Origin: Candidatus Cloacimonadota bacterium
Lineage (GTDB): Bacteria > Cloacimonadota > Cloacimonadia > Cloacimonadales > Cloacimonadaceae
Reading direction: 5' to 3'
DNA: 36,809 nt
Assembly: GCA_017994635.1 (NCBI GenBank)
Contig: JAGOKK010000009.1
Coordinates: forward strand, 1 to 36,809
The stretch's first letter is position 1. The number at the start of each line of letters is the position of its first letter. Position numbers and translations under genes: made by a program. Positions 1-36,809 of the stretch are shown piece by piece. The notes under the pieces were generated by a model. That model worked only from the letters and a program-made list of their open reading frames with translations, had not been told where the DNA came from and searched no databases.

Positions 1-1
1 C

Positions 2-439
2 CACGATTTTTACAGCGATACAGGGCTGCTGGCACAGGGTGAAAACCTGCTGGGCGATGCATCTAAAGCGGTGAAAAGCACAGAAGGAAGCATCCAGGAA
101 GTGAAAACCGAGATCTCACAGACCATTCGCAGCCTGGATCAGCTTACCCGCCGTGTGGATCAATTCATCGTTCAAAACCAGGATGATCTGGAGGAGAGCA
201 TCAGCATCGCGCCGGCCGCCATGAACAAGCTGAATAGCAGTCTGGACAGCCTGGACGTCCTTTCTGCCAGGCTGAACCACAGTCTGCAAGCTCTGCAATC
301 GGGCAAAGGAACTGCCGGTAAACTGCTGACCGACGATGAACTCTACACCGGAATGCAACGCTCGATCGACAATCTGGAAGCCTTGATCAAAGACGTTAAG
401 GCGCACCCCAAAAAGTATCTGAAGTTCTCAATCTTCTAA
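2..439 (+). CDS. MlaD/MCE family lipid-transfer protein, C-terminal part (5' end outside window)
   Basis: The reading frame is open from the first bases of the window and ends at TAA 437-439, so only the last ~145 residues are seen. They are mostly amphipathic helix, followed by a G-x-GTAGKLLTDDELY motif and an ending of the form IKDVKAHPKKYLKFSIF. That helix, the GT(A/L)GKLL.DD.LY motif and the HPK(R/K)Y...F ending are typical of MlaD-type (MCE domain) substrate-binding subunits of ABC transporters that move phospholipids between inner and outer membrane. The MCE domain itself must lie upstream, outside the window. A GTG at 71 could be taken as a start, but the frame runs through it, so it is internal. 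The next gene begins 8 bp downstream, suggesting co-transcription with another outer-membrane protein. Confidence 0.8.
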   Translation, partial: HDFYSDTGLLAQGENLLGDASKAVKSTEGSIQEVKTEISQTIRSLDQLTRRVDQFIVQNQDDLEESISIAPAAMNKLNSSLDSLDVLSARLNHSLQALQSGKGTAGKLLTDDELYTGMQRSIDNLEALIKDVKAHPKKYLKFSIF

Positions 440-447
440 GGTAAGCA

Positions 448-3400
448 ATGAAAAAGCTGCTCATCCCACTCCTGCTGATCCTCTGTGGTCTCCTGACAGC
501 CCAGACTTTCGGCAAAAACAAGGTAAACGCGCGTCCGCAGGATTGGTCGGTGATCAAGACCATGCACTTCGATATCTATTTTCCCAGGGGTGAGGATGAA
601 TTTGGACGCACCGTATCGCTGATGGCGGAAGATATCTATTATTACCTGAAGGACGATCTCAAATACCCAGCGCTCAGCCGCATTCCCCTGGTGTTTTACG
701 GCAGCAAATCAGAGTTTCAGACCACGAATATCATTTATCCTCTTCTCACCGAGGGTGTGGGTGGGTTTACCGAGAGCCTGCGCAACCGCGTGGTGGTGCC
801 CTTCGATGGCGACTACGCGGAGCTGGAAAAGCTCCTGGCGCACGAGCTTACGCATGCCTACATCAACGGTTTGGATAACCGGCTAAGCACCGCCGTGGAA
901 GCTCTGCGTCCCACATCTTTCCCCTTCTGGTTTTCCGAAGGATTGCCGGAATATCTTTCCATCGGCGGCAAGGATCCCTACAACAATATGTTCATCCTTG
1001 ATCTGGTGGTAAATGACAAGCTGCCGCGTCTGGACTATCTGGACGGCTATCTTGCTTACCGCCTGGGGGAGAGTTTCCTTAGCTACCTCTCCGGCACTTA
1101 TGGCCGGGAAAAGGTGAGTGAATACTTCTTTTCCCTGCGCAGCATGAATAGCATCGACGATGCCACTGAACGCGTCTTCGCCATGAAGTTTGAAGATCTG
1201 GAATCCCGCTGGCGGTATCAGCTAAAGCGGGATTTCTTCCCTTTGATCAATAGCTACAAGGTGCCCATCGAGGCCTTTGAAAAGCGCACTGACCGCGGCA
1301 AAGAGGGGTCTTACTTCAATTTCAACCCCCGTTTCTCGCCAGATGGTAGCCGATATGTGTACTATTCCGATCGTGGCGCTCGCTTTAGCATCTGGATGGC
1401 AGGTACGCACGGCATGGAGAAAGCCCGTAAACTGATCACCGGCGAAACCAACGCCAAGATGGAGGAGTTTTATTACTTCCGCAGCAGCCTGAGCTGGTTT
1501 CCAGATGGTAAACGCATCGCCTACGCCGCCAAAACCGCGAAGGGCGACAGGATTCACATCCTGGATGTGGAAACCGGCAAGATCACGAAAAGCATCGCCA
1601 TCGATGATCTGACCGCCATCTATGAAAGCGATGTGGCTCCCGATGGCAAGAGTATTGTCCTGGCAGCTCAACGCGGCATGCAATCGGATATCTTCATTTA
1701 CGAGCTTGATTCCGGGGTGCTGACGGCCATCACCGACGATTCATATCACGATTCCCAACCCCGCTACTCTCCTGATGGCACACGCATCGTCTTTACTTCG
1801 GAACGCTGCAAGAATGCTCTCGATCAGCGCTTTGGCTTCTTTGCCGATCTCACCAAGGACATCTTTGAATACCGCCTGGAGAGCTCGGAAATCTATCAAA
1901 TCACCGATGAGGTCTTTGATTGCAGCATGCCATTTTACGCCGAAAGCGGCAGCAAAGTGGTCTACATCTCCACTCGCGAAGGCATCGCCAATCTGGAGAT
2001 CATCGATCCGGAAGCGGGACAGAGGGCAGAACTCAGCCGCGTCATCTCCGGAATCTATAGCGCTGATATCTCGACCGATTCAAACTATATGCTGGTATCA
2101 AACTACTTTTCCGAGGGCTGGGACATCTATTTTGACAATAGCCCCCTCAAAGACCTGATTTATCAACCCTCTCCCACAGCAAAGCCGTATCAGATGGAAG
2201 CAGATCTCCTGGATCGGGTGGATTTGAGCCTACTGGATTTGTACGGACCGCGCAAACGCACGCCCATCCCTCGCCGCAATCCCGCCGCAGATGTCAATGT
2301 GCGGCGTCCGGTATTCAGCGGATTTGAACCCGTGATCCCCGATACTACCTTGATCGCTTCCGATTTTTCCTGGGATCAGCGCCCCTCAGAGCCCTCGGAC
2401 CAGATCCCCCGCGTCCAGAACTATCATCCCCGCTTCACCCTGGACCGTGTATGGGGCGGAGCAGCATATTCCACCGGCGGAGGAGCTGTGGGCAGCGTAG
2501 AGCTTGGTATCAGTGACATCATGGGCGATCACGCCATCGGGCTCAATCTGGGCATCACCGATGTACTGTCACAGACCAATTTCCTGCTCACATACCTCTA
2601 CCTGAAACGCAGGTTGGATGTAGGGATTGGCGTCTATAACTTTTATGATGAATCCTATTACCGCTCGTTGGAAAGCTGGGGTTATGACTATTATCGCCTG
2701 AGAGAACGTCAAACCGGGCTTTACGGACTTACCCGCTATCCCTTCAGCCGCTTTGCCCGTCTGGAACTGGACGGCATGCTGTATGATTACGAACGGCATT
2801 GGGACTATCTGCACAATTCTCATATCGACGATGGAAACTGGCAAAACAACATCGAGCACTTCAATGACATTGCCTTTACCCCGGGCATTTCCCTGGTCTA
2901 TGATAATGCACTCTTTGGCTCCACCGGCCCTTTGGTGGGCACTCGCGCATACTTAAACATCCGCAAGGGTTTTGCCGACAAGCATCTGGACTATCTGACC
3001 AATTACATCGACGTGCGCAGCTACAGCCTCTTTAGCAAACGCTATTCCATCGCGCTGCGTGCCAATGCCGGCATCAGCACTGGGAAATACCCCGATCGCT
3101 TCTCACTGGGTGGGTATTACGGGGTGCGCGCCCTGTCGCACAATCTCTCCGGCGAAAAGAAGGTTCTGGCCAGCGCCGAATTGCGTTTCCCCTTGCTGGA
3201 TTATCTCGCCCTGGCTTTTCCCATCCCGCTTACTCTGGGCAATATCCGCGGCTCAGCCTTTGTGGATGTCGGTTCCGTGTGGGATGACAACAAATACTTC
3301 CGCGGGATGAGGGACGGCCTGATGGAAGATATCAAGCTCGGTTATGGTTTTGGCCCCCGCCTCAATGTGGGTTATTTTGTTTTGAAACTGGACGTTGCAT

Positions 3401-3465
3401 GGCTGACCGATCTGTCCAGTATCAGTAAACCTCAGGTGTACCTGAGTCTATCCGATGATTTCTAA
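448..3465 (+). CDS. Outer-membrane fusion: gluzincin-like peptidase domain + TolB-like propeller + BamA-like barrel
   Basis: 1005 residues with a signal peptide (about residues 1-20, hydrophobic and ending LTAQ). Residues ~35-260 resemble the peptidase-MA/gluzincin fold: HELTH at 132-136 and WFSEGLPEY at 161-169, where E164 or E168 could be the third zinc ligand. Residues ~285-590 hold at least four PD40/TolB-type propeller blades with S/A-PDG-(S/K/T)-x-(I/Y)-hydrophobic cores. Residues ~690-1005 look like a surface-antigen/BamA-type barrel: LGGYYGVRAL near 887, a FVDVGSVWD strand, and a C-terminal phenylalanine of the kind the BAM complex recognises. The likely place is the outer membrane with the peptidase and propeller on the periplasmic side (inference). 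Whether it cleaves, chaperones or only binds is unknown. It sits between an mlaD-like gene and pepA. Confidence 0.8.
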   Translation: MKKLLIPLLLILCGLLTAQTFGKNKVNARPQDWSVIKTMHFDIYFPRGEDEFGRTVSLMAEDIYYYLKDDLKYPALSRIPLVFYGSKSEFQTTNIIYPLLTEGVGGFTESLRNRVVVPFDGDYAELEKLLAHELTHAYINGLDNRLSTAVEALRPTSFPFWFSEGLPEYLSIGGKDPYNNMFILDLVVNDKLPRLDYLDGYLAYRLGESFLSYLSGTYGREKVSEYFFSLRSMNSIDDATERVFAMKFEDLESRWRYQLKRDFFPLINSYKVPIEAFEKRTDRGKEGSYFNFNPRFSPDGSRYVYYSDRGARFSIWMAGTHGMEKARKLITGETNAKMEEFYYFRSSLSWFPDGKRIAYAAKTAKGDRIHILDVETGKITKSIAIDDLTAIYESDVAPDGKSIVLAAQRGMQSDIFIYELDSGVLTAITDDSYHDSQPRYSPDGTRIVFTSERCKNALDQRFGFFADLTKDIFEYRLESSEIYQITDEVFDCSMPFYAESGSKVVYISTREGIANLEIIDPEAGQRAELSRVISGIYSADISTDSNYMLVSNYFSEGWDIYFDNSPLKDLIYQPSPTAKPYQMEADLLDRVDLSLLDLYGPRKRTPIPRRNPAADVNVRRPVFSGFEPVIPDTTLIASDFSWDQRPSEPSDQIPRVQNYHPRFTLDRVWGGAAYSTGGGAVGSVELGISDIMGDHAIGLNLGITDVLSQTNFLLTYLYLKRRLDVGIGVYNFYDESYYRSLESWGYDYYRLRERQTGLYGLTRYPFSRFARLELDGMLYDYERHWDYLHNSHIDDGNWQNNIEHFNDIAFTPGISLVYDNALFGSTGPLVGTRAYLNIRKGFADKHLDYLTNYIDVRSYSLFSKRYSIALRANAGISTGKYPDRFSLGGYYGVRALSHNLSGEKKVLASAELRFPLLDYLALAFPIPLTLGNIRGSAFVDVGSVWDDNKYFRGMRDGLMEDIKLGYGFGPRLNVGYFVLKLDVAWLTDLSSISKPQVYLSLSDDF

Positions 3466-3492
3466 GAAAAAGAGATAAACAAGGAGTATTCC

Positions 3493-4971
3493 ATGAAAAT
3501 CGACGTTACCCGTAGATTGCCCGACCACATAGATACGCTGGTTTTGATCCACGAAGAGGATCCAAACCTGCAAGAGCTTAGCTTCGTGGACGATGAGTTA
3601 AAGGATTCCCTGGATACCTATGTGAAAGCAGAAGGATTTGCTTTCAAATACGCAAAGATCACTTCCTACACTCGCCTGATCGGCAAAAAGAGACAACTGA
3701 TCATCCTCTGCGGCACAGGCAACAAGGAAGAATTGAATGCCAACAAGCTGCGCAGCCTCTTTGCCAATTGCTGGCGTAAAGCGATCAGCCTCAAATCCGC
3801 CCAGGTCTATGTATTGATGGGCTTTGAGCCTTCGCTAAATGACGTCGTGCTGGGGCATGTATTATCCGAATCAGCCTTGCTGAGCGCTTATAAGTTCAAT
3901 AAATACATCAGCAACGACGAAACGCACGACCTCGAAAGTATCCATCTGCTGCTGAGCACCAAGAATACCCGCCATATCAATCGCGGTATCCTGGAAGGTA
4001 GAATCTACGCTGAGACCACGAATCTGGCACGCGATCTGGTGAATGAGCCCCCAAACATTCTCAATCCCGACGCCTTGGCCGATCAAGCAAAGAAAGTGGC
4101 GCTGCAATACGGTTTCTCCATCGATATTCACTCTGTGGACAAGCTCAGACGCCTGAAAATGGACGCCCTCCTGGCTGTCGCCAAAGGCTCCAGAAACGAT
4201 CCCAAGCTCATCATTATGCGCTACATGGGCAATCCCGACAAGAAACATCAGATAACCGCTCTGGTAGGTAAAGGCCTCACCTTCGATTCCGGAGGATACA
4301 GCCTGAAACCCGGGCCCTCCATGGTAAGCATGAAAAGCGACATGGGCGGCGCTGCTGCCGTGATCGGTGCCATGGCTGCCATCTCCACCCTGAAGCTCAA
4401 GGTAAACGTCGTGGCGATCGTAGCTGCCGCGGAAAACATGATCGGCGGCGAAGCTTACCGCCCCGGAGACATCCTCACTTCCATGGCCGGCAAGACCATC
4501 GAGATCCATAATACTGATGCCGAGGGCAGGCTCACCCTGATCGATGCCATCCACTATGTGATCGAAAAGGAAAAGGCCGACCGAGTACTGGATATTGCCA
4601 CCCTCACTGGAGCAGCGGTCGCAGCCTTGGGATTGGACTATTCCGCAGTGCTGAGCAACAACGATGCCTGGCTGCAACAGCTCAAGGACGCTTCAGACTC
4701 TACGGGCGAATTGATCTGGGAGATGCCTCTGCACGAGCCTTATGCCGAATTGATCAAATCCGAAGCGGCTGATCTGAAAAACGTGGGCGGTCCCCTGGCT
4801 GGATGTATCACTGCAGCGCTGTTCATTCGTGAGTTTGTGCAGGATAAACCCTGGATCCACATCGACATCGCCGGCCAGGCTATGAAAGACAAAGTGACAG
4901 GCATCCATCCTCTTGGTGCCACCGGAGTCGGAGTAAGATTGCTTACTTCGCTGCTGCGCAATATGGAATAA
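3493..4971 (+). CDS. pepA: Leucyl aminopeptidase (M17 family, PepA)
   Basis: 492 residues, normal length for the family. It removes N-terminal amino acids from peptides in the cytoplasm using two divalent metals. The metal and catalytic residues are in place: K260 and D265 in GKGLTFDSGG, K272 in SLKPG, D283 in KSDMGG, and D342, E344 and R346 in NTDAEGRLTL. This matches the E. coli PepA ligand set with a constant offset of about ten residues. The N-terminal ~160 residues correspond to the variable M17 N-domain. AAGGAG lies about 8 bp before the ATG. It follows the barrel fusion gene by 27 bp and fits amino-acid fermentation, but the family is housekeeping. Confidence 0.96.
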   Translation: MKIDVTRRLPDHIDTLVLIHEEDPNLQELSFVDDELKDSLDTYVKAEGFAFKYAKITSYTRLIGKKRQLIILCGTGNKEELNANKLRSLFANCWRKAISLKSAQVYVLMGFEPSLNDVVLGHVLSESALLSAYKFNKYISNDETHDLESIHLLLSTKNTRHINRGILEGRIYAETTNLARDLVNEPPNILNPDALADQAKKVALQYGFSIDIHSVDKLRRLKMDALLAVAKGSRNDPKLIIMRYMGNPDKKHQITALVGKGLTFDSGGYSLKPGPSMVSMKSDMGGAAAVIGAMAAISTLKLKVNVVAIVAAAENMIGGEAYRPGDILTSMAGKTIEIHNTDAEGRLTLIDAIHYVIEKEKADRVLDIATLTGAAVAALGLDYSAVLSNNDAWLQQLKDASDSTGELIWEMPLHEPYAELIKSEAADLKNVGGPLAGCITAALFIREFVQDKPWIHIDIAGQAMKDKVTGIHPLGATGVGVRLLTSLLRNME

Positions 4972-4991
4972 ACTAATACTGTTTCAGGAAC

Positions 4992-5014
4992 GAGAGGCTG
5001 GTTTCCGGCCTCTC
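4992..5014 (+). terminator. Hairpin between pepA and znuA, possible terminator or leader structure
   Basis: GAGAGGC (4992-4998) pairs with GCCTCTC (5008-5014), and TGG/CCG extends this to a ten-pair stem (one wobble) closed by a TTT loop. There is no T-run after it, so it is not a classical intrinsic terminator in either direction. It lies in the only sizeable gap (73 bp) between pepA and the zinc operon, which suggests an operon boundary or a processing site. Confidence 0.45.
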
Positions 5015-5044
5015 CGGACTCCTGACCAGGGAGATATTTGTACG

Positions 5045-5995
5045 ATGAAACATGCCGGATTGATCGCCCTCATCATCATCCTGACTCTACTCAGCGCTTG
5101 TAAAACCAAGAACGCCGTGGAAGATGGCCCCAAGCCGCTCATAATCACCACCATCCACCCCTATGAACTGATGGTGAAGCAGATGGTGGGCGACGCCATT
5201 GAAGTGAAGTGCCTGGTGCCCCCCAATGCCTCTGTGCATACCTGGAGCCCACAACCCGCCGATCTTGCAGATCTGAACCGTGCCGATCTGGTGATTTCCA
5301 ACGGCATGGGTCTGGAAAACTTCCTGGGCGACGCCCTGAAAAACCTGCCCGCCAAGCATCTCATCGCAGCGGATATGCTCAGCGATCTGGTGGCGCTGGA
5401 TTCACTGAATCAAGTGAAAGAAGAACTGATGCACAGCGCCGCGCACAACGATACCAATGCGGTCGCCGATCACCATCATCATGAAGGTGCCGATCCGCAT
5501 CTCTGGACCAGTCCCCTGATGCTGCAAAAGCTCTGTACCAAGCTCAAAAACGAGCTGGTGATCCTCTTCCCCGATGTGAGCCCTGTGATCAATCACAACC
5601 ACGATCGCATCATCAAAGAACTTAGTACCACGCACGACACGATAACGGCTGAACGCGCCGCGCTCAAAGATCCCGCTCTGCTCACTTATCACAATAGCTT
5701 CCATTACTTCACGCGTGAATACCAGATCCCTTATCTGGGCTGGGTGCAAAGCTCTCCGGGAAAGGAACCTTCCGCCCGGGACCTGGCTGAGCTGGGCAAA
5801 AAGATCAAGGAACACCAGGTAAAATGCATCTTCATCGAGCCCCAACAAAACGACAAAGCCGCGCAAGTACTGGCCAAAGAGTATCAAATGCAGATTTACA
5901 CTCTGGATCCTTTGGGAGGCAGTCTACCCGTGGATAGCGTCAGCGATCTCATCCTGGCCAATTGGAAGGTGATGAAACAGGCCTTTGCGCAATGA
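5045..5995 (+). CDS. znuA: Zinc/manganese ABC transporter substrate-binding lipoprotein (ZnuA/TroA type)
   Basis: 316 residues. The start gives a lipoprotein signal peptide with lipobox L-S-A-C (C19). It is a cluster A-I metal-binding protein that captures Zn2+ (or Mn2+) in the periplasm and hands it to the ABC permease. Family features seen: TTIHPYE with the first ligand H38; NASVHTW with a second His near residue 65; a His-rich loop (DHHHHEGADPHLW), which favours zinc; LLTYHNSFHYF; and a late LDPLGG aspartate. GGGAG lies upstream of the ATG at a usable distance. The stop overlaps the region just before the ATPase gene, so these genes form one operon. No Zur-like palindrome was recognised upstream. 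Confidence 0.93.
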   Translation: MKHAGLIALIIILTLLSACKTKNAVEDGPKPLIITTIHPYELMVKQMVGDAIEVKCLVPPNASVHTWSPQPADLADLNRADLVISNGMGLENFLGDALKNLPAKHLIAADMLSDLVALDSLNQVKEELMHSAAHNDTNAVADHHHHEGADPHLWTSPLMLQKLCTKLKNELVILFPDVSPVINHNHDRIIKELSTTHDTITAERAALKDPALLTYHNSFHYFTREYQIPYLGWVQSSPGKEPSARDLAELGKKIKEHQVKCIFIEPQQNDKAAQVLAKEYQMQIYTLDPLGGSLPVDSVSDLILANWKVMKQAFAQ

Positions 5996-6035
5996 ATCAT
6001 CTCACGCTAGAAGCCTTTACCACGGGCGCGGGACG

Positions 6036-6764
6036 ATGATATCCATCCGCGATCTGAATCACCGCATTTCCGGCAAATACATCTTGCAGGATATCAGTCT
6101 GGAGATACCAGACGGGGCTTTTGCCGCCATCATCGGACCCAATGGCGCCGGCAAATCCACCCTGGTAAAGCTGATAATGGGTCTGATTCCCCTGCAGGAA
6201 GGCTCTGTTACCATTGATGGCATGAAGCAACAGGACTGGCTGAAGCTATACAGCTTTGGCTATCTCCCACAACGGGAGGAATACGACCGCACCTTCCCCG
6301 CCACCGCTTTGGATATCGTCCTGATGGGCATCGCCGGCACCGTCAGCATTGGCAGACGCTGCAGCAAAGCCCAAAAGGCCAAAGCCCTGGATATTATGCA
6401 GCAATGCGGCATCGACGACAAGGTCAAAAGCTTCATCGGTACGCTTTCCGGAGGTGAGTTTCAACGTGTGATGCTGGCCCGCGCCATCCTTTCGGACAGC
6501 CCCTATTTGATCCTGGACGAACCCGAGGCGGGCATCGACCGTCCCGGTGTGCAAAGCTTCTTCGTGCTGCTAAAGCAACTCAATGAAGCGGGCAAAACCA
6601 TCATCACCATCTCGCATGATCTGCATACCCTTTCAGACTATTGCAGCTTTCTGATCTGTTTGAACCGCACTTTGCACTGCCACAGCAAGATGGAATTGGT
6701 AAATGCCGATGTCATCCACAAAACTTTCGGCGACAGCGTGCGCCTGATCGAGAAGGATTATTGA
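6036..6764 (+). CDS. znuC: Zinc/manganese ABC transporter ATP-binding protein (ZnuC type)
   Basis: 242 residues from the ATG at 6036. The frame is open upstream to 5985, but those 17 residues are unlike the family, and the protein starting MISIRDLN aligns with normal ABC N-termini. It hydrolyses ATP to drive metal import. Walker A GPNGAGKST is at 34-42, the Q-loop at LPQ, signature LSGGEFQR from 137, Walker B YLILDE at 157-162 with a D-loop following, and a switch His in ISHDLH. The gene lies directly after znuA and its TGA overlaps the ATG of znuB (TGATG), implying translational coupling. Confidence 0.94.
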   Translation: MISIRDLNHRISGKYILQDISLEIPDGAFAAIIGPNGAGKSTLVKLIMGLIPLQEGSVTIDGMKQQDWLKLYSFGYLPQREEYDRTFPATALDIVLMGIAGTVSIGRRCSKAQKAKALDIMQQCGIDDKVKSFIGTLSGGEFQRVMLARAILSDSPYLILDEPEAGIDRPGVQSFFVLLKQLNEAGKTIITISHDLHTLSDYCSFLICLNRTLHCHSKMELVNADVIHKTFGDSVRLIEKDY

Positions 6765-7549
6765 TGCCATTATTTCTGATCACTGCCCTCGCAGGAGCCG
6801 TGCTATCGGCCATATCCCTGGCCATCTTCGCCCCCTGGGTAACTCTGCGCAAGATATCCTACATGGGTGAAGCCCTGTCCCATATCGCCTTTGCCGGCAT
6901 TGCCATCGCCATCATTACAGGTATAAATCTTACTCTATCGGCCACGATCTTCGTCTGCCTCGTATCCCTTGGCATATCCTGGCTGGCGCGGCGGCAACAA
7001 CTGCAGGAAGCCAATACCATCACCATCTTTCTTTCCCTTTCCATGGCTCTGGGCATCATTCTGATCTCGCTTTCCCGCACCTATAGCTTTGATCTTGCCA
7101 GCTATCTCTTTGGCAATGTACTCCTGATCCAATCCTCTGAACTACTCGCACTGGGCATCCTGACCGTGATGAACATCGCCTTTGTGCTGATCTTTTACAA
7201 AGAACTCTTTTACCTTAGCTACAATCCCGAAATGGCAAAGGTCTTCCGCATCAAAACCTCGCCGGCAGACAAGCTGTTTTCCCTGCTGCTCGCCGCTAAT
7301 ATCGTACTGAATCTGAAAAGCGCGGGGATCATCCTGGTGAGTGCCCAATTGATTCTTCCCGCGGTGATTGCCTTCAATCTGGCACGCAGCTTGCCTCAGG
7401 CGTTGATCATTGCCATTATCTCCGCCATCATCTCCGCCTTGGCCGGCTTTGCCGTTTCATATCTGCTCAATCTCCCCACCGGCGCCACCATTGTGGTCTG
7501 CCAGGCGCTGCTCTACGCCCTCTCTTTCGTCTTCAAAAGGAGAATGTGA
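6764..7549 (+). CDS. znuB: Zinc/manganese ABC transporter permease (ZnuB, ABC-3 family)
   Basis: 261 residues from the ATG at 6764, which overlaps the znuC stop. The open frame extends upstream to 6641, but that part lies inside znuC and is polar. It is an almost wholly hydrophobic protein with about seven to eight predicted membrane helices, typical of ABC-3 permeases. A conserved-looking GEALSHIAFAG stretch near residue 30 matches the family's G(E)x(L)SH...G motif. It forms the membrane channel for metal passed on by ZnuA. Its last codons (AGG AGA ATG TGA) carry the Shine-Dalgarno of the next gene. Confidence 0.93.
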   Translation: MPLFLITALAGAVLSAISLAIFAPWVTLRKISYMGEALSHIAFAGIAIAIITGINLTLSATIFVCLVSLGISWLARRQQLQEANTITIFLSLSMALGIILISLSRTYSFDLASYLFGNVLLIQSSELLALGILTVMNIAFVLIFYKELFYLSYNPEMAKVFRIKTSPADKLFSLLLAANIVLNLKSAGIILVSAQLILPAVIAFNLARSLPQALIIAIISAIISALAGFAVSYLLNLPTGATIVVCQALLYALSFVFKRRM

Positions 7550-8550
7550 TGCCGCATAGAGCTCTGACTCTTACTACCATGCTGATCAGCTTGCTCTTCA
7601 TCAGCGTGATCTGGCAATTTGCCGAAACTAATATCCACGAGCTGGCCGAGAGTGCCTGGACTAAGATCAGTGGCAAACCAATACATCAGATATCCACCGC
7701 CGATTCCGCAGGCATCCCCATGCAGCTCTACGCCAACGGCGAAAAGCATTATAATCCCCTATTCATCGCCAGAGCAGCCAAAAAGGAATATTACCGGAGC
7801 CGCAATTGGGCCCAGGATGAGCGCTTTATGCAGCTTACGGACTGGCTGGTGGAGCACGGTGTGGAGACGGATTCCACCTTTCTCTTGCCCTATAGCTTTG
7901 ATTATCCTGCCTATGATCAAAAGCAGCCCTGGTATTCAGCTCTTGCCCAAGCAGTGGCGATGAATGCCCTGGCTCACCGAGCCAGCTACAAAAGAGATCT
8001 GGATGTATATGCCAAAGCGATAAAGGCCATGCACAGCTTGCGTCCTGGGGCGGCTGGCCTGGGTTTTGCCCTGTCCGATAGCACGAATTGGTATATGGAG
8101 TACCCCGGTAGCGAGCCATATTACGTGCTAAACGGCATGATCGGCATACTGCTGGAGCTGCATTATTACTACAAACTGACCGATGATCCCCTGGCTTTTG
8201 AGCTTTTCGCTAAAGGATACCACGCCCTATTGGTGAAGCTGCCTGAGTTTGATTTTCACGGCTACAGCCGCTACGATTTGAATGGAAATAAAGCCGGCAG
8301 AATGTATCACCAAAAACACATCGAGCTACTCAGCCAACTGCAGGAACTGCAGCCCCACCCCAGGCTGAAGTATTACATCACGCGCTGGCATAAAGCCGAT
8401 AGCTACCCCGTGATCTGGCAGATGCTTCTAAATCCTCGCTCCAAAAGGATTATCGCCTTTATATTGCCCTTTCTTGCCCTCTGGGCAGTACTATATTTTA
8501 CTTTAGCTTCGTCGAATAGAAAGGCAGCAACCGGTCCGGATCATAGCTGA
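7549..8550 (+). CDS. Membrane-anchored protein with D-glucuronyl C5-epimerase C-terminal-like domain
   Basis: 333 residues. The ATG at 7549 overlaps the znuB TGA and has AGGAG six bases upstream, so it is preferred to the GTG at 7546. There is an N-terminal membrane segment (~9-24) and a second near the C-terminus (~301-320), so the middle probably faces the periplasm. Residues ~125-270 resemble the C5-epim_C family (PF06662): WYSALAQ at 128, WYMEYP at 181, YVLNG at 192, YSRYDL at 239, MYHQKHI at 252. Y185, Y242 and Y253 sit where I recall the catalytic tyrosines of heparosan epimerases. It may modify or bind an acidic polysaccharide; that is inference. The last ~50 bp overlap the convergent gene at 8498. 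Confidence 0.65.
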   Translation: MPHRALTLTTMLISLLFISVIWQFAETNIHELAESAWTKISGKPIHQISTADSAGIPMQLYANGEKHYNPLFIARAAKKEYYRSRNWAQDERFMQLTDWLVEHGVETDSTFLLPYSFDYPAYDQKQPWYSALAQAVAMNALAHRASYKRDLDVYAKAIKAMHSLRPGAAGLGFALSDSTNWYMEYPGSEPYYVLNGMIGILLELHYYYKLTDDPLAFELFAKGYHALLVKLPEFDFHGYSRYDLNGNKAGRMYHQKHIELLSQLQELQPHPRLKYYITRWHKADSYPVIWQMLLNPRSKRIIAFILPFLALWAVLYFTLASSNRKAATGPDHS

Positions 8551-9394
8551 GCTTCGCCTGACGCAAACCCTCCAGCCCGATATCCTGTTCCCGGTTGATC
8601 CATTTGTAGCGTCCTTGTAGATAGCGCGCGGTCTCCCAATTTATAATCTGTGCGGAGCCTTTCTTATCCGGATCGAACTTTTCAAAATGCTCCGTGACCA
8701 TATCATTGGTCTGGCGGCTGAAGATGCTATAGGCGGCGATCTTGTAATTCAAGCAGATGATGATGCCTTCCACGGGGAGGCTATTCCAAGCTTTGAGCGT
8801 GTTTTCGATCGCCTTGATCTCGGTCATCAGATATATACCTTCCGCACTGCGTTCCCGGCGCCATTTGTGCGTGAATTGCAGGATCACATCCAGTCTGTCC
8901 TCGGTGATCTTCATCACTTTATACTGCGGATAGGCGCGCCGGAATTGCGCGATCAGATTCTTCTTTTTGGCCAGTTTCTTGCCAGATAAATTCACCATTT
9001 TGTCGATGTCATACACATAGTCCGCCCAATCGCGGTCATTCACCAGCTCAAATAGCGAGCCCATTTCGGGGTATTTATCAATGTATTCCTGCGGAGTAAG
9101 GATCAGTTCTGCCTCGGGATAGTACGGCTTGAATAGCTTCACCAGCTCCACCAGTTCTGCAGGCAGCAGATCTTCCCCCACGGGATGCAATATGTATTGA
9201 TACTGAGGATTGAAGAATACCAGGCGATCTTTGAACATCAGATATTGATTCTGATAGATCTGTCCCCAGACGATGAGATTAGTGATCGTATAATCGCAGT
9301 TTTCGCGGGGAAACTTATCCAGATAATCGCGTAGCATCAGAGTGTCGGCAAGCCCGAGCGGAATTAGCCCCGGCATCTTGGGATATTCGTGCAT
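8498..9394 (-). CDS. DUF2156 / phosphatidylglycerol lysyltransferase C-terminal-domain protein
   Basis: 298 residues, soluble. The sequence matches the DUF2156/LPG_synthase_C family (a double GNAT fold): DKFPRENCDYTITNLIVWG near the start; YVYDIDKMVNLSGKKLAKKKN near residue 130, the family's usual Y.YD...L..L.GKK...KRN motif; and INREQDIGLEGLRQAKLSY near the end. Related domains transfer aminoacyl groups from tRNA to lipids or peptides, but this stand-alone form lacks the membrane flippase part of MprF and its substrate is unknown. It lies 6 bp after the GNAT gene, so the two are probably co-transcribed. Its 3' end overlaps the convergent epimerase-like gene by 53 bp. Confidence 0.82.
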   Translation of the reverse strand: MHEYPKMPGLIPLGLADTLMLRDYLDKFPRENCDYTITNLIVWGQIYQNQYLMFKDRLVFFNPQYQYILHPVGEDLLPAELVELVKLFKPYYPEAELILTPQEYIDKYPEMGSLFELVNDRDWADYVYDIDKMVNLSGKKLAKKKNLIAQFRRAYPQYKVMKITEDRLDVILQFTHKWRRERSAEGIYLMTEIKAIENTLKAWNSLPVEGIIICLNYKIAAYSIFSRQTNDMVTEHFEKFDPDKKGSAQIINWETARYLQGRYKWINREQDIGLEGLRQAKLSYDPDRLLPFYSTKLK

Positions 9395-9400
9395 TTTGTC

Positions 9401-9820
9401 TCAGTCTCCCAATAGGAAGGGAGTATAGCCCTGCATCACCTTGAAGCCGAGTGAGCTGTAAAAACCCTCATAGCCAGGTTCAGAGATCAGACCGATCCAT
9501 TGGATATCATGCTCTTTGAGATACTTCAGCAGCTCTCTGATAATCTCTTTGCCAATGCCCTGCCCCCGTTCGGATTCTTTCACCGTCACATCCTGGATAT
9601 AGGCATCGCTGCATCCATCCGAAATGGCTCTGCCCATGCCGATGATTTCCTCACCTTTTTGGGCGATCACAAAGCAAAAGCTGTTTCTCACGATGCTGGC
9701 CACGGTGTCCAGGTACTTCGGATTCTCATCCTTCTGCCACCAGTCCACAGACCGGTAAAGCCTTAGCAGCGCTTCATTATCAGTCGATTTTACTACTTGA
9801 TATCTGATATCGGTCATCAT
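9401..9820 (-). CDS. GNAT family N-acetyltransferase
   Basis: 139 residues, the usual size for a single GNAT domain. The acetyl-CoA binding motif A is seen as VKESERGQGIGKEII (R/Q-x-x-G-x-G type), preceded by YIQDVTV and followed by a YEGFYSSLGF motif. The acceptor substrate cannot be read from sequence. Two ATG codons lie in tandem at the start (9820 and 9817), and AGGA precedes them by a few bases. It is immediately upstream of the DUF2156 gene, another acyl/aminoacyl-transferase fold, which hints at a joint but unknown modification role. Confidence 0.88.
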   Translation of the reverse strand: MMTDIRYQVVKSTDNEALLRLYRSVDWWQKDENPKYLDTVASIVRNSFCFVIAQKGEEIIGMGRAISDGCSDAYIQDVTVKESERGQGIGKEIIRELLKYLKEHDIQWIGLISEPGYEGFYSSLGFKVMQGYTPFLLGD

Positions 9821-9912
9821 CCATTCCTATTTAATAATTCACCCGATATAATAATCCTCTTATCAGATTTTACCACTTTGGGATTTTACTATGGAACACC
9901 TGGGGGCATCAC

Positions 9913-9930
9913 GATGCACTATTCTGCATC
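9913..9930 (-). other. Small hairpin at the 3' end of the 9929-11476 gene
   Basis: GATGCA and TGCATC form a six-pair stem around a six-base loop, beginning at the stop codon of the secreted-protein gene. There is no T-run after it on the minus strand, so terminator function is only a possibility; an mRNA 3'-end stabiliser is another. Confidence 0.25.
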
Positions 9931-11476
9931 ACAATTTGGTGATTTTCCGGATGCTGCTTTTACCCGCGATCGTGAGCTTAAGCTGATATATGCCCGAGGG
10001 CATGATCCTGCCACCGGCATCTTTTCCGTCCCAGATGCAGTTCATTTCGCCCTTTGGAGCTGATACACCGTGATATTCTCTGATCACCTGCCCTCTGCAG
10101 TTATAGATGGTCAGGGAGCCAGCCCCACATTGCTCTGTCCTGGCCGAGATCTGTACGCTGCTGACAAAGGGATTGGGCTGGCTGGATATCTGCAGTTCTG
10201 GTACGCCATGCGAATCCTGACTGGAGCTTGCATTGGCATCCTTAAAGGCATACAGGCTCTCATCCGAGCCATCTTTCTGCAGCAGGAGCCACAGATAATC
10301 ACCGCCATCAAAAAGCAGGGGATAGCCGGCTGGAAACTGCGCGTAGGGTAGATTTACGTCGATCCACGTACTATTATCCAGATCCGGACTGTAGAGATTG
10401 ATGATGCTGTTCCCGCCAGAACTGCTTTTTTGCATTAGCAAGGCTTTGTCCTGGAACCATAAAGCTTGAATCTGCTCGCCCTGGATGTGGGTGCATCCCG
10501 GAAAATCGCTGTAGTTTGAATAGCTGTCGCCTGCCCCGCGCTCTTTCACCACAAAGTTATAAGCGATGGGGCCGGCCCCGTACAGGCTCATGTGAGCGCA
10601 AAGCACTAGATCATCGGTGAAAAACAGCACCGGACGTTCTTCCTCATAGCCCCCGTAATACATATCTTCTTCCCACCAGACCTCGCTACTGATGCTGGTT
10701 CCGGAGATTCGGTAAGTACCGCTGCCGTTGTAGCTCGTACTATTCTCCAGACGCTGACGCTGTACCCAATAGAGATCATCGTCCAGCTTTACACAGCTAT
10801 GCGCCAGATGATTGGTCAAATTGGTCTGCTGAACGGCGTAGCTGCTGTTGATCAGATATGGATGCGTATCTACCGTAGTGGGATAAGCACAAAGGAGCAG
10901 GTATTCCTCGCCCAGTTTTACCAGGGTAGCGTATATGGTTTCATAAGGTAAAGTAAAGATGGCGCTGCAAGATCCGGCAGTGGTATTCCAGCGGTACAAT
11001 TTGTCAGCTTCGCTGTAAAGGATCTGCCCCTGCCCAAATTGCCGTAAGCTGATGGATATCGCCAGATCGTCGTAGCTGTGATTTGCCGCGGCAAAATTGC
11101 TGTAGGAAGTGATGCCGCCTTCATCAATGCGGATCACCAGCAATACTTTGCTGTAGCAGACGTAAATCCACAGCTTGTCATAAAGCCTTTCCCCCGTGCT
11201 CCATTGATACTCGCCGCTCTGTGTTTGCGAAAGCGTTTGGGTAAAGATCGTTTCGCTCTGTACCGGTGCTTCCTCTGCCAGATATCTCTTGCGGACGATC
11301 TGATATCCGGTGGTGCCCGGCTGGAAATAATACGCGTCAAAAGTATCTCCTATATCCACCAGGGTATAGGCATCAGTAACGCTGTATTCGGCAGTGGCTG
11401 TAAAATCAAGTGACCGAGTAGCGAACAGCATGGAAGCTGTGATTACTAGTATTACAAGCATCAAAACGTTTTTCAT
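9929..11476 (-). CDS. Secreted protein of unknown function with FlgD-like C-terminal sorting module
   Basis: 515 residues from the ATG at 11476, which has AGGAG six bases upstream and is followed at once by a signal peptide (hydrophobic core LMLVILVITASMLF, cut probably after FA). An in-frame extension to 11539 is rejected because it would bury the signal peptide. The body is rich in Tyr, Ser and aromatic strands with spacings suggestive of a beta-propeller or beta-sandwich repeat protein. No enzyme motif was recognised. The last ~85 residues carry the surface-sorting module: SSQPNPFVSS, LTIYNCRGQVI, WDGKDAGG and SGIYQLKL. The 103-bp repeat and heptamer tract lie upstream. Function is unknown. 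Confidence 0.8.
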   Translation of the reverse strand: MKNVLMLVILVITASMLFATRSLDFTATAEYSVTDAYTLVDIGDTFDAYYFQPGTTGYQIVRKRYLAEEAPVQSETIFTQTLSQTQSGEYQWSTGERLYDKLWIYVCYSKVLLVIRIDEGGITSYSNFAAANHSYDDLAISISLRQFGQGQILYSEADKLYRWNTTAGSCSAIFTLPYETIYATLVKLGEEYLLLCAYPTTVDTHPYLINSSYAVQQTNLTNHLAHSCVKLDDDLYWVQRQRLENSTSYNGSGTYRISGTSISSEVWWEEDMYYGGYEEERPVLFFTDDLVLCAHMSLYGAGPIAYNFVVKERGAGDSYSNYSDFPGCTHIQGEQIQALWFQDKALLMQKSSSGGNSIINLYSPDLDNSTWIDVNLPYAQFPAGYPLLFDGGDYLWLLLQKDGSDESLYAFKDANASSSQDSHGVPELQISSQPNPFVSSVQISARTEQCGAGSLTIYNCRGQVIREYHGVSAPKGEMNCIWDGKDAGGRIMPSGIYQLKLTIAGKSSIRKITKL

Positions 11477-11542
11477 GGGTACTCCTATAGGCTGTGGGAA
11501 AGAGCAATATTTGTTCCATTTACTCAGCTTTCCAGCCACACA

Positions 11543-11645
11543 GAAGGGTGAAGAGTGAACGCTGCGCTTAGCGATAGATATAGGGTTTTTGGCATGGGGT
11601 AGCGTACACTGAAAAGTGAATGTGTAAGAACCTGCAACCCATAAC
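11543..11645 (+). repeat. 103-bp dispersed repeat, copy A
   Basis: This 103-bp stretch recurs at 13882-13984 in the same orientation with four base differences and no gaps. It contains a small hairpin CACT-GAAA-AGTG (11607-11618) and an inverted CGCT/AGCG pair. It ends by running directly into the heptamer tract. It lies in the 5' leader region (minus strand) of the secreted-protein gene that starts at 11476. No open frame or mobility gene is associated with it. Confidence 0.92.
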
Positions 11646-11816
11646 GCTTAACCCATAACGCCTAACCCATAACGCCTAACCCATAACCCCTAACCCATAA
11701 CACCTAACCCATAACACTTAACCCATAACGCTTAACCCATAACCCCTAACCCATAACGCTTAACCCATAACCCCTAACCCATAACGCCTAACCCATAACC
11801 CCTAACCCATAACGCG
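11636..11816 (+). repeat. Heptamer tract (AACCCAT / AACNCYT), about 26 units, array A
   Basis: Near-perfect tandem array in which a 14-bp unit, AACCCAT followed by AAC(G/C/A)C(C/T)T, repeats about thirteen times. The basic period is 7 bp. AACCCAT is invariant in the odd heptamers, while the even ones vary at two positions. On the minus strand the array reads GGGTTAT-like, with regularly spaced G runs. It fills most of the gap between the terminator of the 11888 gene and the 103-bp repeat. Confidence 0.95.
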
Positions 11817-11823
11817 AAAGCTT

Positions 11824-11865
11824 GAAAAACAGAAAAGGACCTCCGGTCTTGTGACTCAGAGGTCC
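11824..11865 (-). terminator. Intrinsic terminator of the 11888-13711 gene
   Basis: Read on the minus strand, GGACCTC (11865-11859) pairs with GAGGTCC (11843-11837) around a 15-base loop, and is followed directly by TTTTCTGTTTTTC (11836-11824). The position just after the stop codon at 11888 fits a Rho-independent terminator. Confidence 0.75.
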
Positions 11866-11887
11866 GATCTGATGTATACAGTGAGAC

Positions 11888-13711
11888 TTATTTCATTAGT
11901 ACTACTTTGGTTTGCAGAGAAAGCTCCCGGCCATCAACCCTGATCAGATATATGCCGCTGCCGCAGGCGTTTCCATGGGCGTCCCGGCCATCCCAGGAGA
12001 GGTAATTCCACCCTTCAAGGAAGGATTGGGGGGAATACTGACATACCCTTTCCCCTCTGGCATTATAGATCGTACATTGTCCTGACTGAGCTTCGGGGAC
12101 ATAAATACCGATCTGCGTGAGAGGATTGAAGGGATTGGGGAATGCTTTCAATCTGGCCGTTGGGATGGGGACCGACGGGGGGTTTTCACCTTCCGAGCTT
12201 AGAGTGATCACGGCGGGGCCGTGGAAGCTGCTTTCGCCATTCAGTTCCATCGCTTGTAGCCAATAGTAATAGGTCCCAGGTTCCAACGTGTTTTCTTCTA
12301 CAAAGCTGTAGCTGTGGCTGTTTGAACTGTTAGTGGCCTCGATGAATTGCCGTAGATCGATGGCTGTGGCCAGATCATCGGCAGTGTTGCGATAAACACT
12401 GTATCCGCTGAGCCCTGTTTCGGATTGTGTGGTCCAGGCCAGATTAACCAGATTATCACTGGTGACAAAGGCCGTGAAAGCGGATAGCTCCACCGGCAAT
12501 GTGGATTCATCGTAGTATCCCACTGCCCATTGACTGAGGTCATTTACATCCAGGGCGGTGATGGTACTCACAGTAACCGATGTGTTTGGATAAATCACCC
12601 AGGAAGCAGATTCATTGTTCCGCCGGCAGAGCCGCCAGTTTTCCGGATCGCCAAACGGCAGATAATCGCTGATATCAAAGGTGATATCCATTTCGTAGCT
12701 GTCGAGCGTGGTGCTGATATCCCAGTAAACTGGCGCCAGATGCGTGATCCCGGCAGGCAATGCTTTGGCGGGCAGCCCGGGAATCTTATCGATCCAGATC
12801 GTATTCATCGTATGTAAAGGTCCACCACCAATGGCAGTGGCTACTTCAATATCCAGATCCACATCTGCCAGGTTAAACTGCTGTGGGAAGATGCCACCCA
12901 GATCCACTTCAGGATTGGCAAAGAAATTCTGCTGAGTGGCAGGATATACATCGATGATCATGTCGTAATAACCCACAGAACCCTGAATCAGATAATCGAA
13001 GGTAACCAGATCAAATTCGATCTGTCCGGAACCATTGTCCATTGCCGCTCGAAATCCAGCGCTTGCTCCCGTGATGTTTGCCCGGCCATGACCCGTGACA
13101 GGATGCCCGGTTCCCATATCAGATTGCCAGTTACCCGCCCCATCCGGGCCAAGACCTAGGGCAAGGAGATTCGTCCGCATGGTTTCATGGGTAGCGTATG
13201 GTATCACTGAATCGAGTTTGATGTTTTCCAGGGTCATCCATTCAGGAGCACAGGTGATCAGATAATAATCTGCCATATAGGTTCTGGCTTCACCAGATTC
13301 ACCAAATTCGCCCCAAGCTCCAGCGGGATCAACAGTGTTAATCTTGCTAAAGCCCACCAGATAGAAATCGGTGTAGTCAGATATATGCACATCCCCGGGA
13401 TCTGCGGCAAAGGGAAGATCCTCCATTATACAGGAGTATTCGGAGCCTTCATACCAGCCGAATCTGTAATACGCATAGGTGTGGTAATAACTGGCTATTC
13501 CATCATTCCAAGTAAAGGGATTGGCGTCGCCGTGAATATACCCTGGATCATCCAGATCATAAGACCAATTGGCAAAATCATGGGTAATCATATCATCGAA
13601 AAACAAGCGGAAAAAGCCGGTGGCTTGCCCCATCAGCGCAATCGGCGATAAAAACAAAAAACTGAAAAACAGAATAAATACTAAGCTAAATGAACTCACT
13701 TTGCGGTTCAT
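11888..13711 (-). CDS. Large secreted protein with fibronectin-like domain and FlgD-like C-terminal sorting module
   Basis: 607 residues. GGGGAGGA five bases before the ATG supports the start. The signal peptide is long and very hydrophobic (SLVFILFFSFLFLSP, then a cut near LMGQA). The N-terminal ~400 residues have no recognised enzyme motif and are rich in Asp, Tyr and Trp, as in extracellular beta-sheet proteins. Around residues 410-510, LPVELSAF.A, NLAWTTQSETGLSGYSVYR and YYYWLQA form a fibronectin type III-like domain often seen before such tails in Cloacimonadota and Bacteroidota. The end has FPNPFNPLTQI, CTIYNARGE, WDGRDAHG and SGIYLIRV. The gene lies between the two copies of the 103-bp repeat. 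Role unknown, likely surface display or secretion. Confidence 0.82.
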   Translation of the reverse strand: MNRKVSSFSLVFILFFSFLFLSPIALMGQATGFFRLFFDDMITHDFANWSYDLDDPGYIHGDANPFTWNDGIASYYHTYAYYRFGWYEGSEYSCIMEDLPFAADPGDVHISDYTDFYLVGFSKINTVDPAGAWGEFGESGEARTYMADYYLITCAPEWMTLENIKLDSVIPYATHETMRTNLLALGLGPDGAGNWQSDMGTGHPVTGHGRANITGASAGFRAAMDNGSGQIEFDLVTFDYLIQGSVGYYDMIIDVYPATQQNFFANPEVDLGGIFPQQFNLADVDLDIEVATAIGGGPLHTMNTIWIDKIPGLPAKALPAGITHLAPVYWDISTTLDSYEMDITFDISDYLPFGDPENWRLCRRNNESASWVIYPNTSVTVSTITALDVNDLSQWAVGYYDESTLPVELSAFTAFVTSDNLVNLAWTTQSETGLSGYSVYRNTADDLATAIDLRQFIEATNSSNSHSYSFVEENTLEPGTYYYWLQAMELNGESSFHGPAVITLSSEGENPPSVPIPTARLKAFPNPFNPLTQIGIYVPEAQSGQCTIYNARGERVCQYSPQSFLEGWNYLSWDGRDAHGNACGSGIYLIRVDGRELSLQTKVVLMK

Positions 13712-13762
13712 ACTTCCTCCCCTGCTGTTTACTAGCTTTCCAAGTCAGAAAACCAGGAATGC

Positions 13763-13800
13763 ATAATAGCATAGCGTAAATGGATTCAAACAATTGACAA
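13763..13800 (-). promoter_or_regulatory. Possible promoter of the 11888-13711 gene
   Basis: On the minus strand, TTGTCA (13800-13795) lies upstream of an AT-rich TATTAT (13768-13763). The spacing of 26 bases is too long for a standard sigma-70 pair, but TTGAAT at 15 bases from TATTAT also exists. Only one -35/-10 pair could be real, and both are weak. Confidence 0.25.
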
Positions 13801-13881
13801 GGGGATTTTTTGCCTCGTCGAAACCCATGATTTTATGAGGGAAAAGGCAGAGCTAACGGTAAAAGACTATTGAGCAAAGGT

Positions 13882-13984
13882 GAAGGGTGAAGGGTGAACG
13901 CTGCGCTTAGCGATAGATAGAGGGTTTTTGGCATGGGGCAGCGTACACTGAAAAGTGAATGTATAAGAACCTGCAACCCATAAC
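13882..13984 (+). repeat. 103-bp dispersed repeat, copy B
   Basis: Same orientation and length as copy A at 11543-11645, differing at four positions (A/G, T/G, T/C, G/A). Conservation over 103 bp with no coding frame indicates recent duplication or selection. It lies 171 bp upstream of the start of the secreted-protein gene at 13711, as copy A lies 67 bp upstream of its own gene. It is followed by a heptamer tract. Confidence 0.92.
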
Positions 13985-14044
13985 CCATAACCCTTAACCC
14001 TTAACCCATAACCCATAACCCTTAACGCCTAACCCATAACCCCT
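13975..14044 (+). repeat. Heptamer tract, 10 units, array B
   Basis: Ten consecutive 7-mers, mostly AACCCAT or AACCCTT, with one AACGCCT. On the minus strand seven G3 runs in a row are separated by 4-base TTAT/TTAA spacers, a textbook G-quadruplex pattern. The tract ends 2 bp before the stop codon of the ZIP transporter gene, so it would lie in that gene's mRNA 3' region. Confidence 0.93.
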
Positions 14045-14046
14045 TT

Positions 14047-14859
14047 TCACACAAACAGTGCCAGAGATACCGCCATGATCACCATGCCGGCGATCAATCC
14101 AGAGATGGCGATATGGTGTTCAGCATATTCCTCCGCCGTGGGCAGGAGTTCATCCAGCGAGATATAAACCATGATGCCTGCCACCGCGGCAAAGACCAGG
14201 CCGAAGGCAGCGTCGCTGATGAAGTGTTTCAAGAGAAAAAAGCCCAGAATGGCGCCGATGGGTTCGGATAGGCCAGAAAGGCTGGAGTAAACGAGGGCTT
14301 TGGCACGGCTTTTTGTGGCATAAAATACCGGTACCGAGACGGCTATCCCCTCTGGAATATTGTGGATAGCGATGGCAATGGCGATGCTGACACCCAGGGT
14401 GGGATCTTTTACTCCCGCCATGAAAGTTGCCAGGCCTTCAGGGAAATTGTGAATCCCGATGGCGAGCGCGGAAAAGAGACCCATACGCATCAGCTTGTTA
14501 TCGTCTGGGATAGCCTTTTTCTTCTCTTCGCAATTCATGTACTTCATCTCGTGCGGGTTTTCGTATGATGGCACCAGAAAGTCGATTAGGGCAATGATGC
14601 CCATACCAGCGAAGAAGGCAAGCAGGGTGAGCCAATATCCCTGTACTTCGCCATAAACGAAGCTGAGCGATTCTCTGGCTTTGGGGAAGATCTCGATGAA
14701 GCTTACATAGATCATTACTCCTGCGGAAAGCCCCAGAGCGCCGCTGAGGAACTTTGGGGAAAACTTTTTGGAGGCAAAAGCCATTAGCGAGCCCACCGCA
14801 GTAGATAGGCCCGCTAAAAGGGTTAAAGTAAAGGCAAAAAGGAGATTGCCGGATTCCAT
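14047..14859 (-). CDS. zupT: ZIP family metal transporter (ZupT-like)
   Basis: 270 residues with about eight hydrophobic helices. The ZIP signature histidine motifs are present in helices IV and V as HNFPEGLATF and IHNIPEGIAVS. A cytoplasmic loop (residues ~95-120) lies between helices III and IV, as in bacterial ZupT. It would import Zn2+ (possibly also Fe2+/Mn2+/Co2+) across the inner membrane. The start lies 2 bp after the stop of the upstream thioredoxin-fold gene, so it is the last gene of the dsbD run. It is the second zinc importer in the window, along with ZnuABC. Confidence 0.93.
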   Translation of the reverse strand: MESGNLLFAFTLTLLAGLSTAVGSLMAFASKKFSPKFLSGALGLSAGVMIYVSFIEIFPKARESLSFVYGEVQGYWLTLLAFFAGMGIIALIDFLVPSYENPHEMKYMNCEEKKKAIPDDNKLMRMGLFSALAIGIHNFPEGLATFMAGVKDPTLGVSIAIAIAIHNIPEGIAVSVPVFYATKSRAKALVYSSLSGLSEPIGAILGFFLLKHFISDAAFGLVFAAVAGIMVYISLDELLPTAEEYAEHHIAISGLIAGMVIMAVSLALFV

Positions 14860-14861
14860 GG

Positions 14862-16193
14862 CTATTTGACTTTCAGGATCTTACCCGTGGAAGCAGAACC
14901 TTCCAGACGGTAAAAATATACTCCATTGGGCAGATCGGTGGCATCCCAGCTGACACTATTTGAGCCTTGCACCAGATTGGGCAGGGCAATGGTCTGCACC
15001 TTCTGTCCCTTTACATTGAAGATATCCAGGTTACTTTGATAATGCTTGGCGCTATCGATCTCAAAAGAAAGCTGATCCTGGAAAGGATTGGGATAGCTCC
15101 CGCTGACCTTCAGTACTTCCGAGACTGTGGCATCGTCATTTGCCAGGACAGTACTAAGCACGATGGGGATCTTGTATTCTCCGATATTGGGAGAGCTGAC
15201 CACAAAGTTGAAGACCGCGGTGCCGTGAGTGCCGATACTGATATTCAGATCGTAACCGGCGGCGGTTCCGGAAGCCAGTGTAAAGGGAATTTCCATGCTG
15301 CCTGGATAGCAATTGCCATCCACATCGCAGTAATTGAAGTACCAATCCGGTGGGGCAGAAACTACCTCGATGTGACGGGTGTAAGTATCATCAGCGCCGA
15401 GATTCCAGATATAGAATGCGGGTGATTCATATTGGGTATTGTCTTGTCCATAATAGATATTGGAACCAAAAGGCAGGGCGGCCTGCACCCGGTATTGGGG
15501 CATGGCTTTACTGCTGACGCTTTGGATGATCTCGCCAGTTTCTAACTGGACAAAGGCAACTGCCCAAAGATTGGACACATTCCAGGAATAATCGATGGCA
15601 AAAGCCTGGTCGAAAGTCTGAACGCTGCCGGTGTAAGAGATAGAAAGATCCTCAGAAATGACATCCCGCAGTATATGGGTCAGGTCGCTGGTTACATCAT
15701 CTTCCAGCAGGTAATAGATCAGCTTGGCATTGGTGTAGCTCACATCCGGATCCAACATTTCCAGATCCACACCCACCACACCAGTGGCAGCCACAAAAGT
15801 GGGCATCTGCATCCGGATGGGTGAGCCCTGATAACGGAAGTGATTGGCAGCGATCATGTAACTGGTGCCATCGGCAATCCCATCGCCGGAGCCATCCACG
15901 CGGATCTTTCCGTTGAAGATCACCGCCGGCAGACCTTGTACATCGTAATAACTGAAGCGGGCGTCGATTTCAGGGGTGCTATATTCGCCGCTTTCGGTGA
16001 GCAGGCGGGTATAGATCAGCTCTCCTTCGGAAACTTGGGAGGCCACAACGTCCAGGCCGTCCAGAGCAAATTCACATGCTCCGCACCAAGTAGCACCGAA
16101 GTTTTCCACCAAAGTAGTGGTGGGATACAAGGTAGGATCAGCCGCCAGGAAGGCCATGCTGATCAGCATAAGAATTGTGGTGATATACTTCAT
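14862..16193 (-). CDS. Secreted Omp28-like thioredoxin-fold protein (CGAC) with FlgD-like sorting tail
   Basis: 443 residues. AGGAGT six bases before the ATG supports the start, and a signal peptide follows (cut near FLAAD). Residues ~25-150 begin a thioredoxin-like fold: LVENFGATWCGACEFA with C37/C40, then a QGLPAVIFNG segment giving the cis-proline of such folds. This start (LVE-F-ATWCG-C) is typical of Omp28-related proteins. The middle is beta-rich with a further CDVDGNC pair near residue 295. The end has GSYPNPFQDQL, LDIFNVKGQKV, WDATDLPNGVYFYRL. It likely works outside the cell or on its surface as a thiol-disulfide protein. It follows the barrel gene by 10 bp. Confidence 0.85.
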   Translation of the reverse strand: MKYITTILMLISMAFLAADPTLYPTTTLVENFGATWCGACEFALDGLDVVASQVSEGELIYTRLLTESGEYSTPEIDARFSYYDVQGLPAVIFNGKIRVDGSGDGIADGTSYMIAANHFRYQGSPIRMQMPTFVAATGVVGVDLEMLDPDVSYTNAKLIYYLLEDDVTSDLTHILRDVISEDLSISYTGSVQTFDQAFAIDYSWNVSNLWAVAFVQLETGEIIQSVSSKAMPQYRVQAALPFGSNIYYGQDNTQYESPAFYIWNLGADDTYTRHIEVVSAPPDWYFNYCDVDGNCYPGSMEIPFTLASGTAAGYDLNISIGTHGTAVFNFVVSSPNIGEYKIPIVLSTVLANDDATVSEVLKVSGSYPNPFQDQLSFEIDSAKHYQSNLDIFNVKGQKVQTIALPNLVQGSNSVSWDATDLPNGVYFYRLEGSASTGKILKVK

Positions 16194-16203
16194 GTTTATA
16201 CTC

Positions 16204-17646
16204 CTAAAATCTGGTGGTAAACTCTGCTTTTACACCCTCAAAAGGAGCCACAAATCTGCAAACTCCATTGCGGCAGACTTTTCCTCCAGCTTCCTTACCA
16301 GCGAAGATGAGGATGTCGCTATGGCTGAAGAGGGGATACTTTGCTTCGATATTTGGCATATAGCGGCTTTCCATGAGGGAAGAGAAATCCTCGAGGTGAG
16401 CGGAAAGCCCCAGAGACAGGGATAGTTTATCTACGCTGAAATCAGCCTGCAGTTTTGGTTCGTAATGGCTGGATTCATGGTCGTAGGATTGCTTTTCCAC
16501 GGTTTTAAACTCCCCTTTCAAGGTGAGCGGTAGATCCGCAATCTCAAAAGCGGCGGTAAGCGCGGGATAATACTCTTTTTGCCAGTAGCTAACTGCTTCA
16601 TCTATCTTTTCGATGTGAGAAAAAGACAGATTGTACTGTTGTGACCCCTGATACGCCACTTCTACATAGAGATCGTTCATCTGTTTGTCCTGCGGGCTAT
16701 CCCAGGCTTCGGCATAATCGGCGCTTAGCGACCAGGTGTAGCCAAGATTGAGCAGTGCCCGGGCCTGCCAGCCTTCTTCGTCAATACCGCTGGCCAGAGC
16801 GTCAGACAGGGTCTCTGCATGGTAGTTTGCCAGGGGCAGATCCTGCAGGCGATAGCTGAAATCATCATAGTGTTTATAAGCACCGCCCAATTGGAGGGGT
16901 CCAAACATATAGTCCGCATTGGCATAGATGGCAGAGCCTTCGATGGCGCCGCCAGCTATGCGATAGTGCTTGCTAACGGCATACTCGGTATAAGCTTCCA
17001 GATTGGCCTGACTGAGCAGCAATCTGCCGGCAAAGACATCACGGAAGCTATAGCGGTTCATCGCGCCCAGATTGCGGAATCCGAGGGCTGATGCGCCTAA
17101 TTGAATGCCCTTCACAACGGGGTATTGGGCATCTGCGCCATAAGCCAGATCCCAACGGTCGGCATAGCTCTGACTCTCGATGCCGCCATAGAAGGTTTTG
17201 AACTTCAGCTTGCTATCATACTTGATCAGAAAGCTTTCCATGCGGTGATCGGTATCGAATTCCACATCTTCATAAGAGCGGAAGCTGAGTCCCTGTCCGA
17301 AGGTCTCGGAAGTGGTTCCGGCGTGCAGGGAAAAGGCGTCCTGGCTGTATCCGGCATAAAGCTCTTTCCAGCCCAGTTCCAGACGGTTGGGATCCAGATC
17401 CTGCATCAGCTCGGTCTGTTGGTTTGAATATTTGGGCAATTCGCCGATGAACTTCATGCCAAAGCGGAAGTTTCGGTAAGCCAGATTGAAGGCGAAGCTA
17501 TCTTTGAAATACACATTCAGGGAATCTTCTGCATTGCGATAAATCATCTGCGCTTCGTTGATGCCGTTGATCTGCAGATTGGTCTGAGCCATCAGCGCAG
17601 TGCCGGCAAGTGTCAAAAGCAGGATCACAAGTAGCTTATGTTTCAT
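16204..17646 (-). CDS. DUF6029-like outer-membrane beta-barrel with one CX4C pair
   Basis: 480 residues with a signal peptide (cut near LMAQT). The mature part alternates polar and aromatic residues throughout and ends in F, as outer-membrane barrels do. Its overall pattern and the ending FAGKEAGGKVCRNGVCRFVAPFEG resemble the DUF6029 family of Bacteroidota, which I recognise only from pattern. The mature protein has just two cysteines, C458 and C463 (C-RNGV-C), in the last hairpin before the closing strand. Given neighbours with thioredoxin folds, these may form a functional disulfide. Its start overlaps the stop of the TlpA-like gene (ATGA), so translation is coupled. Not a known porin family. 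Confidence 0.75.
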   Translation of the reverse strand: MKHKLLVILLLTLAGTALMAQTNLQINGINEAQMIYRNAEDSLNVYFKDSFAFNLAYRNFRFGMKFIGELPKYSNQQTELMQDLDPNRLELGWKELYAGYSQDAFSLHAGTTSETFGQGLSFRSYEDVEFDTDHRMESFLIKYDSKLKFKTFYGGIESQSYADRWDLAYGADAQYPVVKGIQLGASALGFRNLGAMNRYSFRDVFAGRLLLSQANLEAYTEYAVSKHYRIAGGAIEGSAIYANADYMFGPLQLGGAYKHYDDFSYRLQDLPLANYHAETLSDALASGIDEEGWQARALLNLGYTWSLSADYAEAWDSPQDKQMNDLYVEVAYQGSQQYNLSFSHIEKIDEAVSYWQKEYYPALTAAFEIADLPLTLKGEFKTVEKQSYDHESSHYEPKLQADFSVDKLSLSLGLSAHLEDFSSLMESRYMPNIEAKYPLFSHSDILIFAGKEAGGKVCRNGVCRFVAPFEGVKAEFTTRF

Positions 17647-18200
17647 CTATCGCCCTCTAAAGTCTGCGGTTCCGGATTCTCATCTTCCAGCTTCACTTTG
17701 TCTGTGGGCACAGGCATGATCTCCGGATTGACCATCGCTTTGATGTGGCGGTCGTATTCGGCTTCCAATCCGGGTTCAAAACCTACGTGAGAATAGACGA
17801 TTTGACCTTCTGGATTGAGGATAAAACTATGGGGAGGAGTGCCTACATTCAGTTTTTTGGCCAGGCTCTTGTCGGGATCAAAGAGGGCGACAAACTTGTA
17901 GTTTTTGCTCTTCAGATAGTTCTTGGCGCGCATCTGGGTCTTGGGGGCATCGATGGAGATCATCACCACAGTGAGGTCTTCATACTTTTGTGCCAGATCA
18001 TTGAGGTAAGGCATGGCGGTCTTGCAGGGGGCGCAGAAATCAGCCCAGAAATCGATCAGAATAGGGCCTTTGCCCAATAGACTTTCCAGGCTTACATTGT
18101 TGCCATCCATATCGGACAAGCGAAAATCCGGCATCAGATCGGCCGCGCTGAGTGTTACCATCAGGATGGTCAGGGCCATCAGCAGTACTAAGCGTTTCAT
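17643..18200 (-). CDS. TlpA-like periplasmic thioredoxin (CAPC)
   Basis: 185 residues with a signal peptide (cut near LSAAD). A TlpA/ResA-like redoxin domain follows: DFRLSDMDG near 25, IDFWADFCAPCKTAMPYL with C56/C59, a redoxin beta-strand VVMISIDAPKTQM, and the cis-Pro region VGTPPHSFI. The C-terminal ~30 residues are polar and Glu/Pro-rich. It should carry reducing equivalents in the periplasm, most simply receiving them from DsbD of the same run. The ATG directly follows the TAA of the lipoprotein gene, and its Shine-Dalgarno (AGGAG) lies inside that gene's end. The exact client is not known. Confidence 0.9.
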   Translation of the reverse strand: MKRLVLLMALTILMVTLSAADLMPDFRLSDMDGNNVSLESLLGKGPILIDFWADFCAPCKTAMPYLNDLAQKYEDLTVVMISIDAPKTQMRAKNYLKSKNYKFVALFDPDKSLAKKLNVGTPPHSFILNPEGQIVYSHVGFEPGLEAEYDRHIKAMVNPEIMPVPTDKVKLEDENPEPQTLEGDR

Positions 18201-19310
18201 TTATTTACTCCTTGTGGGCTGTAAATTGCTCTGAGTAATGCCGCCATATATGGTGGCGTTATTCTGGAAGCTGGCAGGTTTCTTTTGGGCAAAGATCACC
18301 AGAGTGTACTCTGCGGGAAGTTCACCTGGAGTGGTCAGACTAAAGGGGATGGGCTGGGACAAATCCACGCCTGCGAGGCTATGCGATCCCTTGGCACGTA
18401 CCACGTTGTGCAGCGGCTGCCCCGCGTAATTTGTATATTCATGTTCATCGGAGATAATCACGTAGTTCAGCACTACATCGCTGAAGTCGATCTCCATTTT
18501 GGGGGTAAGCTTTACGTTGCCGCTCAGTTCATTACCCGCTACCATAGTGTTGATCAGATCGTAGCTGACAGGTTCATCCACGCGGGTGTAAGCATCCACA
18601 ATGCTCTGATACTGACTAAGGCTGCTGTCGCTGCTGTCATTTACTTTATCGGTACCCTGAAACACCGCTGAGGGCTGCGACCAGGCCTGGTAATACATGT
18701 AGGTCTGATCTCCCGGAAGGGCCAGCTCCATAGTAACATGATGCTCCAGATAGATGAAGTTTTGGGGATACTGAGCTTGCAGTGCCTGTAACTTGGCTTC
18801 GGAGGGAGGACAATTTGGGCAGGTACGGAAGGTGAAGTATTCAGCAATCACCAGTTGCTTGCCCAGATTGGGAATACACACGCTATTGCCCTTTAGCACC
18901 CAATTGTCCCCTTCCTTGCGGATGGTTTCACCGATAAAGCTGCTATCGGCCAATACACTGCTATTCCGCGTTACTTTGAGGCGCCAGTTTACAACGGCAT
19001 TTTCGGCATCTGTGCTTTGTGCGTTGAGGGCGAGCACTTCATAAATGGTGCCTGATTCGCTGAGGAAGCTGCTGATCCAGGCCACGCGATCTGCTTTATT
19101 GATACCATTATGTAGGTAGTCATCGCTGTACATGGCCTCAATCGCACTAACATCAGAGGCTGTGATCTGTGTGAGGGCAGCCTGCAGAGGCATGAAAAAA
19201 TCGGCATCAAAATCCACATCGGTGGGGGGTGCAAAGCTATGCTCAAAACGGTCGCAGGAAACTGCTCCCAGTAGTAGTAACAGAGCCGTCAAAATCAATA
19301 TATATCGCAT
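18201..19310 (-). CDS. Lipoprotein fusing an NTF2-like domain to an Omp28-like thioredoxin fold (CPNC)
   Basis: 369 residues from the second of two tandem ATGs (19310). GAGGA lies only one base from the first ATG (19313) but four from the second. The lipobox is L-G-A-V-S-C (C19). Residues ~35-145 resemble an NTF2/SnoaL-like fold: a YSDDYLHNG segment, then VVNWRLKV and RKEGDNWVLKG strands. From ~150, LVIAEYFTFRTCPNCPPSEAKL with C164/C167 is the Omp28-type thioredoxin motif, followed by FIYLEHHV and PSAVFQG. It is membrane-attached by lipid, probably to the outer membrane. It starts 7 bp after dsbD and touches the TlpA-like gene, which suggests it is a redox partner. Confidence 0.82.
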   Translation of the reverse strand: MRYILILTALLLLLGAVSCDRFEHSFAPPTDVDFDADFFMPLQAALTQITASDVSAIEAMYSDDYLHNGINKADRVAWISSFLSESGTIYEVLALNAQSTDAENAVVNWRLKVTRNSSVLADSSFIGETIRKEGDNWVLKGNSVCIPNLGKQLVIAEYFTFRTCPNCPPSEAKLQALQAQYPQNFIYLEHHVTMELALPGDQTYMYYQAWSQPSAVFQGTDKVNDSSDSSLSQYQSIVDAYTRVDEPVSYDLINTMVAGNELSGNVKLTPKMEIDFSDVVLNYVIISDEHEYTNYAGQPLHNVVRAKGSHSLAGVDLSQPIPFSLTTPGELPAEYTLVIFAQKKPASFQNNATIYGGITQSNLQPTRSK

Positions 19311-19317
19311 CATATCC

Positions 19318-21174
19318 TCACTCAGCTATTTTATCCAGGGCTTCATTTACCATGTTTTTACTCAGCAATTCCGGAAATACCACAGGTTCCTTACCCGGTA
19401 TGTACAGGGCATTGAAGGGAACGCCCATGCGCTCATGCTGCTTGACCCATTCCAGCAGGACAGGATCCTTTTTGGTGAAATCGCCCTTTAGTAATACTAC
19501 TCCTTTGGCTTGGAAAGACTGCATCATATCATCGGTAAAAAGGACGGTCTTTTCATTTGTTTTGCAGTTTTTACACCACTCGGCGCCGATATCCAGAAAC
19601 ACGCTCTTACCGTCAGCGAGTAGCTTGGCGTGCAACTGAGGAGAAAAAACGTACCAGCCTTCGGGAGCATGCGTGGATTGGACCATCTCGTCACCCACGG
19701 GCTGTACCTGCATTTTATCCAGATGCTTTTCCTGAATGGGCAGATAGTGCCAGGCAGCAAAGATGATCATCAGGAGGGGGATGATGGTGAAGATCCACTG
19801 TGTGGTTTTACTGTATTCAAACCGGACAAACTTGCCATAAAGCCACACGGCAAAGCCCAGAATCAAGAGGAACCAGAGTACGGAAAGTAGATACAATCCT
19901 CCGGTTAGCGCCAGGGTGGTCTTTAGCATGGTATAAACCAGATAGAGCAGCACAAAGCCCATCAGTTCTTTGAACAGCACCATCCAGTCTCCCGGCTTGG
20001 GGATGATTTTGAGCGCTTTGGGGAACATGCCGATGAGGATGAAGGGGAAGGCAAAACCCAGCCCGATCAAGAGGAAAAAGACCATGATCAGCACCGGGGG
20101 AAGATTCATGGCAAAAGGCAGCGCCGCACCCAGGAAGGGTCCCGTGCAGGAAATCGCCATCAAAAAAGCAAAGATGCCGCCAAAGAAACTGCCGCCGTAG
20201 CCGCCCTTGGTGGTAGCTTTACTGGCAGTATTCATCCCCGGAGCGGTGATTTCAAAGATGCCCAGGAGCGAAAGAGCGAAGACAAAGACGATCGCCAGCA
20301 GCGCTACTCCAAAATATGGGTTCTGGTTTTGCGTACCCCAGCCGGCAGTGCTGCCCGCAGCCTGGATACCGATGAAAATGCCCGCCAGAATGGCAAAGGA
20401 GATCAGTACGCCCAGGGTGTAAACCATCACGTGTCTAAAGACCTTGCTGCGATCTTTCTGAGCTTGATTGATGATGCTCATGATGCGGATGGGCAAGATG
20501 GGCAGGACGCAGGGAGTAATATTCAGGATCAGGCCGCCCAAAAAGGCAAAGATTAGGTACTTCAGGATTTCGCTCAATCCGCTTTGTTTTGCCGGAGGCT
20601 CAGCCGCGCTTTCTTCTGCCGAACTCTGCGCATCAGCTTCTGGCGCTTCAATTTCTACCAAAGGTTCATCCGTATCGGTAACCGCCGTTTCAGGATCATT
20701 GGCAAGCATAGTTTCGGATATTGGACGTGACTCCTGAATGGTAAAGGATAGCGTGGCTTCTTTTTCTTCCGGTGGATCGCACATCCCGCTCGCATAGCAG
20801 AGATTGTAGCTTAGCAGGACATCCAGGGTCTTAGTGCCAGGTTTGGCACCGGACTTAACCGTAAACGGCAGGCTGAGCTTTACTGAAGGGTAGTATTGCC
20901 ACTCGGTGTCAGATACGATCTTGGTTGGCTTGGGCAACACCATCGGGGCAATCTGCAGATCAGGATGGCTGGCCTCGATGTAAAAGTAGGCAGGGTCATT
21001 GGGATCCACGCTCTGTTTACGATCAGAGGGTATCGTCAGCGTTGCGCTGATGGTACCTGCATCACCGGGACCAAGTATTTTGGGAGAAATATTGAAGCTT
21101 ACGCTCTGAGCCGTGAGACCCAGCGTAAGCAACCATAACACTATCAGTATGGGCGCTGTAAACCGTGAGCGCAT
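19318..21174 (-). CDS. dsbD: Thiol:disulfide interchange protein DsbD
   Basis: 618 residues, full length for the family. It passes electrons from cytoplasmic thioredoxin through the membrane to periplasmic thiol proteins. All six expected cysteines are present: C126/C132 (C-x5-C) in the N-terminal alpha domain, C222 (TPCVLP) and C343 (SCTGPFLG) in the membrane domain, C534/C537 (WCKNC) in the C-terminal thioredoxin domain. There is a signal peptide (cut near LTAQS) and about eight to nine hydrophobic helices at ~203-480. GGAGG six bases before the ATG makes the start secure. It is the first gene of a minus-strand run of six, so its expression probably sets that of the other thiol proteins. 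Confidence 0.97.
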   Translation of the reverse strand: MRSRFTAPILIVLWLLTLGLTAQSVSFNISPKILGPGDAGTISATLTIPSDRKQSVDPNDPAYFYIEASHPDLQIAPMVLPKPTKIVSDTEWQYYPSVKLSLPFTVKSGAKPGTKTLDVLLSYNLCYASGMCDPPEEKEATLSFTIQESRPISETMLANDPETAVTDTDEPLVEIEAPEADAQSSAEESAAEPPAKQSGLSEILKYLIFAFLGGLILNITPCVLPILPIRIMSIINQAQKDRSKVFRHVMVYTLGVLISFAILAGIFIGIQAAGSTAGWGTQNQNPYFGVALLAIVFVFALSLLGIFEITAPGMNTASKATTKGGYGGSFFGGIFAFLMAISCTGPFLGAALPFAMNLPPVLIMVFFLLIGLGFAFPFILIGMFPKALKIIPKPGDWMVLFKELMGFVLLYLVYTMLKTTLALTGGLYLLSVLWFLLILGFAVWLYGKFVRFEYSKTTQWIFTIIPLLMIIFAAWHYLPIQEKHLDKMQVQPVGDEMVQSTHAPEGWYVFSPQLHAKLLADGKSVFLDIGAEWCKNCKTNEKTVLFTDDMMQSFQAKGVVLLKGDFTKKDPVLLEWVKQHERMGVPFNALYIPGKEPVVFPELLSKNMVNEALDKIAE

Positions 21175-21491
21175 CTATACCTCCACAGGAATTCTGTTTA
21201 CTATCAAATATCTTAATGCAGTTTACATTCCATACCATCAGAAAACCTCATTTCTGATAGATTTATGTCGCTTTGACCACTCAAGCTCCTGATATGCTCC
21301 GTGCGTTCTCCTATTTGGTTCTATTACAGATGCGATTGTGGAAATAGCTTGACGCGTATAGCAAGTATGAAAACCGTGATAGTGGTTTGTTAATTCTCAG
21401 TTTTGGCCAAAACAACAAGGATAGCAAGAATGTCACAAAGAACAAAGAGTAGCCTTGAACCGGATTTCATGTCCGATAATCGGGATATATC
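21175..21491. promoter_or_regulatory. Divergent intergenic region between dsbD and the Wzz-like gene
   Basis: 317 bp with no gene, holding the start signals of two opposite transcription units. It contains a hairpin ATCAGAAA/TTTCTGAT (21237-21258, six-base loop) nearer dsbD and a perfect 14-bp palindrome GTTTTGGCCAAAAC (21400-21413) nearer the polysaccharide genes. A TTGACG at about 21349 could be a -35 on the plus strand, but no good -10 follows at the right distance. The region is visibly more AT-rich than the flanking genes. Confidence 0.6.
21400..21413. promoter_or_regulatory. Perfect 14-bp palindrome, possible operator
   Basis: GTTTTGGCCAAAAC is a perfect inverted repeat about 80 bp before the Wzz-like gene. 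Its symmetry and place suggest a protein-binding site, but no regulator gene lies nearby and no known operator was matched. Confidence 0.4.
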
Positions 21492-22649
21492 ATGATGGAA
21501 CTGGATCTCATCGAGGTCATCAGGATCGCAATGAAGAACCGGCGATTGATCATATTCATCGTATCCATCGCCATGGTAGCAGCTATTACCTACAGCATGC
21601 TTGCGCCGATGATTTGGAGTTCCGAGGCTGTGTTCTATGCTCGTAGCAACAAATCACTGGAGCTGACCCAATCTGCATCTTCCATGAGCAAAATGATCAA
21701 GGATTTGGTGGAAAGCAGTGCTCAAGATGAAGCAATGGCATGCGTAAACATAATGAAATCCAGAAGCTTCACCGAAGAGGTGATTCGTCGTTTTAGTCTG
21801 ATTGACTACTTCAAACTTACCGATCCCGATTCTCTGGCGAATATGGATGATGCGCTTGAGCGAATCCCCCGTGTGGTATTCATAAATTATGATGAGGATG
21901 AAAACCTGGTTTATGTGAGGGTTGAGACAAAGTCCAAAGCTCTTTCCCGCAGTATCGCTGATTTTTACGTGACTCGCCTGGAAGATTACTTGAAACACAG
22001 CCGTATGGTGAAGGGAAGGACAAACAGGATTTATCTGGAACAAAGGGTAAATGAGCTGTGGACGACAATAGACTCTCTGCAAACGGCCATAAGCCAGTTT
22101 CAGACAGAACACAAGGCAGTTAACTTGAATGAGCAATCCTCGCAGTTAGTCCTCCAATACTCTGATTTGATTGCCAGTAAAATGAAGCTGGAAGTGGATT
22201 TAGTGCTTGCCAAAACAAACTATGAAGCAAACTCCCCAATAGTGAAAGATCTCGAATTGCGTCTTTCCGCTCTGGGGGAGCAAATCAGCAAGCTGGAAAA
22301 AGCAGATACCGATTCCATCTACCTATTTCGCCTGGACATGTCACAATTGCCTTCATTATCATCCAGGATGGCTATGATGCAATTGGAGTATGACGTCATG
22401 AGAGTAGTGTACGATTATGTTCGTCCCCAATATGATGCCGCTATACTGGAAGAACTCAAGAATCTTCCCCAGTTGGAAATCCTGGATCAACCCCGGGAAA
22501 GCGGACGCAGAGTAAAGCCACGTCGTGGTGTAATCTGCATAGTTACCATGCTAATGGCAAGTTTCTTTTCCATTGTCCTGGCAGTATACAAAGAACTGAT
22601 TGTTTCTCAAAGCGATAGACTGTCGGAGCTGAAAGCTTCCCCGAAATGA
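21492..22649 (+). CDS. Wzz/GumC-like polysaccharide chain-length determinant
   Basis: 385 residues. It has membrane segments near residues 19-39 and 345-363 and a long central periplasmic part with coiled-coil-like helices (~165-290), the standard layout of polysaccharide co-polymerases. The N-terminal LIEVIRIAMKNRRLII and the C-terminal RRVKPRRGVICIV (Pro/Arg-rich before the last helix) fit Wzz family ends. It has no Walker motifs, so it lacks the tyrosine kinase half found in some relatives. It should set the length of a surface polysaccharide made by the next gene. ATG codons are tandem (21492, 21495), with no strong Shine-Dalgarno. It overlaps the following gene by 4 bp. Confidence 0.88.
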   Translation: MMELDLIEVIRIAMKNRRLIIFIVSIAMVAAITYSMLAPMIWSSEAVFYARSNKSLELTQSASSMSKMIKDLVESSAQDEAMACVNIMKSRSFTEEVIRRFSLIDYFKLTDPDSLANMDDALERIPRVVFINYDEDENLVYVRVETKSKALSRSIADFYVTRLEDYLKHSRMVKGRTNRIYLEQRVNELWTTIDSLQTAISQFQTEHKAVNLNEQSSQLVLQYSDLIASKMKLEVDLVLAKTNYEANSPIVKDLELRLSALGEQISKLEKADTDSIYLFRLDMSQLPSLSSRMAMMQLEYDVMRVVYDYVRPQYDAAILEELKNLPQLEILDQPRESGRRVKPRRGVICIVTMLMASFFSIVLAVYKELIVSQSDRLSELKASPK

Positions 22650-23947
22650 AAAGCGAAGTTATCAAGAATGGCCTTACAGGCCTATGTGTCCTGATAATTG
22701 TTTGCGCTTCGCTGGTTACTGGGATTGGTATGCAAGCCCAAAGCCTGGAATATGTGATCAAGGCATTTGCATTCATTGCCCTGGCTACTATCTGGTTGTT
22801 GACCAAAGGATTCAGCCTTCCCAGGGTTCTGGTCCTGTTTTGCGTCATGTATCTGCTGCCTATATTCAATATGTTCATTTTTGCGATGTTTATGCTGGTC
22901 TTCGTGTTTTTAGCAGACCTCAGCATGAGCTCAAAGCGGCAGCTGCTGTTGCCCTATCCACTTAGTTTTCTTTTTTTGATTGCATTCGGTCTGGTAGCTC
23001 TTAGCAAAACCTATGTACCTGATGGGGTACTTTACTTCATATCCACGATTATAGTCCCCCTGGTTTGTTTTGTAGCGATCATCAATGCCCGTCCGGACAG
23101 AGCAGCTTTAGATCTATGGATGCGGGGCATCAGTGTGATAGCGGCGATCGTGGCATCAATTGGTATTTATCTGGCATTGACCAACCCCACTCAAAGAATC
23201 GGTTCCACCTGGTCAAACGCGATGACGATTAATGGATTCTACGCTCTGGCGTTCTTTTTCAGTGTTGGCCTGGCGTTCAGGGCTGCCTCAATGAGCTCTC
23301 GAGTAGCATGGATTTTCGCTGCAGTATTGATCTTTTTTGGAATGCTTTTCACATATACCCGGATGGCAATGCTGGCCATTGTTTTTGGTATGCTGCTGCT
23401 CATCCTGAGATATCGGAATTTCAGGATTTGGGGATTGCTGCTCATAGCACTTATCCCTCTATTGATCCCTTCATCAAAGATGAATCGTGGGGAAGTGGTC
23501 TCCATGATAGATATATCCATTTTAATCCGCTTTATTGCTTGGTACAAGGCATCATTCATAATTGCGGAGCATCCTCTTACCGGCATAGGCTTCAGCACAT
23601 GGCAGGATATCTATCACAATATGATTCCTATTCCCTTTCTGTACGCCCAGCATACTCACAATGTGTACATCAACCTACTCGTGGAAATGGGAGTGTTTGG
23701 TACTCTTGCCTATCTGGCCATCATCTTCAAAGGCATGCGGAACTACTATCTAAGCGCTGTTAAAGGGTGTGATGACATGCAGGCATTTTGCGTCCTCACC
23801 GGGATGCTCTCTCTGCTTTTTGCCTGCTTAACGGATATATTCATCCAGCAATACTCGATTAGCTTCTTGTTTTGGATCACGCTCGCACTGATGGTAAAAG
23901 AGGCTTCTTTACCTCAGGAAAAGGTTGTGGAGTCGTGTCAAGCTTGA
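22646..23947 (+). CDS. O-antigen ligase/polymerase-like membrane protein (Wzy_C family)
   Basis: 433 residues, about eleven to twelve hydrophobic helices. The Wzy_C/O-antigen ligase pattern is visible: TYTRMAMLAIVFGML near residue 236 (an arginine after a helix, as in ligases and polymerases), and later EHPLTGIGFSTWQDI and the HTHNVYINLLVEMGVFG loop around 318-355, where the His and Arg residues of this family act on lipid-linked sugars. Sequence alone does not separate polymerase (Wzy) from ligase (WaaL). The ATGA overlap with the Wzz-like gene favours a polymerase-regulator pair. No glycosyltransferases follow on this strand. Confidence 0.88.
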   Translation: MKSEVIKNGLTGLCVLIIVCASLVTGIGMQAQSLEYVIKAFAFIALATIWLLTKGFSLPRVLVLFCVMYLLPIFNMFIFAMFMLVFVFLADLSMSSKRQLLLPYPLSFLFLIAFGLVALSKTYVPDGVLYFISTIIVPLVCFVAIINARPDRAALDLWMRGISVIAAIVASIGIYLALTNPTQRIGSTWSNAMTINGFYALAFFFSVGLAFRAASMSSRVAWIFAAVLIFFGMLFTYTRMAMLAIVFGMLLLILRYRNFRIWGLLLIALIPLLIPSSKMNRGEVVSMIDISILIRFIAWYKASFIIAEHPLTGIGFSTWQDIYHNMIPIPFLYAQHTHNVYINLLVEMGVFGTLAYLAIIFKGMRNYYLSAVKGCDDMQAFCVLTGMLSLLFACLTDIFIQQYSISFLFWITLALMVKEASLPQEKVVESCQA

Positions 23948-24001
23948 CTTGACGCCACAGTCTCGTGTTACACCTCGCCCCCTGCTGCCCCGTATTTTAC
24001 C

Positions 24002-24058
24002 CGAACGCCACTTGAACCCCTCCTGAACTGGGTTCGGGTGGAGTTCAAGTGGGATTCG
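24002..24058. repeat. 57-nt imperfect inverted repeat built from 11-bp units
   Basis: Bases 24002-24058 fold on themselves with 23 of 27 positions paired and a 3-base loop. The core CCACTTGAAC (24008-24017) pairs perfectly with GTTCAAGTGG (24043-24052). The right arm and what follows also form an 11-bp tandem pattern TTCRRGTGGRR (24033-24043, 24044-24054, 24055-24065). It lies in the 247-bp gap between two convergent genes. No T-run follows on either strand, so it is more like a structured repeat element than a plain terminator. Confidence 0.75.
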
Positions 24059-24194
24059 AGTGGAGTACGTCTGGATAATGGGAAAGATGTCTGGCTCTTC
24101 CTGGGAATTGTCAAAGGGGTGTCACGTTTAGACATCCAACGCCGTCAAAGTGCCACCGAGTTATATGGATAATGCCATCAAACTAATGGAGGAA

Positions 24195-25937
24195 CTAGAA
24201 GGGAAATTCTACCTCATATACAAAAAAGCTTTTGATAGTCCTTCCTTTCTTTTTGATATCAATACAAAGGATATCTTCCCGTCCATTTACGATTGGCATA
24301 GAAATTGAATACACTGCTTCGTTGTTATTCACATATCCCGGTTGATAACGATAAATGATTACTGGCGGTAAAAGGTAGTACAGTAGCTTGGTGGGCAGTG
24401 ACAAGGCTACTGCTTCCATCGCATCAGGAAGGTCTGCGGTTTTGAGTGCCAAACCCAATGAATCCACAGCTGCTCTACCCTTAGCACTTTTCAATGATAC
24501 ATAAAGCGTTCTACTATAGGCATCATGATTGACATAGTATAATCCTTCCATTTCTATGTTATCATCACCCAGAGTCTGGGCTCTTGTATAGTTAGCGGCT
24601 TTCCAGTTTTTTCTGGTTTGCATAGCATAAGGATCTTTTATCCACAGATGTCTTTTGTTGTAGTAAGTGGCCACAGGCTTTGCCCAATTCTCTGCGGTAA
24701 GCGCATCGTGATATGCACGAGGATTTACTAAGCAAGAATCCAGGGGGCATGCATCTATCTGTTCCCGAAATAGATGATACTCCTGATAAGCACTATTCAC
24801 CCAGTAGTGGTCCTTCATCAATCTAAATCCAAACATCACTGACACTAGTAGGGTACATAAGGTCAAAGCTTTGTGATGATGCCCCCAGCTTAGCATGAAC
24901 AAACGCAGACAAATCACCAGCAACACGCCGAGTAGTAATATGCTCATGCGACTGGAGTAGATCGGAGGAATTAGCAGAGCAAACAGCGTGCCTGCGAGAG
25001 CATTAAGGACAAACAACAGCGCTGGCCAGTTTTGCTTGATGAGATCAAGGTTTATACCTGATAATCCAAGAATACCCAATATCAAAAGTGGTATAGCCCG
25101 AATCATATCAAAGGCAATGAATCTCAGATTATTTAGACTGAAGCCAATTGCCCTCACCCCTGTTTTTGCTGTTTCATAAGATGATCTGCCGCTGTTTCCG
25201 GGAGCTAACAACAAGATCATAAAACCAAGCAGTAAACCCAGCATAGCCCAAAAATACCATCGGGGGAGCTGTCGCGGTTTTTTGATCAAACAATACCCGG
25301 CATAAGTTCCCATCGCCAATAACACTCCGGGTACAAGGGGTTCATTGGTATCTCCAGCTATCAGCCCCATAAAGAACATAAGCACGGCAAATGCCCAGCC
25401 TCTGTTTTGTCTGTGGTCTTCCTGAATAAGCCATCGGACAGGAATCAAGAACATGAAGACAATCAGTTGCGTCCAGATATAATTACAACTGAAAGCAGGA
25501 AAGTACACATTGCGTTGAGATACTGTGATGGATAGGTAAAACAGCATCGTACACAGCGGCCATACTGGAATTCTGGCTTTATGCTTTCGTCCGGCCACCC
25601 AGGTAGAGTAAAGGTAGGTAAGGGCAAGGAACACAATAGTATTCAGTAAATCAAAAATCCAACCCGGCAACATTAACATAAACTGCAGAATACCATGCGC
25701 CACTATTCTGCCAGTTAACGTTTTGTACAAGGCTGAGAGTGAACTGCAATAATCTTCAAATCCTGATATTCTTTGATAGCTAGGCGATGTAGAATCTCCA
25801 TTGGCAAAATCGGGATTAAACTTGAAACTGTAGAGATAGTCATCGGAACAAAAATGCGTCTGAGTATTAAGTTGCCACAGGACTAAAGCTGTGAGCAAGA
25901 TGATTGCCAGGCTCACGACGTTCAGTAGTTTACTCAT
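24195..25937 (-). CDS. Multi-pass membrane protein, DUF6056-like
   Basis: 580 residues with about ten to twelve hydrophobic helices between residues 7 and ~400, then a soluble C-terminal ~180 residues. Near the N-terminus FCSDDYLYSFKF carries an acidic pair just after the first helix, and YKTLTGRIVAHGILQF follows, a layout like GT-C fold glycosyltransferases (DD/DE in the first periplasmic loop). I associate it with DUF6056, a family in polysaccharide clusters, from memory only. It could use polyprenyl-phosphate sugars supplied by the GtrA-GT2 protein 11 bp upstream. Enzyme activity is inference. Confidence 0.7.
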   Translation of the reverse strand: MSKLLNVVSLAIILLTALVLWQLNTQTHFCSDDYLYSFKFNPDFANGDSTSPSYQRISGFEDYCSSLSALYKTLTGRIVAHGILQFMLMLPGWIFDLLNTIVFLALTYLYSTWVAGRKHKARIPVWPLCTMLFYLSITVSQRNVYFPAFSCNYIWTQLIVFMFLIPVRWLIQEDHRQNRGWAFAVLMFFMGLIAGDTNEPLVPGVLLAMGTYAGYCLIKKPRQLPRWYFWAMLGLLLGFMILLLAPGNSGRSSYETAKTGVRAIGFSLNNLRFIAFDMIRAIPLLILGILGLSGINLDLIKQNWPALLFVLNALAGTLFALLIPPIYSSRMSILLLGVLLVICLRLFMLSWGHHHKALTLCTLLVSVMFGFRLMKDHYWVNSAYQEYHLFREQIDACPLDSCLVNPRAYHDALTAENWAKPVATYYNKRHLWIKDPYAMQTRKNWKAANYTRAQTLGDDNIEMEGLYYVNHDAYSRTLYVSLKSAKGRAAVDSLGLALKTADLPDAMEAVALSLPTKLLYYLLPPVIIYRYQPGYVNNNEAVYSISMPIVNGREDILCIDIKKKGRTIKSFFVYEVEFPF

Positions 25938-25948
25938 TGCGTTACATC

Positions 25949-27193
25949 TTAGACTTCACGGACTGCTTTTACTTCTGATGCCTGCTTCTTGAGCGTAGAG
26001 ACCTTGTATTGGCGTCGCCAGATGTTTATCTTTATCTTTAGCAAATCCACAAATACATTTATGCTATCCTTCATGGTTCTCACCCTACTTTGAGACGCCG
26101 GATAAAGCTTGATCGGAAGCTCCACAATCTCTATCCCAAATAGCTGCACCAAACTTAAAATCTCTACATCAAAAGCAAATCTCCCTAGCATTTGCATGCG
26201 GAACACAGCCTCGGCTACATGAGCTGGAAACAGTTTGAAGCCACATTGGGTATCCTTTAGCTCCAAGCTCAATAGCTGCCTGATAATGATATTACCCAGT
26301 CTGGATACGAACACACGAGAAGCCGATATCTCGTCCCGTCTGGTATCAGAGGCAATATACTTGGATCCAACAACCACCCGGTTGCTCTGTGAAATTTCCA
26401 GAAAGGCATCCAATTCATCTATGTGAATCTGGTTGTCAGCGTCCATAAACAGCCTGTATTCACCACTTGCAAGGAGCATCCCTTCCCGAACAGCTGATCC
26501 CTTTCCCATGTTTTGTGGTAGAGACCATACCTGTAATCCTGGTTTGCCCTGATATTCTTCCTTCAGGGTTTGGATCATGTTGTCTGTACTGCCGTCATTG
26601 ACTACCAGTATTTCATAGGAGAAGTTCTTGCTATCCAGCCACTTGTATATAGAATCCAAAGTTGCAGGAAGACGGTCATGCTCATTGTATGCCGGAATTA
26701 CTATACTTAAATAATACTGTGACTCTTTGCCATATTCCGATAGAGGCGGAATGTAGGACAGATTATAATCTGCCAAAGTCCAATGGCGGATGACAGTAAA
26801 ATTCCAAAACATCACTATTACTGCCACCAACATCTTGCACAACAGATAGTTGTTATCTATAAATCCGGAAAAGAGATCCAACTGCTCATAGAACAAGGTC
26901 ATCAGCAGGAGAGTCAATAGCAACCCAGTCATACTGGTAACAAAATATTTTATATACTGACGGATTATTGCGGGAGATAAGTTCCTAAATGTGTAGTATT
27001 TGTTGAAGATGAAGCTGGATACATTACCACACATAAAGCCAATGATAACCGATAACTTGATCGGTATGTTCAGAATCCTAAAGCTAAGATGAAGGGCTAC
27101 TAAATCAATGCCGGTAACGATGCAGCCTACGATGACGTACTTGATAAACTGCCGGATACCTTTGCTCTGAGCCAGTGCTGATATCTTCAGCAT
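25949..27193 (-). CDS. GtrA-like membrane domain fused to GT2 glycosyltransferase
   Basis: 414 residues. Residues ~12-140 are a four-helix GtrA-like domain (FIKYVIVGCIVTGIDLVA at the start, FIFNKYYTF, then NFTVIRHW). Residues ~160-390 are a GT2 domain of the dolichyl-phosphate glucose/mannose synthase type: LSIVIPAYNEHDRL, VVNDGSTD at 197-204, GKGSAVREGM at 230, the DxD motif as D251-A-D253, and DTQCGFKLF. Such enzymes put a sugar on a polyprenyl phosphate, and GtrA domains help flip it, so the fusion could do both. Normally these are two genes. AGGAT lies close to the ATG. It sits 11 bp before the DUF6056 gene, its probable user. Confidence 0.88.
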   Translation of the reverse strand: MLKISALAQSKGIRQFIKYVIVGCIVTGIDLVALHLSFRILNIPIKLSVIIGFMCGNVSSFIFNKYYTFRNLSPAIIRQYIKYFVTSMTGLLLTLLLMTLFYEQLDLFSGFIDNNYLLCKMLVAVIVMFWNFTVIRHWTLADYNLSYIPPLSEYGKESQYYLSIVIPAYNEHDRLPATLDSIYKWLDSKNFSYEILVVNDGSTDNMIQTLKEEYQGKPGLQVWSLPQNMGKGSAVREGMLLASGEYRLFMDADNQIHIDELDAFLEISQSNRVVVGSKYIASDTRRDEISASRVFVSRLGNIIIRQLLSLELKDTQCGFKLFPAHVAEAVFRMQMLGRFAFDVEILSLVQLFGIEIVELPIKLYPASQSRVRTMKDSINVFVDLLKIKINIWRRQYKVSTLKKQASEVKAVREV

Positions 27194-27443
27194 CCCATAT
27201 CCTTTGAAATCTGGGATAATACCTGGTTCATGATACCATCACTTTGCCAGGCACACCATTGATATTGATTGGTCCCAAGGGCCTGGCTTGATCTATCTTT
27301 ATCCTGATTTGCATCATATTGTTCTCCATATATCAGACTCGAAATGACATTTATCATTCATGCAGTATATGCACCATTGTCTGTCAAGGTGTTTTTATTT
27401 GCTCCTTATACTTCGCTGATTCCCTTTTGCTTGATTCGGGCTT
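27194..27443. other. 250-bp gap between two minus-strand genes
   Basis: AT-rich, with no convincing gene, RNA or terminator. It separates the end of the secreted metallophosphoesterase from the polysaccharide pair, and its right-hand part presumably holds the promoter of the GtrA-GT2 gene. I saw no long inverted repeat. Confidence 0.5.
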
Positions 27444-29174
27444 CTAATCTGTTCTCACTATTTTGTGTAATTGCACTTTATCCCCGGCTTGCAGGCGCAG
27501 GAAATACACCCCATTGGGCACATTCTTACCGCCATCATCCTTGCCATCCCAGCTAAAAGTGTGTGTACCAGCCGCAAGAGCAGCTCCGGATAGATCACGC
27601 AGCCTCTGTCCCTTGAGATTATACACTTCCAGGCTTAGTTGCCTGGCCTGAGGCAGATCCACCATGATAGTAGATTGCTGGCTAAATGGATTGGGATAAG
27701 CGGAGATATGGATCACAGCCGCCGGAGCCTGGGCATCGCTAGTGACCACGCCGCTTTCTTTGATCGAGACCACGCGCGTCATGCTAGCCATCATATTTAC
27801 CCGCACATAGCAGACGTTGCGCACAGCGCTGCGGTCCACCTGTTCCAGAATCCCGCCGGTAACGGTGTAGGAGGCGTTTGCAGAGGGTGGCATATTGAAC
27901 TTTACCAGGCCCTGATCGAAACCGATGTACAGGTTATTGACTATCGTGCATTGCACACTATCGGCTATACCCTCATTGGAAGGCAAATAGTACTCGTATA
28001 TGCCAGTGCCGCTGCTACCTGCGCTAATCGTATTCATAGGCTGAAAGTTCGTGCCATTCACCTTGATCACGCGATAAGCGCGATTGCCGTCGCACACGCT
28101 GCGAGTGCCCAGATTGTAAGGCTGGCTATATATAGATCCTTCATTGCGATGAGTATGCCCCCATAGTGCAATATCTGCTCCCATCTCGCCAAGATCAAAT
28201 TCCTCTTCGAAGTCATAGTGATAAAACAGCGCTTTGGTAGGCGGATAAGTAGCCAATTCCAGATTCAACCACTGCCACTGAGAGGGGATCAATCCGTTGT
28301 TGCCATAAATGCTATAGCGCCAGTCGTCATAATTGATGTAAGTTTCCAGTCCGATGTAGTGAATGTCACCGTAGCGGAAGCTGTAGTCCTGAGTGTAGCT
28401 ATCGATCGGGCTACTTGTAGTATTTAGCCAGGGCCAGCCAAAATAGCGCCACCAATTTCGCCGCGCCGAGCCTTGCGGACCGGGAGTTTGATTCCAGCCC
28501 CCCAGATCGTGATTTCCAGCCAGCGTATAGACGGGTACCTCGATCAGGGATAGCAGCCGCTGCGCCCAACCATACCAATATTGCCCCGCCAGGCCTTCCA
28601 ATTCGCCCTCATTCACCAGATCTCCGGTGAGCAGTACAAATTCCGGACGGATCAGATTGATATCGTAGATCACTTCCCGAAAGTCGATCACCGAAGTGGA
28701 ATCCACTCCATAACCATCGTTCGGATAATACACTCGATTGGGCAGATGCAGATCGGTGATATGTACGAAGTAATAGCTGTTCTTGCGGCTGGGGATCACC
28801 TGCACGGCGTTTTCGGTAACGTCATGAATCCCGCCAGACGCAGTAAGTTCCAGATCATAAAGCTCATAGACCGCCACATTGGGCAGCAGGGCTTGCAGGG
28901 TCCAGAGACTGAATTGCGGATCGTACAGCGGCGCGAAGATCTGCAGGGGAACGCGTTTTTGCCCGTGCAGCAGTGCACCTGCCCACAGGGTGGTATTTTG
29001 GGGTGCTTTCGCAGTAATGACCAGGGTTTCACCCGGAATCAGGATTTCAGGCACATTGAGAATGGGCTGCATGATCACACTCAGGGTGTCGCCCGGGGCG
29101 TTCCAAGCTGATTGCGCTGCCAGCGACAGGGCACAAGCGAGAATAAGCGGGATCAGGGCAGTGGACTTGCTCAA
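27444..29174 (-). CDS. Secreted calcineurin-like metallophosphoesterase with FlgD-like sorting tail
   Basis: 576 residues with a signal peptide (cut near SLAAQS). Residues ~45-130 form an N-terminal beta domain. From ~135 the phosphoesterase motifs follow in order: VHITDLHLPN (D141, H143), LLTGDLVNEG (D185, N188), AGNHDLGG (N221, H222, D223), a lone His in LFYHYDFEEE, and WGHTHRNEG. These give a dinuclear metal site for phosphate monoester or diester cleavage. The tail has SAYPNPFSQQS, LEVYNLKGQRL, WDGKDDGG and NGVYFLRL. It would act outside the cell; the substrate is unknown. It overlaps the HtrA gene by 4 bp (ATGA) and ends the ten-gene run. Confidence 0.92.
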   Translation of the reverse strand: MSKSTALIPLILACALSLAAQSAWNAPGDTLSVIMQPILNVPEILIPGETLVITAKAPQNTTLWAGALLHGQKRVPLQIFAPLYDPQFSLWTLQALLPNVAVYELYDLELTASGGIHDVTENAVQVIPSRKNSYYFVHITDLHLPNRVYYPNDGYGVDSTSVIDFREVIYDINLIRPEFVLLTGDLVNEGELEGLAGQYWYGWAQRLLSLIEVPVYTLAGNHDLGGWNQTPGPQGSARRNWWRYFGWPWLNTTSSPIDSYTQDYSFRYGDIHYIGLETYINYDDWRYSIYGNNGLIPSQWQWLNLELATYPPTKALFYHYDFEEEFDLGEMGADIALWGHTHRNEGSIYSQPYNLGTRSVCDGNRAYRVIKVNGTNFQPMNTISAGSSGTGIYEYYLPSNEGIADSVQCTIVNNLYIGFDQGLVKFNMPPSANASYTVTGGILEQVDRSAVRNVCYVRVNMMASMTRVVSIKESGVVTSDAQAPAAVIHISAYPNPFSQQSTIMVDLPQARQLSLEVYNLKGQRLRDLSGAALAAGTHTFSWDGKDDGGKNVPNGVYFLRLQAGDKVQLHKIVRTD

Positions 29175-30001
29175 ATGCTTGCCACTATTTGCTTTACATT
29201 GTTGATAGGGATGGCAAAACCCACTCCGCTATTGCTCTTGCTCTCGGAGAAGATGAAGGTATTGATTCCGATCACTTCGCCTTTGATATTCACCAGAGGT
29301 CCCCCGCTATTTCCGGGATTGATGGCTGCGTCGGTCTGGATCATATTGCGAAACTCCTGCTTATCCTCCGGCACACTAAAGTTGCGTCCCAATGCGGAGA
29401 TCACGCCCACAGTCACGCTGGGCTTGGAATCGTTCATCAGCATACCATAGGGATTACCCACGGCGATGCTCCATTCCCCGATGATCAGCTCATCAGAATT
29501 TCCTAGCTTCGCGTACGGCAGATTATTGCCTTGAATGCGCAGCCTGGCTACGTCGTGCACGGCATCAATGCCGATCAGTTCTGCTACAAACTCTCTTTTA
29601 TCTGGCAACACCACCTTGATTTCGCTGGCACCGTTTACCACATGGGCATTGGTAATGATGTATCCTTCGGGATCGTAAATCACGCCGCTGCCGATGGATT
29701 GGATTTCTTGACGCTGTGGCGCGACATCAAAGAAATCAAAGAAACCAAAGCCAAAGGGCAATTGCCGGATTCCCCGCACATAGCGGATTTGCGTAACGTT
29801 TACGCTCACCACCGCAGGCTCCACCGCGTTCACAGCTTCAGTAATGGCGTTCGAACCCAGACCAGCACCGGCGGTAGATGGTTTAAACATCGTGCTTTCC
29901 GGCTTGGCTTGAACCTGAAAGTGATTGATGAGGGCCAGGGTGATACCGGCATTGATGATGATGATCACCAAGGCCAAAATGAGGATATGATTAGCTCTCA
30001 T
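29171..30001 (-). CDS. HtrA/DegP-type serine protease without PDZ domain
   Basis: 276 residues: an N-terminal membrane anchor or uncleaved signal (~5-27), a linker, then a trypsin-like domain to the very end. The catalytic triad is H120 (TNAHVV), D150 (VHDVARL) and S232 (INPGNSGGP), all in standard HtrA contexts, and an LA-loop-like Phe/Pro-rich segment precedes the domain. DegP, DegQ and DegS continue with one or two PDZ domains; here the frame stops right after the IPINNVKQIV helix, so the PDZ is absent. Its stop overlaps the start of the metallophosphoesterase gene. It probably degrades damaged envelope proteins or makes a specific cut, but which is unknown. Confidence 0.93.
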   Translation of the reverse strand: MRANHILILALVIIIINAGITLALINHFQVQAKPESTMFKPSTAGAGLGSNAITEAVNAVEPAVVSVNVTQIRYVRGIRQLPFGFGFFDFFDVAPQRQEIQSIGSGVIYDPEGYIITNAHVVNGASEIKVVLPDKREFVAELIGIDAVHDVARLRIQGNNLPYAKLGNSDELIIGEWSIAVGNPYGMLMNDSKPSVTVGVISALGRNFSVPEDKQEFRNMIQTDAAINPGNSGGPLVNIKGEVIGINTFIFSESKSNSGVGFAIPINNVKQIVASI

Positions 30002-30019
30002 GAGGTATACAAAGTCCTT

Positions 30020-30769
30020 TTATTGAAACTTCTTGATGGCAAATTCGATGGTTTTTGTACTTACCGTGGTCTCAAAGCAGGGGCCCTTGGGACGTTCATT
30101 GAGCACTGCATAAATGGGATAAATCCAGGCATCGCGCGCGCCTTCGATCAGATCGCGGTGGCACGCCACTGCCACGATCACATCGGGATTGATGTCGGAT
30201 ATCAATTTGCGTGCCAATGAACCACCCGTCGCCACCGCCGCCCGCACATTGTGTTTTTTTGCCAGTGCTTTGATATCGGCAATGTCGCAACGTCCGCAAT
30301 CCTTGCAGGCATTGATATCGGAGGTGATGCGCACATCGCAATCGGATCGCTGCAGGCAATGCGGCAAAAGCAGGAGTATATTGCTGTGCGAGATCTTTTC
30401 TGCTGCTGCCAGAACGATCTCGTTGTTAAAGTTCAGAAAGCTCTCCTGCAGCTCCGCTTTCTTTTGGAACGTGAGCTTGCCCATCCATTTGGCCAGATAG
30501 TAAAACACGTGGTAGAGCATCCATTTGGCATAGATCGCCAAAGATTTGGGTCTTAGTTTGCGATGCGTACTCATCAGGTTTAGCATCCAGGATGAGACCA
30601 TGATTACCAATACGGCAAAGATCACGATATAGAGAATTGTTTCATGTAGCGAGAGCCCAAGCTCGAAATAGCTGCTCAGCACCACGCCAAAAAAGGCGAC
30701 GAACAGGATAAAAAGACTGAGGCTGACCAGCATGGGAAACTTGATGATGGCAAGGTAGTATTCTTTCAT
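30020..30769 (-). CDS. DUF116 membrane protein with cysteine cluster
   Basis: 249 residues. Two hydrophobic helices lie at ~12-35 and ~42-65, followed by a cytoplasmic part. DUF116 features: LLLLPHCLQRSDC near residue 132, then CKDCGRCDI near 155 (a CxxCxxC pattern likely binding a metal or Fe-S), ATGGSLARKLI, VIVAVACHRDLIEG, and VLNERPKGPC. The biochemical function of DUF116 is unknown to me. Its gene is often next to fmt and def, and here its ATG overlaps the fmt stop by 4 bp, pointing to a role tied to protein N-terminal formylation or envelope biogenesis (inference). Confidence 0.88.
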   Translation of the reverse strand: MKEYYLAIIKFPMLVSLSLFILFVAFFGVVLSSYFELGLSLHETILYIVIFAVLVIMVSSWMLNLMSTHRKLRPKSLAIYAKWMLYHVFYYLAKWMGKLTFQKKAELQESFLNFNNEIVLAAAEKISHSNILLLLPHCLQRSDCDVRITSDINACKDCGRCDIADIKALAKKHNVRAAVATGGSLARKLISDINPDVIVAVACHRDLIEGARDAWIYPIYAVLNERPKGPCFETTVSTKTIEFAIKKFQ

Positions 30770-31698
30770 AATGTTATCCTCTCCCCGGGCGTAAATCTCG
30801 CCCCCAGGGTGAAAGCCCAGGCATCCATGCGTTTCTTGCCGGCTGCCTGCACCTGACGGATGAGGATTTCACCATCACCAGTGGCAATGGTAAATCCTTC
30901 ATTTTTGATGATTTGGCAGATGCTCCCCGGCTCTTGGTTACTGGTATCGACATACTGCTGAGCGCTGAGGATCTTGAGTTCTCTGCCTCGAAACGTAGTA
31001 TAAGCCCCCGGCTCATAGGAATAAGCCCGGATTTGCCGCAAAAGAGACGAGGTAGTTTGGTAAAAATCCAGCTCCAGATCAGCTTTGGTGATCATCTTGC
31101 TATAGCTCGCAGCTTCGGCATTCTGTTCCCTTTCGGGCAGATCTGCAAATTCGGTAAGGAGCCGCAGCAAGAGCTGCGCAGCATGATTGGCCAGCCGATC
31201 GTGCAGAGAGCTGTAGTTTTCATTGTCGTGAATCGCCAATTCTTCCTGGTATAGCAAAGGCCCCGCATCCATCTTTTTCACCAAGCGAAAGATGCTGTTT
31301 CCGGTTTGTCTCTCCCCCGCCAGCAATGCTGCGCGGATGGGTGATGATCCCCGGTATTTTGGTAATAGGGAAGGATGAAGATTAATGGCACCCAAAGGAC
31401 ACATTTGGCGCAATTTCTTACCCAGAAAAGCCCCATAGGAAGCGGTAACGATGATATCCGCGCCCACAGCCGCGATCCTGGCGATAGACTCCTCATCGTT
31501 CACATCTTCGGGAGTAAAGAGTTCCAGAGCCAAAAGCCTTGCGGAAGCTGCCAGAGGAGTATCTTCCGCCTGCAGCTTTCTGCCTTTGGGACGCGCCGGC
31601 TGTGAGATCACCAGAGGGATCTCATGTTCACGGGTTGACACCAGTTCTTCCAAGATGGGGATGGCGTATTCGCTGCTGCCGGCAAAGACGATTCTCAT
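30766..31698 (-). CDS. fmt: Methionyl-tRNA formyltransferase
   Basis: 310 residues, normal length. It transfers a formyl group from 10-formyl-tetrahydrofolate to initiator Met-tRNA. Seen: the N-terminal MRIVFAGSSEYAIPIL Rossmann start, the catalytic NLHPSLLPKYRGSSP loop (N106, H108), and the KKMDAGPLL aspartate near 143. A C-terminal tRNA-binding domain follows from ~205. The ATG overlaps the def stop as TGATG, so translation of the two is coupled, the usual def-fmt pairing. Confidence 0.97.
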   Translation of the reverse strand: MRIVFAGSSEYAIPILEELVSTREHEIPLVISQPARPKGRKLQAEDTPLAASARLLALELFTPEDVNDEESIARIAAVGADIIVTASYGAFLGKKLRQMCPLGAINLHPSLLPKYRGSSPIRAALLAGERQTGNSIFRLVKKMDAGPLLYQEELAIHDNENYSSLHDRLANHAAQLLLRLLTEFADLPEREQNAEAASYSKMITKADLELDFYQTTSSLLRQIRAYSYEPGAYTTFRGRELKILSAQQYVDTSNQEPGSICQIIKNEGFTIATGDGEILIRQVQAAGKKRMDAWAFTLGARFTPGERITL

Positions 31699-32243
31699 CA
31701 GTCTTCCGTGCGGATGTTTACTCCGTTCACGGCCTTTGTTTCCATCTCTTTGAGCCTGTGCATCAGGCGCAGCTTTGCCAACGTTCCGATGCGATCGGTG
31801 AAGACCACGCCATTCAGGTGGTCATACTCGTGTTGAATCACCACTGCCTCATAGCCTTCCGCCGTTTCTTCTTTCATCTCTCCCGACGGACTGGTGTATC
31901 GGTAACGGATCTTATTTGCGCGGTGAACTTTGGCATATATATCGGGTAGAGAAATGCAGCCCTCTTCATACACCTGTTCTCCTTCCATCTCAATGATTTC
32001 GGGATTTATCATCACGATGGGTTTGCGCTGTGCATTTTCCTGTGCCCAGTAGGGATCGATCACGAAGATGCGTTTATCCGCGCCCACCTGATTGGCGGCC
32101 AGGCCAACTCCGTCGCGTTCGTACATGGTATGGGTGAGATCCTCCAGAAAACTCATCAGATCGGGATCCTTCAGATCGGCTTCATTCAGCTTCTTCCTTA
32201 GGATTTCGTCACCTAAGATTCTGATGGGTAAGAGCTTGGGCAT
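31698..32243 (-). CDS. def: Peptide deformylase
   Basis: 181 residues. It removes the formyl group from nascent proteins, undoing the step made by Fmt next door. The three family motifs are intact: GVGLAANQ at 45-52, EEGCISLP at 93-100 with the metal ligand C96, and QHEYDHLNG at 137-145 with H138, catalytic E139 and H142. It lies 5 bp after yajC and overlaps fmt by one base. Confidence 0.97.
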   Translation of the reverse strand: MPKLLPIRILGDEILRKKLNEADLKDPDLMSFLEDLTHTMYERDGVGLAANQVGADKRIFVIDPYWAQENAQRKPIVMINPEIIEMEGEQVYEEGCISLPDIYAKVHRANKIRYRYTSPSGEMKEETAEGYEAVVIQHEYDHLNGVVFTDRIGTLAKLRLMHRLKEMETKAVNGVNIRTED

Positions 32244-32248
32244 GGGTC

Positions 32249-32587
32249 TTATTTCTCCTCGCTCTTTGCAGTAAGGATGCTTACGATCGCGCTGCGTTGA
32301 AAATCCACCCGCACTTTATTGGTATCGTCGATCTCGATCACTACCACGTCTTTATCGGGTTTGATGCTGACCACACGGCCAAAGATCCCGCTGGAGGTAA
32401 GCACTTTGTCATTCACCTGGAGGCTATCCAACATCTTTTGCGCCTCTTTCTGACGCTTTTGCTGGGGGCGGATCATCAGAAAATACATGATGGCAAATAG
32501 TGCCACGAAGAAGATCAGGGACGATGACATGGAGCCACCGCCGGTTGCTGGTGCAGCCGGAGCTGCTTGTAACAGTGTATATATCAT
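32249..32587 (-). CDS. yajC: Preprotein translocase accessory subunit YajC
   Basis: 112 residues from the ATG at 32587, supported by AGGAGA just upstream. The open frame extends further but that part lies in the pgpA 3' end. A short Ala/Pro/Gly-rich N-terminus, one membrane helix (~22-39), then the YajC signature FLMIRPQQKRQKEAQ and a small beta domain: LQVNDKVLTSSGIFGRVVSI. It is part of the SecDF-YajC complex that aids protein export. secD and secF are not in the window. Confidence 0.95.
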   Translation of the reverse strand: MIYTLLQAAPAAPATGGGSMSSSLIFFVALFAIMYFLMIRPQQKRQKEAQKMLDSLQVNDKVLTSSGIFGRVVSIKPDKDVVVIEIDDTNKVRVDFQRSAIVSILTAKSEEK

Positions 32588-32595
32588 TTTTTCTC

Positions 32596-33081
32596 CTATA
32601 ATCCAAAGAAACTTGGATAGATGCGTATTAAAATCTGAATCAGCAGATTGGCGTAAAGCCCTGCAATAAGGTCGTCGATCACCACGCCCCAACCACCTGA
32701 GATGCGCTGTGAGCGATAAATGGGGAAGGGTTTGGCGATGTCAAACACTCGAAACAAGATAAAGGCATAAAGCCCGATAAGCCAGTTATGCGGTAAAAAA
32801 AGCGTTGCCACGAAGTAACCGCAAAGCTCGTCGATCACGATGCTGCCGGCGTCTTCGCCCAATATCTTTTCCGCTGCACGACTGATGAACACTGCCGCCA
32901 GGGACAGCACTAAAAGCAGCCCCATTACGATGTACTGCCCATAAAACCAGAAACTGGCCGGGATCAGCATATAGATCCCGAAAGCCGCCAATGAACCAAA
33001 TGTACCTGGCATAAAGGGAATGAAGCCAATGCCAAACAGGCTGGCCAGTAATGTACTAAAGCTTAGCTTTTCGGTCTTCAC
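32596..33081 (-). CDS. pgpA: Phosphatidylglycerophosphatase A
   Basis: 161 residues from a GTG at 33081 that overlaps the surA stop as GTGA. A TTG further up (33126) is possible but has poor spacing. The protein dephosphorylates phosphatidylglycerol phosphate at the inner membrane. PgpA motifs are clear: [15 protein letters not shown] near the start, [13 protein letters not shown] in the middle, [13 protein letters not shown], and [13 protein letters not shown]. Three to four membrane helices are visible. Gene order surA-pgpA-yajC is unusual but all are envelope genes. Confidence 0.93.
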
Positions 33082-34334
33082 AGGCTGATTTTGACGAATG
33101 ACTCGGCTTTCACCTTGTCGATCCAATCCTGATAGGCAACCATTTGCTTTTGCTCGTTCAGGTACAGCTGCAGTTGGTCCCGCACTTCTTCATAGGTGTA
33201 TAGCCGCTGTTCGTGTACCTTATCCCGTATAAAGAGATAGAGCATGCCTTCATTTTCCAGCACTTCGGTGGGCTGGCCAATCTGAGTGGCAGTGAGCGGA
33301 GCGGCAAAGAGTTCGGGAAAATCACGCTCTCCGAATTCGCCCAGGAGTCCGCCATCCGCCGCGCTATCGGGATCATGAGAGTATTCCTCTGCCAGAGCGG
33401 CAAAGCTCTCATTGGCCAAAATCCTCTCTCTGAGAGAGTTCATCAGCGCCATTTCACGATCCTTGTCGGAATCTCCCGCGCTGATCGTCTTCAAGATGTG
33501 ACTGGCGCGCACTTCGTCGCCTTTCATATCAGTTACTTTGATGATGTGATAACCAAATTGGGATTCCACGATCCCGCTCACTTCGCCTATGCCCAGGGCA
33601 AAAGCCGCGTCTTCAAAGGGTTTCACCATCATGCCGCGCTTAAAAAAGCCCAGATCTCCGCCTTGTGCTTTGCTGGGGCAATCGCTATATTCAGATGCCA
33701 ATGCGGCAAAATCCTCTCCATTATCGGCACGCTGTTGCAGTGTTTCAGCCTCAGCTCTGATGGCGGCAATGGCAGATTCTGAGGGTTTCACTTCTCTCAG
33801 GATCATTCTGAGATCCCAGGATACCGGTTTCACTGCCATGGAATCCTTGCTAGCCTCGTAGAATGCGCGCATTTCGGCATCTTCCACTCGCATCTGAGAT
33901 GATATATGCTTTGCTACCAGCTGCTTGGTGAGTTCGGATTCGGTGATTTGTTCCACAAAGTAGTTCATCAGATCGCGCTGCGAGGTATTCATTCTGCGCA
34001 GTTCGGCCTGAAAATCCGCTTCTGTCTCAAATTGGGACTTGATCTGTGCCATGTAGCGCTCGGCATAGCTTTTGATCGCCTTATCGTCCACCGTGATACC
34101 CAAATCCTTGGCTTTTTGGATCATCAACCGGTGTTCCACCATGTTATTCAGTACTTCAGCACTATTCAGCAATTCTTCGCGCACTCCGGAAGAGCGCATT
34201 TGGATGATCTGGCGCTGCAGATCGGAGTAGAGGATGATGTCTCCTCCCACGGTTGCTACAATGCGGTCAATCTCTGTGCCCACGGCGAAAACTGCCGCTA
34301 CCAGCATCAGGATCAGGATCAGATATTTCTTCAT
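33078..34334 (-). CDS. surA: Periplasmic chaperone/peptidyl-prolyl isomerase SurA
   Basis: 418 residues with a signal peptide (cut near VFAVG). It has the SurA layout: an N-terminal chaperone helix domain ([19 protein letters not shown] near 21, then [15 protein letters not shown]), two parvulin domains (~171-270 and ~275-370, each with SHIL or LRMIL strands and GG-x-LG-x-F/G loops), and a C-terminal helix. It escorts outer-membrane proteins to the BAM complex. The second domain keeps ASHIL and GGLLGEF; the first has LRMIL in place of the usual AxHIL, so it may be less active. It lies 22 bp after the PpiC lipoprotein gene. Confidence 0.94.
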
Positions 34335-34356
34335 TGGTCCTCATCAAAAAAGTGGT

Positions 34357-35163
34357 TTAGTAGTAATATATACTCTGTTCACTGGCTTTTACTTCGCGCA
34401 AAAGCTTTTGATATACTTCTTCCTGTTTTTCCAGGATAATTCTGCGTTTAATCTCCGCCCGGTGATCCTCAAAATTAGCCACGCTATCGCCGTCTTTCGT
34501 CTGAGTATAACGGATCACGTACCAGGCGTTATTTACCGATAGGATGCCATATTGTTCCGGATCCAGATTGTCAGCGCACTGCCAGAACATCGAATCCGGT
34601 GAATCTGGAGCCACAAAGCCCATGCTTCCACCCCGATAGCGCAAAGCCTCGGTAGAATGCTGACGCACCGCAACGGGGAAGCTCATCCCGCCATTTAGCT
34701 GTTGCAATACGTTTTCAGCCGAGATTTTGTCGTTTAGCATGATGCGTTCGATGTTGTACAACAGCACTGGCTTCAGGAAATCCGCCTGATGTATCCGGAA
34801 ATAGGAAAAGAGCTGATCTTCGCTGATCTTCAGATCTTCCAGCGAGGACGCGATCAAGGCATTGGCCTTCACTTTCTTGGTGGCATAGCTGATCTTTTGC
34901 TGCAGGGCGAGTTGCTTGTCCAATTCCAGCTTTTCTGCTCTTTGGGCCAAAAGCGTCAGATTTACCCAGTCCTCCACGTACTGTTTGCGCAGATCGATGG
35001 ACAGGCTATCCCACTCCTCCACACCAAAGGTGGATTTAAATGCTTCCAGGGTTAGCACTTCGCCATTCACTTCTGCCAGCTTGGCAGAGTTGTCCCTGGC
35101 CTTATCACAAGCTGTAAATAGCAGACCTAAGGCTGCCAGGATCAGGATTATGCTTTTTTTCAT
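34357..35163 (-). CDS. PpiC/SurA-like lipoprotein
   Basis: 268 residues. The signal peptide ends with lipobox L-F-T-A-C (C19). A SurA-like N-terminal part follows (KLAEVNGEVLTLEAF, then a long helical stretch), and then a parvulin-like region at ~145-235: MLNDKISAENVLQQL, FPVAVRQHST, RGGSMGFV and YVIRYTQ. The usual ASHIL/AxHI strand is replaced (NIERIML), so isomerase activity is doubtful and a chaperone or PrsA-like role is more likely. It overlaps the lipoprotein gene before it by 4 bp (ATGA) and precedes surA, suggesting joint work on outer-membrane proteins. Confidence 0.85.
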   Translation of the reverse strand: MKKSIILILAALGLLFTACDKARDNSAKLAEVNGEVLTLEAFKSTFGVEEWDSLSIDLRKQYVEDWVNLTLLAQRAEKLELDKQLALQQKISYATKKVKANALIASSLEDLKISEDQLFSYFRIHQADFLKPVLLYNIERIMLNDKISAENVLQQLNGGMSFPVAVRQHSTEALRYRGGSMGFVAPDSPDSMFWQCADNLDPEQYGILSVNNAWYVIRYTQTKDGDSVANFEDHRAEIKRRIILEKQEEVYQKLLREVKASEQSIYYY

Positions 35164-36380
35164 AGAAAGGGCGGGGTGTATTTCACCCGGATATAAGGGG
35201 TTTTAGCACTAGGAGCGCTTTGAGGGTGGTGAAACTCGATCTCACCGAAGTCTTTACGCTCATAATTACTCATGATCACAATGCCTTTGGCTTCTTTTTT
35301 TCCGGAAGTGTAGGCCTGGATGATGGGGGTGATGTTTACACAGAGTGAATCCGCGTCGTGCTGAGCCGAGCTGATCAGCGGATAGGCAAAAGTGATGGCT
35401 TCCATATTGCTGGTATCGATAGTCTCTGGAGCTTCCGGCTTTTCTTTTACCAGCAAGGCACTTACATAGTAAGAAAAGGCATTGTGCAGATTGGCTTTGT
35501 CCTTGTCGATAAAGAGTACCAATTCAGCTTTATTGATATTCACACGCTTTAGATCATCCGCGCTCAAGGTGTTGCCATCATTGTCCTTATATAGCGTGTA
35601 ATCGGGCTGAATATCCACATACATGCGCTGAGGATTGAAGTTGCTCAGCCTCCAGGTGTCCGGGCTGGGAGTGGCTTCGGGATGATTGTAGCTATATGTT
35701 TCCAGGCTGGAAAAGCTGTGATATACTGCATCTTCTGCCTCTGCGGTAGCTTTATAGGTGTAGCTCAGCTTCGAACCCTGCGTGCTTGAGCTCAATCTCA
35801 GCTCTACAAAGCCTTCCACGCCCTCTTCCGGGGCGATCAGGAAGTTTAGGCCAGTGCTGTCGGCATCAGTCTGCCAGTTTTTAATCAGTTCCGAAGGCAA
35901 AGCTACGCTGATCGTATCGCTGCTTGTTATCGTGGCGGGCACCGAGGCATCAGCCACATATTCATAATCAGTACTATTCAGCGAATCTGGCTCCGTAAAA
36001 GTGCGGTTCACTTTGTAAATCTTCAGATTGAGGGGATTCCGGGTTACGCTATCTCGACGTAAAACCACCAGATCCAGCTTCGCATCCTGCAAATTGGTGT
36101 AGGTATCCAAAATCGTTTCCGTGGGCAAACCGCTGAAGCGGATCAAGCTACTGGCATGAGAACCCTGCCAGTTTCCCACCAACAGGCATTTGCGTCCAGT
36201 TTTGATGCTTACTAAAGTATCCGGAGCAAAACTGAACCCACCTTCCAAGGAGGCGGCATCTTCCATAATAATCGCTTCAACGTCAGACCAATTGGTCCCC
36301 GTCAAATTGTCTTTCCTGGTGCAAGCGCCAAGGCTCAGCAGCAACGCTGTCAGCAGGAGAATCACTTTAAAGGTCTTCAT
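35160..36380 (-). CDS. Lipoprotein of unknown function, beta-rich (DNRLRE/CBM96-like, tentative)
   Basis: 406 residues with lipobox L-S-L-G-A-C (C20). Most of the protein is predicted beta-strand. Two regions look alike: SSLIRFSGLP...LQDAKLDLVVLRRD (~80-112) and KRVNINKAELVLFIDKD (~290), each a strand pair of the sort 'x-x-A-x-L-x-L-(F/V)', and CVNITPIIQAYTSGK (~348) resembles the 'D.T..V..W..G' strand of DNRLRE domains. This is a weak resemblance. It starts the ten-gene run at the edge of the putative oriC. AGGAT lies eight bases before the ATG. Its place before two SurA-type chaperones may be the only clue to its role. Confidence 0.7.
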   Translation of the reverse strand: MKTFKVILLLTALLLSLGACTRKDNLTGTNWSDVEAIIMEDAASLEGGFSFAPDTLVSIKTGRKCLLVGNWQGSHASSLIRFSGLPTETILDTYTNLQDAKLDLVVLRRDSVTRNPLNLKIYKVNRTFTEPDSLNSTDYEYVADASVPATITSSDTISVALPSELIKNWQTDADSTGLNFLIAPEEGVEGFVELRLSSSTQGSKLSYTYKATAEAEDAVYHSFSSLETYSYNHPEATPSPDTWRLSNFNPQRMYVDIQPDYTLYKDNDGNTLSADDLKRVNINKAELVLFIDKDKANLHNAFSYYVSALLVKEKPEAPETIDTSNMEAITFAYPLISSAQHDADSLCVNITPIIQAYTSGKKEAKGIVIMSNYERKDFGEIEFHHPQSAPSAKTPYIRVKYTPPFL

Positions 36381-36809
36381 ATATTCATATCCTGTTTAAG
36401 ATAGATTTTGTAAAAAAGTAGATTTAGTAGGCTCTGTGGATATGTAGATAATCGGTCAAGCTTTTTCTTTTGCGCTTGATATTTGCAGTCACTTATGCGA
36501 GCGTCGGAGCTGTGGACAACATGTGGATAAGTACCGGTCTCTATCCACCACTTATCCACCAAAAAACCGCATAAGCTATTATTTTGCAAGATATACACGC
36601 TTATCCACATAAAATCTTCCACAATTGTGGATAAGTGCTGAAAGGGGCAGCTATACTGCTTCTATAAAGGCGATTTGGGTGATGTATAATGCAGGATGTA
36701 CAATGTACGATTGGGGTAGGTAGATCTACCACAAATTGACGCAAATATGAATATACACAAATTGCCGCAAATGGCAGGAACTGGAAGATGCGGGAAAAGT
36801 AATGTACAA
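36381..36809. other. 429-bp gene-free region with DnaA-box cluster and short repeats
   Basis: No convincing gene is seen here. The left 250 bp hold the DnaA-box cluster. To the right are a 12-bp palindrome GGTAGATCTACC (36719-36730) and a 17-bp direct repeat, CACAAATTGMCGCAAAT, at 36730-36746 and 36756-36772 with one difference, 26 bp apart. The left edge also holds the start signals of the lipoprotein gene at 36380. Confidence 0.7.
36435..36634. other. Candidate chromosomal replication origin (DnaA-box cluster)
   Basis: Three perfect DnaA boxes TTATCCACA lie at 36522-36530 (minus), 36601-36609 (plus) and 36626-36634 (minus). One-mismatch boxes lie at 36435-36443 (minus, ATATCCACA), 36443-36451 (minus, TTATCTACA), 36511-36519 (minus, TTGTCCACA) and 36552-36560 (plus, TTATCCACC), with a two-mismatch site at 36541-36549. 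AT-rich stretches (36395-36430 and 36561-36600) could serve as the unwinding element. The adjacent minus-strand genes are transcribed away from it, as expected for a leading strand. dnaA itself is not visible in the window. Confidence 0.72.

Follow-up and report, generated by a model that had tools for sequence, protein, structure and literature searches.

The chemistry of DsbD and TlpA is established for their families, and the textbook partners of DsbD are DsbA-type oxidation and cytochrome-c assembly. In the classical pathways, DsbD supplies periplasmic thioredoxins such as TlpA, ResA/CcmG and DsbC; to our knowledge, the known DsbD pathways end in the periplasm. HBP35 of Porphyromonas gingivalis is a surface thioredoxin exported by the type IX secretion system (T9SS), which has an active CXXC site and binds haemin (PMC2907840). 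The flavinylated DUF3570/DUF4266 clusters place DsbD and a thioredoxin-like protein beside exported redox proteins, and they contain ApbE and a flavinylated DUF3570 protein (PMC8238504). In Shewanella, the loss of dsbD abolishes most of the reduction of an outside disulfide; this reduction runs via the Mtr cytochromes, and DsbD acts indirectly via cytochrome maturation (PMC10986466). NapH-like iron-sulfur proteins are Fer4_5 membrane proteins found in exported redox clusters.

Herein, we analysed a stretch of 36,809 nucleotides (the window) from the 2.1 Mb draft genome of a Candidatus Cloacimonadota bacterium (G000; G numbers denote genomes and L numbers loci). The window contains a five-gene cassette, of which we found no description in a literature search made mostly outside subscription journals. 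The cassette shares the DsbD anatomy and a ResA/TlpA-fold carrier with the classical pathways, but its carrier is linked to an outer-membrane barrel, in some genomes by fusion, and neither classical partner was found in 40 sampled genomes of the phylum. Its secreted protein has a thioredoxin-like domain and a T9SS tail, as HBP35 does; in contrast to HBP35, its homologues have often lost the CXXC, and the cysteine pair that they keep is in an Ig-like domain. DsbD and a thioredoxin-like protein stand beside exported redox proteins as in the flavinylated clusters, whereas ApbE and DUF3570 are absent from the cassette (no DUF3570 match among the seven window proteins scanned) and the barrel belongs to DUF6029. 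Unlike the Mtr route of Shewanella, which needs c-type cytochrome assembly, a cassette-driven route would have to do without it, since searches for cytochrome-c assembly (PF01578) gave 0 matches in 40 sampled Cloacimonadota genomes while the controls were positive. The NapH-like proteins reported below share the Fer4_5 membrane protein and the exported redox setting with the known ones, but their place between a standalone DsbD N-domain and TlpA (six genomes) was not found in the related literature.

Layout and conservation of the cassette

The five minus-strand open reading frames lie head to tail from 21174 to 14862, in the order dsbD, lipoprotein, tlpA, barrel and secreted protein, with intervals of 4, 0, -4 and 10 bp (Table 1). 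The preliminary description of this locus had reported such a co-directional run with spacing of at most 10 bp and a set of cysteines for each protein; all five reading frames were recovered, and every listed residue is in the translations. That inventory overlooked a second pair in the secreted protein, C289-x5-C295, which is the conserved one, and the zupT gene 2 bp past the run. The compartments of the five proteins are predictions from their signal, lipobox, barrel and sorting-tail features.

Table 1. Position of the cassette genes, their functional sites and associated features (window positions unless a locus is given)
Feature	Position	Strand	Remarks
dsbD, 618 aa	19318..21174	-	N-domain C126/C132, membrane C222/C343, C-terminal CKNC C534/C537
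Omp28-like lipoprotein, 370 aa	18201..19313	-	lipobox C20, CPNC C165-C168
TlpA/ResA-like exported thioredoxin, 185 aa	17643..18200	-	CAPC C56-C59
DUF6029 outer-membrane barrel, 480 aa	16204..17646	-	Pfam DUF6029, 58.3 bits vs cut-off 27
CRNGVC hairpin, C458-x4-C463, last loop of barrel	16258..16275	-	kept in 58/58 sequences
Secreted protein, 443 aa	14862..16193	-	Omp28-like thioredoxin domain, Ig-like domain, T9SS tail
CGAC site C37-C40 of secreted protein	16074..16085	-	not conserved
Ig-like domain of secreted protein, pair C289/C295	15138..15488	-	pair in 50/52 orthologues
T9SS type A sorting tail	14871..15095	-	TIGR04183, 37.1 bits vs cut-off 23
zupT	14047..14859	-	NCBIfam ZupT, 374 bits vs cut-off 252; 2 bp downstream of secreted gene
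DsbD N-domain / NapH-like 4Fe-4S / TlpA triad	L165:5357-7399, L133:11253-13252, L139:5375-7365, L188-L195		
TlpA-domain protein, ~495 aa	L107:11767-13254, L118:11742-13223, L119:11815-13308		

In the window, zupT is likely co-transcribed with the cassette. We rejected ZupT as a core member because it is present at only 7 fetched loci, from a few relatives. Sequence features point to a Znu-like metal ABC transporter at 5045-7549, less than 10 kb from ZupT. A promoter scan gave no excess over shuffled sequences.

A whole-protein query found the barrel in 101 of 118 sampled Cloacimonadota genomes, nearly always at a single locus; second matches within a genome were mostly fragments from contig ends or frame breaks. 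A barrel profile retrieved 74 contig loci, at which we counted neighbours wherever the flanks were long enough. TlpA is immediately upstream of the barrel in 61/61 testable loci and the lipoprotein gene comes next in 59/59. DsbD follows in 44 of 46, the two exceptions being a dsbD split in two frames and a replacement. On the other side, a homologue of the secreted protein is downstream of the barrel in all 62 testable loci. Four further loci, beyond these counts, carry a fused barrel. Genome regions that were fetched separately, many of them covering the same loci, show this order as well. The polysaccharide genes flanking the cassette in the window recur in none of the fetched loci; given that the flanking genes vary while the cassette order is kept, the arrangement is not mere synteny. 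Thus, nearly all Cloacimonadota carry the five genes as a fixed block. Free variation of the neighbours would have counted against the preliminary description; instead dsbD, TlpA and Omp28-like genes recur beside the DUF6029-like barrel throughout the Cloacimonadota loci. Two draft assemblies have the barrel broken into two reading frames (L066:7595-9007 and L087:1439-2930), by loss or assembly error.

The relatives from the contig collection are Cloacimonadota, two of them labelled Armatimonadota. The contig scan, which returned only Cloacimonadota-type loci, relied on a pattern derived from the barrel hairpin and therefore cannot serve as proof of hairpin conservation; the 118-genome search used the whole protein. 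Accordingly, the cysteine counts given below for DsbD, the lipoprotein, TlpA and the barrel come from genome regions chosen from whole-protein barrel matches. A search of plasmids gave no such locus.

Cysteine pairs from the inner membrane to the surface protein

DsbD exceeded the cut-offs of Pfam DsbD_TM (79.5 bits) and Thioredoxin_7, while its DsbD_N match (18.6 bits) was below the cut-off of 25. With the membrane domain, exported domains at both termini and three cysteine pairs it is a DsbD, and its six cysteines are invariant in 49/49 aligned orthologues. TlpA exceeded the Pfam cut-offs for Redoxin/AhpC-TSA, which places it among the TlpA/ResA thioredoxins, and its CXXC is invariant in all 61 orthologues. 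In one lineage, a protein of about 495 aa with a C-terminal TlpA-like domain is encoded directly downstream of the secreted gene (Table 1).

The lipobox cysteine and the CXXC of the lipoprotein are invariant (56/56 orthologues). By hhalign, its thioredoxin-like part is related to that of the secreted protein. The likeness of both proteins to Omp28 stays below family thresholds: the lipoprotein scored 23.8 bits against NF033782 (cut-off 150) and the secreted protein 26.2 bits against PF11551 (cut-off 34.9). The residues after the lipobox cysteine (window 19256-19239) are strongly conserved, reading C-[DEN]-R-F-[ED]-[HN] in most orthologues, and are perhaps a sorting or docking signal.

The barrel exceeded the curated DUF6029 cut-off. 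Its CX4C pair is present in every full-length sequence and no other cysteine column is conserved; the hairpin is also the most conserved 11-residue stretch of the protein. The preliminary description had made its proposal depend on this pair, which proved invariant. We modelled a natural fusion of TlpA and barrel from L133 (pLDDT 90, pTM 0.72). The strand list gives about 24 strands, and the last two are connected by a small hairpin that contains C621 and C626. For a barrel with an even number of strands and its N-terminus in the periplasm, standard topology would place the hairpin loop outside the cell. Foldseek matched the barrel region of this model to FimD ushers and OmpM1, whose fold it resembled, and its N-domain to ResA/TlpA; a PDB sequence search with the barrel gave no match. 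Our full-text literature search, made mostly outside subscription journals, returned a single paper for DUF6029, a study of polysaccharide porins that tentatively ties the family to polysaccharide export (PMC9603273).

The CGAC site of the secreted protein, chosen in the preliminary description as its cysteine pair, does not stand up as a conserved surface element. Of 52 aligned homologues, 18 are without the Omp28-like domain, and a CXXC is present in just 19 of the 34 domains that remain; a conserved CXXC of the HBP35 type is therefore not a feature of this family. The pair that is conserved lies in the Ig-like domain (Table 1). Its two exceptions are a truncated protein (L106) and, in L122, which has two copies, the longer one. 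A profile of the Ig-like domain found it only at the cassette locus in G000 and five relatives, and G104 has it on the barrel contig with a weak fragment on another contig. The domain is essentially single-copy per genome, at the cassette locus. An hhalign comparison of the Ig-like domain with the DsbD N-domain gave a probability of 41, against less than 2 for three control domains; this motif-level likeness is weak and only suggestive.

The model of the full-length secreted protein (pLDDT 94) had HBP35 as its best fold match, in a Foldseek search that did not isolate the Ig-like domain. Homologues of the T9SS sortase PorU and of SprA exceeded their cut-offs in G000. Given the type A tail and this machinery, export by the T9SS is predicted. 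At L129, L130, L131 and L141 the secreted gene downstream of the barrel is enlarged to 670-760 aa, with tandem copies, the first of which keeps the Ig-domain pair.

TlpA-barrel fusions, redox partners and a NapH-like variant

TlpA and the barrel form a single protein at L132, L133, L139 and L140 (G058, G014, G033 and G107) and at L048 (G041). The four fused TlpA domains that we tested form one clade nested within the barrel-adjacent TlpAs, indicating that the neighbour was fused and not an unrelated thioredoxin. The fusions thus support a coupling of TlpA to the barrel. The secreted gene is present at the fused locus L139 (10417-11151), and the stretch of L133 that was covered showed none.

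Searches for the DsbA, DsbB and VKOR families found none in the 40 sampled Cloacimonadota genomes, with working positive controls. Taken with the lack of cytochrome-c assembly in the same genomes, these results mean that the textbook partners of DsbD are missing. DsbD_TM itself is present in 38/40 genomes, and once in G000, inside the cassette. In G009 and G034, DsbD_TM was present and the barrel was not detected; the G034 contig ends at DsbD, and the neighbours of DsbD in G009 (L187) are unrelated genes and a gene whose product has a T9SS-like tail. The barrel-less G009 indicates that DsbD has other uses, and that a genome can keep DsbD and T9SS cargo where it has no barrel.

A NapH-like iron-sulfur membrane protein (Pfam Fer4_5) is encoded in 8 of 118 genomes, including all five with a fused barrel. 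In six of the eight it is flanked by a standalone DsbD-like N-domain (135-169 aa) and TlpA. In G107 (L190) the gene precedes TlpA near a contig start, and on the short piece from G067 (L193) no neighbour was matched. The short reading frames at these loci had been candidates for C-terminal thioredoxin domains of DsbD, a reading we rejected because their profile positions correspond to N-domains. G014 and G028 have the NapH-like protein and no DsbD_TM match, and G033 has both. The NapH-like module appears to replace DsbD in G014 and G028, which makes the triad a candidate iron-sulfur stand-in for DsbD; the iron-sulfur protein may drive the thiol pathway there.

Proposed pathway and competing explanations

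We propose that DsbD carries electrons over the inner membrane from thioredoxin in the cytoplasm, a step established for its family, and would pass them, as its family suggests, to two exported thioredoxin-fold carriers, TlpA and the lipoprotein. TlpA would then act on or in the barrel, as the fusions suggest. The terminal dithiols would be the CRNGVC hairpin and the Ig-domain pair of the T9SS-exported protein; they may be kept reduced, or may reduce an outside substrate, perhaps extracellular protein disulfides or cystine. The inner-membrane step would be exchangeable, with the standalone N-domain and the NapH-like protein serving where DsbD is absent (two genomes).

There is good support for the cassette as a reductive module dedicated to the outer membrane. 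As a whole, a dedicated reductive thiol pathway serving the outer membrane is our best explanation of the five genes, and we consider its chances about even. The preliminary description went further and had electrons pass on to the cell surface. Its fixed neighbours and invariant barrel pair held, while CGAC as the conserved pair of the surface protein did not; the TlpA-barrel fusions and the missing DsbD partners add support to its interpretation. Passage of electrons to the surface could go either way on the present evidence. Invariant cysteine pairs can be structural, which counts against a relay, and TlpA and a hairpin predicted to be extracellular are on opposite faces, so that a relay would have to run through the barrel or rely on a mobile element. 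The most specific form, a thiol-only conduit from DsbD- or iron-sulfur-driven TlpA through the ~24-strand barrel to the outer hairpin and the Ig dithiol, giving haem- and flavin-free reduction of extracellular disulfides, is a tentative possibility.

The main rival concerns assembly. Here the hairpin and Ig pairs would be structural disulfides, corrected in the periplasm by DsbD, TlpA and the lipoprotein before insertion or secretion, with no electrons leaving the cell. Cross-strand hairpin cysteines suit a structural disulfide, a fused TlpA could serve its own barrel during folding, and handling periplasmic disulfides is a normal role of DsbD. However, with no DsbA, DsbB or VKOR in the 40 genomes there is no known oxidant whose errors would need correction, and three dedicated redox proteins are a large outlay for one hairpin. 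We regard this explanation as rather unlikely.

Periplasmic housekeeping is distinctly improbable. DsbD, TlpA and the lipoprotein would feed ordinary enzymes of the periplasm, such as methionine sulfoxide reductase (Msr) or peroxidases, and the barrel would be a porin linked incidentally. Several clients are usual for DsbD pathways, the barrel-less genome keeps DsbD, and DUF6029 has the tentative tie to polysaccharide export cited above (PMC9603273). In addition, pneumococcal surface thioredoxins are reported to feed an Msr (PMC3914529). An incidental linkage sits poorly with the phylum-wide fixed order, the TlpA-barrel fusion and the cysteine pairs in the barrel and the secreted protein themselves. 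Metal handling, with the hairpin and Ig dithiols binding a surface metal such as zinc, the thiol pathway keeping them reduced and the barrel serving as an import pore, would fit ZupT after the cassette in the window and at seven fetched loci and the nearby Znu-like transporter, but it is very improbable given that most loci are without ZupT and that the site would be weak, with two hairpin cysteines and no conserved His or acidic partner.

Under the dedicated reductive pathway that we favour, most of this phylum links DsbD, or a stand-in for it, with a barrel in the outer membrane and a protein at the surface. Should the last step prove true, this would be a haem-free export of reducing power, possibly an undescribed way out of the cell. 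Replacement of DsbD by the NapH-like protein would give thiol pathways a second new supply route.
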